A stretch of DNA of 64,000 nt from a virus. Location: the IMG/VR virus record IMGVR_UViG_3300023199_000051, positions 1 through 64,000 of that record; one strand, written 5' to 3'. Position numbers and translations under genes: made by a program. This document shows positions 1-64,000 of the stretch, piece after piece (the first letter of the stretch is position 1; each line of letters opens with the position of its first letter). Below the pieces are notes generated by a model, which worked only from the letters and a program-made list of their open reading frames with translations, ran no database searches and was not told the origin of the DNA.

Positions 1-537
1 CTGGCCGTCGCCGACCTGCGCTACGCCGTCCTGCGCGACGCCAACCTGCGCGGCGCCGACCTGCACGGCGCCAACCTGCACGGCGCCAACCTGTACGACG
101 CCGACCTGCGCTACGCCGACCTGCACGGCGCCAACCTGCACGGCGCCAACCTGCACAATGCCGACCTGTACGGTGCCGACCTGACCGGGGCCCACCTGAC
201 CGCCGCCAACCTGACCGGGGCCCACCTGCACAATGCCGACCTGGGCGGCGCCGACCTGCGCGGCGCCGACCTACGCGACGCCGACCTACGCGACGCCACC
301 GGCATCGCAGCCTCGGAACCCGTCGGTGCCGAGCCGCGCACTGTCTACGCCGTCGCGGGTCACGACGACGGCGTGATGATCAAGGCCGGCTGCCGGTGGG
401 CCACGGTCGAGGTGACGATCGAGGCCATCGAAGAGCGGTACGCCGACGGCACCGGCAGAGAGAGCCACCGGGCCAAGTATATCGAGGCCGTGCGTGATGT
501 CGCTCGGCGAGCTGTTGCGACACTGGAGACGACATGA
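1..537 (+). CDS. pentapeptide-repeat protein, C-terminal part
   Basis: The frame is open from the left edge of the window to a TGA at 535-537, so the 5' end is missing. The first ~98 codons are unbroken five-residue repeats of the A(D/N)LxxA type (ADLRY, ANLHG, ADLYG), which fold into a right-handed quadrilateral beta helix. A non-repetitive, acidic tail of ~80 residues follows. Family members include gyrase-protecting DNA mimics, but many have no known function and nothing here shows a gyrase role. The stop overlaps the next start (ATGA), which suggests translational coupling. Confidence 0.85.
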
Positions 538-1073
538 CCCCCCACGACCGACTCGACCTGTACATTGAAGAAGGCCGGCTCATCCGGCACGCTTGGACCC
601 GCGAGGAGGAGGGCCGGCACCACGCCTGTCTCCTCGCGGCACTCGCGCCAGAGACAGGCGAGGTCGAGAGCGCCGATGCGTGCCCCGCCGACCTGATGCC
701 AGTCTGGCTTGCCCACGTCACCGTGTGGCTCGACGACGCCGGAACCGAGGAGGCATGGTCCGGTCACGTCCGTCGCTACGCCAGCCTTGCTCGCCGATGG
801 CACGTCCTCGACAAAGAGACGTGGGAGCAAGTGCGCGTGGACTGGCTCACTGACGATGTGCTCCCCGAGGCGCTGGCTCACGTCACCGTCGATGAGTGGG
901 GCGTGCGTGAGGCTGTGGAAGGCGTGCGTCGCGCGCTGCGAGGAGACGGTGATTTGGATGCGGCGGCGGCGGAGGCGGATGCGGCGGATGCGGCGGAGTG
1001 GGCGACGACGGCGGCAGGCGAGTCACCGCTCCGGCGGCGTGTACGCGGTGTCACGGCTCCGTGGGCACCCTGA
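534..1073 (+). CDS. hypothetical protein with Ala/Asp-rich C-terminus
   Basis: 179 residues. The ATG overlaps the stop of the pentapeptide gene by four bases. The N-terminal ~140 residues are acidic and rich in Trp and His ([20 protein letters not shown]), probably mostly helical. Residues ~145-165 are a low-complexity [14 protein letters not shown] run, followed by a basic tail. No family with a known function is recognised. The low-complexity run resembles in style the Ala/Trp repeat of the gene at 1150, so both may belong to one group of accessory proteins. Confidence 0.65.
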
Positions 1074-1150
1074 TCGTACAGTTCGACGGATCCCTGTTCG
1101 GCCCCGAGGAAGACGCTCGCGTGCTCAGCGGTCGGTGCAGGGTGTATTGA
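1061..1150 (+). CDS. possible small coupled ORF (29 aa)
   Basis: A GTG-initiated frame of 29 codons overlaps the end of the previous gene and ends in TGATG with the next start. That placement is what suggests translation. The peptide starts [19 protein letters not shown] and has no recognised family. It could instead be chance open frame in GC-rich DNA. Confidence 0.3.
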
Positions 1151-1971
1151 TGACTGACTATTACCGAGTGACCACTCAGGACCTGCGCCCCCCGGTCCGT
1201 GGCGGAGATCCTACACCCCATCCCGGCCGGCTTCCCAGAGTCGATCTGGACACCAGCGAGCGCGCCTGCGCGCCCGGCTGGCACGTCAGTCTCACCCCCG
1301 AGAATGCGCTTCAGCTCTCCGGCCTGTGGCCAGGCGACCGCCCGGCGCGTCTGTGGCGGTGTCGGGCTGTCAAGGGCGAGCTGATCATCGAACGTGGACG
1401 TAAGCTTCGGGCAGCCACGTGGGACGTGGTGGAGGAGCTGGAGGTCACCGACGAGATCCTCGCTCGCCTGCACGCACCGATGGCGGGCGATGGCCTGACA
1501 GTCGAGGAGATCGTCTCCGAGGTCCAGGCGTGGAGGCATGCGCTGTCGCGGCCGACCAGAGACCGTGAGACGGTGCAGGCGGGGCTGCGTGAGGCGCTTC
1601 GCGTGCGGGAACTGGAGTGGGCCCTGGTTGAATACGACACCTCGCAGGCCGCCTGGGCCGCCTGGGCCGGCTGGGACGCCAGGGATGCCTGGAGTGCCAG
1701 GGCCGCCAGGAACGCCTGGTACGCCTGGGCCTCCAGGGACGCCTGGGCCTCCAGGGCCTCCAGGGGCGCCTGGGACGCCAGGGCCTCCTCCAGGGCCGCC
1801 TGGGCCGCCCTCACCGTGTACGTCGCCGCCCGACGCGGCTGGACGCAGCAGGACCCCCACCTGCTCACGACCGGCCTGCGCGACGCGTACGCCGCCGGGC
1901 TCGGTGTGACGGTGCCCGTTGATGGTGAACTCAGGTGGACGATGTACCCGAAGCAAGACAATGAGCAATGA
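1150..1971 (+). CDS. DUF7666-like protein with Trp/Ala periodic repeat
   Basis: 273 residues from the ATG in a TGATG junction. An N-terminal module contains [15 protein letters not shown] and a following LWRC strand, resembling the DUF7666-type phage domain; this is a tentative assignment. Residues ~170-225 form an unusual tract where Trp recurs every three to seven residues among Ala, Arg, Asp and Ser ([15 protein letters not shown]). The matching DNA is a degenerate repeat of GCCTGGGACGCCAGG-like units. The opposite strand and another frame of this DNA read as collagen-like GPPG, but only this frame has the upstream domain and start context. Confidence 0.7.
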
Positions 1972-2332
1972 CCTCCCCCGCTACTGCATCCACGGCCGCA
2001 GCGAGCTGATGGATTGTCCCAAGTGTGGTGCCGGGGACGAGGCGCTACTTGAGAGCATGCGTGTCCGCCGCCCCGACGCACACACGCTACGTCCTGGCGA
2101 GGTGGCGGTGCCCCGAGAGTGGCTGGAGCGCTTGCGGGGCCTGCCAGCTGGGTGGGAGCGCATGGCCGACATTGCCGGACCTTCCCTGGCACTTGCGGGA
2201 GCGGGGCTGGAGGCGGCTGCCGACGAGCTGGAGCAGCTTCTCACCTTGCTGGATGGTGAGGGTGCTGCGAGCGAGGACACCAGTGACGGACAAGACCCAA
2301 CGACAGTCCCGGAAACCCCCACTGCCACGTGA
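1961..2332 (+). CDS. hypothetical protein with N-terminal zinc-ribbon-like motif
   Basis: 123 residues. The ATG overlaps the end of the previous gene by 11 bases. Residues 8-22 carry C-x-H then CPKCG, a possible half zinc ribbon. The middle holds a helical segment ([15 protein letters not shown]) and an Ala/Leu-rich helix, and the tail is acidic and Thr/Pro-rich. It is the last gene of the first rightward run before a promoter-like site. Function is unknown. Confidence 0.6.
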
Positions 2333-2345
2333 CATAGTGGCTATC

Positions 2346-2366
2346 TGGTCCACAACAGGCTACGGT
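2346..2366 (+). promoter_or_regulatory. degenerate copy of the phage promoter box
   Basis: TGGTCCACAACAGGCTACGGT resembles the core of the five promoter modules further right (TGTNNCAC followed by CAGGCTACATT), with -10 TACGGT. It lies 27 bases before the TTG start at 2394. The upstream box of the full modules is not visible here. Confidence 0.45.
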
Positions 2367-2393
2367 GGCTGTGTAGCCAGGGAGCAGTAGCCG

Positions 2394-2756
2394 TTGTCAC
2401 GCAATCACATCCTTCGGTACCGACTCGCGCAGAACGAGGTTGACCTGATCGATAAGGTCCGCGGCAGCTTGGCCCGGAGTCTGTGGATGCGGGAAGCCGC
2501 ACTGCGGTATGCCGGGCGCCAGGTGGAGGGCAGTGCAGCTTCCATCGAGAAGGCGGCGATCCGAGCGCGCTCGCGGAAGGGCACCAGCAACCGCACCACC
2601 TTCATCCGCTTCCGCCTCAATGATGACGAGATGGCCCAAGTGAACGCGCTACGGGGCCGAGGCAAGAAAGCGCCGTCTGCAGCATCATGGATGCGGGAAG
2701 CTGCACTGCGGTATGCAGAAGCCGCGGCCAAGCACCCGCACCAGATTGCGCTGTGA
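2394..2756 (+). CDS. tandem ribbon-helix-helix-like protein
   Basis: 120 residues from a TTG with GGAGCAG upstream. Two copies of the same ~40-residue unit follow one another: residues ~5-41 and ~69-108. Each starts with a basic beta strand (LRYRLAQNE / IRFRLNDDE), has a short helix, and ends in the identical WMREAALRYA helix. This order is typical of MetJ/Arc ribbon-helix-helix DNA-binding proteins, which normally dimerise; a fused pair could act as an intramolecular dimer. It is probably a transcriptional regulator or relaxosome-like DNA binder; the target is unknown. The stop overlaps the next GTG start. Confidence 0.7.
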   Translation: MSRNHILRYRLAQNEVDLIDKVRGSLARSLWMREAALRYAGRQVEGSAASIEKAAIRARSRKGTSNRTTFIRFRLNDDEMAQVNALRGRGKKAPSAASWMREAALRYAEAAAKHPHQIAL

Positions 2757-3214
2757 AGCGGGTTGGAAGCCGCGTCTACCTCCATCGTGGTGCCCTCCAC
2801 GAGCTGACGAACGCCCAGCAGCAGACGGTGGAAGCAGCAGCGGATCACCTGCTGGTGTCGGGGTGGGACATTGTACGGCTCAACCTGGACTTGCAGGCGG
2901 TCATGTTCGGGTGGACCACGAGCTGGGACACCGACCCCCACCCGAAGCTCCAGCAGAGCCAGGTGGTGCACAAGGTCCGAGGGCGGTGGGTGGCGCAGCC
3001 GCGTGCGCACTACAAGGATCGGCCCGTCTACCACCGCAAGGACTTGATGGTGGCCAAAGACCATCCAGACCGGGAGCTGTTTGCCAAGCTCACCAGGCAG
3101 GAAGCAGATGCGGGCCTGCTCGGCCGCCCGGACATCGGCCGTGAATCGTCTTGGGAGCGCCTGCTCGAACAGGAAGGCTGGAAGGTGGTCGGGCATAGGC
3201 TTGTGCGGCGCTAG
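2753..3214 (+). CDS. hypothetical protein
   Basis: 153 residues from GTG in a GTGA overlap with the regulator upstream. The sequence is rich in His, Lys and Trp (VHKVRGRWVAQPRAHYKDRP; WERLLEQEGWKVVGHRLVRR) and looks like a compact alpha/beta domain. It shares a transcript with the tandem ribbon-helix-helix protein, so the two may act together. I do not recognise a family, and no catalytic motif is clear. Confidence 0.6.
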   Translation: MKRVGSRVYLHRGALHELTNAQQQTVEAAADHLLVSGWDIVRLNLDLQAVMFGWTTSWDTDPHPKLQQSQVVHKVRGRWVAQPRAHYKDRPVYHRKDLMVAKDHPDRELFAKLTRQEADAGLLGRPDIGRESSWERLLEQEGWKVVGHRLVRR

Positions 3215-3249
3215 CCCTCACGGCGTAGCCCTGGTGGCATTCGGCGTGC

Positions 3250-3262
3250 TAGTTTGAAGGCC
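3250..3262 (+). promoter_or_regulatory. candidate -10 (TAGTTT) for a leaderless endolysin transcript
   Basis: TAGTTT ends seven bases before the ATG at 3263, so transcription would start at or next to the start codon. The same geometry recurs before the starts at 4120, 44938 and 45000. No consensus -35 is seen. Confidence 0.4.
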
Positions 3263-4081
3263 ATGCCCCACCAGCCTCCCGCCCTGTCTCTCCCTGCCCG
3301 CCTGGAGCTTGTGAAGGTGGATCCGTGCATCCGGTCCAGCTTCAAAGGAAGCGACGGCACGTACTGGTCGCTGTCGAAGCTCTCGACCTTCACCGGATAC
3401 GCGCCTCCAGATCACGCCGAAGCTCTCCTCAAGCTCCACCATCTCGTAGAAGGGGCTGGCGGCACTCTGTACGCCACAGAGCTGTGGCGCGATCGAACTG
3501 TCAGCGACCGCGAGCATGCGAAGTGGGCTCGGTGGCAGGAGGACCAGAAGAACGGGGTAGCTTTCAACAAGGCCAAGCACCGGAAGGCGTACGCGAAGCC
3601 TGGAGGCCTGTCGAACCACAATGCAGGCCGTGCGGCCGACTTCTGGGTGACGGACCGCAGTGACAGCGGTGCTCGTGTCCCCGTCATGTTCCCTGGCCTG
3701 CCTGCCAACAAGAACCTCGACAAGCTGTGGGAGCTGGCGATGCCACTGGGCTTTACGCCCATCATCGACTACCCAGACGAGAACCGGGAAGAGAGCTGGC
3801 ACATGGACTTCATGGGGCCCTGGACACACGTTCAGGAGCGACGAGGTGTCGATGAAGCAGCCATGGCCGCGTGCCTCGACGTCGGTCTCGGGGGCTACCC
3901 TGGAGACCGTGACCTGGCGCGCGCTCTGCAGGCTCAGGTCCATCGGTGCGGGCAAGACATCGGGAAGATCGATGGGTACCTCGGAGGCAAGACGAAGGAA
4001 GGCCTGCGTTGCCTCGGGCTCCCCGAAGACACCACGGACCCTTGTGAGCTGTTCGGTCTGCCCACAGCTGCCTACGGGTAG
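3263..4081 (+). CDS. endolysin, M15-type (VanY/D-Ala-D-Ala) peptidase with C-terminal wall-binding-like region
   Basis: 272 residues. A SNHNAGRAADFW motif (~residues 115-126) and ESWHMDF (~residues 177-183) match the two zinc-ligand motifs of M15 peptidases (S-x-H-x2-G-x-A-x-D and W-H-x-D), which cut peptidoglycan stem peptides. The segment between them (LDKLWELAMPLGF) also fits the family. A ~75-residue C-terminal part with GKIDGYLGGKTKEGL resembles a peptidoglycan-binding domain. No signal peptide is visible, so export would need a holin or other membrane lesion. It opens a four-gene cassette whose other members are membrane proteins and a protease. A TTG at 3254 is an alternative start, but the ATG is preferred. 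Confidence 0.85.
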   Translation: MPHQPPALSLPARLELVKVDPCIRSSFKGSDGTYWSLSKLSTFTGYAPPDHAEALLKLHHLVEGAGGTLYATELWRDRTVSDREHAKWARWQEDQKNGVAFNKAKHRKAYAKPGGLSNHNAGRAADFWVTDRSDSGARVPVMFPGLPANKNLDKLWELAMPLGFTPIIDYPDENREESWHMDFMGPWTHVQERRGVDEAAMAACLDVGLGGYPGDRDLARALQAQVHRCGQDIGKIDGYLGGKTKEGLRCLGLPEDTTDPCELFGLPTAAYG

Positions 4082-4107
4082 CACTGGCCCGCGTAGCGTG
4101 CGCGGAG

Positions 4108-4113
4108 TACACT
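4108..4113 (+). promoter_or_regulatory. candidate -10 (TACACT), leaderless geometry
   Basis: TACACT is followed by exactly six bases and then the ATG at 4120. The same TACACT-N6-ATG arrangement occurs at 44988-45002. No ribosome-binding site precedes the ATG, which supports a leaderless mRNA. Confidence 0.45.
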
Positions 4114-4119
4114 GGCGGC

Positions 4120-4479
4120 ATGCCGAAAGACAAGATCATGTGGATCGCCGTCGCGGTGGCCGTACTGCTGGTCATCATTGCTGCCCTGGTGTTCTTCACG
4201 GGCGGGGGTAGCCAGAACTCCCAGCTGGCAGCTGGTGCAGCTGCTGGCGCTCTTGCAGCTGCTGCAGCTCGCGGCAGGGCTAAGCAGAAGGCCGACAAGG
4301 CGCTGGACGCCAACGAGCGCACCCAGGGGGACCTCGAAGGGATTACGGGTGACCTGTCCGACAATGCTGCCGGGGTTGAAGAGGACGCGGCCCGCAACCG
4401 TGAAACCACCGCGAAGATGTCCGATGCCGCCAAGTTAGAAGCCGGCAACAACCGCCTCAAACCGAGAGACCCCTCATGA
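4120..4479 (+). CDS. single-span membrane protein, possible holin or spanin component
   Basis: 119 residues. After MPKDK comes a strong membrane helix (residues ~6-28, IMWIAVAVAVLLVIIAALVFF), then an Ala-rich segment, then a charged helix likely to form a coiled coil (residues ~55-110). It lies between the endolysin and a membrane-anchored protease and overlaps the latter by four bases. By position it could be a holin, a regulator of lysis or a spanin subunit; topology alone cannot decide. Confidence 0.65.
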   Translation: MPKDKIMWIAVAVAVLLVIIAALVFFTGGGSQNSQLAAGAAAGALAAAAARGRAKQKADKALDANERTQGDLEGITGDLSDNAAGVEEDAARNRETTAKMSDAAKLEAGNNRLKPRDPS

Positions 4480-5096
4480 CACGCCGACAAGTCGTAAGCC
4501 TCGCATCCACCCTGATCACGCTCATCGTTGTGGGCGTGCTGCTTCGGCTGCACACGCAGATCCCCCACGTGCCTGTCCAGGGTGAGTGGGAGTCCGCACC
4601 CGTTGTGCAGGTGTGCAGCACAGCTCCAGAGTGGGTGACGGAGTCGTTGCCTGCAGCGCGAAGCTACTGGGAGCGGCTCGGGTACGAGACGGGCAGCGTC
4701 GAGCTTGGCGACTGTGCTTCTCTGTGCAGTGTCGGGGATGAGCGTGAAGTACCTTGCAGCGAAGGGAAGATCCTGATCGACCTTCGTGACCAAGGCTTCG
4801 ACGGCAGCCATGGAGGCGAGACGGTGTCTCCCACCAGTGCTGACCGGGAGTGGGCGACTGTGCTGGCGCCTGGCGCTGTGGTGGTGGGATCCGACAACCC
4901 TGCCGACACAAGGACGCTTCCCGAGGACATCCAGGACATCATGCTCGCTCACGAGCTGGGGCACGCGCTCGGCTTCGGGCATGCTACGACACGCGTGTGC
5001 GGCCCCGTGGCAGGCCACCCCACCGGCCACATCATGCACCCCGAGATGCACAGCATGGGGTGGAGCAGTACAGGTATCCCAGGCGAAGCATCGTGA
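4476..5096 (+). CDS. membrane-anchored metzincin-type zinc protease
   Basis: 206 residues. Residues ~6-24 form an N-terminal membrane or signal-anchor helix. The catalytic zinc motif HELGHALGFGH (~159-169) matches HExxHxxGxxH of metzincins, and HIMHPEMHSMGW downstream supplies a plausible Met-turn. Four Cys residues (CASLC, VPC) and an early Cys suggest disulfides, so the domain probably acts outside the cytoplasm. A protease in a lysis cassette could cut lipoproteins, outer-membrane proteins or a spanin; this is inference. It overlaps both neighbours by four bases. Confidence 0.8.
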   Translation: MTRRQVVSLASTLITLIVVGVLLRLHTQIPHVPVQGEWESAPVVQVCSTAPEWVTESLPAARSYWERLGYETGSVELGDCASLCSVGDEREVPCSEGKILIDLRDQGFDGSHGGETVSPTSADREWATVLAPGAVVVGSDNPADTRTLPEDIQDIMLAHELGHALGFGHATTRVCGPVAGHPTGHIMHPEMHSMGWSSTGIPGEAS

Positions 5097-5590
5097 GGTT
5101 TGAAACCCTCACCGTGGCCATCGGTATCCTGCTCGGTCTTCTCATCCCAGGCATCGCGTACAGCGCTCCCCCCGAGCCGTCGAAGGCCATCAGCGGCCCA
5201 CACCCCCCAGGCACCACGCTCACGGTCCCTGTGGAGTCCTGGGTGCTTCCTACTCCCTTCTACGATGAATGTCTAGCCATCACCTACGACGTGGATGATC
5301 TGCAGACGCGACTGGACCGCTGCACCGAGCTGGGGTCCCACAGTGCCGAGCAGGCAATGCAGGCCCTCGACCTGTCCAGCAAGGCGCTGAAAGCCGCGAA
5401 TGCTCAGATGGACGACGACGGGAACCGCGTCGAGGAGCTGACCCTGAAGCTGCTCGATGCGCAGCGCGTAGTCGATGAGAAGAACGCGAAGATTGGGCAG
5501 CTCAAGAGTCAGCGAAACACGGCTGTTGCCGTGACGACTGGCGTCGTGATCACACTGGGCACCATCGCCGCGGTGAGCCTGTCCCCGTAA
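5093..5590 (+). CDS. coiled-coil envelope protein with N- and C-terminal hydrophobic segments, spanin-like
   Basis: 165 residues from GTG (GTGA overlap). Residues ~5-23 are a signal peptide or anchor ending AYSAPP. A long heptad-like helix (~60-140: LQTRLDRC, VEELTLKLLDAQRVV, KIGQLKSQ) is followed by a hydrophobic C-terminal helix (~143-160, TAVAVTTGVVITLGTIAAV). Two membrane-embedded ends joined by a periplasmic coiled coil is the layout of unimolecular spanins, which fuse inner and outer membranes at lysis. It closes the lysis cassette. Assignment rests on topology and position only. Confidence 0.6.
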   Translation: MRFETLTVAIGILLGLLIPGIAYSAPPEPSKAISGPHPPGTTLTVPVESWVLPTPFYDECLAITYDVDDLQTRLDRCTELGSHSAEQAMQALDLSSKALKAANAQMDDDGNRVEELTLKLLDAQRVVDEKNAKIGQLKSQRNTAVAVTTGVVITLGTIAAVSLSP

Positions 5591-5905
5591 GGCACGTTCG
5601 GCACCACTTCATACCAGCACGTGATCCTGTCTTCTGCTGTGCTCTCCTCTCTCGGCCACAGAAGAAACAGGTTGCCACTAGTTAGCTTCTAGCGTGGTTA
5701 TGCCGCAGCATGCGGACAGCCCGATGCGCGGCAAGGACAAAAAAGTCACGGTGAATAGTGCACACGGACCCAGGTACATGCTATGCAGTGGGTGCACGTC
5801 CCGTGCTCCTGCCTTGCGGCGGGGTGTTCAGTCAAACGGTGTTGGGGGCGTCGAGGCAGTTGTCGCAGGCTTCCTCGGCGTCCTCACTTCGTTGTGGGTG
5901 CGCTG
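5591..5905. other. intergenic region between convergent transcription units
   Basis: This 315-base stretch separates the lysis cassette from the leftward thyX operon. Near 5628-5677 an imperfect inverted repeat (CTGTCTTCTGCTGTG and CACAGAAGAAACAG) could act as a bidirectional terminator. The part around 5680-5780 is AT-richer than its surroundings and contains an AAAAAA run. Short open frames on both strands have no convincing start or domain, so I call no gene. Confidence 0.5.
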
Positions 5906-6403
5906 TCAATCTGCTTGGGACTTCTCGGCGGCTACCTGGGACTTCTCGATGACGGAGGTAGCACCCGGCGGCTTCAGGCAGCTGACACCTGCACGCGCCA
6001 GCCAGCCATTCCACGTGGCCGCGACTATGTAGTGGTCCGCGATGTCCTTGCCAGCTACCACTGCACTGCCGAAGCACCACCAGCGCGTCTTCTTGAACCG
6101 CTCGAACTCGCGCTGCGTGCCGGGGCTCATGCTGCCGTCATCCCGCAGGAGCACCCACAGCTCACCGTAGCGGTGCTCCGCGACCAGGTCGACCAGCGCA
6201 CACACCGCACGCAACCCGCGCTCGCGCTCGGAGGGGCTGCCGTCATCTCCGTAGGCTCCGGCCGCAATGCCTGGGTGCACAACAATGGGAGCAAGGCCTA
6301 TCTTGACGGCAAGCATGGACAGCTGACAGGCGCGCTGCACATTGACATCGACGTCGCCTGCGAAGGGGGCTGCGATGTAGACGGGTGAGGGTGCGAGGGT
6401 CAT
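5906..6403 (-). CDS. nucleoside 2-deoxyribosyltransferase-like protein (DUF4406/DUF7768 type)
   Basis: 165 residues. The ATG at 6403 has TAGGAG eight bases upstream. The N-terminus VYIAAPFAGDVDVNVQRA matches the opening strand and N-containing loop of this Rossmann-like family, and GELWVLLRDDGSMSPGTQREFE matches the second signature (ELWV...S.GM..E). Relatives transfer deoxyribose between bases or bind nucleotides. Its position just downstream of ThyX fits phage nucleotide metabolism. The last ~40 residues after the fold look low in structure. Confidence 0.65.
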   Translation of the reverse strand: MTLAPSPVYIAAPFAGDVDVNVQRACQLSMLAVKIGLAPIVVHPGIAAGAYGDDGSPSERERGLRAVCALVDLVAEHRYGELWVLLRDDGSMSPGTQREFERFKKTRWWCFGSAVVAGKDIADHYIVAATWNGWLARAGVSCLKPPGATSVIEKSQVAAEKSQAD

Positions 6404-6467
6404 CGTCAAACTCCTACCCATTCGGGCTGATACTGATCACTGATTTCGATGTCGTTGTAGGGTCCAT

Positions 6468-7562
6468 TCATTCGATGAAGCCCAGCATGCGCAGGAAGGC
6501 TCCCCGCTCCCGCTTGCTCCCGGCGCCGTGCCGGTCGAGGAGGGGGCGCAGGTGGTCTAGGACCACCTTGCGGTTGACCTCGGCCGGCACGTCGTCGCAC
6601 AAGCCGTCGATGACATGTACCTCCAGCAGCTCTCGAAGCACAGCCAGCTCCTGCCGGCTGAAGGTGTAGGCCTCGAAGGTGTAGTCGTTCCACGCCTCGA
6701 AGGTCATGGGGGCCCAGGCGGCCACAACCTGGCCGATGACATTGGCGTAGCTGCGGATCTCCAGCTGCGCGTGGTCGTCCATCCGCAGCGACAGGTAGTG
6801 CAGCAGGTTCCGAAGGTCGACCTTCCAGTAGTACTCAGTGAAGGTGGACAGCGGCAGGTCCTTGCGGGCCTGCTCCTTGGCCACACCGAACGTCAGGCGC
6901 TCGTTGTAGATCTCACCACACAGCTCGTGCAGCTCGCGCTCGCGGCTCGTCAGGTACTCACCGGGCGACAGTGCTTCTTCCCCCTCGGGGATTCCGTAGC
7001 GAGCCTCATCCCCGAAGATGTCTCCCCAGTCCTCCGGGAGGAAGCCGCCGCTGCCCTGCTTGTTGTGCCTGGCCTGCACCCGCCAGGCGTCCGGCGGTGT
7101 CTCCTGCCGCGCGTCGATGGCCGGCTGGTAGCGCGTGCTGTACTCATTGACGTTCGCGGTCCGGTGGCGGATCTGCTGCCGGTGTGCGTCCATCGGCATG
7201 CGGATGTGGAACTTGGCCTCGGCCATCTCGAAGGGGGTGCCGTGTCTGTGCCGCATCATGTAGCGGATGAGCCCTCGATCCCCGAGCTTGCAGTGTCCAG
7301 GTGAATCCACGTGCTTGGGGTGGAGCATATCGAGGGCGGCCGTCTCCCTGCAGGTGGCACACGTGGCACCCTCACCCTCCTGCTTCCACTTGTGCTCCGA
7401 CAGCCCCTTGCCGTAGCTCACGCGGGCGGCCTGCACGACGGCGTAGTCGTCACCCATGACGTCGACCAGGCGCACGTGGCCCTGGTCGAGCACTTGATGA
7501 GCCTCGGTGAAGTGCCGCAGGCGTGCAGGGATGTTCGGTTCGAGAGGGTCCGGGTAGTCCAT
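6468..7562 (-). CDS. thyX: flavin-dependent thymidylate synthase ThyX
   Basis: 364 residues. The diagnostic RHR-x7-S signature is intact at residues 132-142 (RHRTANVNEYS). RHRHGTPFEMAEAKFHIRMP just before it and RKDLPLSTFTEYYWKVDLRNLLHYLSLR later are typical ThyX helices. The enzyme makes dTMP from dUMP using methylene-tetrahydrofolate and FAD/NADPH, replacing ThyA. It is longer than most ThyX proteins. Residues ~55-95 hold an insertion with CATC, several His and HC that is not usual for the family and could bind metal. It sits in a leftward operon of small phage genes. Confidence 0.92.
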   Translation of the reverse strand: MDYPDPLEPNIPARLRHFTEAHQVLDQGHVRLVDVMGDDYAVVQAARVSYGKGLSEHKWKQEGEGATCATCRETAALDMLHPKHVDSPGHCKLGDRGLIRYMMRHRHGTPFEMAEAKFHIRMPMDAHRQQIRHRTANVNEYSTRYQPAIDARQETPPDAWRVQARHNKQGSGGFLPEDWGDIFGDEARYGIPEGEEALSPGEYLTSRERELHELCGEIYNERLTFGVAKEQARKDLPLSTFTEYYWKVDLRNLLHYLSLRMDDHAQLEIRSYANVIGQVVAAWAPMTFEAWNDYTFEAYTFSRQELAVLRELLEVHVIDGLCDDVPAEVNRKVVLDHLRPLLDRHGAGSKRERGAFLRMLGFIE

Positions 7563-7566
7563 GGTG

Positions 7567-8115
7567 TCAGTCCTCGGGGGTCAGTGGTGTCTCCCCCTCA
7601 CCAGAGGGAGAGCTTACCGTGGCATGTTGGAGAGAGGGGTGAGCTGGGGCTCCTGCCGTGACACGCCAAACATGCCACTCAGGCCACGCGCTAGTCAGGA
7701 GGTGCGCGAAGGTCTTGGTGTTCTCGATGTGGCTGCCTGGCGGGTTGTTGGCCATGTCAGGAGAAGCAAAGTAGGTGACGCGGCCCGGTTGCTTGGCAGC
7801 TGCCACCGAGAACGCACGTGGAGGCTCTGGAGCTGCGCGTTCTTCTTCTCGGGCACCACTCCCGTCTTTCAGGTGTTGCACATTGGAGTTGAGCCACTTG
7901 TAGCACTCGGTGAACCACCGTATGGCCTGGACACGCAGCTCCAGGCTGCCCCGGTGCCCCTCAACAACCTCGTGGAAGATCATGCCGGAGCGGCCTAGCT
8001 TCGGGTGCTTCACAGCGCACACAAGCACCCACCTGCGGTTCGTCTCGGGGTCTACGCCTGCATCAGCAGACAGGAACCACACACCGTTGTCGAGGGAGGG
8101 GGGCTGCTTGCTCAT
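7567..8115 (-). CDS. hypothetical protein
   Basis: 182 residues from an ATG in an ATGA overlap with the gene upstream. The first half looks like an alpha/beta domain (WFLSADAGVDPETNRRWVLVCAV) with HEVVEGHRGSLELRVQAIRW. The C-terminus ends in a flexible Ser/Pro/Glu tail. It ends four bases before thyX, so the two are probably co-translated. No known family is recognised. Confidence 0.6.
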   Translation of the reverse strand: MSKQPPSLDNGVWFLSADAGVDPETNRRWVLVCAVKHPKLGRSGMIFHEVVEGHRGSLELRVQAIRWFTECYKWLNSNVQHLKDGSGAREEERAAPEPPRAFSVAAAKQPGRVTYFASPDMANNPPGSHIENTKTFAHLLTSAWPEWHVWRVTAGAPAHPSLQHATVSSPSGEGETPLTPED

Positions 8116-8669
8116 GCTGCATCCCCAGGAGCCCAGTCCAGCAAGCTGCGGTAGTCCCACTTCTCACCGAGTGCGTCGATGATGCTGATCCTGTTGAGAC
8201 ACCACCCACCCCGGTACTCCCGAGCGGGCCGCACGCCTACGGTGCCCTCCACTGCGCACACCTTGCCGTTGTACAGCAGCACGTGAGATGGAACCTGGAT
8301 GCGGTGGTACACGAAGTCGATGCCCTTGTCGGTGGGACGCCACATGCCCGAGGTGCGCTTGTTGGCTGGTGTGGCCGGAGACAGCTCAGCCATGCCCCAG
8401 TACACGAGCTTGGCGTAGTCTCCCCCACGGACCGGGAAGGCCTTGATGTCAACCCAGGTGCCCGTGACCTCGTAGGTGCGGACGAGGAACACGAGCCACG
8501 CCGCCATCTTGTCGTACAGGCCGCGAGGGTAGATGGCGCAGGTCTGTGAGCAGCAAGGGCACTCGGCCTGGTCCCCTTCGAGCATGATGTCGAGCAGCTT
8601 CTTGGCGCCCTCACCGATGGTGTGCATGGGGGTGAGTCCCGTCGATCTGGACTTGCCTTTCGTGCTCAT
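8112..8669 (-). CDS. phage protein with CPCC motif, possible winged-helix
   Basis: 185 residues. A CPCCSQTC cluster (~residues 38-45) may bind zinc. Downstream, KLVYWGMAEL and SGMWRPTDKGIDFVYHRI resemble the recognition-helix and wing part of MarR-like winged helices, followed by a strand-rich end (VPSHVLLYNGKVCAVEG). Proteins with this general pattern are frequent in phage early operons, without a known role. It overlaps the next gene by four bases. Confidence 0.6.
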   Translation of the reverse strand: MSTKGKSRSTGLTPMHTIGEGAKKLLDIMLEGDQAECPCCSQTCAIYPRGLYDKMAAWLVFLVRTYEVTGTWVDIKAFPVRGGDYAKLVYWGMAELSPATPANKRTSGMWRPTDKGIDFVYHRIQVPSHVLLYNGKVCAVEGTVGVRPAREYRGGWCLNRISIIDALGEKWDYRSLLDWAPGDAA

Positions 8670-8697
8670 GGTTCGTCTCCAGGTGAAGGGGCTGTGG

Positions 8698-8922
8698 TCA
8701 CGAGGGCACTTCCAAGTCGAGAGCTACCATCTGCTTCTCGATGAGCGCTGTGATCTCCCCGTCTTCTTTCTCAACCGCGACTCGGTGCCAGGCCGGCAGT
8801 AGCTTGCGGAGCGTCTTCACGATCGTGATGCGAGGCCCGCTAAGGCACTCCTGGTAGCCACTCGACGTGCGGAGGTAGAACCGGCCGTGTCGCCAGCCAC
8901 AGAACGGTGTAGGGATGGACAT
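8698..8922 (-). CDS. small hypothetical protein
   Basis: 74 residues. The ATG at 8922 is next to the end of the upstream gene (ATG and stop share a base). The sequence is mixed alpha/beta with aromatic residues at the N-terminus (PFCGWRHGRFYLRTSSGY) and a basic middle (VKTLRKLLPAWHRVAVEKEDGE). No family is recognised. Confidence 0.5.
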   Translation of the reverse strand: MSIPTPFCGWRHGRFYLRTSSGYQECLSGPRITIVKTLRKLLPAWHRVAVEKEDGEITALIEKQMVALDLEVPS

Positions 8923-9227
8923 CAGGAATCACCACTGTTCGTATCGAGTCCCTCAATCCCTTCCATGACGTCGGCCACAAGCTTCTCCCGCCAGCCACGG
9001 CCCTTGTACCGCTTTCCTTTGGCCAGGGGCTTCGCCCACGATGAGGCGCTGTTGCGGAGGATGTACCAGTGCCGCACTCCGTAGTGAGTGCTCCTGATGG
9101 TCAGGTTGTGCGTATCACTGCGCGCCTTCACTTTGTACCGCGGAGGACGCACCGACCATCCAGAGGGCAGCTGGTCCTCCAGCATGGCAACAATCTTCTT
9201 GCAGTCGTCTTTGGTCAGTTCAGGCAC
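8922..9227 (-). CDS. small basic hypothetical protein
   Basis: 101 residues from a GTG at 9227, which overlaps the upstream gene by eight bases; a longer in-frame start at 9269 would overlap more. The protein is basic and aromatic (PPRYKVKARSDTHNLTIRS; KRYKGRGWREKLVADV), which would suit nucleic-acid binding, although no fold is identified. Confidence 0.5.
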   Translation of the reverse strand: MPELTKDDCKKIVAMLEDQLPSGWSVRPPRYKVKARSDTHNLTIRSTHYGVRHWYILRNSASSWAKPLAKGKRYKGRGWREKLVADVMEGIEGLDTNSGDS

Positions 9228-9609
9228 TGTAGAGTTTCCCGTTGGTGTTGAGGAAGATGAGACGGCCACTTGGGACGTGCGCCGTGACGAGAGCCTGCAG
9301 GCGGGCAGGCTCGTTCTCGCTGATGGCCTCCCAGACTGCGCCTAGCACTGCACGGAAGGTCGCCACGCTGCGCTCGTCGCGATCGATGTTGTCTGCCAGC
9401 GCCAGGCAGCCGTGCCGATGCACTGTGTTGTCAGCGGCGAGTACGAGAGCGTCACGACGATACCCGTCGAAGTCCCAAGCCCTTGGAGTGAACCCGTCGT
9501 GGAATGCCGTCGGAGTGCACGGGCCATCAAGCATCGTTGAGTCCTCACCAGGCTCAAGCAGGATGTGAGTAGGTGTCGTCTTGCTGTTCATTGGCTGAGT
9601 CTCGCTCAT
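9220..9609 (-). CDS. hypothetical protein
   Basis: 129 residues from an ATG in an ATGA overlap. It contains a helical middle (FRAVLGAVWEAISENEPARLQALV) and a strand-rich end (SGRLIFLNTNGKLYSA). An N-terminal part with HDGFTPRAWDFDGYRRDALVL precedes them. Nothing suggests an enzyme, and no family is recognised. Confidence 0.5.
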   Translation of the reverse strand: MSETQPMNSKTTPTHILLEPGEDSTMLDGPCTPTAFHDGFTPRAWDFDGYRRDALVLAADNTVHRHGCLALADNIDRDERSVATFRAVLGAVWEAISENEPARLQALVTAHVPSGRLIFLNTNGKLYSA

Positions 9610-9947
9610 CGCCAGTCCTCCGGGTCGCTGGTGTCCAACAGGTAGAAGGTGCGGGATGCGCGATCGAAGCCGAAGGCGTCTGCGCCTCCAAGGAAGGAAG
9701 GCACTCCGCTGTCCAAGTGGGGGAAGCCCAGCCACCCACGGCATGGAGCCGCGTCGCTGAGAGCGTCGACGGTGCGGGCCAGCAGCTCTCCAGTGTCGCG
9801 CATGTGAGAGGTGAAGGTGGCAGGGATGCCTTCGAGGGGCAGTACACGGCCGCGCTGCTTCAGGCGGTCGAGACCGTCTTCGTCGAGACTGACAAAGTCG
9901 CGGACGTCGGGGAAGGCAGGGAGCCCACTGGTTGAGTTCTCGGACAT
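9606..9947 (-). CDS. hypothetical protein, weak SUKH-like ending
   Basis: 113 residues. Residues ~85-113 (FLGGADAFGFDRASRTFYLLDTS) resemble the conserved end of SMI1/KNR4 (SUKH) immunity-type domains, but the rest of the family pattern is too weak to claim. It overlaps the following gene by four bases. It could equally be an unrelated small phage protein. Confidence 0.5.
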   Translation of the reverse strand: MSENSTSGLPAFPDVRDFVSLDEDGLDRLKQRGRVLPLEGIPATFTSHMRDTGELLARTVDALSDAAPCRGWLGFPHLDSGVPSFLGGADAFGFDRASRTFYLLDTSDPEDWR

Positions 9948-9977
9948 GGTCGCAGTCTCCGAGGGGGTGTTGGTGGT

Positions 9978-10451
9978 TCAGTCTTGGCGGGGGGTATCAG
10001 TCTGGTGGTTGTCAGCGGCGGCTCGTTCGTCGGTGTCAGAGGTGTAGCAGCCGTCGGGGCCTACAGCGGCCTGCTGGTGTGCCTCACCGGCCTCGATATG
10101 AGCCGCAACGCTGCGGAGCTGGCTTTGGAGCTGCTCGAACAATTCGGGGTCATCCTGTTCCAACTGCTGGATGTAGCTCTTGAGAGCGTTGAAGGCCGCT
10201 GTGCGGCCTGCTTCTCCCTGCTCGGCGATGGCTGCCAAGGGGCGGAGCATGGGGCCCGCGAGCTGCCAGATGCTTCCGCTTTCGGCAGTGCGTTCCTCGC
10301 GCTTCTTTGTCAGCAGGGGCCGCAAGTCCGGGGGGGCCAGCTTGATGATCAGATCAAGGACCATGCTGGCGAACACGGCCAGGCTCTCTTCGGCTGGCGT
10401 GGCTGGCGGTAAAATTGGGGGAGAAGGTGCCTTTTTGCTGGTCTCGGGCAT
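9978..10451 (-). CDS. hypothetical helical protein
   Basis: 157 residues from the ATG at 10451; an upstream in-frame start would overlap the previous gene heavily. The protein is mostly helix (FASMVLDLIIKLAPPDLRPL; AFNALKSYIQQLEQDDPELF) between a Pro-rich N-terminus and a polar C-terminus. No family is recognised. Confidence 0.5.
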   Translation of the reverse strand: MPETSKKAPSPPILPPATPAEESLAVFASMVLDLIIKLAPPDLRPLLTKKREERTAESGSIWQLAGPMLRPLAAIAEQGEAGRTAAFNALKSYIQQLEQDDPELFEQLQSQLRSVAAHIEAGEAHQQAAVGPDGCYTSDTDERAAADNHQTDTPRQD

Positions 10452-10456
10452 GGGAT

Positions 10457-10930
10457 TCAGCCCTCCGGGATACGGGTGCTCAGCGTGATGGTTGTAGCGG
10501 CACGCCACTTCCACTGCACATCGAACGGCAACTCGGACCACAATGGACACGGCTCGCCTTGGTAGTTGAGGCCCTTGCGCAGACCGGCCCGGTTGTAGGC
10601 GCAGTACAGCTCCTCGGCGAGCGAGGCGTGCTCACTCGGGAAGCAGCAAGGAGGGAGGAAGTCGGGGCCCAGCTCCAGGAGGAGGTCAACCCTGTTCTCC
10701 AGCCCCCACGCAGACAGGGTCTCTCCGGCGGTGTGAACCTGCGCATTGAACCGAGGCGGGGTGGAGTCGCCCAAGGTGCGGTGAACGACCCCTCCTTCAA
10801 TGAGGGCGAACAGCGTCCACTGGTGGCCATTCTGGAGCTGCCGTACAGCTTCACGCCAGGTCTCGACGTCGGTGACAACACCGCGCCACCCATTGGTGTC
10901 GAGGTGGAAGGTAGGCCAGGGCTGCATCAC
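10457..10930 (-). CDS. hypothetical protein
   Basis: 157 residues; the start overlaps the end of the gene upstream. The N-terminal half has alternating strands (WTLFALIEGGVVHRTLGD), and a PCC pair lies near residue 93. Its place in a tightly overlapped operon supports it being expressed. No domain is recognised. Confidence 0.5.
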   Translation of the reverse strand: MMQPWPTFHLDTNGWRGVVTDVETWREAVRQLQNGHQWTLFALIEGGVVHRTLGDSTPPRFNAQVHTAGETLSAWGLENRVDLLLELGPDFLPPCCFPSEHASLAEELYCAYNRAGLRKGLNYQGEPCPLWSELPFDVQWKWRAATTITLSTRIPEG

Positions 10931-11271
10931 TCACCCCCACCTGGAAGCATGGGGAGGAGGAGGGGAATGGCGGGGGCCACTGCAGCCTCCGTCGCTTCCG
11001 GGTTGGTCTTGATGGCATCGACGACACCTGCAACAGCGTCTCGTACCTCGTCGGAGATGGAGAGCTGCTGGTAGGCCGTGAACCACGAGATGATGGCCTG
11101 CGACAGCTCGACCTGCCCGGACTGGACCTGGGTGATCAAGGGGCGCAGCTTCATCAAGTGGTCGACGAGCAGCGCGCCAGAAGCTGGGTGGTTGCCGATA
11201 GCTACGGAGAGGCGATCAGCCGCCTCTTTCTGTGGTCCTTCGGGCAGAAGGCGCAGGAGCATGGCGATCAT
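10927..11271 (-). CDS. small helical protein, paralogue of the gene at 12924
   Basis: 114 residues, all helix by composition. It aligns over its length with the 115-residue product of 12924-13271: both start MI, have EAA..LS..I near residue 17-25, HL..L..L...V..G near residue 40, W...YQ near residue 66-70, and end in a Leu/Pro-rich helix. The two genes flank the integrase region on the same strand. Function is unknown. Confidence 0.6.
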   Translation of the reverse strand: MIAMLLRLLPEGPQKEAADRLSVAIGNHPASGALLVDHLMKLRPLITQVQSGQVELSQAIISWFTAYQQLSISDEVRDAVAGVVDAIKTNPEATEAAVAPAIPLLLPMLPGGGE

Positions 11272-11672
11272 GGCACCGCTCCCTGTTCGCTAGCGTGGTC
11301 CTCTTCGGCGTCATCGAGGCGCGGGAAGGGGCCGCTGCCGCTGGGCGTGTACCATGCGTCGTTGCGCCAGGTGTAGCCGGCTTCCTTGGCATCTTCGACA
11401 CGCTGTCGGAAGGCCTCTCGGTCTTCGGGGCTCGGCTCTGGGGGAAGGGGCTCGGTGTGCGGGGCAGCGGTTTGGGCTTCACCTTTGCGGGCCTCGCCTT
11501 CGAGGACGTCGAGCCCTTTCTGCACAGCGACACGGAGCACGAGGGCGCGGGAGATGCCGCTGCGGCCAGCGATGGCCTCGGCGTAGGGAAGCGCCTCGAA
11601 GTACGTGATGAGGTTGTCTGCGCGCTGCACCTCAGCATCATCCAGTCGTATACTGGTGACGGTCTTGGCCAC
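11268..11672 (-). CDS. ribbon-helix-helix regulator heading the leftward operon
   Basis: 134 residues from GTG with AAGGAGG five bases upstream. VTSIRLDDAEVQRADNLI (residues ~4-21) and a second helix around SRALVLRVAVQKGLDVLE (~40-57) give the beta-helix-helix order of CopG/Arc-type DNA-binding proteins. The remainder is a linker plus an acidic tail containing WRNDAWYTP. It is the first gene after a sigma70-like promoter and a set of palindromes, so autoregulation and control of the integrase are plausible. Confidence 0.7.
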   Translation of the reverse strand: MAKTVTSIRLDDAEVQRADNLITYFEALPYAEAIAGRSGISRALVLRVAVQKGLDVLEGEARKGEAQTAAPHTEPLPPEPSPEDREAFRQRVEDAKEAGYTWRNDAWYTPSGSGPFPRLDDAEEDHASEQGAVP

Positions 11673-11708
11673 TACGGCCTCCTTGCGAGTGTGGTTGATG
11701 TGAGGCTG

Positions 11709-11737
11709 ACACTACTGCGGTTACACCCGTGTGTCAA
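11709..11737 (-). promoter_or_regulatory. sigma70-like promoter of the leftward operon
   Basis: On the minus strand, TTGACA (11732-11737) and TAGTGT (11709-11714) are separated by 17 bases. The first codon of the regulator lies 37 bases downstream. A perfect inverted repeat adjoins the -35. Confidence 0.7.
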
Positions 11738-11883
11738 CGTACATGATCGTGTACGGACGTGATCTCGACGAAAATCAAACCCGTGATAATTTTCCGGCGG
11801 GTATACTGACCCGTGATATTGTATCGCAATCACGGGTTGGCTCCGAGCGGGTCGATTTTGTGGTTACGATCGTGTACGTACAC
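11738..11883. promoter_or_regulatory. operator/attachment-like region with palindromes and three ACCCGTGAT repeats
   Basis: CGTACA-N6-TGTACG (11738-11755) and the perfect palindrome GTGTACGTACAC (11872-11883) share the core CGTGTACG; one abuts the leftward promoter, the other lies just before the integrase gene. Between them ACCCGTGAT occurs at 11779 and 11809 and inverted at 11829-11837. A TATACT (11802-11807) could be a rightward -10. These may be repressor operators, integrase arm sites or both. No att core can be defined here. Confidence 0.55.
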
Positions 11884-11904
11884 ACACAGTGAGGTGGTGA
11901 CTAG

Positions 11905-12897
11905 ATGACGAAGCAAGACGATGGTAGGCAGCTGCTCACTCGACACCGCCCTGCGGGCCTGGCAACGTACAAGGAGGTCCAGGAGGACCTGGAAGGGTAC
12001 GAGCAGGCTGCCCTGGCCCCGAACACGCGCAGGATGTACACCAGCGCCCTGCGCCGCTTCAAGGCCTGGTGCACGTCCCAGGGCATCGAGTGGCTACCCG
12101 CTGCACCTCGAACGGTGGCCTCCTACCTCAGCGCCCGCGCGCGCGAGGGTAGGAAGGCCGGGACCATCAACATGGACCGCCAGGCCATCCGCCACGCCCA
12201 CGACAGCCGGGGCTACCCGAGCCCGACCACCCACCCTGCAGTGCAGCGGGTTGTGAGGGGGCTGCACCGCACAAAGGGCACCCGGCGCGACAAGTCTGCC
12301 GCTGTGCGCGTCTCCGAGCTGCGTCAGGCGCTCGACGCGCTCCCCGTCACCGACCTTCGAGCCGTCCGCAACCGAGCACTACTGGCTGTCGGCTTCGCGG
12401 GTGCTTTCCGCCGCTCCGAGCTGGTGGGCATCCACCACGAGCACCTGGCCTTCAAGCACGGCGGCTGCGCTGTGTTCCTCCCCAGCTCGAAGACTGACCA
12501 GGAACGCAAGGGAAGCACCGTCTCTCTGCACCGGACCACGGATCGCCGCTACTGCCCCGTCTCGTTGCTTCGGGACTGGCTGCTCCAGAGCGGTATCGAA
12601 GCGGGGCCTGTCTTCCGGGGCGTCGGGCGGTACGGGGGCCTGCGAGAAGCAGCACTGCACCCTGACACGGTCAACGAGCTGGTGAAGAAGCACCTTGCCC
12701 CCTTCTGCGAGGACCCCAGCAGCGTGACCGCGCACTCCCTCCGTGCAGGCTTCATCACAGAGGCCGTGGCCAAGGGAGTCCCCGAGCACATCGTGCAGGA
12801 CCACTCCCGCCACAAGAGCCGTGCTGCCATGCACGGCTACATCCGCGACGCCCGCGAGTTCCGGCCCGACACGCTTGGCCGCGTGCTCGACGACTAG
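11905..12897 (+). CDS. int: tyrosine recombinase / phage integrase
   Basis: 330 residues. The N-terminal ~100 residues form a SAM-like core-binding domain (NTRRMYTSALRRFKAWC). The catalytic domain shows the expected set: Arg in GAFRRSELVGI (~residue 174), Lys around SSKTDQ, HSLRAGF (H-x2-R, ~274-277), His in DHSRHKSRAAMHGY and the nucleophile Tyr in MHGYIRD (~312). It would insert or excise the element by site-specific recombination. It is divergent from the ribbon-helix-helix operon and next to repeats that could be arm sites. It resembles recombinases of the XerC/phage type. Confidence 0.92.
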   Translation: MTKQDDGRQLLTRHRPAGLATYKEVQEDLEGYEQAALAPNTRRMYTSALRRFKAWCTSQGIEWLPAAPRTVASYLSARAREGRKAGTINMDRQAIRHAHDSRGYPSPTTHPAVQRVVRGLHRTKGTRRDKSAAVRVSELRQALDALPVTDLRAVRNRALLAVGFAGAFRRSELVGIHHEHLAFKHGGCAVFLPSSKTDQERKGSTVSLHRTTDRRYCPVSLLRDWLLQSGIEAGPVFRGVGRYGGLREAALHPDTVNELVKKHLAPFCEDPSSVTAHSLRAGFITEAVAKGVPEHIVQDHSRHKSRAAMHGYIRDAREFRPDTLGRVLDD

Positions 12898-12923
12898 CGC
12901 TGGGAGCCGCCGATCCCGTAGCG

Positions 12924-13271
12924 CTATGGGCCGTCAATCCCGAACATGCTGCGGAGGTGGGGCAGAACGCGGCGGAGGTCTTCTGCAGCTGCAGCCCCGT
13001 CCGCTTCGATGGCCGCGACCAGGCTTGAAGGTGCGCTCTTCGCACCCGCGGACACATCTCTCCCCTCCTGGTAGTCCCTCAACCACTGCTTGGCAGCACC
13101 CACCAACGTCCGATCTCCAGCTGCTACATCCTCCACGAGTGCTTCGAGCTGCGCGAGGTGTGCTCCGAGAGCCTTCTCGGATAGCTCGTTTCCGCTGATC
13201 TCGGCAGAGAGGACCTGTGCCGCTTCTCTCGCGGTACTGTTCCGCAGCACGTTGGCAGCCAAGTTGATCAT
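12924..13271 (-). CDS. small helical protein, paralogue of the gene at 10927
   Basis: 115 residues, almost entirely helical (LSAEISGNELSEKALGAHLAQLEALVEDV). Similarity to the 10927-11271 product spans the whole length and includes the EAA, HL..L..L and W..DYQ positions. It is convergent with the integrase and separated by only ~25 bases, in which a direct repeat GCCGNCNATCCCG (12906-12918 and 12930-12942) is visible. Function is unknown. Confidence 0.6.
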   Translation of the reverse strand: MINLAANVLRNSTAREAAQVLSAEISGNELSEKALGAHLAQLEALVEDVAAGDRTLVGAAKQWLRDYQEGRDVSAGAKSAPSSLVAAIEADGAAAAEDLRRVLPHLRSMFGIDGP

Positions 13272-13296
13272 AGGTTCTCTGTGGGGGGGTACCTGA

Positions 13297-14799
13297 CTAG
13301 CTCTTGTTAGCGCTTAATGTTGTCGCGATACCGTTGTCCAGTAGATTGATCCCGGTATTACCTCGCGTGTTGTTGAGACCTACGATGGTCTGGCTCGCCG
13401 TGGCTGTGATCTCGATGCCGTTCGAGACGTTCGCTCGGACCCGGTTGGCGTTCAGTACGTTCTCGTCGCCGGACACGAGAACCCCCACGCCTCCATTCTG
13501 CCGGACGGCGTTGTTCCCGATCATGTTGCTGTTCGAGGCCAGCTCGATACCGCCTGATCCGTTGTTCCCGACAATGTTTCCAGTGATCGTGTGCTCGCCG
13601 CCACCAGCGGGCGCACGCAGTCCCCACACGCTGTTGAAGCCAAAGTGATTGCCGACAACGGTGGCAAGGACGCTGCCAGCTACGATGTTGAGCCCGGCAC
13701 CTCCATTGAGCTTGGAGTGGCACCCATCAACGCTCGCGTTCACGCCAGCAATCTGCACACCGTGTGACGCGTTGGCGCAGAAGCAGCACCCCGCAAACTG
13801 CACACGGAACGATGTCGCGGCGGTGGTTGCTCCTATTCCAGCACCCTGTGCGATAGTCGAGCTGCTGACGCGGATGTCCTCTGAGGTGTCCTCGACCGTG
13901 ATGCCGGTGCCGTCGCACTGCAGGATCTGGCATGCTGTGATGTTGATGATCTGACTGGCGCCGCGCACGCGGATGCCGATGCCGCCTTGGGCCTCGACAA
14001 CGCTGCCGCTGATTGTGACCGCACTGGAGTCTACGAAGTGCAGGCCACATCCAGTGCCATCTTCAACCCGCACGTTGTCGATGGATACTGCACCGGACTT
14101 CTCAATGAGAATGCTCGGAGTTCCCGGAGCAATCGTGCCCGCTGTGACAGTGACGTCCTCGACTCGTCCATGAAGAGCTTGAAGGAACAGGAGGGCGGTG
14201 TCCGAGGGGCTCACGAGGGTCACGCTGCGCACGTAGACGCGATCGAGCATCGACTGGCCAACGAATGCTGCTCCAGTTGCTCCCCGACCTCGGAAATCGT
14301 GGTGGATGCGGAGGTTCAGGTTGTCCGTGATCTCGACGATCTCGTGGTAGATGCCTCCCAGCGAGATCCAGTCTCCGACCTGCAGCGTCGTGAAGCTGGT
14401 GCCGACCCCTACCACTGCGTCTGAGCCGTTGGCGTAGGTGACTGTGCCGGCTGTGATCCGGCGTCCGGAGCCATCAGCCCGGATTGTAGCTCCGCCCGTC
14501 AGGGTAATGCGGACGCCGCCCTCAGCTTCACCTTCGAGCAGGCCGCCAGCCGGAAGGTCGACATCGGAGGAGACAACGTAGGAGCCCGAACGCACAAAGA
14601 CGGAGGTCGCGCCGCTCGCGAAAGCCTCTCCGATGCCTGGGAAGTCCCCCGAGCCGTCCGCGGCGACCACTGCGTCGTACAGAGGTGGCGATGTCTCGAC
14701 CGCGGCTGGGATCCTTCCTGGCCCCCGCCCAGTCGGGAGGTCTTGGATGCCGTGGTTGTGCGGGGCTGGCAGGTCGTTCGCTATCGTGCAGCCTTGCAA
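13297..14799 (-). CDS. tailspike-like right-handed beta-helix protein
   Basis: 500 residues; the start is TTG at 14799 because an in-frame stop lies upstream and no ATG or GTG is available. Residues ~12-30 contain PHNHGIQDLPTGRGPGRIP, a motif shared with two fibre genes at 51262 and 57936. After it, DAVVAADGSGDFPGIGEAF and FVRSGSYVVSSDVDLPAGG match the start of pectate-lyase-like spikes, and the rest is short repeated strands with N, G, V and T (ITGNIVGNNGSGGIELASNS). Such proteins bind or cut host polysaccharide. It lies alone beside the integrase, 27 kb from the structural region. Confidence 0.8.
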   Translation of the reverse strand: MQGCTIANDLPAPHNHGIQDLPTGRGPGRIPAAVETSPPLYDAVVAADGSGDFPGIGEAFASGATSVFVRSGSYVVSSDVDLPAGGLLEGEAEGGVRITLTGGATIRADGSGRRITAGTVTYANGSDAVVGVGTSFTTLQVGDWISLGGIYHEIVEITDNLNLRIHHDFRGRGATGAAFVGQSMLDRVYVRSVTLVSPSDTALLFLQALHGRVEDVTVTAGTIAPGTPSILIEKSGAVSIDNVRVEDGTGCGLHFVDSSAVTISGSVVEAQGGIGIRVRGASQIINITACQILQCDGTGITVEDTSEDIRVSSSTIAQGAGIGATTAATSFRVQFAGCCFCANASHGVQIAGVNASVDGCHSKLNGGAGLNIVAGSVLATVVGNHFGFNSVWGLRAPAGGGEHTITGNIVGNNGSGGIELASNSNMIGNNAVRQNGGVGVLVSGDENVLNANRVRANVSNGIEITATASQTIVGLNNTRGNTGINLLDNGIATTLSANKS

Positions 14800-14878
14800 G
14801 AGAAAGGTAGGGACGGTTGAGAATCTGCAGCGCCCTAACCTACCTCAGCCCGGAAGGTGCTGACTATGAACTGAAACA

Positions 14879-14990
14879 ATACACGAAAACACAGTTAGAA
14901 CCTGCATTTTCAGTAGATGTTAGCCAACTGTGCCACGACAGGCTACATTACTAGTGTCTGACGGGGAACCTGTCACCACCCTCCTCGCCA
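14879..14990 (+). promoter_or_regulatory. promoter module P1 with leader hairpin
   Basis: Upstream box at 14879 (ATACACGAAAA), core TGTGCCAC plus CAGGCTACATT at 14929-14949, with -10 TACATT at 14944. The box-to-minus-10 distance is 65 bases. A leader hairpin CGGGGA (14962-14967) with TCCTCG (14982-14987) follows, then the ATG at 15007. Bases 14886-14959 match 17026-17099 at 70 of 74 positions. Confidence 0.75.
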
Positions 14991-15006
14991 CACAGGAGCT
15001 TCCACC

Positions 15007-15417
15007 ATGTTCGGACCCTATGACGACAGCACGCCCTGGACACCCTCGGACCTGGAGGACGACACCGGCGACTACAGCCTGTGCGTCGACACGGCCGGCT
15101 CGACTGACGGGCCATTTCCAGAGCCCGCCGAGGACTGCTACATCGTCGGCATCAACGGTCCCTACGGATACGAGCTGGTTCTCGTGTCCAGTCGCTACGT
15201 CGGCGCCGTCGACGCGGCCGACGCGGCTACGACCGCTGTCGATGCCTACCACGAGCGCAAGGGCCACGAAGTGCCCTGGACGGGCGCCTTCGGGGGTCCC
15301 ACCTACAACGTCGACGTCTGGCCGGCGACCGATCCCGACGACAGCAACAAGGTGACGCTCACCGTCGCCATGGACACCGACACCGGTGATTGGGAGGTGG
15401 CCAGTGCCGAGCGCTGA
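15007..15417 (+). CDS. acidic hypothetical protein
   Basis: 136 residues, very acidic (SDLEDDTGDYSLCVDTAG; TDPDDSNKVTLTVAMDTDTGDW), with several probable beta strands. It is the first gene after promoter module P1, with CAGGAG 10 bases before its ATG. The next gene starts inside its end. Highly acidic early phage proteins sometimes mimic DNA, but nothing specific supports that here. Confidence 0.6.
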   Translation: MFGPYDDSTPWTPSDLEDDTGDYSLCVDTAGSTDGPFPEPAEDCYIVGINGPYGYELVLVSSRYVGAVDAADAATTAVDAYHERKGHEVPWTGAFGGPTYNVDVWPATDPDDSNKVTLTVAMDTDTGDWEVASAER

Positions 15418-15679
15418 TTCTCCCTGGTGGTCGGGCCTCTCTCTGGCCGAGCGCGAAGAAGCCTTCGAGGACGCGCTCGTGTCCTGGCACGAGTGCTACG
15501 CCGAAGCCGGGTCCTCCTGGGTCTGCGGTGGCGGCAACCCGCATGACGCCTACCTCGCGGCCTCCAGGGGTGCAGGTAGCAAGCCGAAGCGCGCTGACTA
15601 CGGACTGCCCCCCGTCGAGTACGCAGCACCTCCCACACCCCCTTCGCCCGTCTCCACCGACGACGAGATCCCCTTCTAG
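15404..15679 (+). CDS. small protein with SSB-like C-terminal tail (DDEIPF)
   Basis: 91 residues from GTG with GGGAGG upstream, overlapping the previous gene by 14 bases. The first half is helical (WWSGLSLAEREEAFEDALVSW), followed by a Cys-containing loop and a Pro-rich linker. The last residues TDDEIPF match the acidic C-terminal peptide of bacterial single-stranded DNA-binding protein (DDDIPF), the docking site for many repair and replication proteins. No OB fold is present, so it may bind the same partners as host SSB. This is inference from the tail only. Confidence 0.6.
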   Translation: MPSADSPWWSGLSLAEREEAFEDALVSWHECYAEAGSSWVCGGGNPHDAYLAASRGAGSKPKRADYGLPPVEYAAPPTPPSPVSTDDEIPF

Positions 15680-15688
15680 GACACCGCG

Positions 15689-16087
15689 ATGACCACGGAC
15701 GCAAAGGTCGAAACCTGGCAAGACGCGCCTCCCATCCGTCCCCTCGCAGGGAGTGTACCGGTGGTGCTTCCTGAGACTGGTCAGCGCGGCATCGTCACAG
15801 AAGCGATACGCAATGACCAAGGCGACGTCGACGCTGTGTCAATTTGCTGGTCGTCCGGTGTGCAGATGCTCTGCTACCTTGACGAGGCTCCATGGGCAGA
15901 CGGGCTGCACGTCGATCTCGACCGTTCACAGGGCTTCGCCTACGCACTGCAGCTGTGGCAGTCCACGGTTGACTGGAGCCTGATGTACAACCAGCCGGCT
16001 GATCTCATTGAGCGTCACCTCCGGGGCACGACCACTGAAGCCGACAAGCGCGCCGTCTACCACGCATACAGGAAAACACGGCAATGA
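15689..16087 (+). CDS. hypothetical protein
   Basis: 132 residues. A strand-rich first half (VPVVLPETGQRGIVTEAIRND; VSICWSSGVQMLCYLDEAPW) could be a small barrel, followed by helices (YALQLWQSTVDWSLMYNQPADL). It overlaps the next gene by four bases. No family is recognised. Confidence 0.6.
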   Translation: MTTDAKVETWQDAPPIRPLAGSVPVVLPETGQRGIVTEAIRNDQGDVDAVSICWSSGVQMLCYLDEAPWADGLHVDLDRSQGFAYALQLWQSTVDWSLMYNQPADLIERHLRGTTTEADKRAVYHAYRKTRQ

Positions 16088-16275
16088 CAAGCTCCTTCCC
16101 CTCCTACGCCCCGCAACGACGCTACGCCTACATCGTGTCGGATGCTCCAACGGTGCAGGGCCGCATCATCCATGCCAGTGACAAGGCTGACGCCGAGCAC
16201 CTCGCCGAGCACCTCTTTGGCCGCAACCCTTACCGGCGGGTCCTTCGCGCCCCTTCCTACGACTGGAGACCCTAG
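16084..16275 (+). CDS. small hypothetical protein
   Basis: 63 residues. AYIVSDAPTVQGRIIHASDKADAEHLAEHLFG suggests strand-helix order. It is joined to its neighbours by ATGA and a single-base overlap. Function is unknown. Confidence 0.5.
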   Translation: MTSSFPSYAPQRRYAYIVSDAPTVQGRIIHASDKADAEHLAEHLFGRNPYRRVLRAPSYDWRP

Positions 16276-16562
16276 TGACCGACACGATCCCACGCCAAAA
16301 GAAGACCTGGTCGAGCCAGCCCGACGATGTCGAGTACGCCAGGGTGGTTTCCACCTTTCGCATCCGCAAGTTTACGGTCGAAGTGCGCCACGAGAAGCCC
16401 GGTACCTACTTGCTGTCTTCGGGCGACCTGTTTGGCTCGCAGACCCTGCGCTGTGAGACGGCCGAAGTGGTGTTCCGTGCGCTGGGGTTGATCAGCACAG
16501 CGGACACCACCAAGGCGGGAGTGAAGCTGCCGCACGGCGCTGCTATTCTGGAGAACGGATGA
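16275..16562 (+). CDS. hypothetical protein
   Basis: 95 residues from GTG, one base overlapping the gene before. RIRKFTVEVRHEKPGTYLLSSG is strand-rich, and the remainder ends in a short helix. Overlap of four bases with the next gene places it in the P1 operon. No family is recognised. Confidence 0.5.
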   Translation: MTDTIPRQKKTWSSQPDDVEYARVVSTFRIRKFTVEVRHEKPGTYLLSSGDLFGSQTLRCETAEVVFRALGLISTADTTKAGVKLPHGAAILENG

Positions 16563-16993
16563 CGCGTAGATCCTGCATGTCCAACGGTGATGGCGAAGCG
16601 GTCTGCGGCGCCAGGGGGACCGAAACCGCGATGAGCTGGGGCTACGTCGGCTGTCCAGACTGCATCGCACTCCGGCCGCCTGCCGGCCACCTTGTCTCCC
16701 TGGAGGTGTGGTACCCCGACGACGAGGACGGCGAGCAGCGCGCCGAGGAGCTGGAGCAGTGCCTGCACCTCTTCTTCGCCCGGCACTCACCGCCCGCATC
16801 CGCGCAAGTAAAGCTGCGCGTTGGGAGCCCTATCTACAGGAAGAAGCCCGCCCACGATCGCGTGTGCTTGCTCTGGCAGGCCACCTGGACAGCCTGTGGT
16901 CGGGGCGTGCTCTACGCCCTTCCCGACGACGTGACCCGTGATCGTGAAGAGGTGACATGCCCGGCCTGCCGAGTGCGGATGCGCCGTGGCTGA
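16559..16993 (+). CDS. Cys-rich hypothetical protein, possible zinc binder
   Basis: 144 residues. Two CxxC pairs (GCPDC near residue 32 and TCPACRVRM near residue 135) plus other Cys residues flank an alpha/beta middle. The pattern suggests one zinc site made from the two ends, or two separate knuckles. It is the last gene of the P1 operon before module P2. Confidence 0.55.
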   Translation: MTRRSCMSNGDGEAVCGARGTETAMSWGYVGCPDCIALRPPAGHLVSLEVWYPDDEDGEQRAEELEQCLHLFFARHSPPASAQVKLRVGSPIYRKKPAHDRVCLLWQATWTACGRGVLYALPDDVTRDREEVTCPACRVRMRRG

Positions 16994-17018
16994 TCTCGAT
17001 CTGGTGTTGTGGGCAGCT

Positions 17019-17130
17019 CTGCACTAAAACACAGTTAGAACCTATATTTTCAGTAGATGTTAGCCGACTGTGCCACGACAGGCTACATTACTGGTGTCTC
17101 CGGGGATACTTCTTCCACCATCCCCCCGGC
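17019..17130 (+). promoter_or_regulatory. promoter module P2 with leader hairpin
   Basis: Upstream box CTGCACTAAAA at 17019, core 17069-17089, -10 TACATT at 17084 (65 bases from the box). The leader hairpin is CCGGGG (17100-17105) with CCCCGG (17124-17129). The ATG of the next gene is at 17147. The module overlaps nothing coding and is a near-copy of P1. Confidence 0.75.
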
Positions 17131-17146
17131 GACGAGGACACCCGCC

Positions 17147-17707
17147 ATGGCCCGAATGCACCCGGTCAACCTCGAAAGTTCCCGCACCATCGACCTGCTC
17201 GTCGACGGTCTCAACCCCGGCGAGGCACGACGCCTCGGACATGGCGAGTGGGGTGACGGCGGCACCATGCCGCTCGCCATCGAGCGTCTTGATGAGAACC
17301 GTTTCTCCCTCGCCCACTACGGCAAGCAGAACGGCGACCTCATGGCCGATCCCGACGTCGAGCTGTGGCGCCATCCGAAGACGGGCCGCTACTACCCCGT
17401 CAACATGACGCAGCACTACATCGGGCGCTTCGAGCGTGCGGTCATCGACTGGGAGGACGGCCAGCCGCATCGCTTCCAGCCGCGCACCATGCGGTCAATC
17501 TCCGTGTTCATGCGCACCTGGATGAAGAACGTGCAGCGGCAGCAAGCCGACGGCATCAAGCGCCTGCGGAGCGGCGAGCGCTGGGTGGGACACATGCCCA
17601 AGGTCGAGGAGTCCGAGCCGGAGACGGCCGACACCAGCACCGAGATGGCCGACACCGAGACCGTGCCCAACTACCCGTCCTCCATCCCCACCGCGTGGCT
17701 GCGCTAG
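17147..17707 (+). CDS. DUF6908-like phage/plasmid protein
   Basis: 186 residues from the ATG 17 bases after the P2 hairpin. TMPLAIERLDENRFSLAHYG and KQNGDLMADPDVELW, then YYPVNMTQHYIG and a distal SISVFMRTWMKN helix, match the arrangement I associate with the DUF6908 family (SLAHYGEQNGDLM signature). The family is widespread in phages and plasmids without a defined role. The C-terminal ~35 residues are an acidic Thr/Glu-rich tail. Confidence 0.65.
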   Translation: MARMHPVNLESSRTIDLLVDGLNPGEARRLGHGEWGDGGTMPLAIERLDENRFSLAHYGKQNGDLMADPDVELWRHPKTGRYYPVNMTQHYIGRFERAVIDWEDGQPHRFQPRTMRSISVFMRTWMKNVQRQQADGIKRLRSGERWVGHMPKVEESEPETADTSTEMADTETVPNYPSSIPTAWLR

Positions 17708-17767
17708 AAGAGCACCCCCTCTGCACCTGCACTCCTACAGCATCCCTCTTCACACCAGGATCCCCTC

Positions 17768-19027
17768 ATGAGCACCCCCGCCACCGTCCACAGCGCCATC
17801 ATCATTGGTGTCCACGCCTACCCTGCCACCATCAAGGTGCAGATTCTCGACCGTCCCGCACAGATCAGCATCGACGGCCTGAGCGCTGGGGCTGTACGGG
17901 AGGCCACCGAGCGTGTTCGCAGCGCCCTCGTGGCCAGCGGCTTCGCGGTGCCGCGCAAGCGCATCATCGTCAGTATCGACGCGGACGGGTATCCGCTGCA
18001 CAGCACCGGGCTTGACCTGCCCATCGCAGTCGGTATCCTCGCCGCGAGCGGCCAGCTCGACCACGACGTGAGCGATCAGGACATCATCACTGGAGAGCTG
18101 GCCCTCAACGGCTACCTTCGCCCCGTACGCGGAGCTGTCCCGATGGCACTGCTCGCGGCAGCCAAGAGCCCACACAAGCGCCTCATCGCCCCACAGAGCA
18201 CCTCGGACCTCCGCGCTGCGGCACAGGCCGCCCTCGACAGCGACGTGGTCTACGGCGTGCGGAACCTGCGTGATGCGCTCGCAGTCTTGGCCGACAAGCC
18301 GGGTCACGTAGACCCTGAGCCTGCGGTGCCTGTAGAGCACGGGGCCTGCAGCCCTGGTTGCGACTTCTCCGACATCCGCGGACGCACCGACAAGGTCAAC
18401 GAGCTGATCGACGCGGTTGCTGGCGGCGCTCGCCGCATCCTGCTGGTGGGCCCCCCTGGCACGGGCAAGTCGATGATCGCCCGTCGCCTGGCTGACGCGC
18501 TCCCGCCGTTGACGGCCCAAGAGAGATGCGACATCGGTGCCATCTACAGCGCAGCTGGGCTCCCGACCAGCCCCAGCCTCCCGACCCGCCGCCCCTTTCG
18601 AGCGCCGCACCACACTGTCTCCGTGGGGGGTATGCTGGGGAGCCGCCGATACAACATGCGCCCTGGTGAGCTGACGCTCGCTCACCACGGGGTGCTCTTC
18701 CTCGACGAAGCGGCCGAGTTCTCTCGACCCATGCTGTCTCAGGTTCGCGTGTCTCTGGAGAGGGGGTGGATCCCAATGAGCAGACTCCCCTGCACGGCTC
18801 AGCGCCTGCCTGCCAAGCCGGCCGTGACCATCGTCGCCGTCAACAGCGCGGCCCATGCCAAGCGCTTGTCGGACGCAGACTTCGCCTTCGATGTCACCCT
18901 CCACCTGCCGGAGCTGTCCACCGACAAGGTGTTGAAGGGTGAGCGCGCTCCCAGCACTGCAGAGCTGCGTGAGCGCATCATCGCTGGCTGGACCAAGCGC
19001 AGCGAAGGTGAGGGCTGCGGTGGCTGA
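17768..19027 (+). CDS. ComM/YifB-like AAA+ protein, C-terminally short
   Basis: 419 residues. Residues 1-190 are the Lon-S16-like N-domain of the Mg-chelatase-like family (STGLDLPIAVGILAASGQL; ELALNGYLRPVRGAVPMALLA). Walker A GPPGTGKS is at 228-235, RPFRAPHHTVS and GGM follow, and Walker B LFLDEAAEF is at 310-318. Full-length relatives have ~500 residues with an NPC-PCG motif and a C-terminal lid; here the protein ends after VTIVAVNSAAHAKRL and lacks both. Bacterial ComM is a helicase that extends branch migration in recombination. A role in phage recombination is plausible. The next gene overlaps by eight bases. Confidence 0.85.
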   Translation: MSTPATVHSAIIIGVHAYPATIKVQILDRPAQISIDGLSAGAVREATERVRSALVASGFAVPRKRIIVSIDADGYPLHSTGLDLPIAVGILAASGQLDHDVSDQDIITGELALNGYLRPVRGAVPMALLAAAKSPHKRLIAPQSTSDLRAAAQAALDSDVVYGVRNLRDALAVLADKPGHVDPEPAVPVEHGACSPGCDFSDIRGRTDKVNELIDAVAGGARRILLVGPPGTGKSMIARRLADALPPLTAQERCDIGAIYSAAGLPTSPSLPTRRPFRAPHHTVSVGGMLGSRRYNMRPGELTLAHHGVLFLDEAAEFSRPMLSQVRVSLERGWIPMSRLPCTAQRLPAKPAVTIVAVNSAAHAKRLSDADFAFDVTLHLPELSTDKVLKGERAPSTAELRERIIAGWTKRSEGEGCGG

Positions 19028-19886
19028 TACCGAGCACTTCACCTTCCAGGGAGCCACCTTCGACGTCGAGTTCCGGCGTGACGACGTCGTGCTCATTGGC
19101 ACGGATGACGCGGGCCGTACCTGGGAGTTTCGGTATCCCACCGAGATGTGGGGGGGTGCGTTCCGGTTCGAGGGGCTGCGATGGCGCAGCCGTAGGCCGC
19201 ACAACTGGGAGTACAGCGGTCAGTGGCCTCCGGGGTGCATCTACCAGGATGATGTGGAGGAAGGCACCAAGCTGCACCGCACTGTGGGAGCCCTCATCGA
19301 CGCTGTTGCAGCACGGGAGCTGGTCTCCAAGGTGCGCGGGATCCGGGGCCAGGTACGTGACCGGCTGCAGAAGCACATCGAGGCAGCGGGCGAGCAAGTG
19401 CTCCAGGCTGTGCGGGAGGCCGACACGCTCATCGCAGAGCACGGACAGCTGCCGTTTGGCTTGGAGCGAGCCTTTACGTCATACCGCGCCAGGCTGGCTG
19501 ACTACCACAGCGACCACTGGCGCAACCATCTCACGGCTGAAGAGGCCGAACAGCTGGCCGATCTGGAATCAGGTGGGTACGAGCCGCGCGCAGAAGCATA
19601 CCGCCACCGGCCAGTGAAGAAGCGGCGCCTCCCAGAAGGTGAAGCTCGCACAGCTATAGAGTCCTTCCTGTCGACCGAGCTGGAGCTATCCCAGGAGGAA
19701 GCAGAGCAGCTGCCGCTCATCATGGTGCCGGAAGGGCATGAGCTGCACTCCCCTGCGGGAGAATGCGGCTGGGCGTTCTGGCTGCTGTCCGACGACACCA
19801 CATCGTACCTACATGAAGACTCCACGGTGGAGTGGTATGGCACGGCTTACCGCGCGGACCGGACTGGTAGCAGTAGTGCAGGATAG
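19020..19886 (+). CDS. hypothetical helical protein
   Basis: 288 residues from GTG inside the end of the ComM-like gene. The N-terminal ~70 residues are strand-rich and aromatic (HFTFQGATFDVEFRRDDVVL; WEFRYPTEMWGGAFRFEG). A long helical middle follows (VRGIRGQVRDRLQKHIEAAGEQ), then an aromatic end (WAFWLLSDDTTSYLHEDSTV). Coupled translation suggests that it works with the ComM-like protein. No family is recognised. Confidence 0.6.
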   Translation: MADTEHFTFQGATFDVEFRRDDVVLIGTDDAGRTWEFRYPTEMWGGAFRFEGLRWRSRRPHNWEYSGQWPPGCIYQDDVEEGTKLHRTVGALIDAVAARELVSKVRGIRGQVRDRLQKHIEAAGEQVLQAVREADTLIAEHGQLPFGLERAFTSYRARLADYHSDHWRNHLTAEEAEQLADLESGGYEPRAEAYRHRPVKKRRLPEGEARTAIESFLSTELELSQEEAEQLPLIMVPEGHELHSPAGECGWAFWLLSDDTTSYLHEDSTVEWYGTAYRADRTGSSSAG

Positions 19887-19964
19887 GGCTGATACAAAGC
19901 TCACTACTGCTGGACGCACCCAGGTACCAGGCCGCAAGGGTACGTGGTAGGGAGGAGGCCTCTC

Positions 19965-20414
19965 TTGCCCTACACCGACCTGCTTGTCGGCTTCACATCA
20001 TCCGTACCCCGTTGTGCACTGGCTGCCTGGGGTGTGCGGCTGCCTCGCACCCCTGCCGATGACGCACTTGTGTGGCCTACACCAGACCAGGTGCACGAAG
20101 CTGGGGACCCCCTGTCCCGATCAGTGCTTCGGCGACTCCTCAACGAGCCTGGAGGTGCATGGAAGGATGCATCCAGCAAGCTGAAGGCTTGGATGTCGCT
20201 GGGGCTGCTAGCGCCCCGGTCATCATGCCCCGTCGTGCTCCACCATGGACAGGTAATGATCGCAGCTTCCTGTCAAGGCAGCCACGACTACGTGTACGTA
20301 GCTGCGTGGCTACCTGGTCAGCGCACTCCGGGTCTGCTACACCCATACTACCCCCCACAACGCCGGAAGGACCATGAGCACTCCAGAGACACCACAATCC
20401 CCTCCAACAGCTGA
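19965..20414 (+). CDS. hypothetical protein, possible winged-helix
   Basis: 149 residues from TTG, chosen because GGGAGGAGG lies seven bases upstream; a GTG at 19944 precedes that site. LSRSVLRRLLNEPGGAWKDASS and LKAWMSLGLLAPRSSCPVVLH resemble a small helix-turn-helix followed by strands. Its 3' end overlaps the next gene by 41 bases. The assignment is weak. Confidence 0.5.
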   Translation: MPYTDLLVGFTSSVPRCALAAWGVRLPRTPADDALVWPTPDQVHEAGDPLSRSVLRRLLNEPGGAWKDASSKLKAWMSLGLLAPRSSCPVVLHHGQVMIAASCQGSHDYVYVAAWLPGQRTPGLLHPYYPPQRRKDHEHSRDTTIPSNS

Positions 20415-21141
20415 AGCTGCACCTCAGCCTGCCCCAGAGCATGCGCCTCCTCAGGTGCAGTGGGTGACACCCGACCAGGCCCCCGATGATACAGCCCTGC
20501 TGTGCCGGTGGAACACTGGTGCGCAAGCCTGGGCATGGCGTGTGGGGCCACAGGGGCGCCACATCGCGCCGGAGGCTGAGATCGGCATGTGGCTCGATGC
20601 CCAGACAGGGGCAGTGCTCGAAGCACCTGACCAGTGCGCCCTGCAGCAAGACGACGTGGACCCGCAGGAAGCCATCGCGGACTACGAGCAAGCGTTGCGC
20701 CTGTCCAAGCGGTCGATCTCGGCTCTCCTGGGCCGCATGCAGAGTGCACAGCGCATCGTGCAGGCTCTGAGGTTCGCGGAGGGGCACACTCCAGAGTGGG
20801 CGGCCGAGCTGCAGCGGCTTCTCAGTGAACCCCTCGACGACTCCGAAGGAGAGTGGCCCGGCCCCGAGCAGTGGGAAGCCCTCGACACACTTCGACAGGA
20901 GGGCTTCACGATCGTGGTGGGCCTCCTGCCCCGGGAACAGACCTACGTCGACGAGTTCGGCCGACCGGTCCCCTACAGCATCGACCTCCGCGACGAGCAG
21001 GGACAGTCCGTCCACGGTGTGAAGTCGACCACCCTCTTCGACGGTATCGAGGACGTACTCGAAGCCGTCGAGACAGTCTTTCGGGGTGAGGAGCCTTCCG
21101 AAGAGGACAAGGCGGGGGGCGACAACAGCGGAGAGCTGTAG
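20374..21141 (+). CDS. hypothetical acidic protein
   Basis: 255 residues; GGAAGG precedes the ATG. The order is a Pro/Ala/Gln-rich N-terminus (~25 residues), a WNTGAQAWAWRVGPQGRHIA strand region, a helical middle (YEQALRLSKRSISALLGRM), an alpha/beta segment with TIVVGLLPREQTYVDEFG, and an acidic end. No motif identifies a function. It is the last gene before module P3. Confidence 0.55.
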   Translation: MSTPETPQSPPTAEAAPQPAPEHAPPQVQWVTPDQAPDDTALLCRWNTGAQAWAWRVGPQGRHIAPEAEIGMWLDAQTGAVLEAPDQCALQQDDVDPQEAIADYEQALRLSKRSISALLGRMQSAQRIVQALRFAEGHTPEWAAELQRLLSEPLDDSEGEWPGPEQWEALDTLRQEGFTIVVGLLPREQTYVDEFGRPVPYSIDLRDEQGQSVHGVKSTTLFDGIEDVLEAVETVFRGEEPSEEDKAGGDNSGEL

Positions 21142-21146
21142 CGGCG

Positions 21147-21256
21147 GTGCACGAAAGTGTAGGTTGCAGCTAACTTTTTTGTTCTTTGCTGCGGGGTGTA
21201 GCACATCAGGCTACATTGTTAGTGTTGCCGGGAACCTCTCTCACCATCCCCCCGGC
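21147..21256 (+). promoter_or_regulatory. promoter module P3 with leader hairpin
   Basis: Upstream box GTGCACGAAAG at 21147, core 21197-21217, -10 TACATT at 21212 (65 bases from the box). The leader hairpin is GCCGGG (21227-21232) with CCCGGC (21251-21256), immediately followed by GAGGAG and the ATG at 21268. Confidence 0.75.
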
Positions 21257-21267
21257 GAGGAGCCACG

Positions 21268-21636
21268 ATGTTCAGCAAGGGAGACCAAATCAAGGTCACG
21301 GGCCGCGTCAAGCTGTCCGACCGCGACAAGATGATCAGCTACAACGGCGGGACTGGCCGCGAGGTCGAGATCATCTCCGACGACGACAGCACCCTGTTCG
21401 TCCGCGCCGTCGACTGGAAGCAGAAGTACCGCGACGGCGACCGCGTCCAGGTCAGCGGCACCGCCCGCTACATCCGAGAGTGGGGGGCGGACAACCAGAC
21501 CGTCTACCTCGACAACCAGCGCCTCAAGGCCGCTCCGGCTGCGCCTGCCTCCACAACCAAGGCTGCGCCTGCCTCCACAACCAAGGCTGCGCCTGCCTCC
21601 ACCGACGGCGCACCCTACGAGCCCCTGCCCTTCTAG
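21268..21636 (+). CDS. small OB-fold-like protein with SSB-type tail
   Basis: 122 residues. The first ~85 residues alternate strands (DQIKVTGRVKLSDRDKMISY; TLFVRAVDWKQKY; DRVQVSGTARYIREWG) in the manner of a small OB barrel. A linker follows, built of about three repeats of KAAPASTT encoded by a 24-base tandem repeat, and then the tail YEPLPF, which resembles the DIPF end of SSB. It may be a minimal phage single-strand-binding or DNA-repair protein. The fold is inferred, not demonstrated. Confidence 0.6.
   Translation: MFSKGDQIKVTGRVKLSDRDKMISYNGGTGREVEIISDDDSTLFVRAVDWKQKYRDGDRVQVSGTARYIREWGADNQTVYLDNQRLKAAPAAPASTTKAAPASTTKAAPASTDGAPYEPLPF
21538..21608 (+). repeat. 24-base tandem repeat encoding KAAPASTT linker
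   Basis: Three near-identical 24-base units (GCTGCGCCTGCCTCCACAAC core) lie in the C-terminal linker of the OB-like protein. In-frame copy-number change would only lengthen the linker. Confidence 0.8.
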
Positions 21637-21643
21637 GACCCCT

Positions 21644-22873
21644 ATGACTCTCTCCGACCGACAGATCGAAGTCCTGCGCGCCCTGCGCGATGGTGGTAAG
21701 CACGAGGTGTGGGCCGCTTCCCGCATCGAGCAGACGCTCAACTCCCTGGAGTGCAAGGGTCTCATCGCCTCCAACGGCTGCGCCTGGCAGCTCACCGACG
21801 CGGGGCATCATGAGCTGGCGCTTACCGAGTACAGCGCCGACCGGCTGACCATCCTCCGCTGCGGGCTGGGTCGTGACTCCATCGCCATGCTCTGCCTGCT
21901 CGTCGAGGACGGGCTCATTGCGGGAGGACGGTCGCTCACAGCCGACGACATCGACGCGGTGGTCTTCACCGACACGGGCGCCGAGTGGTCCAGCACCTAC
22001 CAGGTCATCCCGCGCATCCGCGAGATCTGCGAGGATCACGGACTGTGCTTCCTCGTGCAGGCCAAGCCGCACCCCGACCTGCAGCGCGAGTACATCAACG
22101 CCTGTCGCGAAGCTGGAGGGACGCTGCTCAAAGAGCGTCCCTGGCGCCGGTTCGAGCCTGCAACGGTCGAGAAGAAGGCCGCCCTGGGTTGGTACCACCT
22201 GCGTGCCGACATCATGGACGACTACGCAAGCCGGGACTCGATCATCGCATTCTCCGATGCGGGATGTACGGAGAACCACAAGGTCGCGCCGATGCGCGCC
22301 ATGCTCTCCGACATGACTGAAGAGCGCTACGGCGTCGACAACCGCGGGTGGGGCACGCTTGTCCGCAAGGGGCTGCGCAAGCCGCACCGGACACTGCTCG
22401 GCATTGCGTCGGATGAAGCGCACCGCGTCCTGCTCGACGCGGGCCCGAGCTATGAGCAGTCGCTGTACCCCCTGGTCGAGATGGGCATTGCCAAGTCCGA
22501 CGAGTCCGAGATCCTGGCGCGGTGGGGGCTGGGCCACGTGCACAAGAGCGGTTGCGTCATGTGCAAGTTCGCGCCTGTCTCCTGGTACTGGGCCTTGCTC
22601 GTGACCGAGCCCGAAGAGTTCGCCCGTGTCGAGAAGTACGAGGCCAACGCACTCGACAACGGCCGCAAGGCGAGTAACCGCCAGTACATCTTCCCCAAGA
22701 GCAAGGGCGACGATGGTGAGCCGCTCCGCATCCGTGAGGCCGTGAAGCAGTGGCGCCGCGACAACCCCGACGCCACGCTCGATGCCGTCATGCGCAAGGA
22801 CTACAAGCGCTGCGACCGTGGTGGGCGTCCGCTGACCAAGGCCGAGCGCGAAGCGCTGAAGCTCGTCGCATGA
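21644..22873 (+). CDS. PAPS-reductase-like PP-loop protein with N-terminal winged helix
   Basis: 409 residues. Residues 1-55 look like a winged helix (LSDRQIEVLRALRDGG; SLECKGLIASNGCAWQLTDAG). The following domain has LRCGLGRDSIAMLCLL, a variant of the SGGxDS ATP-pyrophosphatase loop, then VVFTDTGAEWSSTY and later SGCVMCKFAPVSWYWAL, where the CxxC pair is typical of phage PAPS-reductase-like enzymes. Relatives adenylate a substrate and sometimes move sulfur. Which substrate is used here is unknown. A second PP-loop enzyme lies at 45000. Its last 43 bases recur at 23831. Confidence 0.8.
   Translation: MTLSDRQIEVLRALRDGGKHEVWAASRIEQTLNSLECKGLIASNGCAWQLTDAGHHELALTEYSADRLTILRCGLGRDSIAMLCLLVEDGLIAGGRSLTADDIDAVVFTDTGAEWSSTYQVIPRIREICEDHGLCFLVQAKPHPDLQREYINACREAGGTLLKERPWRRFEPATVEKKAALGWYHLRADIMDDYASRDSIIAFSDAGCTENHKVAPMRAMLSDMTEERYGVDNRGWGTLVRKGLRKPHRTLLGIASDEAHRVLLDAGPSYEQSLYPLVEMGIAKSDESEILARWGLGHVHKSGCVMCKFAPVSWYWALLVTEPEEFARVEKYEANALDNGRKASNRQYIFPKSKGDDGEPLRIREAVKQWRRDNPDATLDAVMRKDYKRCDRGGRPLTKAEREALKLVA
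22822..22864 (+). repeat. 43-base direct repeat, copy 1
   Basis: Bases 22822-22864 are identical to 23831-23873. This copy is coding for the C-terminus (GRPLTKAEREALK) of the PP-loop protein. The pair flanks a segment of ~1 kb. Confidence 0.85.
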
Positions 22874-22938
22874 GCATCGCAGCCGCCGAGACACATTCCC
22901 TGTACTTCTGGGACCTACACAGGCAACAAAAACCATGA
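22870..22938 (+). CDS. small coupled ORF (22 aa)
   Basis: Starts in an ATGA overlap with the PP-loop gene and ends in an ATGA overlap with the next gene. The peptide contains AETHSLYFWDL; a similar VRTESVYFWTT opens the protein at 24398. It may be a real leader-like peptide or the remnant of a longer gene. Confidence 0.4.
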   Translation: MSIAAAETHSLYFWDLHRQQKP

Positions 22939-23159
22939 GCACTGGCAAGCACACCGCCAACCCCGAGATCATCAAGGCTGCCAGGGCCGCCACCGACGCC
23001 ATGGCCGATGGCGGGCAGTCCTTCCGCTTCATGGAGGGCGAGACGCTGCTCGACGCCGCAAAGCGCGCTGCCGACCCGATGGACCCCAACGCCTTCGACA
23101 AGGTGCAGGGCGCCCTGGTGGGGGCCGAGGTCACACTACGCTTCGACCCGGAGGACTGA
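22935..23159 (+). CDS. small hypothetical protein
   Basis: 74 residues. The first part is helical (PEIIKAARAATDAMADGGQS), followed by ETLLDAAKRAADPMDPN and a strand-like end (GAEVTLRFDPED). It lies within the segment bounded by the 43-base direct repeats. No family is recognised. Confidence 0.55.
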   Translation: MSTGKHTANPEIIKAARAATDAMADGGQSFRFMEGETLLDAAKRAADPMDPNAFDKVQGALVGAEVTLRFDPED

Positions 23160-23227
23160 TGAGCACCACCCACCCCCAGCCCGCCATCCTGCCACCGTTC
23201 CCGCACACGCTGTCGGACACCCCCTGA
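23159..23227 (+). CDS. possible small ORF (22 aa)
   Basis: Begins in a TGATG junction and encodes a Pro/His-rich peptide ending HTLSDTP. A related LPLSDTPCPRC occurs at the start of the protein at 28433, so this could be a truncated relative. Weak support. Confidence 0.3.
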   Translation: MSTTHPQPAILPPFPHTLSDTP

Positions 23228-23250
23228 TCCTTGACCCCTGGAGAACCTCC

Positions 23251-23844
23251 ATGACCCTGATGCTGTTGACCCTGGCGCTCACCGCGAGCGCTGCTGACAC
23301 CCCTGCGACCACCGAGGACGGCCGCAAGGTCGTACTGCATGACGATCACACATGGTCGGAAGCGGGGGCCGAGCCCGTGGCCCCTACCGAGCCGGGTGCG
23401 CCCAAGACCTGCGACGACCTCGTGGCGACGGATACCGACAAGATGAGCGGGAGGACGAGCACGTCCACCAAGGCACCGCTGATCGTTAGCGAGGACGGAA
23501 AGACCGGGCTCGTCATCATGGCGTTCACCGGGTCCAACAGTCTGATCTGGAGCGTCAAGGCGATTGGTGCGAGCAGCTGCATCGACGACGACGCCAAGGC
23601 GCTGGTCCTGTTCACCGACGGCTCACGCCTAGAATTGGAGAACGACTCCAAGTTCAACTGTGACGGCTCCTGGGTAGCCTACTTCGGTGGCTCCTTCGGC
23701 AAGAAGAAGGAGCAGCGGGCCCTCTCCGAGAAGGAGATCGACGCGATGCGCGTGTGGACCCATGACGGGTTTGTCGAGCGCACCTTCACCGAGGAGCAGC
23801 GCGCCGACCTGCGCCAGTCCTTCGCCTGCCTGGGCGTCCGCTGA
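23251..23844 (+). CDS. secreted protein with N-terminal signal peptide
   Basis: 197 residues from an ATG after GGAGAACCTCC. MTLMLLTLALTASAAD is a typical signal peptide with a likely cut after ASA. The mature part begins TEDGRKVVLHDDHTWSE, a motif seen at the start of many bacterial periplasmic proteins, and has four Cys residues. Exported proteins are rare in phage early operons, so this looks like an acquired accessory gene. Its last codons fall in the 43-base repeat, read in a different frame from copy 1. Confidence 0.7.
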   Translation: MTLMLLTLALTASAADTPATTEDGRKVVLHDDHTWSEAGAEPVAPTEPGAPKTCDDLVATDTDKMSGRTSTSTKAPLIVSEDGKTGLVIMAFTGSNSLIWSVKAIGASSCIDDDAKALVLFTDGSRLELENDSKFNCDGSWVAYFGGSFGKKKEQRALSEKEIDAMRVWTHDGFVERTFTEEQRADLRQSFACLGVR

Positions 23845-23873
23845 CCAAGGCCGAGCGCGAAGCGCTGAAGCTC
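23831..23873 (+). repeat. 43-base direct repeat, copy 2
   Basis: Identical to 22822-22864. Here it covers the stop of the secreted-protein gene and continues as non-coding DNA that still spells the end of the PP-loop protein in another frame, ending in an in-frame TGA at 23886-23888 after codons for LQEAA. Confidence 0.85.
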
Positions 23874-23910
23874 CAGGAAGCCGCATGAACACCACCAAAG
23901 GACGAACACC

Positions 23911-24401
23911 ATGACCGAAGAAGTACCCGACAGCGTTGATCTGGTCGCCCGTGTACCAGTCACCGAAGGCCGTAAGGACAACCTCTACATGCGGTCCCGC
24001 CTGGGATCTGCCAGCTACGAGGGAGCCGACATCGAGATCTGTGTGCTGACCAATGGGGGCTGCACTTCGAGATCGACAAGAGCGGCCAGGCCCCCGCGAT
24101 CTACCTCGTGGACCTGAGCCGGCTCACTCGGGCCATCTGCCAGGTGCATAGCCGCCGCCAGAAGTGTGCAGAGGTGTCGCAGGTGTGCAGCAAGCACCCC
24201 GAAGTGGTCGAAGCGGCACGCACCTACCTCCGCGCCCGGAATCCCGGTTTCGAGGAAGACGACCCCGAAGGCTTTGCCGCTGACACCGACGCCCGCGCTC
24301 GCGATTGGCTGCTCGACGAGGCCACGCCGGCCGAGGCTATCGCAAAGGAGATCGAGGCGCTGACCGCGGCCCTGGACGTGCTCAAGGAAGGTGCGCAGTG
24401 A
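23911..24401 (+). CDS. hypothetical protein requiring a -1 frameshift at a G5 run
   Basis: Two frames join into one ~163-residue protein. The first frame (ATG at 23911) reads well to ICVLTN and then loses sense. The -1 frame from the GGGGG run at 24055-24059 continues as LHFEIDKSGQAPAIYLVDL and onward to the stop at 24401. The downstream part is helical (PEVVEAARTYLRARNPG; AIAKEIEALTAALDVL). Either the ribosome slips, the gene is mutated, or one G is missing from the sequence. A downstream GTG at 24108 could start the second half alone. The end overlaps the next GTG. Confidence 0.55.
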
Positions 24402-25933
24402 GTCAGCCAACAGCCGAGGTCCGCACCGAGTCGGTCTACTTCTGGACGACCGGCGAGGACATGACGCGCCTTGCCCGTGGCCGTGTTCTCGACGGAGACC
24501 CCGACCACGCCGCTCGGCTCTTGCGGAGCGGTCTCGGGATGGACTGGAACCAGGCATACAGTGTGCTTGACGGCTCCAAGAAGCTCGTCGGAGACTCGCG
24601 CCGTGTCGAAGATGGCGGCGACGGTGGCCTGGCGCTGGTCGAGGATGCCGACTCCGGGGAGTACAAGCAGAGCCTCAAGTACCTGTTCGCGGGCCGCGTG
24701 AAGCACGGCGACAAGTGGTACCGCCCTCGTGTCTACGTTGCGGTCCTCGGAGAGGAGGATGCACGATGGGCCGCAAAGTCCATCGATCGTCGCCTCGGCG
24801 AGATCGGACGCTTTGGCGATGCGGACCTGTGGAGCCGCTTCAACCGGCAGCGTGCGGCCTACTACGCTCGGGACGGAGAGCCGATCTTCATTCTCTCCAT
24901 CCCCGGCCGGTCGACCCAGTCCTGGGTGATCTTCGAGCCCGTCTCCGCACCCCCGGTCTGGTGGACGGACAATCACTACATCGAGAACATGTCCGGCAAG
25001 TGGCAGCATGCCCTCAACGAGTACATGTCCGCAGGACGCACCCTGGCGAAGACCGGTGCAGTGAGCGTTTGGAACCCTCCAGCGGTCGATCTGGAAGCGC
25101 CCCTGGAGGCAGGGACCACGGACGATGCGGAGAGACAGGCTGCTCGAAAGAAGCGCGAGGCCGAGCTTGAGGCTGAAGAGGAGCAGCGAGATCAGGAGTA
25201 CCGGGAGAGGATCGACAGCTATCGCCAGCGCATCCGTGAGCAGGCCGAGGCTGGCATCGGCTACTTCACCCTGGAGGTCGAGCGTCCCGAGGGCAGCGAG
25301 CATCCGACGAGCTACCAGATCCCCCGCGCCCCCTTCGAGGTCTGGACGCTGCAGCGCACCAGCGCCAGGCACGTCGCCCCCAAGTGGGAGGCCGTCTGCC
25401 CGTTCGGACTCAAGCTGCCGATGGACGTTCCCGAGCACTCTGACTGGATGGTGGGTGCCGAGCCGGCGATCCCCTTCGATGACTGGTACGGCTCCAAGGA
25501 TCACCAGCAGGCGTTGCAGCGAGCCGTCTACGGCGCCCAGCGCAGGGTTCAGAAACAGGTGGCCGGCTTCAGCTGCCTCGTGCTCTGTGGCACCGGCTAC
25601 ATCTCCGAGGGCAAGGTCCGGCACCCCGAGCCCGACGAGGAGGTGCCGGCCGGTTCCACCATCGTCATCCCTCACGCCAGTCCGAAGTACGCGATCCCAG
25701 CCATGAGCGCCGGCCCCGAAGGACTCATCATCTGCGAGCAGGGCGGCGAGCTGTCGCACATCGCGGTGGTGGGGCGCGAGCAGGGCCTGCGGCTCGTACA
25801 GGTGCCCGATGCGCTCCAGCGGTTCCCGGCCGGCTGCTGGGTGAGCGGAGACCTGGACGAGGGCCGCGTTGGCATCACCAGTCGCCACGTGCGCGGGATC
25901 CTGGCGCCGCCGGACACCGAGGAGACGAGCTGA
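24398..25933 (+). CDS. protein with C-terminal PEP-utilising (phosphohistidine) swivel domain
   Basis: 511 residues from GTG (GTGA overlap). Residues ~430-495 contain GPEGLIICEQGGELSHIAVV followed by GREQGL, the signature of the mobile phosphohistidine domain of PEP synthase and PPDK (GGxxSHxAIxARE), with the His near residue 454 and a closing DEGRVGI strand. No PEP-binding barrel or ATP-grasp domain is seen. The N-terminal ~330 residues are of unknown type, with a charged coiled-coil stretch (ARKKREAELEAEEEQRDQEY) near residue 250. It may be a phosphocarrier or may have lost phosphotransfer. The end is joined to the next gene by GGAGACGAGCTGATG. Confidence 0.75.
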   Translation: MSQPTAEVRTESVYFWTTGEDMTRLARGRVLDGDPDHAARLLRSGLGMDWNQAYSVLDGSKKLVGDSRRVEDGGDGGLALVEDADSGEYKQSLKYLFAGRVKHGDKWYRPRVYVAVLGEEDARWAAKSIDRRLGEIGRFGDADLWSRFNRQRAAYYARDGEPIFILSIPGRSTQSWVIFEPVSAPPVWWTDNHYIENMSGKWQHALNEYMSAGRTLAKTGAVSVWNPPAVDLEAPLEAGTTDDAERQAARKKREAELEAEEEQRDQEYRERIDSYRQRIREQAEAGIGYFTLEVERPEGSEHPTSYQIPRAPFEVWTLQRTSARHVAPKWEAVCPFGLKLPMDVPEHSDWMVGAEPAIPFDDWYGSKDHQQALQRAVYGAQRRVQKQVAGFSCLVLCGTGYISEGKVRHPEPDEEVPAGSTIVIPHASPKYAIPAMSAGPEGLIICEQGGELSHIAVVGREQGLRLVQVPDALQRFPAGCWVSGDLDEGRVGITSRHVRGILAPPDTEETS

Positions 25934-26322
25934 TGGCCGACGAACACGACGACACCGGCTACGACGCTGCACCCACGCGGTACACCGCCCACGGGCGCGA
26001 GACCATCGACCGGATGCGGGACTTCTGCTACAGCACTGCCGTTCAGCAGCGCCGGTCTTCTCCCTCCCTTCCAGAGAAGTACATACAGGGACAGGCCGAT
26101 CTCCTGTTTGCTACTCACTGCACGCTGGCGGCGATGAAGTACCGAGACCGCATTGGCCGCAAGGAGGGTGTCGACCCTGCACGCGATGCCCGTGCTGCTC
26201 AGTGGTACACGCAGATGGCGAGGCACGTACTCAACCCCGACGACGAGCCTGATCCTCGCGCAGGGCGTCCCGACTTCCAACCCTACAGGCGGCAGCCCCA
26301 GGCACCCGAGGAGACGAGCTGA
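25933..26322 (+). CDS. DUF3310-like protein
   Basis: 129 residues. The pattern HGRETIDRMRDFCYS, then THCTLAAMKYRDRIGRKEGVD and ARAAQWYTQMARHVL, matches the DUF3310 family of small phage proteins (ExIDxI..F..GN..KY..R.G.K.....DL.KA..YL). The role of the family is unknown. It has an acidic N-terminus and a Pro-rich tail ending EETS from the repeated junction sequence. Confidence 0.65.
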   Translation: MADEHDDTGYDAAPTRYTAHGRETIDRMRDFCYSTAVQQRRSSPSLPEKYIQGQADLLFATHCTLAAMKYRDRIGRKEGVDPARDARAAQWYTQMARHVLNPDDEPDPRAGRPDFQPYRRQPQAPEETS

Positions 26323-26546
26323 TGCCCAGACCTCCCTACCGTATCCACGCTACACGCGACGACAGGGGAGCCAGCCACCCGGAGGCCCGGTCGGCCTGCG
26401 GGTCCATCACGTCCAAGCAGACAGAGGTGGGTGGTCCGCTGATGGTTCACCGCACGGCGTACACCCTCGCTGCGGCTGAAGCACTGGCGGCGCGGGTGAA
26501 CATCCCGCTCTGCCGGCGGTGTTTCCCCTCCGAGGAGACAAGCTGA
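26322..26546 (+). CDS. small Cys-containing protein
   Basis: 74 residues. An early Cys (ARSACGSIT) and late CRRC may form a zinc site, with an Ala-rich helix (LAAAEALAARVN) between them. It starts and ends at copies of the repeated GGAGAC(G/A)AGCTGATG junction. Confidence 0.5.
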   Translation: MPRPPYRIHATRDDRGASHPEARSACGSITSKQTEVGGPLMVHRTAYTLAAAEALAARVNIPLCRRCFPSEETS

Positions 26547-26905
26547 TGTCCGATGATGATCGAAGAGCAAGTGCAGCGCAAGGCGCCCCAGACATGGCCG
26601 CGCCTGACCCTCTCGACGAGCTGCCCGATCAGCCTCCAGCCGTGCCGCCGAGCTTCGGGCTGGTCGTTCTGGCACTGGCGCTCACCCTTGCAGTGGGCAT
26701 GCACAGCATTCCACTGGCGCTGGTTGTTGCAGTGTGGACCTACAGCCTCGACCTGCGCAGGCGTCAGTGGCAAGCATTGAGTGAGCATATCTACATGCTC
26801 CAGAAGCGCTCCGTCGAGCGCTACTACACACTGCACGACAGGTATGCAGCGCTGTGCCTTGTGATGGAGCTTCAAGCACAGGAGATGAGAGAGCATGAGC
26901 ACTGA
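26546..26905 (+). CDS. small membrane protein
   Basis: 119 residues. Residues ~30-65 hold two close hydrophobic helices (FGLVVLALALTLAVGMHSIP and LALVVAVWTYSL), followed by a charged coiled-coil helix (RRRQWQALSEHIYMLQKRSV). The N-terminus is acidic and Pro-rich. It is probably an inner-membrane protein; role unknown. Confidence 0.6.
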   Translation: MSDDDRRASAAQGAPDMAAPDPLDELPDQPPAVPPSFGLVVLALALTLAVGMHSIPLALVVAVWTYSLDLRRRQWQALSEHIYMLQKRSVERYYTLHDRYAALCLVMELQAQEMREHEH

Positions 26906-27374
26906 TGTGAGCACACCCGAGACTTCTTCACTGCCCGAGACCCGCCCGCTGCATCCCAGCGAGGCCGAGATCGAAGCTGTGCTCGCACTGCCCGAGCATG
27001 TGCGGAAGCTCCTGGAGCGCCATGGCCCAGGCTGGGGCATCCTCGACACAGCCGAGGCCGGGCGTGTGGTCGTGCTCGCCTGTTGCCTTGACAGCCATGT
27101 CGACAGTGCTGTGAGCCTCACGGGCCAGTGGGCAACTGGCTACAAGGCGCTTGCGTGGCTGCCTGCCAATCCCCTGCACATCTTGGAGGCGGTCTGGCCC
27201 GAGTGCCCCTCCAAAGATCAGCTGCTACGCATCGAGTCGGCCGAGGTCAGATCCGAAGTCAGGTGGCAGGCTAGCGCCTTTGCATATCCGTCTGAGGGCA
27301 CTGCCTATGGCTGGGGCAGCACGCCGCGTCTCGCGGCTCTTACAGCTCTTCGCAGCTCGCTGGGAGAGCGCTGA
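26895..27374 (+). CDS. hypothetical protein
   Basis: 159 residues. A helical N-terminal half (EAEIEAVLALPEHVRKLLE) is followed by strands with Trp and Cys (VVVLACCLDSHVDSAVSLTG; YKALAWLPANPLHILEAVW). It overlaps the gene before by 11 bases and the next by one. No family is recognised. Confidence 0.55.
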   Translation: MSTDVSTPETSSLPETRPLHPSEAEIEAVLALPEHVRKLLERHGPGWGILDTAEAGRVVVLACCLDSHVDSAVSLTGQWATGYKALAWLPANPLHILEAVWPECPSKDQLLRIESAEVRSEVRWQASAFAYPSEGTAYGWGSTPRLAALTALRSSLGER

Positions 27375-27625
27375 TGCGCTGGCTCATCTGCATGCTCATG
27401 GGCCATTGCTGGTTCCACGTTGCCAACACGGTCGAGCGCTTCTGGACTCCCGATGGCGACCTGATGCAAGCCAGGGTGGGGCACACAAGCTGCACCCGCT
27501 GCTACACCTCGGAAGAGCACTACACCGAGCACACCGTGCTGTGGGACTGTGAGGGCGGCTCGTGGCACGGCGTTCCCCGCCCCGTCCTTGCAGCCGTCGA
27601 GTATGAACAACAGGAGGCGTTCTGA
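27374..27625 (+). CDS. small His/Cys-rich protein
   Basis: 83 residues. MLMGHCWFHV near the start and TSCTRCYTSEEHYTEHTV in the middle place His and Cys residues that could bind zinc. It shares single-base overlaps with both neighbours. Unknown function. Confidence 0.5.
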   Translation: MRWLICMLMGHCWFHVANTVERFWTPDGDLMQARVGHTSCTRCYTSEEHYTEHTVLWDCEGGSWHGVPRPVLAAVEYEQQEAF

Positions 27626-28440
27626 TGGAACCTGACACACCTTCGAGCCCGCTGTGCCATGTCGCACCACCCGGCTCGGACACCTACTGTGGCATCCCGG
27701 CCGGCACCGAGGGCGTCCGGGCTTACGACCTGTGCAGCCTGCCGGCCAGCAACGACTTCGAGGGCTGGTGCTCCGAGTGTATCGCCGAGGTGAAGCGGGA
27801 GACGTTCGACTACGCCTCCATCGAGACGCGCATCCTCGACGACCTGGTGGTGCGGTCGTTGGCCGGCAGCTTCGACGGCGACGAGGGCGAGGCCCGTGCC
27901 TTCTACACCGAGATCAAGCGCGGTGTGCTCGAAGAGCAGATGGAGCGTGGAGAGCGCGACGACCCGTCTGGCACCTACCACTCCTGGCAGGAAGCCAAGG
28001 GCACCATCGAGGCCACCAAGCGCGCTGCCGAGGAGCTGGAGCGGCCTGTGTACTTCACCATCCCCACCGGACCGCTTGACCTGGGCCGAGCACTGCATGC
28101 TGGCCTCGCAGAGCACTATGTCGGAGAGCACACTACGGTGAGCGGTCGCTTTGGTAGTCGGGGTGACTACCCCCGTACTGCCAAGGAGTTCTCGGCCGCA
28201 GTGCGGGCGGTCGAGCAGGGGCGTGACTGGCGACGCAACTCCGATGAGGTCAAGCGGCAGCGCAAGCTCGTTGGGGCGGACTTGGTGCAAGGGGGGCCCG
28301 ACCCGTGCCGCATCATGGACCCCTTGGAGAGCTACAATCGGGTGGATGCCAACCTCGTGTTCCACGTGCTGTTCGGGCACTCGAACGTGCTGGACATCTC
28401 ACCTGAAGATGATCCTTCAGAGGAGAACCCTGATGAGTAG
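27625..28440 (+). CDS. hypothetical protein
   Basis: 271 residues. The N-terminus has spaced Cys residues (SPLCHVAPPGSDTYCGIPAG; WCSECIAEVK), possibly a zinc site. The rest is acidic and helical, and the tail (SPEDDPSEENPDE) is strongly acidic. It overlaps the next gene by eight bases. Function unknown. Confidence 0.55.
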   Translation: MEPDTPSSPLCHVAPPGSDTYCGIPAGTEGVRAYDLCSLPASNDFEGWCSECIAEVKRETFDYASIETRILDDLVVRSLAGSFDGDEGEARAFYTEIKRGVLEEQMERGERDDPSGTYHSWQEAKGTIEATKRAAEELERPVYFTIPTGPLDLGRALHAGLAEHYVGEHTTVSGRFGSRGDYPRTAKEFSAAVRAVEQGRDWRRNSDEVKRQRKLVGADLVQGGPDPCRIMDPLESYNRVDANLVFHVLFGHSNVLDISPEDDPSEENPDE

Positions 28441-28873
28441 CTCCTCTACCGGAGACCGCTTGCCCCTGTCCGATACTCCCTGTCCGCGGTGCCTGCCGCT
28501 CGCCTACCAGGGTCGCATGAACCTGGAGGGGCTGGGCCGGCTGCCAGACGTTCCAGATGGTGTGGGGCCCACCGCGCGTGATGGTTCTGGGCCCTGCTGC
28601 CAGGACTGTGCCACAGCCGACGCCCTGCTGCGAGCTGTGCCTCAGGTGCCAGGATTCGCAGCTGCTCGCTGCGCTGTTGCCAACGACCGCGGCGAGCAGT
28701 ACCGCCTTCCGGGCGTGCCGAAGGGGCTGGTGCAGGTAGGGATCATGGCACCCTCCCGAGAGGGGGACTTCGAGGAGCAGCTTGCGTGGCTGGAGCGCGC
28801 GAAGATCGTGAAGGGCGGTGACACTCCGGCTGGGCATGAACACCTGGAAGAGGCCGAAGATGGGGACTGGTAG
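28433..28873 (+). CDS. zinc-binding-like hypothetical protein
   Basis: 146 residues. DTPCPRCLPLAYQG near residue 15 and CCQDCATADALLR near residue 53 give two CxxC pairs. The second half ends in an acidic helix. The start is an ATG inside the end of the previous gene. Similar short Cys-pair proteins are common in phages of high-GC hosts. Confidence 0.5.
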   Translation: MSSSSTGDRLPLSDTPCPRCLPLAYQGRMNLEGLGRLPDVPDGVGPTARDGSGPCCQDCATADALLRAVPQVPGFAAARCAVANDRGEQYRLPGVPKGLVQVGIMAPSREGDFEEQLAWLERAKIVKGGDTPAGHEHLEEAEDGDW

Positions 28874-29693
28874 TACGAGGGGCACTCTGCACCATGGACA
28901 GCGTGTTTGCTACCAGGACTGGGGTGGCCCCTACAACGGAGGCGTCTTCCCTCGGAAGGCGGACCGGGAAGATCTGGGCACCGTCGAGGTGGTGCCGGCC
29001 GAGCAGACCCATGGCGACGGACCGGCCTACAGCGTGCTGTGGGACACCGGTGACGCTGACCCCATCACCGAGACGGGATGGTGCGAGCTGTACAACTACC
29101 GGGTCCTGCCCGTGAAGGAGAGCATCATGGCGAGGACACCCGAGGATCTGTACGCTTTGATGGATGACATGCCCTGGCCGAATCGGTGGGTGCGGCGGTC
29201 CTGGTGGGATGCCGTGCGCCCGGTCACTCAGAGCAAGCTCCACGGCGACCTGCTCGCGCGCATCTACCTCAACGGAAGCGGCACCGACGACGAGCTGCGG
29301 TTCATTGTGTGGCACCGCAAGGCCGACCGGGAATACGGTGGGATCCCGTGCCCGGACTGTAGGGGCGCCGGACGTGTGCAGCGCAAGCCCCGCAGGATGC
29401 GCAGCCACTTCCGGGTCAACGCCTCCCCGGACTGTGTGGAGGAGCCGGGTGCCGACGGCCTGCTCCCCTGCACTCGACGCGACTGCCGCAAGGGGCTCAT
29501 TCCGGCCCGCTACGGGGCAAGCAACGACTTCATCCACGTTCCCGGCCTGGACTACCTGAGGGGGTCCGCAGGGCCTCTGCGTGACCTCGGGGCTCGCGGA
29601 CTGCCCCATCCTACTCGCGGTCACCTGCAGCTCATCCGCGACTGGTGCGACGAGATGATCGAGCGCATCTACCGCGATGGGGAGACACCATGA
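28860..29693 (+). CDS. hypothetical protein with DnaJ-type CxxCxGxG zinc motif
   Basis: 277 residues from the ATG at 28860, with GGAAGAG ~9 bases before it. The first ~70 residues look like a small strand-rich domain (GQRVCYQDWGGPYNGGVFP). The centre has PCPDCRGAGRVQRK and, ~45 residues later, PCTRRDCRKG, resembling one zinc site of the DnaJ Cys-rich region. A helical end follows. The same CxxCxGxG element occurs in the proteins at 37540 and 54758. Confidence 0.55.
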   Translation: MGTGSTRGTLHHGQRVCYQDWGGPYNGGVFPRKADREDLGTVEVVPAEQTHGDGPAYSVLWDTGDADPITETGWCELYNYRVLPVKESIMARTPEDLYALMDDMPWPNRWVRRSWWDAVRPVTQSKLHGDLLARIYLNGSGTDDELRFIVWHRKADREYGGIPCPDCRGAGRVQRKPRRMRSHFRVNASPDCVEEPGADGLLPCTRRDCRKGLIPARYGASNDFIHVPGLDYLRGSAGPLRDLGARGLPHPTRGHLQLIRDWCDEMIERIYRDGETP

Positions 29694-29962
29694 GCGTCGT
29701 GCCTCTGCTGAAGAAGGGCGACCGCTGCCGAGTCATCGCGGAGAATGCGCCTCCCTGTCGAGAGGGGACCATCATGGAGGTCTGCTACCGGCACGGGCGC
29801 TTTGTGGGCTACCGGGTCTTGCACGACGAGAGCCCCTGGCCCGAGCCGGGGCAGCTCCACAGCAATCTCGAAGAGCTGTTCCCGAACGGCATCTTCACCG
29901 GCAAGCGAGACTTCAACTGGAGCCCCCGCGAGGTTGTCCCTGTGAGAGAAGAAATACCATGA
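29690..29962 (+). CDS. small KOW/SH3-like protein
   Basis: 90 residues. LKKGDRCRVIAENAPPCREG then TIMEVCYRHGRFVGYRVL resembles a KOW/SH3-type beta barrel that can bind protein or nucleic acid. The start overlaps the previous stop (ATGA). Assignment is by strand pattern only. Confidence 0.5.
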   Translation: MSVVPLLKKGDRCRVIAENAPPCREGTIMEVCYRHGRFVGYRVLHDESPWPEPGQLHSNLEELFPNGIFTGKRDFNWSPREVVPVREEIP

Positions 29963-30372
29963 TCCTCCCGGCCAGCTCTCCGCTGTCCTACGGCGGCTGC
30001 AGGCCCATTGGGTACTGGATGCCCACCAGGACGGCCGACTCGATCACCCGCGCTACCCTGGGCATGCTCTATTGGGCTTTCGGTGTGAAGCTTGAGCCAC
30101 TGCCGAACCCAGCTGACCACGTCGAACCTGACTGGGATCCCACCCTGCGCCAGGCCATCGCCGACTACCTCAACAGCGGCATGCAGTGTGACGCTGAAGC
30201 GGGCTACGCTGGCTGCCGGTTGTGCGACAAGTGGGACAACGGCTCGACGACGCTCACCGACGGCACCTACAACTGGCCACAGGGCTTCGCCCACTACGTC
30301 GACGTTCACCATGTCCGGCCGCCCGACGAGTTCATCACACATGTCCTGCAGCAGCTTCGAGAGGTGCCCTAG
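29959..30372 (+). CDS. hypothetical protein
   Basis: 137 residues. It has a Cys-x2-Cys (GCRLCDKWDNG) near residue 87 and a WPQGFAHYVDVHHVRPPDEF block near the end, a pattern I have seen in uncharacterised phage proteins. It overlaps neighbours by four and one bases. Confidence 0.55.
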   Translation: MILPASSPLSYGGCRPIGYWMPTRTADSITRATLGMLYWAFGVKLEPLPNPADHVEPDWDPTLRQAIADYLNSGMQCDAEAGYAGCRLCDKWDNGSTTLTDGTYNWPQGFAHYVDVHHVRPPDEFITHVLQQLREVP

Positions 30373-30674
30373 TGCAGCTGACTTCCCTCCCTCCCTCCAA
30401 GCGGTACTCCAGGCGGTTCCTTGCGGAGAACAGGCCCGTGTGCCTGACCGACAAAGCGGTGGAACGGTCACAACAGTACCAGATCACCCTGCTGGAGATC
30501 GCCGAGGCACTGTCCAGCCACGATCCGAGTGAATATCGGAAGGGTGACAAGCTCGAAGCCACGTGCGACGGCATCTGCGTAGTCGCTCGCTGTGGAGCTG
30601 GCCCACACGATGGTCGCCGGACAGGCTGGGTGGTCATCACGGCCTGGCGACGCTCACCGGACACCGGTGAGTAG
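30372..30674 (+). CDS. hypothetical protein
   Basis: 100 residues from GTG overlapping the previous stop. A basic N-terminus (PPSKRYSRRFLAENRP) is followed by a helix (YQITLLEIAEALSS) and strands with two Cys. It is the last gene before a promoter-like gap. Unknown function. Confidence 0.45.
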   Translation: MQLTSLPPSKRYSRRFLAENRPVCLTDKAVERSQQYQITLLEIAEALSSHDPSEYRKGDKLEATCDGICVVARCGAGPHDGRRTGWVVITAWRRSPDTGE

Positions 30675-30675
30675 C

Positions 30676-30716
30676 TTGTCGCCACACTACGCCGGGTGCA
30701 CACTCTCACCCCATTC
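30676..30716 (+). promoter_or_regulatory. degenerate promoter/leader resembling the P modules
   Basis: TGTCGCCACACTACGCC followed by GGGTG-N8-CACCC with CTCTCAC in the loop resembles the core and leader hairpin of P3 and P4. The upstream box is not evident, so this may be a weak or decayed relative. Confidence 0.35.
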
Positions 30717-30728
30717 ATGGAGGCCCTG

Positions 30729-31034
30729 ATGCCCCAACGCTACACCTTCGAGATCGAGCGTGCTGTCACCGTCGACGTCATCGCACCCGACCACACCACT
30801 CAGGCAGAGGTCGAGGTGCTGGTGGAGGCAGACGCCGAACGCCTGCTGTCCCTAGAAGACATCGACGTGTCGGTCGAGGGCACGCGTCCTGTGAGTGCGC
30901 GGCGTGCCCTCCGCGACCCCAGTGCTCTCGTGGTCACCGACGACGAGGACGGCGTGACCCTCGACAGCACGCTGTGGCTGGAAGCGCTCGAAGAGGACGA
31001 CTGGACCGCAGACGAGGACGACGAAGAATACTAG
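30729..31034 (+). CDS. acidic hypothetical protein
   Basis: 101 residues from the second of two nearby ATGs, which has GGAGG five bases upstream. Strand-rich N-terminal half (RYTFEIERAVTVDVIAPD) and a strongly acidic C-terminus (ALEEDDWTADEDDEEY). It is a single-gene unit between the degenerate leader and module P4. No family recognised. Confidence 0.5.
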   Translation: MPQRYTFEIERAVTVDVIAPDHTTQAEVEVLVEADAERLLSLEDIDVSVEGTRPVSARRALRDPSALVVTDDEDGVTLDSTLWLEALEEDDWTADEDDEEY

Positions 31035-31055
31035 GTCGATAGCAGCGGGCATGCA

Positions 31056-31167
31056 GTGCATGAAAAGAATGGTTAAACCTGCGTTTTGGGCATCTTCTGG
31101 CTATCTGTACCACAGCAGGCTACATTGTTGGTGTCGCTGGGACATTCTCTCACCCCATCCCCCAGCG
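31056..31167 (+). promoter_or_regulatory. promoter module P4 with leader hairpin
   Basis: Upstream box GTGCATGAAAA at 31056, core 31106-31126, -10 TACATT at 31121 (65 bases from the box). The leader hairpin CGCTGGG (31135-31141) with CCCAGCG (31161-31167) is a perfect seven-pair stem, and the ATG is at 31182. Confidence 0.75.
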
Positions 31168-31181
31168 CCGGAGCAACCCAG

Positions 31182-31379
31182 ATGTTCACCAAGGACGACG
31201 ACTACGGAAGGCTGGCCAACAACCCCGAGCTGCAGGCCCGCCTGCGCAATGTGCAGACCGACAAGGTCAACCCCCTCCACATGCCCACCCTCAACGACGA
31301 GCCGGTCGATCTGGTCGATATCCTCGACCGCGCCCGGGCTGTCCGCAACGGCTACCGCGCCGTGCTGTGGGGGGAGTGA
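31182..31379 (+). CDS. small hypothetical protein
   Basis: 65 residues with CGGAG ahead of the ATG. It contains NNPELQARLRNVQTDKVNPL and a helix VDLVDILDRARAVRNGYRAV. It is the first gene of the P4 operon, directly before the RadC-like gene. Unknown function. Confidence 0.5.
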   Translation: MFTKDDDYGRLANNPELQARLRNVQTDKVNPLHMPTLNDEPVDLVDILDRARAVRNGYRAVLWGE

Positions 31380-31381
31380 TC

Positions 31382-31897
31382 ATGCTCGACGCCACGACCC
31401 TCGACTTGATGGATGCACACACTGACGTCGCGACCCTCCTTGCCGAGCGTCCCGATCTTGCTGCCCGTCTTCTACTGCTAGCCGACAAGCCCATGGGCAA
31501 GGCGATCACGAACCCGGAGCAGGCCCACAAGGCCCTGACACCCCTCCTGGGCGGTCGGGACCGGGAACACTTCGTGGCGCTCGCCCTGGACCGCCGACAC
31601 CGCATCATCGCGGCCGAGATCCTGACCGTGGGCTCCGACGGCTACACAGTCGTCGACCCGCGCATGGTCTACCGCTGGGCACTGCAGCAGGGCACCAGCG
31701 CGGGGGGAGCATCGGCCATCATCATTGCCCACAACCACCCGAGCGGCGACCCGTCACCCAGCACCATGGACCGCACGGTCACCGACCGTGTGTCGCGTGC
31801 CGGGCGTATGCTCGGCATCCCTCTGCTCGACCACATCGTCTACACCGACCACAATGGCTGCACGTCCCTTGCCGAAGAAGGGCGGTGCGACCTGTGA
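31382..31897 (+). CDS. RadC-like JAB-domain protein
   Basis: 171 residues from the ATG after GGGGGAG. HFVALALDRRHRI and the zinc motif AHNHPSGDPSPSTMD (His-x-His ... Asp) are typical of RadC/JAMM metalloprotease-like domains, and LGIPLLDHIVYTD closes the fold. Only the JAB half is present; the helix-hairpin-helix region of full RadC is missing. RadC-like proteins travel with phages and plasmids; their reaction is not established. The next gene is a DUF262 protein. Confidence 0.85.
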   Translation: MLDATTLDLMDAHTDVATLLAERPDLAARLLLLADKPMGKAITNPEQAHKALTPLLGGRDREHFVALALDRRHRIIAAEILTVGSDGYTVVDPRMVYRWALQQGTSAGGASAIIIAHNHPSGDPSPSTMDRTVTDRVSRAGRMLGIPLLDHIVYTDHNGCTSLAEEGRCDL

Positions 31898-31907
31898 TCG
31901 TAAGCTA

Positions 31908-31928
31908 GTAGGTAGTACACACACCTAC
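31908..31928. promoter_or_regulatory. inverted repeat before the DUF262 gene
   Basis: GTAGGT (31908-31913) and ACCTAC (31923-31928) form a perfect inverted repeat around AGTACACAC, 25 bases before the ATG at 31953. It could be an operator or a small leader stem. Confidence 0.4.
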
Positions 31929-31952
31929 GAACCTTCTCTCGGAGCACCCCCC

Positions 31953-32582
31953 ATGAGCCAGCCCCACAACCAGTTCGCGCGCGTCGACCTCGGACTTCCG
32001 CCGCAGATGAATGCCCGTCCGCGTCCCATCCGCTCGATGTTCCCTGGCGGTCCTGGGTTCGACAACCTCTTGCTGCCCGACTTCCAGCGCGAATACGTGT
32101 GGGAACCAAAGCAGGCAGCCGCCTACCTCAACAGCGTTCTGCGCGGTGTGCCTGGTGGCTCCTACCTCTTCTGGCGCCCCCAGCTACGCGGCGTCATCTA
32201 CGTCGTGGACGGGCAGCAGCGCCTCACCACGCTGGGCGCTCCGATCAAGCGCAGCGACGGCGACATCAACAAGCCACACGATGAGGTCCGGTTCTCGCTG
32301 GAGACGATGCGATTCGCGGTAGAACCACGCGGCAAGTCCGTGCACCTCCGACTCGTCACCTACGGCGGCCTGCACACACGGGCCGCGCTTGAAGCACTGC
32401 CACGGCATCTCCAGAACGTCGTCATGGAGGTCCGACGTCGCATGCAGGACCACCGCACCCCGGTCATCACCATGACCGAGTGCAGCGCCGAGGACGTGGC
32501 CGAAGCGTTCATCAACCTCAACGCAGGCGGAACCCCGTTCGATCGAGGCATGATCGAGAAGCTGCTGGGAGAGCTGGCGTGA
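31953..32582 (+). CDS. DUF262 (GmrS-N/ParB-like) protein
   Basis: 209 residues. LPDFQREYVWEPKQAAAYLN, then GSYLFWR and VVDGQQRLTTLG (DGQQR) are the signature of DUF262, the ParB-like nuclease-family domain of GmrSD-type enzymes; FINLNAGGTPFDRGMIEKLL matches the following helix. The DUF1524 HNH partner is absent. In defence enzymes this domain hydrolyses NTP and cleaves DNA. Alone in a phage it could be an anti-defence, DNA-processing or regulatory protein. The start follows GGAG. Confidence 0.75.
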   Translation: MSQPHNQFARVDLGLPPQMNARPRPIRSMFPGGPGFDNLLLPDFQREYVWEPKQAAAYLNSVLRGVPGGSYLFWRPQLRGVIYVVDGQQRLTTLGAPIKRSDGDINKPHDEVRFSLETMRFAVEPRGKSVHLRLVTYGGLHTRAALEALPRHLQNVVMEVRRRMQDHRTPVITMTECSAEDVAEAFINLNAGGTPFDRGMIEKLLGELA

Positions 32583-32624
32583 GCGTGTCGGAGCTTCCGC
32601 GGTCGACACCCTGATTTGACAGGA

Positions 32625-32725
32625 GTGCACGAAAGCGCAGGGCACTACGCCACTACCAGCTGTCTGATGTCTGGTGTATCACAGCAGGCTACATTGTAGG
32701 GGCTGGCGGGATGATCCTGTCAGCC
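32625..32725 (+). promoter_or_regulatory. promoter module P5 with leader hairpin
   Basis: Upstream box GTGCACGAAAG at 32625, core 32675-32695, -10 TACATT at 32690 (65 bases from the box). The leader stem is GGCTGGC (32701-32707) with GTCAGCC (32719-32725), with one G-U pair and a shorter loop than the others. The ATG is at 32747. Confidence 0.7.
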
Positions 32726-32746
32726 AGACGCAACGGAGACCCCCTG

Positions 32747-33025
32747 ATGAGTGACAAACCTGCTGTTCTGACGCTGACCGAGCTGAAGCGCCGCGCTGAC
32801 GAAGCTGGTACTGACATCGAGCTGTGGGACCGGGACTCTGGCTTCGTCCAGTTCGAGACCGAAGTCAATGGCGAGTGGCTGGGCAGCCAGTGGTACGACA
32901 TCTCCACCCTTCCGCCCTGGGCGCGGGCGATCGTCAACGGCGACCTGGAGGCTCGTAGCCAGGTCCCCTCCGACCACAACGCTCGCATGGCCGAGCGTCG
33001 CCAGCTGGGCCTGGTGCGCTTCTAG
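32747..33025 (+). CDS. small hypothetical protein
   Basis: 92 residues with CGGAG eight bases before the ATG. LTLTELKRRADEAGTDIELW, then strands and a helix rich in Trp (WLGSQWYDISTLPPWARAIV). First gene of the P5 operon. No family recognised. Confidence 0.5.
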   Translation: MSDKPAVLTLTELKRRADEAGTDIELWDRDSGFVQFETEVNGEWLGSQWYDISTLPPWARAIVNGDLEARSQVPSDHNARMAERRQLGLVRF

Positions 33026-33070
33026 CCGACACCGACACCAACACCGACACCGACACCGACACCGACACCC
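33026..33070 (+). repeat. hexanucleotide tandem repeat (GACACC)
   Basis: About seven copies of GACACC, one with an A substitution (AACACC), fill the gap between the stop of the preceding gene and the GGAGG ahead of the next. Copy-number change would alter intergenic spacing but not a reading frame. Confidence 0.85.
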
Positions 33071-33081
33071 TGGAGGCTTCC

Positions 33082-33570
33082 ATGCCCGACAAGGCCAAGC
33101 TCGACAAGACCCTTCTGCGCTTCCACCGGCGCCTCAACCAACCCGAATGCCTGCTTGTCATGGCGCTGCTGCGGCGTGCCGCTGCGGACTGCTTCGTGGT
33201 CGCCGGGCTCAACGACTGCAACGAGCCAGTGTACACCCGACGCGACCGGCCGGGTCTGCTGTGCAGCAAGGGCTTCAGCTTCCGGCTGCGGCACTTCGGA
33301 AACAATGCCGATCTGTCCAGCAACGCCCGCACCGAGTTCATCCTCAACCTCTCCCAGGGAGACACCACGGCAGCTTTCCACCGAGGCGCGGTCGGGTGGG
33401 CTCGCAAAGCACTGGAGCTGCTGACGGCCGAGGCGCGACAGCACTCGCCGAAGCCCCGACCCACCCTCTACGAAGGCGACATGCTGGGCCTGATTGGGCT
33501 GGCCGAGGGGGACTTGGAGCGCCTCGAAGCCGTCGATCGCACCGTCGGACCCTACATCACCAGGAGCTGA
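33082..33570 (+). CDS. hypothetical protein
   Basis: 162 residues, starting after the hexamer repeat and GGAGG. N-terminal helices (DKTLLRFHRRLNQPECLLVM; LLRRAAADCFVVAGLND) and a strand-rich middle are followed by a helical end. Unknown function. Confidence 0.55.
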   Translation: MPDKAKLDKTLLRFHRRLNQPECLLVMALLRRAAADCFVVAGLNDCNEPVYTRRDRPGLLCSKGFSFRLRHFGNNADLSSNARTEFILNLSQGDTTAAFHRGAVGWARKALELLTAEARQHSPKPRPTLYEGDMLGLIGLAEGDLERLEAVDRTVGPYITRS

Positions 33571-33573
33571 GCC

Positions 33574-34149
33574 GTGAAGCTGTCCAATGCCATGCGCCGC
33601 GAGCTGCACCGCTACACGCTTCATCAGCGCGGCTGGAAGGGTGAGCGCCCCTCGTACTACCGAGCCTCCAACGCTGGGGAGCGTGCGCTCCTCTTCAAGA
33701 CCGCCCTCCTCAAGCAATCTGCCGAAGCGCTCGTCCGCCGCGGGCTGCTGGAGAGTACGGAGGTTCGAGAGGACTCCCCCTACGTACCTGAGCGAGAGCA
33801 GAATCGTATCAGGGTGTACCGCCTCACCGACAAGGGATGGAGCACTGTGGTCAAGGATCGCGGCTGGCTGGCCTTTGACAAGACGGGCTCTGGCGCTGAT
33901 ACCAACTACGTGCTCACGGGACCCGACGGCAGGCGCCTCGGCATCGCTACTGCTATCCCCTACATCAGCCCCTGCACATGCGGCTACGAGTGCCAGGAGG
34001 CTGGTGAGTGTGTCAACCCCGATGGGGTGTACCGGGGCACTAAGGGTTGGCGCCTCTTCCCCGGCGGCGACGTCGTGGTCGACAATCTCTCCATGGCCCG
34101 CGAGGCGCTGCTCGACTTGTGTCTTCCGCTGGAGCGTGGCAATGGGTGA
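33574..34149 (+). CDS. hypothetical protein with winged-helix-like segment; in-frame extension beyond the stop
   Basis: 191 residues from GTG. LKQSAEALVRRGLLESTEVR and then RVYRLTDKGWSTVV look like a recognition helix and wing. A Cys cluster (CTCGYECQEAGEC) follows near residue 132. The TGA at 34147-34149 is followed in the same frame by 26 more sense codons (HIFEGSPGAPGTLERLEKLA and on) to TAG at 34228-34230. This tail looks protein-like, so readthrough or a recent nonsense change is possible. Confidence 0.6.
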   Translation: MKLSNAMRRELHRYTLHQRGWKGERPSYYRASNAGERALLFKTALLKQSAEALVRRGLLESTEVREDSPYVPEREQNRIRVYRLTDKGWSTVVKDRGWLAFDKTGSGADTNYVLTGPDGRRLGIATAIPYISPCTCGYECQEAGECVNPDGVYRGTKGWRLFPGGDVVVDNLSMAREALLDLCLPLERGNG

Positions 34150-34238
34150 ATCCGACATATCTTCGAGGGCTCTCCTGGGGCTCCCGGCACGCTGGAGCGG
34201 CTGGAGAAGCTGGCCCGAGTCATCGAGTAGTTGTCATA

Positions 34239-34259
34239 TGTGCCACACTAGACTACACT
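34239..34259 (+). promoter_or_regulatory. partial copy of the phage promoter box
   Basis: TGTGCCACACTAGACTACACT keeps the TGTNNCAC and -10 (TACACT) parts of the P-module core. The 65-base upstream box and the leader hairpin are not seen. It precedes the DUF932-like gene at 34284. Confidence 0.55.
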
Positions 34260-34283
34260 GCAACCATACCGAAGGACTGCGAC

Positions 34284-35021
34284 ATGCTCTGCACGCGAAA
34301 CCCGGTCAGCCTCCCGCAGCTGGCCAACATCGAGATCCCAGACGCGACGTCGACCTACCAGCCTGTCTCGCACATCGTGCTGGCTCGGCGCGTGAAGCAT
34401 GCGTTCACCAGGTCCACAGGGCTGCACCTCGAAGACGAGAGGTATGGCACCAGCAAAGCAGGCAAGCGCATGTTTGGTGCGCTCCGCTTCGCGCCTCTCG
34501 ACTATGAGGGCAACCCGGACCGTAGCTCGCCGGTAGCTCTCGCTGTGGGGCTACGCAACAGCTACGACAAGAGCGTGAGCGCTGGTGTGGCCGTCGGCGG
34601 CTCGGTGTTCGTGTGCGACAACCTCTGCTTCGCAGGTTCGGGCATCACCTACATGCGGCGGCACACCCGCCACGTCTGGCATGACCTCGACCGCATCATC
34701 ACCATTGCCGCGGATGGTGCGAAGCGCAAGTACCGCAACCTCCTGGACCAGCTGGAGAGGATGCAGCAAGCTCCCTGCTCCAACGATCGGGCCTACAGAC
34801 TCATCGGGCTCCTGCGCGGTCGCGGGGTGTTGATGCCGTCCATGATGTCCCCGGCCTACGACGCCTGGGACAATCCGCCTCACCCAGACTTCGATGAACC
34901 GACCTTCTGGCGGCTGTACAACGCCTGCAACCACGCGCTGAAGGTCTCGACGGCGGACAGCATGATCGACCGGCACGCCAAGCTCCACCACCTGCTGCTG
35001 AGGAACGCTGATGTCGGTTGA
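34284..35021 (+). CDS. DUF932-like protein
   Basis: 245 residues with GAAGGA eight bases before the ATG. SPVALAVGLRNSYDKSVSAG, then GGSVFVCDNLCFAG, and RRHTRHVWHDLDRII match the conserved core of DUF932 proteins of phages and plasmids (GLRNSYDKS...VFVCDNL.F...KHT). A helical C-terminus follows. The family is linked to phage or plasmid biology but its reaction is unknown. Confidence 0.75.
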   Translation: MLCTRNPVSLPQLANIEIPDATSTYQPVSHIVLARRVKHAFTRSTGLHLEDERYGTSKAGKRMFGALRFAPLDYEGNPDRSSPVALAVGLRNSYDKSVSAGVAVGGSVFVCDNLCFAGSGITYMRRHTRHVWHDLDRIITIAADGAKRKYRNLLDQLERMQQAPCSNDRAYRLIGLLRGRGVLMPSMMSPAYDAWDNPPHPDFDEPTFWRLYNACNHALKVSTADSMIDRHAKLHHLLLRNADVG

Positions 35022-35739
35022 TCGTGAGCTGCTCTGGAAGGCGTGGCCTGACGGCTACCTGGCCGCACGCGGTGTAAGCACCATCGGCGGCTGGAGGTGC
35101 CTTAGCGTGGTGCTGCCCCGAGACCCGGCAGAGGTCGCGAAAGACCTTGAAGACTTTGTCCGTGGCAATGCGATGGAGCAAGATGAAAGTGGCTTCATCT
35201 GGGACTCCAACGGCTACATACATTCCCCTGATGCCTTCTCTGAGGATGTAGCTGTCCCGACGAGCCGCTGGACTGATGACGTGCATGCCTGCACCGGATC
35301 GATGCAGCTGTCCCACGTCGTCGTGTCTGATCCTGATCACTGGGTTGCCCTCGACGATCTCATCTGTGAAGCCCTAGACCGCGGAGACCTCCTCCCCAAC
35401 GTCGACCCTGCAGACCGCGCGACATGGGCGTGCCTACTTGAAGACCTTGCCGAGGCTTTAGGTGATCGGTTCGAGCGCCCCGTTGCAGCAAATGATGCCA
35501 TCACAGCCTACGTGTGGAAGACCAACTGCTGCGATGGCCGGGAGGACAGCATCGAGATGCTGCAGTGGCGTCTGGAGGCACACACCTTCCAGGGCTTGGT
35601 GTGGGTCTTCCACTTTGATTACGACATCGACACTGACGATCCCGCCGAAGCTCTCGTCCGAGCCCGTATCCAAGTGCGGGAAGGACGGGGGGCCCCTGGA
35701 TCCCAGGGGACCAGTACCTCCCAGGGGCCACAACAGTGA
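35011..35739 (+). CDS. acidic hypothetical protein
   Basis: 242 residues. It is rich in Asp, Trp and Cys (WACLLEDLAEALGDRFERPV; CCDGREDSIEMLQWRLEAH). The C-terminus is a Gly/Ser/Gln linker. It overlaps the DUF932-like gene by 11 bases and the next by four. No family is recognised. Confidence 0.55.
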   Translation: MSVDRELLWKAWPDGYLAARGVSTIGGWRCLSVVLPRDPAEVAKDLEDFVRGNAMEQDESGFIWDSNGYIHSPDAFSEDVAVPTSRWTDDVHACTGSMQLSHVVVSDPDHWVALDDLICEALDRGDLLPNVDPADRATWACLLEDLAEALGDRFERPVAANDAITAYVWKTNCCDGREDSIEMLQWRLEAHTFQGLVWVFHFDYDIDTDDPAEALVRARIQVREGRGAPGSQGTSTSQGPQQ

Positions 35740-35966
35740 GCGGCGAGAAGTCTACAGCGCACAAGACGGTCACCTACAGGAGCGGCCCCGAAGGGGAGGG
35801 GTGCCTCATTGCTGTCGCCCTCTTCAGTGTGACATGCAGTGGGCTCATCCCCATTGGAGCCAGCCTCAACCGAATTGCCGCGGCCATCAACAACTACACT
35901 GAGCAATGCGGCTGCGAAGCGGCCGATCACGAACACCCCCTCAGAGGAGCCTCCGATGAGCACTGA
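35736..35966 (+). CDS. small membrane protein with Cys/His tail
   Basis: 76 residues from GTG. A hydrophobic helix (CLIAVALFSVTCSGLIPIGA, residues ~23-42) is followed by a short polar tail with CGC and several His. Overlaps both neighbours. Probably membrane-bound; role unknown. Confidence 0.5.
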   Translation: MSGEKSTAHKTVTYRSGPEGEGCLIAVALFSVTCSGLIPIGASLNRIAAAINNYTEQCGCEAADHEHPLRGASDEH

Positions 35967-36654
35967 CTGTGGCGACTACGGCGACCCCGGTTCAGCCCCT
36001 ATCCGGGCTGGCGTCACCAACTACGAGATGGACGAAGGGGAACGCTGGCTCGGCTGGGTATCAGGGGTGCCGCTAAACAGGCAACAGGTAGCCCATGGCC
36101 GAAGTCGCTACTTCGACACGCAAGAGGAAGCAGCGGAGTGGGTAGCGCAGCAGCAGGCGGGTGATCCGGTGTTCCGCCTCGGTGACTTGCTGGCCTACCA
36201 GCGCCACCGAGATGGCGAGATCATCGCGGGGGTAGTGCGCACGATCATTCCGATTCCGCATGACTACTGCAAGCAGTGGCCCAAGATGCGCCACTGCCCC
36301 TACGCCTACCGCCTTGCTGTGCCTCCAGATGCAGGGGGGTACCGCACCGTCGATGAGTGCCGTCTGTCGTACTGGCGTGACGGCCCCGATGGCTGGCGGC
36401 AGCTGGCCGACGATCAGGAGGCGCTCCTACATCGCATCCACGAGCACAGAGACACCCCAACTTCGAGCTTCCGCCTCGACACCACAGGCGCACAGCGCGC
36501 CCGAGACATGCGAGCTGCTCGGGGCCTGGCCACGCACGGCTTCGTTCGCATCGAGCGGACCATGGCCACCATCAACAGAACGCGGGCTGATTGCACCCTC
36601 CTGGACCTCACCAGCGCTGGCACCGAGTACGCAGAGAAGCGCTTGTGTCCCTGA
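35956..36654 (+). CDS. hypothetical protein
   Basis: 232 residues. The N-terminal half has strand-rich, Trp-rich sequence (MDEGERWLGWVSGVPLNRQQ), then GDLLAYQRHRDGEIIAGVVR, and the C-terminal third is a basic helix followed by strands. It is preceded by GAGGAG. No family is recognised. Confidence 0.55.
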   Translation: MSTDCGDYGDPGSAPIRAGVTNYEMDEGERWLGWVSGVPLNRQQVAHGRSRYFDTQEEAAEWVAQQQAGDPVFRLGDLLAYQRHRDGEIIAGVVRTIIPIPHDYCKQWPKMRHCPYAYRLAVPPDAGGYRTVDECRLSYWRDGPDGWRQLADDQEALLHRIHEHRDTPTSSFRLDTTGAQRARDMRAARGLATHGFVRIERTMATINRTRADCTLLDLTSAGTEYAEKRLCP

Positions 36655-36977
36655 TGAGCTGTGGCGAGGCGTCCAACCTGATCCTGCACGTACTGTTGCG
36701 GCACCTGGGTAGCCTGGCCCTCTCAAGTGCATCGCCGCCCTGGTACCTGGAGAAAGCCTTCATCCACGTCCCAGGCCTTGCCGGTAAGCGCAGGGCGGCT
36801 GTTGCTACCGAGATGCACCCGGGTACGAGGTTCGTTCGGGTCCGGCCTCACGGCCAGATCTCCATCTTCGACGGTGAGCAGGAACATGTCGTGGACCTGA
36901 GCAGTGTCCGAAGCTCAGGCCAGGCGGCTGCCATCCTAGAAGTGCTGTCCGAGCACTTTCCACCCCTCGGCGAGTAG
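36654..36977 (+). CDS. hypothetical protein
   Basis: 107 residues from the ATG in a TGATG junction; a GTG three codons upstream is possible. The N-terminal helix (NLILHVLLRHLGSLALS) is hydrophobic but short of a clear membrane span. The rest alternates strands. Unknown function. Confidence 0.5.
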   Translation: MSCGEASNLILHVLLRHLGSLALSSASPPWYLEKAFIHVPGLAGKRRAAVATEMHPGTRFVRVRPHGQISIFDGEQEHVVDLSSVRSSGQAAAILEVLSEHFPPLGE

Positions 36978-36982
36978 AGGGC

Positions 36983-37543
36983 ATGTTCGAGCTGTCCCCA
37001 TACCCCATTGCAGGTCCATGGGTCCGGTACAGGGTCGCAGATGGAGATGCGCGCTACCCGGAGCCCGAGATTCCATTGCCCGGCTCCTGGCTTGGCGTAG
37101 TCCCCGAGCACATCCTTAGGGCCATATCCCCCGCCAGCACGGCGGAGAGTGCTAGGGACCAGCTCGCTGACAGTCTGCAGTTCACGTCACACCGGGGCGG
37201 CTCGTTCGCAGCGGTGCACCTAGGCGTGCTGCTGCATCCCTGGACGGCCCTGTCCACCTCACCACGCCACACCCATGCAGCAGGGGCGCTGGTGGTCCGT
37301 GTGGGTGCCGTAGTGGCCGTGCAGCAGACATGGGAGCCCCCGCCCGAGAAGCTCCGCCTTCCCTTCCACGGTGTTGCGGAGGAGATGAAGGCTGTCCAGC
37401 AAGCACGGGACTGGGACAAGCTGTCACTGCTCTGCCCCGACCTCCCCCTGGGAGCCGCACGCCTGGTCATGCTTGGCCAGTGGACCCTTGGAGATCAGAG
37501 ACTTGTCGTCCCCAACCCCGCATTCAGGAAGAACATCGCATGA
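36983..37543 (+). CDS. hypothetical protein
   Basis: 186 residues. Strand-rich first half with PYPIAGPWVRYRVADGDARY and an Ala/Val middle (AGALVVRVGAVVAVQQTWE), ending in helices. It overlaps the MazG-like gene by four bases. No family recognised. Confidence 0.5.
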   Translation: MFELSPYPIAGPWVRYRVADGDARYPEPEIPLPGSWLGVVPEHILRAISPASTAESARDQLADSLQFTSHRGGSFAAVHLGVLLHPWTALSTSPRHTHAAGALVVRVGAVVAVQQTWEPPPEKLRLPFHGVAEEMKAVQQARDWDKLSLLCPDLPLGAARLVMLGQWTLGDQRLVVPNPAFRKNIA

Positions 37544-38091
37544 AGAAAGCCACCGCTGACATCACAGCTTTCCACCGGGCTGGAAATGCCCCTGTCCTCG
37601 ACCACCCGCAGATCCCACCCTCCGATCGGGTTGAGCTGCGCAAGCGTCTCATCCGAGAAGAGGTCGGGGAGACCTTGACCGCCATCGACGAAGAAGACCT
37701 TGTCGAGCTTGCAGACGGCATCGCAGACAGCATCGTCGTTCTCATCGGCACCGCCTTGGAGTACGGCATCCCTCTCGAAGAGGTGTGGGAGGAGGTCCAC
37801 CGGGCGAACATGGACAAGTTCCCACCGTGCAGCAACACGCACTGTCACAGCGGTCGCGTCTACATCTACGATGACAGCCCAAGCTCCACCGATCCGTGTC
37901 CTGACTGCAACGGCCGCGGCACTCAGCTGCTGCTTCGGGATGATGGCAAGATCCTCAAGCCGGAAGGGTGGGAGCCGCCTGACATCGCCAAGGTGCTCTC
38001 AGCGGTCGCCTCGGCCTCCGCCCCGGCCCCCTCCGACGAACCCGAGGGTGACGCGGCCCCTGGAGCCACGTCCTCGGGAGCGTCCTCCTGA
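37540..38091 (+). CDS. MazG/PRA-PH-like pyrophosphohydrolase with zinc knuckle
   Basis: 183 residues. Residues ~5-95 show the all-alpha MazG pattern: FHRAG, LIREEVGETLTAIDEEDLVE, LADGIADSIVVLIGTALEYG, EEVHRANMDKF, with the EExxE and DxxxD metal-ligand positions. Such enzymes hydrolyse (d)NTPs to monophosphates and are common in phages. A C-terminal extension has CSNTHC and PCPDCNGRGT (DnaJ-type knuckle), then a Pro/Ala-rich tail. The last 93 bases overlap the end of the convergent J-domain gene. Confidence 0.8.
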   Translation: MKKATADITAFHRAGNAPVLDHPQIPPSDRVELRKRLIREEVGETLTAIDEEDLVELADGIADSIVVLIGTALEYGIPLEEVWEEVHRANMDKFPPCSNTHCHSGRVYIYDDSPSSTDPCPDCNGRGTQLLLRDDGKILKPEGWEPPDIAKVLSAVASASAPAPSDEPEGDAAPGATSSGASS

Positions 38092-38985
38092 GGTGCGGTG
38101 CTGGCGCCGCCCCGCTGGACGCCCGGTAGGCGGTTGGGTGCCATGCGATGACTGGGTTTGATGCCTACCGGACGCCGTGAACGGAGAGTGGGGACGCTGG
38201 CGTGGGGGTCTGTACCCCTCCATCGGAGGAAGGGGGCGTTGATCGTACAGTACCTCTTCCCACGATGGCTCTGGCTCAGGGGGAGGGGGCGGAGGTGAAG
38301 CGGGCACAGGTAGAGCATGCTCTTGGGCATGGGCGTCACCCATCACGTGGATGTGGACCTCCACACCAGCCCCTGACATGAGGTCTGTGAAGATCCCCTC
38401 GATAGCGTCAGCGATCTCCCGGAAGCTGCTGTCTGGGGGTCGCTCACCGGGATGCACCGCGTGCATGTGGTGGAAGGCCCCCATGATGTCGTCCATGGCA
38501 GCCGACCGCCGATGTCGCCTTGACCGGCGGTGCCGTCCCGGCCCCCGTCCTGGCCCCCGTCCCGGCCCCTGTCCCGCCCCCCGTGCCTGCTGACTGCGCG
38601 CCTTGCGAGCCTTCGCCTCTGCTTCCCTGGCCTTCGCCTCCGCGCGCTGCTGTGCTTCTCGCGCCCTGGCTTGCTGCTCAGCCCATGCTGCAAAGCTGTC
38701 TGGGTCGAACCCGAAGCCGCTGCTGCTAGGAGGGGGAGGTGGTGGAGGGTTCTTTGGCTGCGCCTTGCGCCGCACAGCCTTGAGCCCCTTGAGATAGTCG
38801 TAGGCCGCTTGCTTCTGCTTGAACACACCCTCGTCACCGTCAGGCCGGTCGGGGTGCCATTGCTTGGCTGCCTCCTTCCACGCCTGGCGGAGCGGTCCAC
38901 TCTTCCACGCCTGGAGGTCTTGTTCGGCCGTCTTCCCCTTCAACTCCGGGGCTTCGAGACCGAGCCTCTTGAGGGCTTCGGCCAT
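37999..38985 (-). CDS. J-domain protein with basic low-complexity tail
   Basis: 328 residues from ATG at 38985. LRQAWKEAAKQWHPDRPDGD and then FKQKQAAYDYLKGLK make a J domain with the HPD motif, which would stimulate an Hsp70 ATPase. After a Pro run come an Ala/Arg/Glu coiled helix, a GPGRGPGRGPGRHRRS basic segment, a His-rich part and a Gly/Arg-rich C-terminus. No zinc region or client domain is present. It overlaps the MazG-like gene tail to tail. A phage J protein could recruit host DnaK for assembly or replication. Confidence 0.75.
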   Translation of the reverse strand: MAEALKRLGLEAPELKGKTAEQDLQAWKSGPLRQAWKEAAKQWHPDRPDGDEGVFKQKQAAYDYLKGLKAVRRKAQPKNPPPPPPPSSSGFGFDPDSFAAWAEQQARAREAQQRAEAKAREAEAKARKARSQQARGAGQGPGRGPGRGPGRHRRSRRHRRSAAMDDIMGAFHHMHAVHPGERPPDSSFREIADAIEGIFTDLMSGAGVEVHIHVMGDAHAQEHALPVPASPPPPPPEPEPSWEEVLYDQRPLPPMEGYRPPRQRPHSPFTASGRHQTQSSHGTQPPTGRPAGRRQHRTSGGRSRGRGSRGRVTLGFVGGGRGGGRGDR

Positions 38986-39011
38986 GGTGATCTTCAACGG
39001 CCCTCCTCGAC

Positions 39012-39017
39012 TACACT
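39012..39017 (+). promoter_or_regulatory. candidate -10 (TACACT) for the sulfotransferase-like gene
   Basis: GACTACACTG resembles the -10 part of the site at 34254. It lies 31 bases before the ATG at 39048, which has its own GGGAAG ribosome site. The rest of the core is not conserved. Confidence 0.35.
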
Positions 39018-39047
39018 GTAACGGACACACTGCACGGGAAGCTGCAT

Positions 39048-39833
39048 ATGCCTGCGATCATCCACCCGAAGTTCATCTACATCCACGTTCCGAAGTGCGG
39101 CGGCTACTACGTAGTCGAAGCGCTGAAGCGTGCTGGGATCATCGACCCAGAGCACCTGGTTGCCGCACCTACACACGTCAGCCTCTCGGATCTGTACCAG
39201 CTGTACGGCGCTGATCGCGGCCTGCCTGTGCTGGGAGGTGTCCGCAAGCCCCCGAGCTGGTATGCCTCATGGGTCCGGTACTTCTCGTGCCCTCCTGGTC
39301 ACAAGGGACCACCAGCATGGCCAGAGGCCCAGCGTGTGTGGGCTGCTGGCGGGCATGACCCAGTGCAGCTGATCAGCGCCATGTCCGACCCCACTCGCGC
39401 TGGCGTCCCCCACGAAGCCCAGCTGTACTCGGACTACACACTGCCCGTGATGTTCGGGGGCGGCTTCCGCGAACCGCTCGACGGGATGCGGCGCTGCAGC
39501 ATCGGCCTGTGCACCTGGTTCCATCTCTACGCCTTCTCCACAGTGCAGCACCCTCCTGCCGAGCTGGGCGCATGGCAAGACACCGTCCGCCTCGACCACG
39601 CGCTCCATACCGAGCAGCTGTCCTGGAACCTGAGCAAGGCCCTGGCCCGACTTGGCATCCGAACCGACCAGGTCACCCGCGCCATCAACACCACACCGAA
39701 GCAGAACACGACGGCCTCGCATGACACCGCGGAGGACAACCCGTGGCGCGTGCGCCCCGAAGACCTGCCACCTGGCCTGGTCGATCAGATCATGCAGCGT
39801 GACCGCTTCATTGTGGAGCGGTACTACCGCTAG
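39048..39833 (+). CDS. sulfotransferase-like protein
   Basis: 261 residues. FIYIHVPKCGGYYVVEAL (residues 9-26) matches the PAPS 5'-phosphosulfate-binding loop (PK-x-G-G), with Lys16. GVRKPPSWYASWVRYF (64-79) fits the 3'-phosphate-binding motif, with Arg66 and Ser70 or Ser74. A distal helix region is less conserved. Sulfotransferases move sulfate from PAPS to carbohydrate, peptide or small molecules. In a phage the target might be host surface glycan or a virion component. Two PAPS-reductase-like PP-loop proteins occur in the same genome. Confidence 0.75.
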   Translation: MPAIIHPKFIYIHVPKCGGYYVVEALKRAGIIDPEHLVAAPTHVSLSDLYQLYGADRGLPVLGGVRKPPSWYASWVRYFSCPPGHKGPPAWPEAQRVWAAGGHDPVQLISAMSDPTRAGVPHEAQLYSDYTLPVMFGGGFREPLDGMRRCSIGLCTWFHLYAFSTVQHPPAELGAWQDTVRLDHALHTEQLSWNLSKALARLGIRTDQVTRAINTTPKQNTTASHDTAEDNPWRVRPEDLPPGLVDQIMQRDRFIVERYYR

Positions 39834-40267
39834 GGCTGTCCTGGCGGGCGTCCAGGAGTCTGCTCTGCTGGCTCGCCTTCAGGCGCTTCACCCTCGTCTG
39901 ACGCCTGCACGGGTGCTGTGCTCACCGAGCCGAGCCCGAAGGGCAGCTCGATGGTGCCGCGGCCCACACCGATCATCGCCAGCGCAGCGAGGGCGGCCAT
40001 CATGACGAGGGAGGCCAGGAGCATGAACACCATCTTGCGGAAGCGCTCGGCGTCTTCCCGCGCCTGCTTGTTCTGCTTCTCCAACAGCGAGATCACGCGG
40101 TCAGTGGTCTCGTCTTCTCGCTGGTTGCGCTCCTTCTCGGCCCGCTTCGACTCGATGAACTGGCGCTTGACGAAGCCAGTCCACCCCTTCTGCCTCGTCG
40201 GCTCAGGCTCCGGCGTCGCTACCTCGCCTGCGGTTTCCGGCTCGCTGCCTGCATCATCGGTACCCAC
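39830..40267 (-). CDS. coiled-coil membrane protein
   Basis: 145 residues from GTG with AGGAGAG upstream. A basic/acidic coiled coil (residues ~35-78: KRQFIESKRAEKERNQREDE) leads into one strong membrane helix (~80-103: MVFMLLASLVMMAALAALAM), then an acidic Pro-rich tail. It lies 54 bases downstream of the giant polyprotein gene and may be co-transcribed. It overlaps the end of the sulfotransferase gene by four bases. Confidence 0.6.
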   Translation of the reverse strand: MGTDDAGSEPETAGEVATPEPEPTRQKGWTGFVKRQFIESKRAEKERNQREDETTDRVISLLEKQNKQAREDAERFRKMVFMLLASLVMMAALAALAMIGVGRGTIELPFGLGSVSTAPVQASDEGEAPEGEPAEQTPGRPPGQP

Positions 40268-40321
40268 TGCGCACTCTCCTGCACCTCTATGTTAGCCCAG
40301 CGCAGCTCTACCTGGTAGCGG

Positions 40322-43300
40322 TCAGCCGTCTAGCCGGTAGATCACGCCCCCAGATACCCGGCCCTCTATGGGGAGCTTGAGCTTGACCTTCCGCTGGTAG
40401 GTTCCTCGTGAAGTGCGGCCCGTCTTCACGTCAGAGCGAACCGTGATGAAGGCCGCTCCACCCGGCTTGAGGCGGTCCCGAATCTCGCGCAGCAGTCCCG
40501 CTTGTGCCTTCTTCGGCACCGTGTTGAAGACGTAGGTGGCGAGGACCGTGTTGTACTTCGTGTCTGGCAGGTCGAAGGGACCATGGCAGGGGTCGTAGCC
40601 CTTCACCTGAAGACGCTGTCCTCGCAGCCACTCCACATCCGCACCGTGCCCCGAGCCGTAGTCGAGCACCGGTCCGCGAATCAGACCACGCTCATGCAGC
40701 CACCGCACAGGCGCCGAGGACCCGTTGCGGTGCAGAGCAGTCGGACACGACCGGTCGAGGTCCGCTTCAGTCTGCGCAGCAGGCAGCCGTTCGATGGGGC
40801 CAAGGCCCTGCGCGATTTGGTCCTCGGCCTGGCTATGCGCGTGCAGGTGCTTGGTCAGCTCACGAATCTGCAGCACCGGTCTCGCCCCACCTTCAGCCAG
40901 CGCCTCGACACTGCGTAGCATCCGAAGCAGGGGGTCATGCTGCGCCACAAGCGCATCAAAGGCGCCGGGCCGCCCCAGCTGCTGTTCCAGCATTGGGAAG
41001 ACATCATCTTCCTCGCCGACGAAGTGCTGCTCGCAATCGACCCGGAGCGCGCGCATGCACTTGGTGACCCGCTCCCAGTCGCCGGCCTCCGCGTACCGGA
41101 TCAGCGCAGCACACATGCCACGGATCTCATCATGGTCGTCGGTCAACCACTTCACCGGGTTGGAACCAGGAACATAGGGGCACTTCTCCACCCCAGAGTG
41201 TCCACTCTTGTAGGCCGCGGCGACCTGCTTCAGTGCTTGCTGTGCAGGAACACCGTCCTTGATCATCTTGCTCTGCTCGCGCGCCAGCTTCGTGACGGGC
41301 TCACCGATGATGTCCTCATACGACAGGCCGGCACGACGGGCCACGTCGTAGTTGTGCCGCCGTACCGGACTGAAGGTGTCGTCCAGCGTCTGATCTGTCA
41401 GGGGGCCCATCGGCTGCACGTCAACCCAGTGCGGGCCGCCGTACTCCTGGTGGTGCTCGGGGTGGTGCTGTTGCGCCTTCACCTGCTGCGCATACCCACG
41501 CTGCACCCTCTTCACGAAGGGGGACTCCTCGATCAGATCGACCCCCCAGCCCCACTCGCGCTCATGAGACTCGCCGAACTTCGGCCGGATGGTGATGACC
41601 ACTGGCACGGCCGGCAACCCGAGCTGCATGGCCGCCGCGGCGCGGTGCCTTCCCTCGTGACTCGTGATCTGCTTCTTGTCCCGGTCGTACTGCATCCACG
41701 GCACCGGGAAGCGGTCGCCAGACCGCATGGCCTGTGTGTACTGCGCCACCTTGTCAGGCCGAAGGATATCCACGAGATGCTTCAAGGGGGTTGAGGTCAG
41801 CTCCAGGAAGGCAGTCGGCTTCAGGAGGACGTGCACCGTGTTCCGGTCGTCGTACACGATGGGGATGTTGCGCCTTCGATCTTCATAGTCGAACTGCGGG
41901 GGCACCACCTCCGGCTTGTCCTTGAACCACAGCCGCGGCGCCATCTCGGAGATGAAGGTGTAGCGGAGCGGATCTTCAGAGGGCAACGCCTCAACCGACT
42001 CCTTCAGACGCCCAACGGCCGCTGGGATGGTGTCAAGTCCGTAGACCTGCGCGACGGCGCTCCGATGCCAACCATCCCAGATGCCGATCGCCTGGCCCCT
42101 TGGGTCCTCTATGACGACGATCTCCTCGATGTCACCGCGGCGGATTGCCTCTGCCATAGCCGCAGGGTCGTAGCCCCGCTGCTCGTACGCCCACTGCTCC
42201 TCCTCGAACCATTGCTGCCAGTCGTTGAGGTGGTCGAGCTTTGCAACGGGGTACCGCTCCACGCGCCAATCCATCTCTGCGGGATCGGCCTCTGGTGGGT
42301 TGTCGTAGCGGTACGCAGACGCCCACTCGATCTCCTGTGCGGTTGCAGCGCGTGACGCTCCAGCCGGCAGCTTCTCGATCGGCACTGACGCTTGCTGATG
42401 CACACGCCAGGCAGTCACCTGCGCAAATGGGTATTCCTGCGAGTCAGTAGGCACCCAGACATCGAGAACCCACTGATCAGCTCCAGCTGGAGCCCCATCC
42501 GGCTCTCCGGGCCGGATGACAGACGCCCTGATCTGAGCTTCGGCCATCGCTAGGGGCAGGTAGTCCGATTCGTCGGTTGTGGGGCAGAGCCAGCTTCCCC
42601 ACTCTCCTTCTTCCGCCTCCCACGGGGGCTCCTCAGCCCAGCCTCCCCACCCTCGCAGCAGACAGCGCTCACCCCAACCCTCAGTGGTGACCACCCACCC
42701 ATCTTGCAAGTGCTGCTGTGTCTGAGTGCCAAGGGGTATGGACGCGCCATCAACCCCCCTCACAGCACCTAAAACGGCGCCCCACACCGTATTCGGAACG
42801 CCTGAAGGGCGCCTCTTAGGTAGTCCAGCACTTCGGTGGAGAGGGGCATAGGATCTCTGACCACCACCAACCTCGCGCATCTCCTCGAAGTAAGGGGCTG
42901 CTTCGTCCACTGCCGCTTCTACAGTAGCAGCATCGAAGCTGCGCTCAGACGCCCCCTCGATCTCCTGTGCGGTCGCGGCGGCGGGCACAGCGGTAGCTGC
43001 AGCTGGAAGGCAGTCCCGCCCATCGAAGCAGATGCCAGAGTCGAGCACATCTTGAGCTGGAAGGGCCTCGACACCCGACTTGAACTGCTCCAACTGGATG
43101 ACGGGGATGTACCGCAGTCCCAACAGGCGAGCAGCGAAGGCCCGATGCCGTCCATCTACGAACTGGCCGTCGACGAAGATGATGGGCGGCATCTGCATCG
43201 AGGGGGCTTCACCCATGTTCACACCGGCAGCGCGCCAGGCTTCGCGGGCGAAGTAGGGAGAGTCGTACTCCAGCTTGACAGCTGGCTGTTCCCACTTCAA

Positions 43301-44938
43301 GGGGTAGGCGTCTTCCAGCCAGGTGTTCAGGATCTCGCCGGCGCTGCTATGCGGCCCGAGCCCGGCGGTCTGGAGTACCTGCACGATCTCCATGACGGCC
43401 GCGGGGCCCCGCTCGTCCCAGTGCTCCTCGGCGTCAATGTTGGTGGGCATACCCTGTGAGGTGTCTGCACCTGGAAAGTGCTTGCGGATCTCACGCCACA
43501 CCTCATCCATGGGCAGGGCATCCACTGTGACGCGCGTGTCCGAAGGTAGGAAGGCAACGCCGTAGTCCGGGTCTGGCGGGAGCCCGACGTCATCGGTGAG
43601 CGCCTGGAGGATGAACCCGTCCTCCTGGAAGTGCTGCGGCAGGTCGCCCCACCGGATCGTGCGAGATGTTGCAGTGGGCAGCGTCTCGATACCCAGCTCG
43701 CGGAGTAGGGCGTCGTCCTCTGCAGCCTGGGCCTCCACCTTCAAGGCGTGCGCCATACGCATCCAGTGCAGCTCTTCTCCAGACAGCCCCAGCGTTCGCA
43801 ACTCCCCGGCGCTCAGGTCGGTGCCCAGCTCGGGCACGTCGGACCCGGGGGCGTGGCTCACGCCCAGGTCCGTGATGCGCCACTCCCCAGCCGCGTTCCG
43901 CATCACGTTGCCGCCACGGATGTCGTCGGTCCACACCCCGCGCTCAGCGAGCTGTACCAGGGCGCTCCAGAGCAGCCTCACGTTGTCCTCGATGTTGGGG
44001 GCGAAGTAGGCACTCGCCTTGGCAGTGAAGACTTCCACACCCCTACGACTGTGGCGGCCCTCGACAGCTTCGCGTGCGTCGTGCGCCATGCGACGACCGT
44101 GGTTGTCGAGGTAGCGTTCCCCCGATGATGACAAGGGCTCCAAGTGCTCCTGTACGACACCATACAGACGTCTAGGACCCTGGTACACCGATGGAAGCTC
44201 GACCCCCGGCAGTGTGGAAGGGAAGGCGAACACCAGCGGTGCCCGAGCAACGCCCTTGATACCGAGACGTCCAACGAAGGCCCAGGCCGCAGCGTCGGTG
44301 GGATCTCCGGTGATCTTCAACACCCAACCAGGATAGTCAGGCAACGCATAGGCACAGCCGTAGTTGCCGCAGCCGAGCGCCATCGGGTTGTCGTAGCCGA
44401 CGTCGAGGTCGTAGGGCTTACGCTGGAGCATGATCAGGGCGGCGCGCTGCCACTTGTTGAAGTTGTCGCTGCCCCAGTCATGCTTTCCGAGCCCCCGCGA
44501 TTCGGCATAGGTGCGGGGATTGCCCTTTGGAGGGGCGCCACGAACGGGCAGCTCCTCCTGCCTCTTCGCATACCGCTTCAGCTTCGCTGGCTCTGGTGAG
44601 TAGGCCCATGCCGCCAGGGCCAGGTGCCGGCGGGTGGGGCGGCCGTCGTCCTCCCACAGCGGCTCACGGCCCTCCTGAACCTGTGCCATGTGGCGGGCGA
44701 TGAAGGCGTTGCGGCGACTGCGCCAGTGCTGACCGCTGTGACTGTCTTCGGTGAGCTTGTCGGGGTCACCATCAGCGCGGCGGTACGCGGCGATGAAGCC
44801 TCGCTTGCTCCGTGCAACCTTGCTCACTTTGCGATCCTGCATCTGCGGGACCAGGGCTTCGACCATGGTGAGTGGCAGCCATGCACGCTCGCCGGCCGGC
44901 AGCCCCTCGGTCGTCGTTGCGGTGGAGATCAGCTTCAT
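40322..44938 (-). CDS. multidomain polyprotein: kinase-like, ParB/Srx-like, hemerythrin and methyltransferase domains
   Basis: 1538 residues from the ATG at 44938. Order: helical N-terminus; kinase-like domain ~180-365 with loop GCGNYGCAY (189-197), VLKITGDPTDA (Lys208), hinge VVQEHLEPL, catalytic-loop-like DDIRGGNV (338-345) and DLG (357-359); ParB/sulfiredoxin-like modules at ~583-616 (DGRHR), ~937-976 (DGWHR) and ~1092-1118 (EGRHR); hemerythrin HHE region ~1258-1380 (H1269, H1305, E1309, H1334 and further His); SAM methyltransferase ~1400-1538 (VLDYGSGHG, GYDP). Boundaries carry IETLPT (417), VEALPA (623), IEKLPA (854), VEALPS (982) and IERLPA (1382). TAQEIE recurs twice. This looks like a processed virion-associated polyprotein. 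Confidence 0.8.
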   Translation of the reverse strand: MKLISTATTTEGLPAGERAWLPLTMVEALVPQMQDRKVSKVARSKRGFIAAYRRADGDPDKLTEDSHSGQHWRSRRNAFIARHMAQVQEGREPLWEDDGRPTRRHLALAAWAYSPEPAKLKRYAKRQEELPVRGAPPKGNPRTYAESRGLGKHDWGSDNFNKWQRAALIMLQRKPYDLDVGYDNPMALGCGNYGCAYALPDYPGWVLKITGDPTDAAAWAFVGRLGIKGVARAPLVFAFPSTLPGVELPSVYQGPRRLYGVVQEHLEPLSSSGERYLDNHGRRMAHDAREAVEGRHSRRGVEVFTAKASAYFAPNIEDNVRLLWSALVQLAERGVWTDDIRGGNVMRNAAGEWRITDLGVSHAPGSDVPELGTDLSAGELRTLGLSGEELHWMRMAHALKVEAQAAEDDALLRELGIETLPTATSRTIRWGDLPQHFQEDGFILQALTDDVGLPPDPDYGVAFLPSDTRVTVDALPMDEVWREIRKHFPGADTSQGMPTNIDAEEHWDERGPAAVMEIVQVLQTAGLGPHSSAGEILNTWLEDAYPLKWEQPAVKLEYDSPYFAREAWRAAGVNMGEAPSMQMPPIIFVDGQFVDGRHRAFAARLLGLRYIPVIQLEQFKSGVEALPAQDVLDSGICFDGRDCLPAAATAVPAAATAQEIEGASERSFDAATVEAAVDEAAPYFEEMREVGGGQRSYAPLHRSAGLPKRRPSGVPNTVWGAVLGAVRGVDGASIPLGTQTQQHLQDGWVVTTEGWGERCLLRGWGGWAEEPPWEAEEGEWGSWLCPTTDESDYLPLAMAEAQIRASVIRPGEPDGAPAGADQWVLDVWVPTDSQEYPFAQVTAWRVHQQASVPIEKLPAGASRAATAQEIEWASAYRYDNPPEADPAEMDWRVERYPVAKLDHLNDWQQWFEEEQWAYEQRGYDPAAMAEAIRRGDIEEIVVIEDPRGQAIGIWDGWHRSAVAQVYGLDTIPAAVGRLKESVEALPSEDPLRYTFISEMAPRLWFKDKPEVVPPQFDYEDRRRNIPIVYDDRNTVHVLLKPTAFLELTSTPLKHLVDILRPDKVAQYTQAMRSGDRFPVPWMQYDRDKKQITSHEGRHRAAAAMQLGLPAVPVVITIRPKFGESHEREWGWGVDLIEESPFVKRVQRGYAQQVKAQQHHPEHHQEYGGPHWVDVQPMGPLTDQTLDDTFSPVRRHNYDVARRAGLSYEDIIGEPVTKLAREQSKMIKDGVPAQQALKQVAAAYKSGHSGVEKCPYVPGSNPVKWLTDDHDEIRGMCAALIRYAEAGDWERVTKCMRALRVDCEQHFVGEEDDVFPMLEQQLGRPGAFDALVAQHDPLLRMLRSVEALAEGGARPVLQIRELTKHLHAHSQAEDQIAQGLGPIERLPAAQTEADLDRSCPTALHRNGSSAPVRWLHERGLIRGPVLDYGSGHGADVEWLRGQRLQVKGYDPCHGPFDLPDTKYNTVLATYVFNTVPKKAQAGLLREIRDRLKPGGAAFITVRSDVKTGRTSRGTYQRKVKLKLPIEGRVSGGVIYRLDG

Positions 44939-44945
44939 AGAGACC

Positions 44946-44951
44946 AATCTA
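44946..44951 (-). promoter_or_regulatory. candidate -10 (TAGATT), leaderless geometry, for the polyprotein gene
   Basis: On the minus strand TAGATT is followed by seven bases and the ATG at 44938. A divergent TACACT serves the gene at 45000, so the two transcripts would start ~62 bases apart. Confidence 0.4.
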
Positions 44952-44987
44952 GCACTGCGGTCCCCAGCGCGCTCGGAGCTACCAGGC

Positions 44988-44993
44988 TACACT
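44988..44993 (+). promoter_or_regulatory. candidate -10 (TACACT), leaderless geometry
   Basis: CCAGGCTACACT carries the 3' half of the P-module core. TACACT is followed by exactly six bases and the ATG at 45000, as at 4108-4122. Confidence 0.5.
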
Positions 44994-44999
44994 TCTGGC

Positions 45000-46754
45000 A
45001 TGGCTACATGGTCCCTCGGTCAGCTCTTCCACTTCATTGCCACCTCGCCAAAGGTTCCAGATGACCGGCGCGAGGCGACGCTGCAGATGATTCTGTCAGA
45101 GCCGGACAAGGCCCGAGCTGCGTTTAGCGGGAAGGGGGAGATCACGAGCGCGTTCTACCCGGAGGCGGAGCTGCGGGCAGGTGCGTGCCCTGTCGGCATG
45201 GAGCACGTTGGACCCGGCGGCGAGTGTCAAGAGAAGCCCGACCTCCCGCGGTTGGCCTACAGCGAGTACGACAAGATCCTGGTGGCCTTCAGTGGTGGCA
45301 AGGACTCCGTGGCCTGCGCGCTTGCGCTGTATGAGCGGCTGGTCGATGAGGGGGTGGACCCTCGCAAGAAGATGGAGCTGTGGCACCACAACGTCGATGG
45401 CTCCGAGGACCAGCCCGTCATCTGGGACTGGCCTTGCACCGAGAGCTACTGTCGGGCCTTCGCCGAGCACCTTGGGGTCCCCTTCCTCCTGCAGTACCGC
45501 AAGGGTGGCATCCACCGCGAGATGTGGCGCACTGACCAGTGTAGTGAGGCTGTGCACTTCCAGACCTGGGAGGACGGGCAGCTCGTGTGGCGTCGGCAGA
45601 AGCGGGATGAGGAGAGGTGCAGTCGCAACACGCGGCGCCGCTTCCCTCAGGTCACCGCGAACCTCGCCACGCGGTGGTGCACGGCCTACGTCAAGATCAT
45701 GGTGGCCGAGTCCGCCATCACCAACGACGAGCGCTTCGACTATGCCACCTACACCATGGTCAGCGGTGAGCGCCGGGAGGAGTCCAACAACCGGAGCAAG
45801 TACGCCGGCAACGAGGAGCACCGCACCAACACGGCCCACCGACCAACCTGGAACAAGGTCTACGAGGTGCGCTTCCTCGACTCCGAGGGGCGTCCCCTCA
45901 AGCCAGGCAAGGCGGGCCGCAAGAAGCGTGTCGACTTCGAGCGTCACAGCGCCATCGTGCATCGTGCCCTGGGCCTTGATCCTGAGATCGGCGTGTGGCT
46001 GTTTGCCAGAGAGGACTTCGCAAAGGCGGCCCGCAGCCAGCTCGTCGAGCGTGTCCTCACTGCCCATGATGAGTACGAGACGTCACGGGGCAAGAAGAAG
46101 AAGCGAATCGAGAAGGAGGCCAAGGCCAATGTAGCGTTCACCGAACGGTGGGAGCTGGTCGAGAACTGGACCTGGGGGAAGGTGAAGAGTGGAAAGGATC
46201 CGGCGAAGGTGCGACGCGGTACCCAGCGGACGCAGAGGTACGCCGATCAGTACCGGCCTGTCATCGACTGGCTAGAAGAGGACGTCTGGGAGATCATGCG
46301 GCGCTGGGGCATCGTCCCACACCCGTGCTACTGGCTCGGGTACTCGCGGGCCAGCTGCATGACGTGCATCTTCCTCCGCGACACTGACCTCACGAACCTG
46401 CGCCAGATCGACCCCGAGCGCTTCGAGCTGCACGTCAAGATGGAGAAGGAGACGGGCTACACCGTCGACCGGGAGATCTCGCTCACCGAGCGAGCCAACC
46501 AGGGCCAGTTCTTCGTCCCACAGCCGGGGCAGGAAACCTACAGTGTGCTCGACCACAACAAGCGCGTACGCCTCGGCCGCACCGCCTTTGAAGAGCTGAC
46601 GTATGAAGAGCGGCACGTCCAATGGCCCCGGTCCATCTACGACTACTGGGAGCCCGTTGCACTCTCTCGCGGTTACACTGGTCCCATCTACACGAAGCCT
46701 GACGAGTGGTACTACCCCGCGGGCGCGTTCCGGCACAGCGGAGGACCTGACTGA
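45000..46754 (+). CDS. large PAPS-reductase-like PP-loop protein
   Basis: 584 residues from the ATG placed directly after a -10-like site. An ~80-residue N-terminal region with ACPVGMEHVGPGGEC precedes the PP-loop domain. KILVAFSGGKDSVACALALY has the canonical SGGxDS ATP-binding loop. WHHNVDGSEDQPVIWDWPCT and LATRWCTAYVKIMVAESAI follow, and a CxxC near the end (ASCMTCIFL) matches PAPS-reductase/DndC-like enzymes. It is longer than typical CysH (~240) because of a central charged insertion. The gene leads a run encoding virion-like membrane proteins. Substrate unknown. Confidence 0.8.
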   Translation: MATWSLGQLFHFIATSPKVPDDRREATLQMILSEPDKARAAFSGKGEITSAFYPEAELRAGACPVGMEHVGPGGECQEKPDLPRLAYSEYDKILVAFSGGKDSVACALALYERLVDEGVDPRKKMELWHHNVDGSEDQPVIWDWPCTESYCRAFAEHLGVPFLLQYRKGGIHREMWRTDQCSEAVHFQTWEDGQLVWRRQKRDEERCSRNTRRRFPQVTANLATRWCTAYVKIMVAESAITNDERFDYATYTMVSGERREESNNRSKYAGNEEHRTNTAHRPTWNKVYEVRFLDSEGRPLKPGKAGRKKRVDFERHSAIVHRALGLDPEIGVWLFAREDFAKAARSQLVERVLTAHDEYETSRGKKKKRIEKEAKANVAFTERWELVENWTWGKVKSGKDPAKVRRGTQRTQRYADQYRPVIDWLEEDVWEIMRRWGIVPHPCYWLGYSRASCMTCIFLRDTDLTNLRQIDPERFELHVKMEKETGYTVDREISLTERANQGQFFVPQPGQETYSVLDHNKRVRLGRTAFEELTYEERHVQWPRSIYDYWEPVALSRGYTGPIYTKPDEWYYPAGAFRHSGGPD

Positions 46755-47200
46755 TGGCTGACACCAGCACAATCTTGATTGGACTTGGGCTCCTGGGTGC
46801 AGCAGGGGCTGTTGCATACGCCGTCTCCACTGCCAAGGAGGAGGTCGATGAGACCCGCGCGGAGTGGAAGAAGAGCAAGGAGGAGTGGAAGGAGCTGTAC
46901 CGTGAGGGGTACGAGACGGCGACTGCCCCCATCACAGCTGCGCGCGAGACGAAGGAAGCCCTCAAGAAGAAGGGGCGCGTGGTGGTGAAGTCCGTCAGGG
47001 ACACAGCGCAAGACGCAGCCTCGACCCCCGGTAAGAGGGCAGCTGCCCGCGCAGATGCACAGCTGCAAGAGGCCGTCCGCAAAGGAGCTGCGCAGTCGGC
47101 CGCGGAAGCAGCCCGCAGTCCCGAGCCCAGCTCCAGCGGATTCGGTGCCCGCCCTGCTCACTACCGCTACATCGTTCGCCGCGCACGGATCCGTGCTTGA
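46754..47200 (+). CDS. membrane-anchored coiled-coil protein with SGFGARPAHYRY C-terminal tag
   Basis: 148 residues from the ATG in a TGATG junction. Residues ~6-24 form a membrane helix (TILIGLGLLGAAGAVAYAV). A long charged helix follows (EEVDETRAEWKKSKEEWKEL) to residue ~125. The C-terminus SSSGFGARPAHYRYIVRR is almost the same as that of the next protein, though the rest of the two proteins differs. This suggests a shared sorting, assembly or processing signal. Confidence 0.7.
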   Translation: MADTSTILIGLGLLGAAGAVAYAVSTAKEEVDETRAEWKKSKEEWKELYREGYETATAPITAARETKEALKKKGRVVVKSVRDTAQDAASTPGKRAAARADAQLQEAVRKGAAQSAAEAARSPEPSSSGFGARPAHYRYIVRRARIRA

Positions 47201-47994
47201 TGACGACGGATGCTTCCATGCTGCTCTACGGCGCTGTCGGTGCTGCTCTGCTCGGCGGCACTCTTTGGTACCTCTCACGCGACGAGGACGAGGAGGGAGG
47301 GCCAGCCCCCGCGCCGGCTCCGCCGCCGACTCCGAAGACGATCGTCAAGAAGGTCGTTGACGAGCTGACTCCAGGTACGCAAGCTGCGAGGATCTACGCG
47401 GCTTACAAGGGACGCTCGGGCATGTCTCCTGCCCTAGCTAAGCGCATCGTGGATGTTGCCCACGCAGTCGGCGCACATCCCTTCGACCTGGCCAACCTCA
47501 TCAACTGGGAGTCGGGCCGCACGTTCCGCTCCGACATCCAGAACAAGGAGGGGGACCCTCCTAGCTTGGCGACGGGCCTCATCCAGTTCACACCGAGTAC
47601 AGCCAAGAAGCTAGGCACCACCGTCGATGCACTCGCGAAGCTCACCCCGGTGCAGCAGATGTCGTGGGTTCGGAAGTACCTGATGCGCGTGAAGGCCGGG
47701 CAGTGGGACGACAAGACGCCGGGCCCCCTCAACTCGCCGCAGCGCCTGGCAATGGCCGTGTTCTACCCCTGGGCGCGAGAGTGGGATCCCAACGCGAGCT
47801 TCGCCGCGAAGGGGCATGGTCGCGTGCTGGAGTGGAACCCCGGCATCACGAGCCCCGCGGCGTACCTCAACAAGATGGCCCGCGCCGCGAAGCTCTCGTT
47901 CGGTTCGACCATCCCCGAGATCGCAGAGCCCAAGCTGTCCGGGTTTGGCGCTCGCCCCGCCCATTACCGGTACCTGGTGCGCAGGACAGCGTAG
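47200..47994 (+). CDS. lytic transglycosylase-like virion protein
   Basis: 264 residues. A hydrophobic N-terminal helix (MLLYGAVGAALLGGTLWYLS) and a Pro/Ala linker precede a lysozyme-like domain: AHPFDLANLINWESGRTF has the catalytic-Glu context, TGLIQFTPSTAKKLG is the G-L-I-Q-F motif of SLT-type enzymes, and MAVFYPWAREW fits the end of the fold. It probably cuts peptidoglycan when the phage enters the cell. The C-terminal SGFGARPAHYRYLVRR tag is shared with the preceding protein. Confidence 0.8.
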   Translation: MTTDASMLLYGAVGAALLGGTLWYLSRDEDEEGGPAPAPAPPPTPKTIVKKVVDELTPGTQAARIYAAYKGRSGMSPALAKRIVDVAHAVGAHPFDLANLINWESGRTFRSDIQNKEGDPPSLATGLIQFTPSTAKKLGTTVDALAKLTPVQQMSWVRKYLMRVKAGQWDDKTPGPLNSPQRLAMAVFYPWAREWDPNASFAAKGHGRVLEWNPGITSPAAYLNKMARAAKLSFGSTIPEIAEPKLSGFGARPAHYRYLVRRTA

Positions 47995-48012
47995 TCCGTG
48001 AGGGGGTTGCAG

Positions 48013-48028
48013 CCTACTAAGTAGTAGG
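48013..48028. promoter_or_regulatory. perfect inverted repeat CCTACTA-AG-TAGTAGG
   Basis: A seven-base perfect inverted repeat with a two-base centre lies 15 bases after the transglycosylase stop and ~50 bases before the next start. It may be an operator or a recombination/termination signal; a hairpin with a two-base loop is sterically unfavourable, which favours protein binding. Confidence 0.5.
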
Positions 48029-48078
48029 AAGCCGCTTCTTCGGTTACCATGGCTGCACCACCAACCAGGAGCACCACT

Positions 48079-48273
48079 ATGCTGTCCGATCGCGCAATCG
48101 CTGGAATCCTCTTCGGCTCCATCGCCGGAGTCATCATCCAGGACAACAGCAAGACCATCCAGAAGAGCGTCACCAAGAACCCCGCAGCCGCCGCGGCCGG
48201 TGGCGCCGCTCTCCTGTCGGGCGGCGACTACGCCTACCGCAAGTTCTCCGAGAAGAAGAAGAAGAGCGCCTGA
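48079..48273 (+). CDS. small membrane protein, tandem paralogue A
   Basis: 64 residues from the ATG with AGGAG seven bases upstream (an ATG at 48049 is less likely). MLSDRAIAGILFGSIAGVII then an Ala/Gly hydrophobic stretch, GGDYAYRKFSEKKKK at the end. It aligns along its length with the next gene. Hydrophobic segments suggest a membrane or virion-internal location. Confidence 0.65.
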   Translation: MLSDRAIAGILFGSIAGVIIQDNSKTIQKSVTKNPAAAAAGGAALLSGGDYAYRKFSEKKKKSA

Positions 48274-48476
48274 TGATCAGCGACCGCACCATCGCGCTGT
48301 CCATCTTCAGCGTCATCACTGGCGCTGTGCTCTCCGACAAGAGCAAGTTGTACCAGGAGTACGTGACGGACCGTCCAGAGGTGGCAGCACCTCTGTTCAC
48401 TGGAAGCGTGCTCGCGGCTGACTACGCCTACCGGACCCTCACCGAAGACGGATCACAGACACCCTCGGAGACCTAG
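48273..48476 (+). CDS. small membrane protein, tandem paralogue B
   Basis: 67 residues. MISDRTIALSIFSVITGAVL, D.SK..Q..VT..P..A in the centre, and ADYAYR near the end match paralogue A position by position. The two genes share one base (TGATG). A recent tandem duplication within a virion-protein run is the simplest explanation. Confidence 0.65.
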   Translation: MISDRTIALSIFSVITGAVLSDKSKLYQEYVTDRPEVAAPLFTGSVLAADYAYRTLTEDGSQTPSET

Positions 48477-50408
48477 ATGGCCAAGCTCCCCGTCCGGCAG
48501 ACGCAGACCGACGCGGAGCGCCACATCTTCGGGGCGCTTGTAGGAGGAGCAGCCGGCACAGCCCTCGGGCAGGTGATCGGCGTGCCCTTCATGCCCAGCG
48601 GGGTCGCGGGTGCTCTTGGTGGCATCGCGCTCGCACGCTGGGACATTGAGCAGGACAAGAAGGACACAGGGGTCTCGATCGGCCAGATCGAAGAAGACCC
48701 ACAGCTGTCCGACAACGAGCGGCTGAACATCCGAGAGCGCATCAAGCTCTTTCGTGCACGGCAGCAGCAGCGCAAGGATGCGCTGGCCCTCGCAGGGCAG
48801 CAGGCTAACCAGCTGGCCGATGACCTGGGCGCCACCGCCGAAGCTGTCGAAGCAGCGGCGGAGGAAGGGCACGACATTGGTGATGCGCCTACAGCCCTGT
48901 CGAGCAGGCTGCAGCGGGTGCGCAGCGCCTTCGGCCGCATCAAGCGGGCAGCGCAGGCCGCTGCCGATGAGGAAGAGGAACGAGCGCAAGAGCTGTACGA
49001 GGAGCTGGAGGCCACGCGCAAGCGCAACAAGACGCTTGGCTACATCGCACTTGGCGGCACACTCGGCGCGCTGGCTGGGTACATGGTCAACGACACCGAA
49101 GGGAGCGTAGCTGGCAGCTTCTTCGGTGCCGCGGCAGGCCTGATCACAGCGGGCATCATCACGTCCGAGCCCACCGCCGAGGACGATCTGGTGGTGTCTG
49201 GCCTCGACGACGAGGTGGGGTTCGGACCTGGTGGCGCCATTCCGTACCGGTCGTGGGCCGAGCTGCAAGGAGGCCCCGGCCCTTGGTCCATGGAGCGCTT
49301 GTTCCTGGCCAGTCAGTACAAGCCAGACCGCTTCGGCTGGGCTGCACTGCCCTCCACGCAGAGCGCGTACGGGCCAGCCTTCGCCAACACCCCGGCCGCC
49401 ATCCCCGGCCCTGGCGGCGTGCCACAGTTCGGTACGGGCTTCGGCCCTGCCTACCTGAACATGCCGCACGACACAGCACCTGGCCTTGTCACACCGCCAA
49501 GCTACGCCTACCAGCAGGACGTCTCTCCGCGAGCTGCAGAGGCAGCGCGAGTCTTCTCCGGCCACCTGCGGCGCCGCGGCATCGAGGTCAAGCACGCTTT
49601 CTTCCGATGGCCTGGCCCCGCCCGCGCGCACGGCACGACCTATGCGCCAAGCTGGGGTGAGCATGCTGCTGCACAGCGCATCGCCAAGCGCGTGGCGCAG
49701 CGTGCCAACCTGCACGCGGTCCTCTTCACCGGATCGGAGCCGGGCACCTACACCATCCACTTCACCGACAACCCCACCGTGCTGATGGCGCAAGCTCAAG
49801 GTAGAGGCGCACAGACGTCGCAGATCGCAGGTGTCGGGTTCCTCGGCGAGGAGAGCATCTCCAGCGCTACCTCATACGCCGCAGAAGGTCTCGATGGCTT
49901 TGGAGACTACATCCTTGGCGGCCTTGCTGGTGCAACCGCTGGGGCCTACCTCGCTGGAGAGAAGCAGCGCACCTCTGGCGGGGTCGCTGGGTTCTTGTCC
50001 GGCATTGCTTTGACGTGGCTCACGGATCCCGGCCCCCTCCCTCCCGTCGTCACCGAGCGCGGGGACATCGCCCGCGACGCCTTGGAGATGATCGAGGATG
50101 GCAACGTGGGCCGCGTGCTCACCATGGGCATCTGGGGACCTGCCGCCTACTGGGCTGCCACAGAGGCCGAGCATCCCATCCTGGCAGTCGGGTTGGCGGT
50201 TGGTGGTGTGGGCATGGTGGCGGGTGCTGCGCGGAGCTACGCGCGCACACAGCGGCTCCGCTCACGTCTCGAAGCTGCCACCAAGCGTGGTCCTCAAGCC
50301 AAGCTCATCACAGAGGAGGAGGCAGCAGCTGGGCGCATCATCGACGATCCCGAGATCCTGGAGAAGCTAGCGACTCCCAAGAAGCAACTGCGGAGGTTAT
50401 CGCTATGA
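48477..50408 (+). CDS. large glycine-zipper membrane/virion protein
   Basis: 643 residues. It contains several Gly/Ala-rich hydrophobic segments: ~20-45 (GALVGGAAGTALGQVIGVPF), ~183-225 (LGYIALGGTLGALAGYMVND), ~480-520 (GLAGATAGAYLAGEKQR, VAGFLSGIALTW) and ~555-590 (AVGLAVGGVGMVAGAARSY). These alternate with charged coiled coils (RERIKLFRARQQQRKDALAL). Such repeats are seen in ejected phage proteins that insert into membranes. A central soluble part (~300-460) has an alpha/beta look. Function by analogy only. Confidence 0.6.
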   Translation: MAKLPVRQTQTDAERHIFGALVGGAAGTALGQVIGVPFMPSGVAGALGGIALARWDIEQDKKDTGVSIGQIEEDPQLSDNERLNIRERIKLFRARQQQRKDALALAGQQANQLADDLGATAEAVEAAAEEGHDIGDAPTALSSRLQRVRSAFGRIKRAAQAAADEEEERAQELYEELEATRKRNKTLGYIALGGTLGALAGYMVNDTEGSVAGSFFGAAAGLITAGIITSEPTAEDDLVVSGLDDEVGFGPGGAIPYRSWAELQGGPGPWSMERLFLASQYKPDRFGWAALPSTQSAYGPAFANTPAAIPGPGGVPQFGTGFGPAYLNMPHDTAPGLVTPPSYAYQQDVSPRAAEAARVFSGHLRRRGIEVKHAFFRWPGPARAHGTTYAPSWGEHAAAQRIAKRVAQRANLHAVLFTGSEPGTYTIHFTDNPTVLMAQAQGRGAQTSQIAGVGFLGEESISSATSYAAEGLDGFGDYILGGLAGATAGAYLAGEKQRTSGGVAGFLSGIALTWLTDPGPLPPVVTERGDIARDALEMIEDGNVGRVLTMGIWGPAAYWAATEAEHPILAVGLAVGGVGMVAGAARSYARTQRLRSRLEAATKRGPQAKLITEEEAAAGRIIDDPEILEKLATPKKQLRRLSL

Positions 50409-50785
50409 GTGCCGCAGCAGCAGCCGTTGCAGCCAGCTCTGACGTCCGTATCGAGCCTTCCTCGGTTGCCGGCTTCGTCGCGGTCGCCGGTCCCCGTCGA
50501 GGGCGCCGTCGCGGCCGTCGAGGGCGCCGTCGCCGTGGCCGCTGGAGCCGACCTCTCCCTGGACCCGGCGGCGGAACCTTCCGGCGATGGGTAGGGCCTG
50601 GAGGCATCAGGCCACGCAGGCGTAGAAGGCGCCGCCGTCACTGGCGTCGTGGGTTCTCATACGGCCCGTACTACTACGGTGCGCCGTGGTGGTGGTACGG
50701 GTACGGGCCCTACATGCGCTGGCTGATGTGTCGGCGCCGCGGCTACCCCTGGTGCCCACCACCGCCTCCACGCTACTGGTACTAG
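50405..50785 (+). CDS. extremely Arg-rich basic protein with aromatic tail
   Basis: 126 residues from the ATG in an ATGA overlap. Residues ~30-80 are almost pure Arg/Gly (GRRRGRRGRRRRGRW; RPRRRRRRRRHWRRG). The last ~45 residues are packed with Tyr, Trp and Pro (YGPYYYGAPWWWYGYGPYMR) and include two Cys. The composition resembles protamine-like DNA-condensing proteins. In this virion-protein run it may compact DNA in the capsid or bind nucleic acid on entry. No homologous family is recognised. Confidence 0.65.
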   Translation: MSAAAAAVAASSDVRIEPSSVAGFVAVAGPRRGRRRGRRGRRRRGRWSRPLPGPGGGTFRRWVGPGGIRPRRRRRRRRHWRRGFSYGPYYYGAPWWWYGYGPYMRWLMCRRRGYPWCPPPPPRYWY

Positions 50786-50793
50786 GAGGCTGC

Positions 50794-51192
50794 ATGCTGT
50801 TCCCTGACAGCTACGAAGGCGCACTTGAAGACGCACCACCTTGGGTCCGCGAAGCGTGGAGCGCGTACCAGCAGCTGCCCGAGGACGAGCAACTTGCAGT
50901 CCCCTTTCTGTACTTCGTCCTGGGTCGGAAGGGGACACCCCCCTTCAAGGTGAGCAAGGACAACGCGCTGTACTTTGACCCAAGCCCCGTGAAGGGTGCA
51001 CAGTGCAGTGGGTGTCCCTTCGCCTACGAGAAGGTCACGAAGCGCGGTCGCTTCATCTGCTCGCAGATCCGCGGCACCATCGAGCCGGACGGGTGGTGCG
51101 TCATTCCACACCTACGAGGGGTCTGGAAGTCGTTGAAGGCATCGACGATCAACAAGCTGATCGACCGCGTTGAAGATCGGCGATCTGCGTAG
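50794..51192 (+). CDS. HiPIP-like four-Cys protein
   Basis: 132 residues with AGGAGG five bases before the ATG. The centre has QCSGCPFAYEKV, FICSQIRG, and EPDGWCVIP: the C-x2-C...C...G-W-C order seen in high-potential iron-sulfur proteins and in small phage proteins with this pattern. A helical N-terminus (WVREAWSAYQQLPEDEQLAV) precedes it. Metal or cluster binding is inferred from Cys spacing. Confidence 0.55.
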   Translation: MLFPDSYEGALEDAPPWVREAWSAYQQLPEDEQLAVPFLYFVLGRKGTPPFKVSKDNALYFDPSPVKGAQCSGCPFAYEKVTKRGRFICSQIRGTIEPDGWCVIPHLRGVWKSLKASTINKLIDRVEDRRSA

Positions 51193-51261
51193 AGGTGCGG
51201 GAGGCACCGTGCTAGGTTGAGGCTGCCGTCTCACCAACAGCACCACTCCAGGAACACCGCC

Positions 51262-53802
51262 ATGTCAGACAGGTTCATCCCCCCGCACAACCACTCCGTG
51301 GATGACCTCCCTGTAGGGAAGGGGCCAGGCAAGGTGGCCCTCTGGGTCGATGTCGCGTCCCTGATCAGTGCTCCCTCTCTGGATAATGCCTACCAGAACG
51401 GCAGTGTGATCACCACCACCCCAGGCAGTGGGGACGTGGTGATCGGAGGCGATCAAGACTTCATCCTCTCGACGTCCGGGGCTGTCAACCAGACCGGATC
51501 GGGCCAAGTCACGTTCAGCGGCAACGTTGACGCAGACGCGGGGCTCGACGTTGTTGGAGGCAGCTTCACCCATGCAGCTGGAGGTACAGGTGACGTAGAC
51601 GTGGCCTGGGACTTCTCGGGTGGCGTCACCATCAGCGGCGACAACCTGACCGTCAATGACGGTGTGCCTGTGGTCTTCGGCGACGACAGCAACTGGAGCG
51701 TGCAGTACGACGAGGCGGGTAGTGATGCCCTGGAGGTTGCCGGTGCGGCCCAGACGGCCGACAACACAGCCGGCTACGGTCTCTCCGTCACCGGTAGCCA
51801 GGGTGGATCCACACCAGACGGGACAGCTGCTGGTGATGGCGGTCCGCTGTCCTTCACCTCTGGCGCTGGTGGTGCAGGCAGCGCCACGGGAGCTGGTGGT
51901 GACTCTGGAGACGTGCTCCTCGACGTTGGTGCAGCTGGCGCTGATGGTGGTGGAGGGGCAGGTAGCACGGGCACCGTCAAGATCGGCGGCACGACGGTCA
52001 ACCCGATCGAAGCCACGACGGCTGCCGACGAGCTGACCGCCATCGCCCTGCTCACCAACACCACCGAGTCTGCGGGCTTCTTCGTGGGGTCCAGCGACCC
52101 CAGTGGCACGGTCACTGGGGCCGCCGCCTCGCTGTTCCTACGCGACACCGGAGCTGGCGGCGAGGTCTACGTCAACACCTCAGCCGGCAGCGGTACGACG
52201 TGGACACAGCTCGGGTCTGGAGGCGGCGGCATCGGAGGCAGCGTCGGCACGATAGACAACGCCATCCCCCGCGCGGATGGTGCGGGTGGTTCCACGCTTC
52301 AAGGTGGCGCTTCCAACGACAATGTGATCCTGGAGGACAACGGCCACCTGCGTCCAGAGGTGGACAGCGGCGGCCGGCTCGGTACGGCGACCTTCGGCTG
52401 GCAGGAGCTGCATCTCTCATCCGGCGGTGACATCATCTTCAACAACGACATCACCATCCGAGATGCCTTCGGTCCGCTGTTCTTCGAGGACGCGACGGCC
52501 TACCGGTTCGATTCTGATGTGACTCCCCGGACGGACGGTGGAGGCAGTCTCGGATCGGCCGGTGTCCCGTGGGGCAGTGTCTACATCAACGAGGGTGATG
52601 ACATCAACTGGATTGTCAGCTCGGCGACCGACGTAGCGATCAACCACATCGAAGACAAGCTGACCTTCACCGGCGCGACCATTGGCTACGTCTTCGAAGA
52701 CGGCCCTGTCGGCATCGATCGTCTCGCAGCCAAGCCCGCAGCCATCAACGGCTCCATCCAGCTGTGGGGCGGGCAGATGTCAGGGGGTGTGCTGCAGCTC
52801 GGGATGATCGATGGCATCAACGACTTCGAGCGTGCCGTTGTCGGGGTCTGGGACTTCGGCATCCTACACTCCGCACAGCTCCGTGACTCGGGCTTCTCGA
52901 ACAACCTCTCGATCCGCCAGGCCACTGGATGGTGGTTCCAGGGTGTCGCCGCTCCGACGTCCGGGGACACCTTCACTGTCACCGACGGGTCGACCTCGCG
53001 TGTCTACGGGTTCGACGCTGGCGGTGACGTCGTAGTTGCCCTGGGCGCTGACAACACCGAGACCATGCGCAACTTCGTCGCAGCTGTGAATGGGGACGGG
53101 TCGAGCCTATGGGGAGCACGCTTCATCTCCCACCTGCGAAACGCGGCCGACGGTGCAGTGGTGATGTACCGCCTCGACCAGTCGAGCAACAGCTTCGACG
53201 ACCGGATCTTCGCTTCGCTGTCGACGGGTACCATCCAATACTTCAACCTGGAGAACGACGTCGACTACCGGGCCTTCGGCGTGAGTGGGTCGACCAGCAT
53301 CCCCAGCTCCGATCCGGGCGTCAAGACGTTCGGGCCCGGCCGCCGCTTCAACGAGACGACGGGCGGCCTGGTCTTCTTCAGCTTCCTCGAAGGCCGCATG
53401 TTCTACGCGGACTACACGAGAGCTGAGGGTGCCTGGGAGGAGATCGACCCGATGGTGCGCCGGTTCGTCCGTGTTGCCACGGACAGCAACATCGCCGATC
53501 TGTCAGCAGGTGCCCCTGACACCACCGACATGATAGCCCTTGCCGCTGGGGACCTTGTGCTGGTCCGATCACAGACGGCCACCGCGGAGAACGGCGTGTA
53601 CTTCGTCGAGTCGGTGGGCACGGGCTCGGACGGCACCTGGGAGCGCGTGAGCTGGTTCAACGCTACCTCGGAGGATGGGCTGTCTGCCGGGCTGGAGATC
53701 TACGTCCAAGAGGGCGCTGTCCGCGAGAAGACCACCTACACGCTCACCACGACGGGCGCGGTTACCATCGACACCACAGGCCTCACCTTCGAGGCACTGT
53801 AG
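51262..53802 (+). CDS. tail fibre protein
   Basis: 846 residues. The start FIPPHNHSVDDLPVGKGPGK carries the shared fibre motif. Long Gly/Ser/Thr-rich repeats follow (residues ~60-300). The middle has paired strand repeats of fibre type (RLGTATFGWQELHLSSGGD; GSLGSAGVPWGSVYINEGDD). The last ~95 residues (IADLSAGAPDTTDMIALAAG through DLVLVRSQTATAENGVYFVE) are a known tail-fibre module with NGVY. It is likely a host-binding fibre or its baseplate-proximal part. Confidence 0.85.
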   Translation: MSDRFIPPHNHSVDDLPVGKGPGKVALWVDVASLISAPSLDNAYQNGSVITTTPGSGDVVIGGDQDFILSTSGAVNQTGSGQVTFSGNVDADAGLDVVGGSFTHAAGGTGDVDVAWDFSGGVTISGDNLTVNDGVPVVFGDDSNWSVQYDEAGSDALEVAGAAQTADNTAGYGLSVTGSQGGSTPDGTAAGDGGPLSFTSGAGGAGSATGAGGDSGDVLLDVGAAGADGGGGAGSTGTVKIGGTTVNPIEATTAADELTAIALLTNTTESAGFFVGSSDPSGTVTGAAASLFLRDTGAGGEVYVNTSAGSGTTWTQLGSGGGGIGGSVGTIDNAIPRADGAGGSTLQGGASNDNVILEDNGHLRPEVDSGGRLGTATFGWQELHLSSGGDIIFNNDITIRDAFGPLFFEDATAYRFDSDVTPRTDGGGSLGSAGVPWGSVYINEGDDINWIVSSATDVAINHIEDKLTFTGATIGYVFEDGPVGIDRLAAKPAAINGSIQLWGGQMSGGVLQLGMIDGINDFERAVVGVWDFGILHSAQLRDSGFSNNLSIRQATGWWFQGVAAPTSGDTFTVTDGSTSRVYGFDAGGDVVVALGADNTETMRNFVAAVNGDGSSLWGARFISHLRNAADGAVVMYRLDQSSNSFDDRIFASLSTGTIQYFNLENDVDYRAFGVSGSTSIPSSDPGVKTFGPGRRFNETTGGLVFFSFLEGRMFYADYTRAEGAWEEIDPMVRRFVRVATDSNIADLSAGAPDTTDMIALAAGDLVLVRSQTATAENGVYFVESVGTGSDGTWERVSWFNATSEDGLSAGLEIYVQEGAVREKTTYTLTTTGAVTIDTTGLTFEAL

Positions 53803-53827
53803 TCACCCCCTGACCTCGGAGGCCTCC

Positions 53828-54136
53828 ATGGCCCTGCAGCTGTCCTACGACGACAAATACGGCTCCACGCACAAGGCCGCCTACCACATGGTCGGCAGCT
53901 TGAGGATCAGCCGACCCCGACAAGTCGGGATCTTCGTGATCTGGACGTACGTCGACCAGGCCGCACGGGCCAAAGGCGCGAAGCCGCTCCGCAGGCTGGA
54001 GTACATCCTCACAGGCGACGACTACGAGGCAGTCTTCGGCGAGAAGGCCACGAGCCCTGCAGGCGCCAACGTAGTAGCGAACATCTACGGGCACCTCAAG
54101 AAGCTCGAAGAGTGGTCGGACGCCCTAGACGTGTAG
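53828..54136 (+). CDS. small structural-type protein after the tail fibre
   Basis: 102 residues with GGAGG before the ATG. The order is strands (MALQLSYDDKYGSTHKAAYH; VGIFVIWTYVDQAARAKG), then YILTGDDYEAVFGEKA and a C-terminal helix. Similar ~100-residue proteins often follow phage fibre genes, and a capping or chaperone role is possible. It ends the rightward virion run. Confidence 0.6.
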   Translation: MALQLSYDDKYGSTHKAAYHMVGSLRISRPRQVGIFVIWTYVDQAARAKGAKPLRRLEYILTGDDYEAVFGEKATSPAGANVVANIYGHLKKLEEWSDALDV

Positions 54137-54164
54137 GACTGCCGCAGGGGCGCTGTACGTCCTA
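54134..54164. terminator. candidate bidirectional terminator
   Basis: TAGGAC (54134-54139) and GTCCTA (54159-54164) form an inverted repeat around a GC-rich loop between two convergent genes, whose stop codons it overlaps. No U-tract follows, so support is modest. Confidence 0.35.
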
Positions 54165-54761
54165 CTGCTTGCCGGTTGCCGCGACTTCCTGCCGGAGCTT
54201 GACTGACCTGGGATCGAAGCGCAGCTCGACCCGCTGCCCTTCACGGCTGATGGGTAGGTCGATACCAGCGTGAATCACCCAGGCCTTGACGAACTCCAGC
54301 AGCTCACCGGCTGGAGCGTGCAGACCAGGACCGCAGTGGTCTTCGCTGTCCTCTGCGCTGTGAGGGGGGATTGGGAGATGGAAGGCGCCCCTGGCCCCCT
54401 CGAAGCGCCAGTTGACGTTCCACCTACGGAGGGCCTCCTCCGCGGTCCACGCCCACGCCATGTCGAGGTACACGACGGTGGGGAAGATGATCGCGTCGAC
54501 TGCGTCCGAGACATCCCGCACGCAGGTCCATACGCGCGCGTTCCGGCCATCGGACACGCTGATGGGTTGCCACCCGTGAGCGAGCACGTCCTCCAAGCTC
54601 CGGTAAGCTGGACCCCCCCAGCTCGTGCCGGCCGGTGTGATGAAGCTCGCCTTGAGCGGTGGTGGGGAGTTTGGCGTCGCGAGGGGGCGTCTGTGCGGCA
54701 CCTCAAACTCGGCCACGGCGAAGTAGCAACCACGCAGGGGTGGCTTGTGCTGCTGTCTCAC
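54162..54761 (-). CDS. hypothetical protein
   Basis: 199 residues from GTG overlapping the macro-domain gene by four bases (GTGA). It has a strand-rich N-terminus (CYFAVAEFEVPHRRPLATP), a WQPISVSDGRNARVWTCVRD block, and a helix plus basic end. Co-translation with the macro-domain protein suggests a joint function. No family recognised. Confidence 0.55.
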   Translation of the reverse strand: MRQQHKPPLRGCYFAVAEFEVPHRRPLATPNSPPPLKASFITPAGTSWGGPAYRSLEDVLAHGWQPISVSDGRNARVWTCVRDVSDAVDAIIFPTVVYLDMAWAWTAEEALRRWNVNWRFEGARGAFHLPIPPHSAEDSEDHCGPGLHAPAGELLEFVKAWVIHAGIDLPISREGQRVELRFDPRSVKLRQEVAATGKQ

Positions 54762-55423
54762 TGACGTACTCCGATTCCTAGTGGGTCATCTTCTCTGAAC
54801 GGAGGCTTGCCCGTGCTGAGTACACCTGATCCGCTGCACACAGTGCATGGCACGATTGTGTAAGCAGGGGGGCTGATCGTGTCGTCGTGCGCCTCCCCCA
54901 TCCCTGCACACTCTGGGCAGGTGACACCCTCGACGTCGGCATGCCTCACCACGAGTGTGATCCGGGCCTCTCGATCCCCGAGTGCCCAGAGGTGGGGCAG
55001 GATGTCTTCGGGGGCCAGGCCGCCATTGCCGCACCCCACGAGCGGCATCAACACGCGCCCGCGCCGCAGCTGTGGGATCAGAGTCAGCAGCTCTTCGCAG
55101 GACTGCTCGATGCGCTCCAACGTGCTTGGCCCTCTCCATGACATCCAGGGCTGCTTGGCGTTCATCGGCTTGGTCGGGAAGAGGATGAACCGCCAGTCGG
55201 GATGGGCCAGTGTCGGGATCTCGGCTCCATGCTCAGCGCAGAGGCGTCCGTACCAGGCGGGCAGTGGCGCGCACAGTCGGTGGGCTTGCTTTGCGAGGCC
55301 GCGCCCCATGACCGCTGTGCGGTCCTGCTTCCACCCGATGTTGGTCGGGATGACGACCCAGTCCCGCGTGCGGCGGTGATCCCAGATGTCCCCGAACAGG
55401 ACACGCTTTCGAGTTCTTGGCAT
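54758..55423 (-). CDS. macro-domain-like protein with DnaJ-type zinc knuckle
   Basis: 221 residues from the ATG at 55423 (other ATGs at 55456 and 55465 are possible). DWVVIPTNIGWKQDRTAVMG and GRGLAKQAHRL match the ADP-ribose-binding start of macro domains, and VLMPLVGCGNGGLAPEDIL matches the G-x-G-x-GG...P-x-I signature. The C-terminal third has TCPECAGMGEAHDD and PCTVCSGSGVL, forming a zinc knuckle. Phage macro domains can bind or remove ADP-ribose groups, which might counter NAD-based defence; this is inference. Confidence 0.75.
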   Translation of the reverse strand: MPRTRKRVLFGDIWDHRRTRDWVVIPTNIGWKQDRTAVMGRGLAKQAHRLCAPLPAWYGRLCAEHGAEIPTLAHPDWRFILFPTKPMNAKQPWMSWRGPSTLERIEQSCEELLTLIPQLRRGRVLMPLVGCGNGGLAPEDILPHLWALGDREARITLVVRHADVEGVTCPECAGMGEAHDDTISPPAYTIVPCTVCSGSGVLSTGKPPFREDDPLGIGVRQ

Positions 55424-55504
55424 TGGGCTTCCGGTGGTGCGAAGTGCTGTGGACATCGGGTCCATAACACCTGTTGCACATCATGCACAGGTCACGCACT
55501 CATG

Positions 55505-57127
55505 TCAAGGGGCATCCACTGTGCTGAAGCTGAGAGCCCCCAGCGAGAAGAATGTCGTGTCCCCGAGGCGAGGATTGACCCGTCCATTGGCTTCGATGCG
55601 AACGCTTCCAACCGTGGTGGGTGCCCCGCCTGTGATCACAGGCATGTCGACGTTCTTGGAGGGGCGGCACCCTGCCGGCAGGGTGAAGGCTGAAGATCCC
55701 AGCGCACCCCCCTTGATGGTGCCTCTCAGGTAGACAAAGCCCTGAGCGTCCTTGGCGTACTCTGCCTCGTACACGGCCACTCCCCCGTGGTCCTGCCAGC
55801 CATTCTCGAAGCCGAGCGTGTCCCCGACATCCAGCCACAGCAGACCAATTGAGGGAGAGCCGTTTCGGACCTGTGTGAGGTCTGCAGCCTGAGCTACGTT
55901 GTTCGCTCCGCCGTCAGCGCTCACGGCGTTGTTGGTGCCGAAGGCAGTCACCAGGTCCGAGTCTGGGCCCAGGCCCCCCTGCCAGCCATCCTCGGCCTCG
56001 ATCGCGTAGGTCGTGCCCACCTCGCCGTAGAGGTTCGGCAGTGCACCACCGCCATTGCTCCCTTCTCCGCGTGTGTTCATCTTGAACCCGGCACTCAAGG
56101 TGGAGTCGGGATCGAAGAGGAGCGAGTCGTATGCCCCGAGTGCCGCTGCGGCAGCCCAGCTCACGCCATCGAAGAGCTGGTCGTCTGTCATCTCGGTGAG
56201 CACGCACTGGCCTCGGTAGGTCCAGAAGCCGCCAGCCTCACCGCTGATGAATGCCCGCCCGGCTGTCGCGAAGCTGCCATCGAACACGGTGCCGCTGGCT
56301 ATGCGTAGGTTGCCCTTGCGTGTAACCACCGCCATTCCATCACTGGCGCTTCCTGAACACCGGACGTAGCACGTGGTGAGGAACATGGAGCCACCGAAGC
56401 CCCCCCGTACAAGGCTTGTGCGGACGGAGCAGCTCTCCAGGTCGATCTTGTCGCTGGCATTGATCGAGAACACCCGCTTTGCCGCCGGGTTGTCGATGAT
56501 CAGGTCCTTGAAGTTGAGCTGCACGCTGGTCTGGATGATGGTGCTGCCGTCGCTTGAGAGCGACAACGTGGCTCCCAAGGAGAGCAGGTCGATGGTGTCG
56601 GCGGGCGCTGGTGCGAGCAGGGACGTGGACCCGAGCGTGCACCAGATGCGCGTGGTGCCCCCGCCCGTGGCCGTGTTCTTGTAGATCCATCCCCGGACAC
56701 CACTCGGTGCGCCAGATGTGTACTCGATGAGGGTGTCTTTGAGTCCATCCTCGGCCACGGAAAGCCCCGTGACGTCGAGGATGATGCCCCCTTCAGTGGT
56801 CGCAGCCACAACGGCATCGACCGTAGCTGTGTCGGTCACTGTCGGGGTCGGACCCTGCACGGTGATGTTGTTGAACTCACCGAGGACTCGGGGGATCGTG
56901 GCTTCCCCTTCTTGGATGTTGATGGTGACCGTGCTGCTGTTGGCCGTGCCGATGTCCAGCGCGGCTCGCATGATCGTCTCGTAGGGGTTGCTGGCTGAGC
57001 CATCTCCAGAGTCATCACTGCCCGTGTTCGGGTTGACGAACAGGTCAGTGCCAAGACTGGGATCGTTCTCCAGCGGCCGTGAGGTGCCGTCCACAGAGAC
57101 CTCTTGGTTGGGCCGAATCCACGCCAT
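55505..57127 (-). CDS. tailspike/pectin-lyase-like protein
   Basis: 540 residues. TDLFVNPNTGSDDSGDGSAS and NPYETIMRAALDIG are the typical opening of pectate-lyase-fold phage spikes (N-x-G-x-D...G...P). Parallel beta-helix turns follow through ~350 (LDVTGLSVAEDGLKDTLIEY). The C-terminal part (~430-540) resembles a fibre tip domain with YLRGTIKGGALGSSAFTLPA, a motif seen in receptor-binding or chaperone-like C-terminal parts. It starts MAWIRPNQEVSVDGTSRPLE, without the shared PHNH motif. Probably binds surface sugars. Confidence 0.8.
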   Translation of the reverse strand: MAWIRPNQEVSVDGTSRPLENDPSLGTDLFVNPNTGSDDSGDGSASNPYETIMRAALDIGTANSSTVTINIQEGEATIPRVLGEFNNITVQGPTPTVTDTATVDAVVAATTEGGIILDVTGLSVAEDGLKDTLIEYTSGAPSGVRGWIYKNTATGGGTTRIWCTLGSTSLLAPAPADTIDLLSLGATLSLSSDGSTIIQTSVQLNFKDLIIDNPAAKRVFSINASDKIDLESCSVRTSLVRGGFGGSMFLTTCYVRCSGSASDGMAVVTRKGNLRIASGTVFDGSFATAGRAFISGEAGGFWTYRGQCVLTEMTDDQLFDGVSWAAAAALGAYDSLLFDPDSTLSAGFKMNTRGEGSNGGGALPNLYGEVGTTYAIEAEDGWQGGLGPDSDLVTAFGTNNAVSADGGANNVAQAADLTQVRNGSPSIGLLWLDVGDTLGFENGWQDHGGVAVYEAEYAKDAQGFVYLRGTIKGGALGSSAFTLPAGCRPSKNVDMPVITGGAPTTVGSVRIEANGRVNPRLGDTTFFSLGALSFSTVDAP

Positions 57128-57130
57128 CGA

Positions 57131-57529
57131 TCACCACCCCGCTTTGATGTGGTACTGCGTGCTCACCACGTTGTCGGCTCCGGCGTTGGGCCTCGACTGG
57201 TGAAACAGCGACGTCGACGGCTGCCCGACTGCCGCAGCATCCTGGTCGAAGTAGGTGGCAGCTCCTGCGTTGTCGACGGTCTCCGCAGCCGTCTCGTTCT
57301 CCACAGCCACCGCTTCTGGGTTGTTGGCCGGGTCTGACTTCCAGCCCAAGATGGGATTGACCACGGCCGCTGTGCCGCTGTCAAGGATGCACACCTGGCG
57401 CCGGACCGTTCCTCGGATGGGCATGTTCGGAATCTCGACTTCCGTTGCAGCTCCGACGTTGTCTTCCTCGATGCTGACGAAGAACTCGCCAGGCCCGATC
57501 TGCCTTGCAGTGATCTGGGTGACCGCCAT
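57131..57529 (-). CDS. small structural protein
   Basis: 132 residues, beginning three bases before the tailspike's start codon region. Strand-rich, with EFFVSIEEDNVGAATEVEIP and an acidic, Asn-rich middle. No Cys cluster or enzyme motif. Its place among tail genes suggests a virion component. Confidence 0.55.
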   Translation of the reverse strand: MAVTQITARQIGPGEFFVSIEEDNVGAATEVEIPNMPIRGTVRRQVCILDSGTAAVVNPILGWKSDPANNPEAVAVENETAAETVDNAGAATYFDQDAAAVGQPSTSLFHQSRPNAGADNVVSTQYHIKAGW

Positions 57530-57567
57530 GGCCCCTCCTCAGGATCTTGTGAGTCGGGAGCGCGCGG

Positions 57568-57936
57568 CTATCCGACCAGCACGCTCACTTTGAAGCCGCC
57601 CTCGTTGACCGGCACGTTGGAGAGGTCAACGGACACGTTGACGCTGTCTGCCGAGAAGATCGGGGCGTCTGCGGGCATCTGGTTGCCCAGGCTGTTCGAC
57701 CCTCCGTCGGTGCCTGCGACGATGGAGCCGTGTACGATGCTCGGCGTGCGGCCGAGGCCGTGTGCTCCGAGGATTGCTTCGCCGGATCCGCCGTTGCCGA
57801 CCGTACCCTCGACCACAGCGAAGCCTGTGCCTGCGAGGGCGGGGATGTCCGACGTCGCCGGGATCTTGCCGGTGCCTTCCCCCACAGGGAGGTCTTCGAT
57901 GGAATGCGAATGAGGTGGAATGGTGTTGTTGGGCAT
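57568..57936 (-). CDS. short fibre-related protein with PHSHSIEDLPVG motif
   Basis: 122 residues. TIPPHSHSIEDLPVGEGTGK is the same N-terminal motif found in the fibre at 51262 and the tailspike at 13297. The rest is a small strand-rich domain (GHGLGRTPSIVHGSIVAGTD) ending in VSVDLSNVPVNEGGFKVSVL. It may be a stub fibre, adaptor or decoration protein carrying the anchor alone. Confidence 0.65.
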   Translation of the reverse strand: MPNNTIPPHSHSIEDLPVGEGTGKIPATSDIPALAGTGFAVVEGTVGNGGSGEAILGAHGLGRTPSIVHGSIVAGTDGGSNSLGNQMPADAPIFSADSVNVSVDLSNVPVNEGGFKVSVLVG

Positions 57937-57945
57937 GGAAGCCTC

Positions 57946-58305
57946 CTACGCGGCGATGACACGAGAGTCGGACCGGACATCGAGCTTGACGCTGCCGTCG
58001 AAGCCGCCACCAGGGGTCAGCTGGAAGCGCACGAACTTCGGGATGGCACGCTGCAGCTCGATGTAGGCGATGCCGTTCGCGTTGATGGTGGTGGCGAACT
58101 CGGCGGGGAGATCGAACCAGGTGTTGTTGTCGATGGACCCTTGAGCCTGCACGATGACGGTGCCGGCTGTGCGTCCGGTGGTCGTGAGGACGCCGATGAG
58201 GCCACCTGCGGTGGTGTCCACCAAGGTGCCCACGGAGATGTCATCAATGACGTCAACGGTGGCGGAGTCACGCAAGGTGCGCCGAGAAGAGAGATTGACG
58301 AACAT
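57946..58305 (-). CDS. small structural beta-sandwich-like protein
   Basis: 119 residues. TVIVQAQGSIDNNTWFDLPA and then strands through VRFQLTPGGGFDGSVKLDVR resemble the beta-sandwich proteins of phage tails and necks. It is nine bases from the next gene in the same leftward operon. Confidence 0.55.
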   Translation of the reverse strand: MFVNLSSRRTLRDSATVDVIDDISVGTLVDTTAGGLIGVLTTTGRTAGTVIVQAQGSIDNNTWFDLPAEFATTINANGIAYIELQRAIPKFVRFQLTPGGGFDGSVKLDVRSDSRVIAA

Positions 58306-58323
58306 GGTGAAGTGCTCCTGGAG

Positions 58324-58953
58324 CTAGATGAGGTCGAAGCTGCGGTCGAAGGTCCAGTGCGTACGGAGCTGACAAGTCAGCGTGCCTCCACCCGCATCTA
58401 GGCGGAGTCGCACCTTGTCGAGGACGGGGTCGGTGATCTGCAGGTTGAAGACGCCCGCTGCGCTGATGTTGTTCTGGCGCGTGTTGGTGTCGAGCCAGTC
58501 GGCCGAGCCGTCGTTGAAGCTCGTCACGTCTGCGGTGGCGCCGCTCGTACCGCCGGTGATGGTGTTGCCGACACCGAAGACGAGGCCCGGCGAGACGGTC
58601 GTGATGAACATGGTGCCCGCGCTGTCCGGGGGCCCGGAGACGATGGCTGTGGCACCCGTGGTGCCGTCGGTGATGGTCTCGCCGTCGACGAAGGTGCCAG
58701 AGACGTTGTTGAGGACGAGCAGGGGACCTGCACCCTCCACCGCTGTCTGCACGATGGCATCGAACTGATCACCGAAGCCGTCGACGGGGTGGTCTTCCAC
58801 TTCGAGGACGAAGCCGCCCGCACCGAACCCGCCGAATCCGCGCCCGGTGGCGAACAGCTTCGCGCCAGGCGTGACCTGCGCAGATAGGGCGTCTGCAGCA
58901 GGGATGACGGTGTCTGCTTCTGTCAGCCCTTGGGGCAAGCGATCGAAGGCCAT
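58324..58953 (-). CDS. structural protein with repeated GxTITxGTTGAT units
   Basis: 209 residues. Two copies of a ~30-residue beta unit occur: SGTFVDGETITDGTTGATAIV (here split as SGTFVDGETITDG and TTGATAIV) and FGVGNTITGGTSGATADV. Such repeats are found in phage capsid-decoration and tail proteins. It is the first gene after a clear sigma70-like promoter, so it heads the leftward structural operon. Confidence 0.65.
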   Translation of the reverse strand: MAFDRLPQGLTEADTVIPAADALSAQVTPGAKLFATGRGFGGFGAGGFVLEVEDHPVDGFGDQFDAIVQTAVEGAGPLLVLNNVSGTFVDGETITDGTTGATAIVSGPPDSAGTMFITTVSPGLVFGVGNTITGGTSGATADVTSFNDGSADWLDTNTRQNNISAAGVFNLQITDPVLDKVRLRLDAGGGTLTCQLRTHWTFDRSFDLI

Positions 58954-58979
58954 GTGGAACGCTCCTGTTCTTGGCCCCC

Positions 58980-59008
58980 ATGATAGCTCGACACGGCAAG
59001 CACTGCAA
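58980..59008 (-). promoter_or_regulatory. sigma70-like promoter of the leftward tail operon
   Basis: On the minus strand TTGCAG (59003-59008) and TATCAT (58980-58985) are 17 bases apart, 27 bases before the ATG at 58953. CAGGAGCG ahead of the ATG is the ribosome site. The motif differs from the P modules used by the accessory operons. Confidence 0.65.
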
Positions 59009-59067
59009 GCCGATTAGTACGGGTCTAAGTGGCTTATACAGGACTGTAGACTTCTAGTAGCCTCGGC

Positions 59068-60660
59068 TCATAGCGCAGGCACTGCGATGACGAACTGCAC
59101 ACCGAACGGCGCCCCGTCCCGCTCTGGCGTGATGGTGCGGAAGGTACCCGGCTCGGCATCTTCTGGCGCAAACTGCCGGAACCGAAGCTGGTTGACGGTC
59201 TTGTCCACCTTCCCATACCGGAAGTCGTGATCACTGAGCCAGTCCTTCGCCTTTTGGACGGACCACTCCCCGCGGTCGAAGCGGACAGACTGCACCTTGG
59301 TCGAGCCGTAGAAGCGGCCCGTCTCGGGATCCTGGACGCCCCGCTCGACGAGGTCTTCTTCCACCTCGTACGTGGCCAGGTTGTCCGCTGACAGGGTCTC
59401 CACTGATGCGTGCCGACGTCGGCCGCGACGTGCTCCGCGACGGGGTCGAGCGGCTTCATAGAGGTGCGCTGCGACGGCAGCACCCTCGGGGCTGTGGTGC
59501 AGTCTCCCCTTGTACTCGGAGGACCGCCTGCTGCAGACCCCTTGGCGGTCGATGTACTTGGGATCCGGGTTTCCTCGGCTGTGCTCCACCTGGAGGTAGG
59601 TCCCCGTCCGTGTCTTGCTGATGGTGTACCGCCGCCCGTCGGCATCGTACTTCCACTGCTTGAGCAAGCCTCCCTTCCGGGCGCCATAGGAAGGAGCCAC
59701 AGGCTCCCAGCTGCCGAGGCTTCCTACAGACCCGAGGTCGTGGGAGTTGACGACAGCTTCGTGCAGACGCGCTGCGTCCTGATCGCCCTGTTCGAGCGCC
59801 TTCCAGTACACCTCGACCAGCGGCACGTTGCGAGAGCCGCGCTCCCTCTTCGCTGCGTAGGCGAAGGACTTGGCCTCCTGCTCTACGCGCTCGGGTGAGG
59901 AGGCCCCGATGGCCAGCACCCAGGACTGCGCATCCTGCAGGGCCTCCACGAGATTCCCTGATCCCCAGGTCACCGCCTCCTCTCCGTGAGCATTCAGCTT
60001 CTTCGCGAGCTGCTTGGCTGCTCGGTACCCGAGTGCCTCGGATACGATCTGCCCAGTGGGGGAGACGACGATGTACAGGTTGCCATCCTCCTCGACTTGG
60101 TATGGGCCGCCCACACCCCGGACTTCCAGCTTCTCGACGCCAGGCGCGTACTCTGCGTCCTGTGTCGCGATGGCGCCGGCCTCCAGGTAGTCGAAGTCCG
60201 AGTCATCGGGCTCGAAGGCTTGCCAGTCGACCAGCTTCTCTGTGATGTGCGGCTCCTCACCCCGAAGCTCTTGACTTGCCACCGTGAACACATCCGCGAT
60301 CTGCTGCAGCGTCGACGCTGTCCCTTCACGTGCATCCTCTCGCCACCGGTCGACGCGCTGTCCGACGCGCTGCCGGAGAGTAGAATCCTTGGTCCGCAGG
60401 AACTCTGCGTGCCCCGTGCGGCCATAGGCTGCTGCAAGCACTGGACGCATCCGTGCTAGCGTCTCGTACGCTCCTGGCTGCCCCCCGAAGTTGTCTTCGA
60501 GCCATGTGAGAATGCCCTCACATCGATCAGCACCGTACTGCTTGATGCACTGGCGGAGCAGGGACGCTTGCCGATCGGCAGGCATGCGCAGGAAGCGCTT
60601 GCTGTGGATGGTCCTCCAGATGTTGGAGGGTTGGCGCGGGGTGAGGGTGCGCATGCTCAT
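59068..60660 (-). CDS. virion-associated protein with SVETL site and C-terminal phage module
   Basis: 530 residues. The N-terminal ~400 residues are helical and charged, with VEKLEVRGVGGPYQVEEDGN and a strand-rich middle (GRRYTISKTRTGTYLQVEHS). Near residue 422 comes SVETLSADN, similar to the E-x-LP motifs of the polyprotein. The last ~90 residues (WSVQKAKDWLSDHDFRYGKV then NQLRFRQF) resemble a small module often found in phage head/protease-associated proteins; exact family not certain. It may be processed during head assembly. Confidence 0.6.
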   Translation of the reverse strand: MSMRTLTPRQPSNIWRTIHSKRFLRMPADRQASLLRQCIKQYGADRCEGILTWLEDNFGGQPGAYETLARMRPVLAAAYGRTGHAEFLRTKDSTLRQRVGQRVDRWREDAREGTASTLQQIADVFTVASQELRGEEPHITEKLVDWQAFEPDDSDFDYLEAGAIATQDAEYAPGVEKLEVRGVGGPYQVEEDGNLYIVVSPTGQIVSEALGYRAAKQLAKKLNAHGEEAVTWGSGNLVEALQDAQSWVLAIGASSPERVEQEAKSFAYAAKRERGSRNVPLVEVYWKALEQGDQDAARLHEAVVNSHDLGSVGSLGSWEPVAPSYGARKGGLLKQWKYDADGRRYTISKTRTGTYLQVEHSRGNPDPKYIDRQGVCSRRSSEYKGRLHHSPEGAAVAAHLYEAARPRRGARRGRRRHASVETLSADNLATYEVEEDLVERGVQDPETGRFYGSTKVQSVRFDRGEWSVQKAKDWLSDHDFRYGKVDKTVNQLRFRQFAPEDAEPGTFRTITPERDGAPFGVQFVIAVPAL

Positions 60661-60696
60661 GGTGGTGCTCGCAGAGAGGTGGTGGTTGTCTACATC

Positions 60697-61773
60697 CTAA
60701 CCGGCATGCAGCACAGGTACGCGCGTGCTTGGTCCCGATGAGAATCCGAGATCGACGTAGACCAGCTCGCGGACGCCCGAGCTGCTCACACGGGCCATGA
60801 CGTTGTCGCTATGACCATCGGTGTACTCGATGCCCAGGTCGTACATGCAGTCGAGGGCCACCACCAGCGATGACACCTCAGTCCCCCCACGCCACGGAAT
60901 CAGGTAGTCGAGGATGCTACTCGGTGCGTCGTCCATGGCCTCCTCAACCAGCTCCTCGTACTCGTCTTGGGTCATGTCTCCACCTTCCACGTCGGCACGG
61001 CTGTCGTCCAGCGCCCACTCATCGACCCAGTCCTTCTCCCGCTTCGTCAGGGGTTCTAGCGGCTCCATGAGGATGGCATACAGCCCGGAGTCACTGAGGC
61101 CGTACACCGCGTAGATATGCACCACTCCCAGGCACTGTCCGGCCTGCATCACGGTGTGCGCATTGGCGGCTTCGGTCGGATCCCCTGTGATCTTGATTAC
61201 GTAGGGACGCCCCGCGAAGACGCACCCAAACATGCCGCACCCCTGCTGCCTCGGATCGAAACGGAAGCCCAGCTCCTGCAGCTCGAACAGGCCTCGCGCC
61301 GCCTTCTTCCTCCACGCCTTCGTCTCGCGCCGCACGGAGCCGGGCGGCTTCCTCTCACGGCCCTGGGGCGGCCTCGACCGGACGGTGCGTGTCTTGAGCT
61401 TCAGGCTCTCCACCTTTCGGCTCTCCATCCAGGCCCGTGCCTTGTCCTTGTGCTCACCCCTGGTGACAGTGGCCGTCACCTTCATAGCGGCCGCCACAGC
61501 TGCGGCGTCGTCGATCTGCCCGACCCCCGCCAGCCAGTCGGGGATGAGGTCGAGGGGCAGCACGACAGCGCCAAGGCCGGTCGCGATGGTTGCACGGGCC
61601 CACAGCGGTGTCTTGGGGTCCATCATCACGTAGTACAGCGCGACCATGTCGACGCCGAAGGGGACCTTGAGTCCTTGCCGCTTGATCCAGGGCCAGAACC
61701 GCTTCTTCACCTTGCGGATCAGCTTGCGGACCTTGCTCCTCTCCTGCGGTGTCATGTCGCGGTCAATGGCCAT
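60697..61773 (-). CDS. YkvA (DUF1232)-kinase-like fusion protein
   Basis: 358 residues from the ATG at 61773 with AGGGTGAG upstream. Residues ~30-95 match YkvA/DUF1232 (ALYYVMMDPKTPLWARATIA; LDLIPDWLAGVGQIDDAAAV). After a basic linker, a kinase-like domain starts with QQGCGMFGCVFAGRPYVIKI, has EPLEPLT as a hinge, and TDGHSDNVM plus VDLGFSS in place of the catalytic loop and DFG. The GCGxxGC loop is shared with two other proteins in this window. The pairing of YkvA and kinase folds is unusual. Confidence 0.75.
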   Translation of the reverse strand: MAIDRDMTPQERSKVRKLIRKVKKRFWPWIKRQGLKVPFGVDMVALYYVMMDPKTPLWARATIATGLGAVVLPLDLIPDWLAGVGQIDDAAAVAAAMKVTATVTRGEHKDKARAWMESRKVESLKLKTRTVRSRPPQGRERKPPGSVRRETKAWRKKAARGLFELQELGFRFDPRQQGCGMFGCVFAGRPYVIKITGDPTEAANAHTVMQAGQCLGVVHIYAVYGLSDSGLYAILMEPLEPLTKREKDWVDEWALDDSRADVEGGDMTQDEYEELVEEAMDDAPSSILDYLIPWRGGTEVSSLVVALDCMYDLGIEYTDGHSDNVMARVSSSGVRELVYVDLGFSSGPSTRVPVLHAG

Positions 61774-61775
61774 GC

Positions 61776-61994
61776 TCACCCTGCCTGCATCAGCGCGCCC
61801 ATGACGTCCCCCATCTCTGGGAGCCGCCCCTCGCTGTGTACGACCGTGAACAGCTGATCCATCACCGTGTAGGAGGGATCCCCCTCCGTGATGCGGTGCT
61901 CGGTGACCCCTTCTGAAGACTGCAGGAACAGGGCGAGGCAGCCCTGTTCTCTTCGGATCCGTACTGTGACCTCTTGTACCTCTTCCACTCTCAT
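61776..61994 (-). CDS. small acidic protein
   Basis: 72 residues from the ATG at 61994; AAGGGGG abuts it, so the GTG at 61988 with better spacing may be used. Strand-rich (VTVRIRREQGCLALFLQSSE) with an acidic helix at the end. It lies between two kinase-like genes with two-base spacing to the second. Unknown function. Confidence 0.5.
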   Translation of the reverse strand: MRVEEVQEVTVRIRREQGCLALFLQSSEGVTEHRITEGDPSYTVMDQLFTVVHSEGRLPEMGDVMGALMQAG

Positions 61995-62038
61995 CCCCCT
62001 TGATCCGCCTGCCCGAACCGGGCAGATCTCCGCCCCAT

Positions 62039-64000
62039 TCACAGCCCTTCGAGCTTGCCGACCCGCTTGCACTGGTAGCAACCTGATGCACGCTTGCACC
62101 GCACTCGGTTCCCCGCGTTCACTTGGACCTCGTTCAGCTTCTCACGGTGTCCCTGCTCGCAGGTCGTCCATACGCGAAGGGGCAGCGCTTCGAGTCGCCC
62201 GACATCGGCGCCGGCACTCTTGGACACGCCAAGGTCGATGATCTTCCAGTTGCCCTCGGCGTCCTGCATCACGTTGCCGCCGTGCAGATCGCCCCACTGC
62301 ACACCGACTTCGTTGTGTAGCGCCTCGATGGTCGAGATCACGCGCTTGTACTGCTGGAGCTGATCGCTGTCGAGCATGGCTCGGGCCCAGCCATCCAGGT
62401 TCTCCAGGGCCTCATCCAGCTCGGGATCTTGCCTGTCCCATCCACGGGTGAGGAGGATAGCAGCCAGGGACCCGGCTGCGGATGAGCCCAGGAAGTCCTC
62501 GGCTCTCCAGTCCAGCGGCTTCAGCTTCTGCTGTACGATGGCCCACAGCGGCTCGCCGTCAGGCATGGGAGTCAGCGCGTAGACGCAGTCGATGCGGGCC
62601 AGTGCGGGTAGCTCGGTCCAGTCTTCGTGATCGAGGACCACTTGTGCAGCAGCTGCCTCACTCCAGTCCGTTGTGAGCTTCACGACCTTGTCGGGATCAT
62701 TCGTCAGGTCGTAGACGCAGCCGTAGGTTCCACACCCGAGGTGCTTGTCTCCAAGCGGGTAGCCGTGCTTGGCGAGGATGCTCTTGGCCGCGCGCTCCAG
62801 CCGGGGCCACTGCGCGCGTCGCAGGTAGGCGCTGGTCGACACGACGTCATCCCCATCACCAGAGACGCGGATGCGATCGCCCCCTGCAACGCAGGCTACG
62901 GCACCAGCGGGCAGCCGCTCGATGGCACGCTGTACACCACGCTGCTGCCCCACGCGGTCTTCTGCCTCGCTGAACTTGCGGAAGGTCACCTCAACGGGGC
63001 CTTCGAGCGACCAGTCCCATTCCCAGTCCCGGGTGCCGCTTCCGAAGGCGAAGCCCGTGTCGAAGGTGACGCCGAGCCGGCGCAGCAGCTGCTCGACCTC
63101 GAAGAGGGTGCCCAGCTGCTCGCGGGTGAGGTTGGGCCCGAAGCTGATACCGACATCGACCGGACGTCCACGGTCATCATGTGCGTGACCACGCCCCGAC
63201 TGCTCGGCATCCAGCAGCATCTCGGCGAGCCTGCCCTTGAGCCGCTTCTGTGCACCCCGACGCGCCTTGTGCTCAGTCCTGCCTCGGGCGACCATGTTGC
63301 CGTGCTGGTCATACACCACCGTGTACTTGCGCGTAGCGCCTACGCGGTAGCCTGGCGGTAGTTGCGGCTTCAGAGCGCTCTCGATGGAAGACTGCGGCAC
63401 GCGGAGCGCAGCAACCTGGTCTGTCACGAGCGTCGAAGCGTCGATGACGATCTCACCAGGCCGCGGGTCGACGGGCGGCACCATGCTGGCAAATGGGTAC
63501 GGGCTGCCTTGCGGTGGGAGCACGAACACGAGCTGCTGTTCAGTCTGTGGGTTCATCAGGGCCACGAAACCGCGGGAGTGCGGCGGCGGCTCCACGCGCA
63601 CGTTGAGGAGCTTGAAGCCCACCAGCGGCGGCTTTCGACCCTGCACGCGCTCGATCAAGTCTGACAGGTAGCCCTGCTGTGTCTTCGTGAGCAGATCGAC
63701 AGAGCCAGTCCCTACAGCCGCTCTCATGCGGGGGGTTGGGCTTGTCCCCGATGTCCCTCCGTACTCAGCTTCCAGGTAGTCGAGCCAGCGGTCCGGGAAG
63801 ATGGCCGTTGGGGAGGGGACACTCTTCCTGGGAGCCTTGGGCCGCTGCCGTGCCTTGCTTGTCGCGCCGCCTGGTAGCCCCTCCGCGTAGGCTGCGTACC
63901 TCAGTCGCTTCTTCACAGGCCGTACGACGACACCGACTGCGATGGGAGACGATCGGTGTCGCCAGATCGCATTGAGCGTGCTGGCACGCTTTCGCCACTG
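62039..64000 (-). CDS. kinase-like multidomain protein, 5' end outside the window
   Basis: The frame is open to the right edge (653 residues here), and the sequence upstream of the first possible GTG (63916) still looks coding (WRHRSSPIAVGVVVRP), so the gene probably continues. EGLPGG lies ~12 residues after that GTG and AIERLPAGA near the middle, resembling the polyprotein's junction motifs. The kinase-like domain has LGCGTYGCVYDL, VVKLTTD, QWGDLHGGNVM (catalytic-loop-like D-x-H-G-G-N) and IDLGVSK. The end has REKLNEVQVNAGNRVRCKRA and CYQCKRVG, a possible zinc knuckle. Confidence 0.75.
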   Translation of the reverse strand, partial: QWRKRASTLNAIWRHRSSPIAVGVVVRPVKKRLRYAAYAEGLPGGATSKARQRPKAPRKSVPSPTAIFPDRWLDYLEAEYGGTSGTSPTPRMRAAVGTGSVDLLTKTQQGYLSDLIERVQGRKPPLVGFKLLNVRVEPPPHSRGFVALMNPQTEQQLVFVLPPQGSPYPFASMVPPVDPRPGEIVIDASTLVTDQVAALRVPQSSIESALKPQLPPGYRVGATRKYTVVYDQHGNMVARGRTEHKARRGAQKRLKGRLAEMLLDAEQSGRGHAHDDRGRPVDVGISFGPNLTREQLGTLFEVEQLLRRLGVTFDTGFAFGSGTRDWEWDWSLEGPVEVTFRKFSEAEDRVGQQRGVQRAIERLPAGAVACVAGGDRIRVSGDGDDVVSTSAYLRRAQWPRLERAAKSILAKHGYPLGDKHLGCGTYGCVYDLTNDPDKVVKLTTDWSEAAAAQVVLDHEDWTELPALARIDCVYALTPMPDGEPLWAIVQQKLKPLDWRAEDFLGSSAAGSLAAILLTRGWDRQDPELDEALENLDGWARAMLDSDQLQQYKRVISTIEALHNEVGVQWGDLHGGNVMQDAEGNWKIIDLGVSKSAGADVGRLEALPLRVWTTCEQGHREKLNEVQVNAGNRVRCKRASGCYQCKRVGKLEGL

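Follow-up and report, generated by a model that had tools for sequence, protein, structure and literature searches.

A giant phage protein joining unrelated predicted enzyme modules, with a recurrent E-x-L-P motif near its joints

Phage proteins that combine several enzymes in one chain have been named polyvalent proteins, and the proposal is that they are injected along with the phage DNA (Iyer et al. 2017; PMC5512222). Kinase members and DdrB-type ParB members are among those described. Cutting of these proteins into units has been argued, mostly by built-in zincin peptidases, with splitting inferred from the peptidase domains themselves, and DdrB of phage P1 is cut before packaging (PMC5512222). 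Proteolysis is also known from phage heads. The capsid-targeting propeptides of T4 are 10-20 residues long (PMC5694885). In Salmonella phage SPN3US, apart from those in gp245 itself, all reported cuts by this protease take off N-terminal propeptides (PMC10052503). The cut rules are AXE in SPN3US and SXE in phiKZ (PMC10052503; PMC5694885).

Here we describe a giant protein, P0001 (gene g036), that invites comparison with both systems. The DNA analysed, hereafter the window, comprises the first 64,000 nucleotides (64 kb) of a 178,164-base IMG/VR virus record with a G+C content of 64.6%. The record holds phage-type replication and repair genes, a Sak4 gene and many unrecognised proteins, and it also codes for proteins of tail-fibre and minor-tail type. 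A terminase search of the record with two models gave no match, phrog_2 having touched only a helicase-type ATPase, and neither capsid nor portal was among the matches listed (the best 25 families, genes pooled). Because these three were not found, the virion context rests on the tail-type genes and the IMG/VR classification; the record may be incomplete or strongly diverged. The tail-type genes lie at 51-57 kb, 6-13 kb from P0001, which is outside any run of virion genes. P0001 and the next gene on the same strand, g035 (39830-40267; 145 aa with one hydrophobic stretch), form a pair standing alone on the minus strand. A second giant protein, g053, adjoins tail-type genes in the run g046-g053. 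The tail protein g048 contains the string HSHSIEDLPVG; the E-x-LP in it seems to be a distinct motif of fibre type, and we left it uncounted as support for the motif discussed below.

Several other features of the record deserve mention. A type I-C-like CRISPR-Cas system lies on the phage outside the window, at record positions 155793-163333 (L008:3793-11333). It includes a Csd1 match (156628-157647), Cas7 (158678-159454) and, in the same gene set, a Cas5d match; the helicase g110 adjoins these genes, and the array (162070-163333) has 17 repeats at a spacing of 72-91 bases, the final ones degenerate. At 134490-139451 (L007:490-5451) the record codes for a 1,653-aa protein that by eye resembles a family A DNA polymerase, apparently with two intein insertions. 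The neighbours g061 and g062 (89363-91886; L004:9363-11886) carry long Lys/Arg/Ser-rich, histone-like stretches, and neither has a PHROG match. The gene product g059 (81436-88989; L004:1436-8989) is a 2,517-aa DarB-like methylase-helicase with an intein that bears a LAGLIDADG endonuclease domain.

The P0001 reading frame (40322-44947, minus strand) is real: it is open over 1,541 codons from a TTG at 44947 and has a high coding score. A preliminary description of this DNA gave the protein 1,538 residues, which corresponds to the ATG at 44938. Residue numbers below follow the TTG start, and all features of P0001 are on the minus strand. Profile matches make two domain calls firm, a hemerythrin HHE domain (40814-41158, residues 1264-1378; PF01814, E 3.9e-16) and a methyltransferase (40436-40678, residues 1424-1504; PF13489, E 1.8e-11). 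The kinase-like domain (43826-44455, residues 165-374) is related to g052, is 31% identical to the C-terminal kinase of g053 (E ~5e-14), and reaches E 0.07 against the T7-like kinase PHROG 15752. The kinase call is supported because its g053 relative matches Pkinase (E 6.5e-4); g053 also matches a T7-type kinase PHROG (E 5.5e-7). Three candidate ParB-like modules are weak individually and resemble one another: module 1 (43082-43186, residues 588-622; phrog_8071, E 0.09), module 2 (41999-42217, residues 911-983; phrog_7527, E 0.027; PF02195, E 0.17) and module 3 (41573-41758, residues 1064-1125; phrog_21912, E 2e-4; phrog_1033, E 0.003). The domain list of the preliminary description stands, at these differing strengths. 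Near the N-terminus is a DUF6321-like region (44606-44791, residues 53-114), whose PF19846 match (E 6e-4) falls under the curated cut-off. Residues 628-857 (42377-43066), a module that starts with an Ala/Pro-rich linker, have no match in Pfam, PHROG, PDB or the phage collection. P0001 contains no zincin peptidase domain, and its sole HExxxH-like string is inside ParB-like module 3. An AlphaFold model computed without an alignment had a mean pLDDT of 37 and was unusable.

These features make it likely that P0001 is a polyvalent protein, that is, a phage protein joining unrelated enzyme modules. Polyvalent proteins carry 2-15 unrelated domains per chain, and P0001 combines kinase-like, three ParB-like, hemerythrin and methyltransferase modules. 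They are encoded by phages or conjugative elements, and P0001 is encoded in an IMG/VR record with tail-type, Sak4 and DarB-like genes. They also draw on a shared repertoire: the methyltransferase is present in other giant viral proteins, and the kinase-like module recurs in g053 and in L010. Since the methyltransferase occurs both alone and inside other giant phage proteins, it shows the module-trading pattern of the class. The earlier proposal of a phage protein that holds several effectors, with one motif repeated at the joints, is supported; the class and the idea of cutting were already known (PMC5512222). From the N-terminus, the predicted order is DUF6321-like/kinase-like, ParB-like, unrecognised, ParB-like, ParB-like, hemerythrin and methyltransferase. 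By analogy with the described members, P0001 is probably delivered along with the phage DNA or is active as infection begins, and we infer that its targets for modification would be host proteins, nucleotides or nucleic acids.

The pattern [VI]E-x-LP[AST] occurs at five sites in P0001: GIETLPT at residue 420 (43673-43690; Glu421), GVEALPA at 626 (43055-43072; Glu627), PIEKLPA at 857 (42362-42379; Glu858), SVEALPS at 985 (41978-41995; Glu986) and PIERLPA at 1385 (40778-40795; Glu1386). All five had been listed exactly before, at 417, 623, 854, 982 and 1382, which are the same positions less three. Their placement at inter-domain borders holds for three sites: Glu986, Glu627 and Glu1386 lie 3, 5 and 8 residues past the ends of ParB-like 2, ParB-like 1 and the hemerythrin domain (1378), respectively. 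For the other two a border position is plausible only. PIERLPA falls in the ~19 residues that separate the hemerythrin end from the start of methyltransferase homology, which we place at ~1397 from stand-alone relatives. Two further sites had been overlooked. A variant, SGVEKCP at 1251-1257 (GVE-KCP, 41177-41191; Glu1254), stands 10 residues ahead of the hemerythrin domain. An N-terminal copy, TTTEGLPAG (TTTE14-GLPAG; 44897-44908), follows 11 leader residues when translation is taken to begin at the ATG. Because the residues ahead of the motif vary (GIE, GVE, PIE, SVE and PIE) while E-x-L-P stays constant, we redefine the motif as E-x-L-P.

This junction motif is more than chance. The five-site pattern is expected ~0.07 times by 20,000 residue shuffles, in which the maximum was 2, an excess of ~70-fold (Poisson P ~1.6e-8; P ~1e-6 against the phage's own other genes). 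One could object that the motif was picked by eye from linkers rich in Ala, Pro and Glu. Comparable four-residue patterns do reach five recurrences in 2 of 500 shuffled copies, so that significance allowing for a post hoc choice of pattern is ~0.004. The shorter E-x-LP is found 7 times in P0001 against 0.68 expected and 6 times in g053 against 1.32, whereas all other called genes together are near background (19 against 13.3). Scaled to that genome background, P is 7e-5 for P0001 and 0.013 for g053, so the g053 excess is nominal only. The size of the excess for the specific motif, the rarity of the mirror image PL-x-E (one per giant protein) and the recurrence of the motif at a homologous domain of an independent protein make pure chance very unlikely.

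The independent protein is g053, which is 3,057 aa long (record 62039-71212, minus strand; the C-terminal part, 62039-64000, is in the window) and heads the minus-strand run of tail-type genes. It has a NUDIX domain at 2210-2324, a kinase-like domain at 2804-3007 and Pro-rich linkers. One E-x-LP is shortly ahead of the kinase-like domain (AIE-RLPA, 62906-62923; Glu2765) and another immediately past it (LE-ALP, 62180-62191; Glu3008), so that the two flank the relative of the P0001 kinase. Two more, at 2009 and 2444, lie one on each side of the NUDIX domain. The phage has a third kinase-like copy in g052 (60697-61773, minus strand), a stand-alone paralogue with DUF1232 and kinase-like regions, whose end coincides with that of the kinase homology.

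How the motif came to recur can be judged in part from the DNA. At the five sites, in order, proline is encoded by CCC, CCA, CCG, CCC and CCT, and leucine by CTG, CTT, CTG, TTG and CTG. The copies are therefore not recent DNA copies, and the motif is either old or conserved as protein sequence; recent duplication as its sole source is rejected. An older common origin is a separate matter. Recombination within similar linker sequences may have inserted modules, leaving E-x-LP as a functionless relic. One pair of linkers does hold a 35-bp duplication, 91% identical between its copies (42946-42980, encoding ...ATAQEIE..., and 42316-42350). In addition, the sites past ParB-like 1 and 2 align in a longer similar stretch, so that two of the five copies may be homologous, and over 40 bp the N-terminal site matches the Glu858 site at 77%, a similarity that is itself not significant. 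However, the 35-bp repeat is downstream of two motifs, beside and not on them, and the ORF has no other strong internal repeat in its DNA. The other copies use different codons for the motif, no significant DNA repeat spans them, and the domains ahead of the joints are unrelated. We consider shared linker ancestry unlikely as the account of the motif.

The preliminary description raised a different idea, namely that P0001 is a polyprotein from which cuts at E-x-LP would release several injected effectors. The cutter could be a head maturation protease acting after Glu, as was suggested there, or a metallopeptidase acting before Leu. The recurrence of the motif at several joints of two giant proteins is in line with cutting, and so is the existing proposal that polyvalent proteins are split into units (PMC5512222). 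With the ATG start, the N-terminal leader ends in Glu (MKLISTATTTE-GLPAG) and its 11 residues fit the length of T4 propeptides. Three of the five sites (GIE, GVE, SVE) fit the phiKZ-type rule (S/A/G)xE, but PIE, at the remaining two, fits neither phage rule, and no site fits the T4 rule (I/L)xE. The pattern (S/A/G)xE occurs 33 times in P0001, 11 of them inside domains. The cited rules constrain residues ahead of the cut, whereas in P0001 it is the x-LP after Glu that is constrained, and x-LP is part of no cited rule. The mapped SPN3US cuts yield N-terminal propeptides; of the seven E-x-LP sites in P0001, five are joints inside the chain and only TTTE-GLPAG would fit. Our data thus do not support cutting after Glu by a T4- or phiKZ-type head protease. 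The preliminary description suggested looking beyond the window for a prohead protease gene; an S78 protease was not found in the 178-kb record in a search whose controls worked. A parallel S77 search was silent for its controls too, and the record may be incomplete.

A peptidase acting in trans could still be drawn from the ORFs of the genome that bear HExxH (g004, g054, g055, g105 and g107), but at best these give sub-threshold Pfam peptidase matches, and some give none. As an observation apart, g054 and g105 (record 71663-74734 and 152363-153988) combine HExxH with a match to a GHKL-type ATPase domain and are possible metallopeptidase fusions. Also against cutting, the DarB-like g059, another candidate for injection, lacks E-x-LP. 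On balance, processing of P0001 into separate effectors at these sites is doubtful. The narrower proposal, in which a phage-encoded protease acting in trans (an HExxH ORF, perhaps) recognises E-x-LP and splits both giant polyvalent proteins into single effectors, is more doubtful still, and somewhat less probable than a linker relic. Internal translation starts, considered as a substitute for cutting, were judged unlikely, there being no Met closely after the motif at most joints.

No close homologue of P0001 was found in the phage, viral-contig or genome-contig collections. Phage-collection tblastn used the whole protein and four segments; viral contigs were queried with whole P0001, its C-terminal third, kinase and methyltransferase alignments, the g053 C-terminal third and a linker pattern; genome contigs were queried with whole P0001 and the kinase alignment. 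These searches returned distant kinase and methyltransferase relatives only, and since the single-protein scans require exact 8-residue matches, they may miss distant relatives. None of the 13 viral-contig matches to the linker pattern ATAQEIE was related. The methyltransferase module is found alone in large Vibrio phages and within several long viral ORFs. A related copy (30% over 79 residues) is carried by WBK39883.1, a protein of ~3,100 aa from Rhodobacteraceae phage LS06-2018-MD07 whose gene is two genes away from an 'internal virion protein'. Among the methyltransferase relatives compared, none has E-x-LP as a linker ahead of the domain; the TEGLPK string in L032, at the very start of its methyltransferase domain, looks unrelated. 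The motif thus belongs to the linkers of this phage and not to the domain.

The reading of the motif that we rank first, and to which we give about even chances, is that E-x-L-P is a constrained spacer or linker that is not cut. The modules of P0001 are joined by linkers built round E-x-L-P, and we read the motif as a lineage-specific junction element preserved at the protein level. An uncut spacer, cleavage, a linker relic and chance are alternatives for the motif, and the chances we assign to them do not bear on what kind of protein P0001 is. A motif at the joints of two polyvalent-type proteins in one phage offers exact, testable positions for splitting. If the trans-protease reading is true, E-x-LP would be the first sequence-defined processing signal for polyvalent proteins, and one that works without a built-in peptidase. 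If the motif is only a linker, P0001 still adds a hemerythrin module, of iron- and oxygen-type, to the enzymes proposed to be injected.

Several described systems resemble P0001 in part. The head proteins of phiKZ, SPN3US and T4 are cut after Glu, and many proteins of the inner head undergo processing and are ejected (PMC5694885, PMC10052503). In contrast to E-x-LP, their rules, AXE, SXE or (I/L)xE, have no downstream LP, and an S78 protease was not found in this record. Like P0001, DdrB and DarB of phage P1 are large, with either a ParB-type domain or a methylase-helicase. The cut in DdrB is thought to be due to its own C-terminal metallopeptidase, which P0001 lacks, and the relative of DarB here is g059, not P0001. 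WBK39883.1 shares with P0001 a related methyltransferase domain in a multi-domain protein near virion genes, but it has a single E-x-LP-like string in the ~2,090 residues read, and this is not ahead of the methyltransferase. P0001 also resembles the polyvalent proteins as a class. As in these, domains of disparate activity are joined in one polypeptide that a mobile element encodes. The published repertoire includes kinase-type and ParB/Srx-type domains, and a DarB-like methylase-helicase, itself a theme of the polyvalent class, is co-resident with P0001. The differences are that P0001 has no metallopeptidase domain, is not directly beside virion genes (phage-type members typically lie near late or virion genes), and has a recurring E-x-LP at its joints and a hemerythrin domain; the text of PMC5512222 does not contain the word hemerythrin. 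The hemerythrin module and the repeated junction motif appear to be new for polyvalent proteins.
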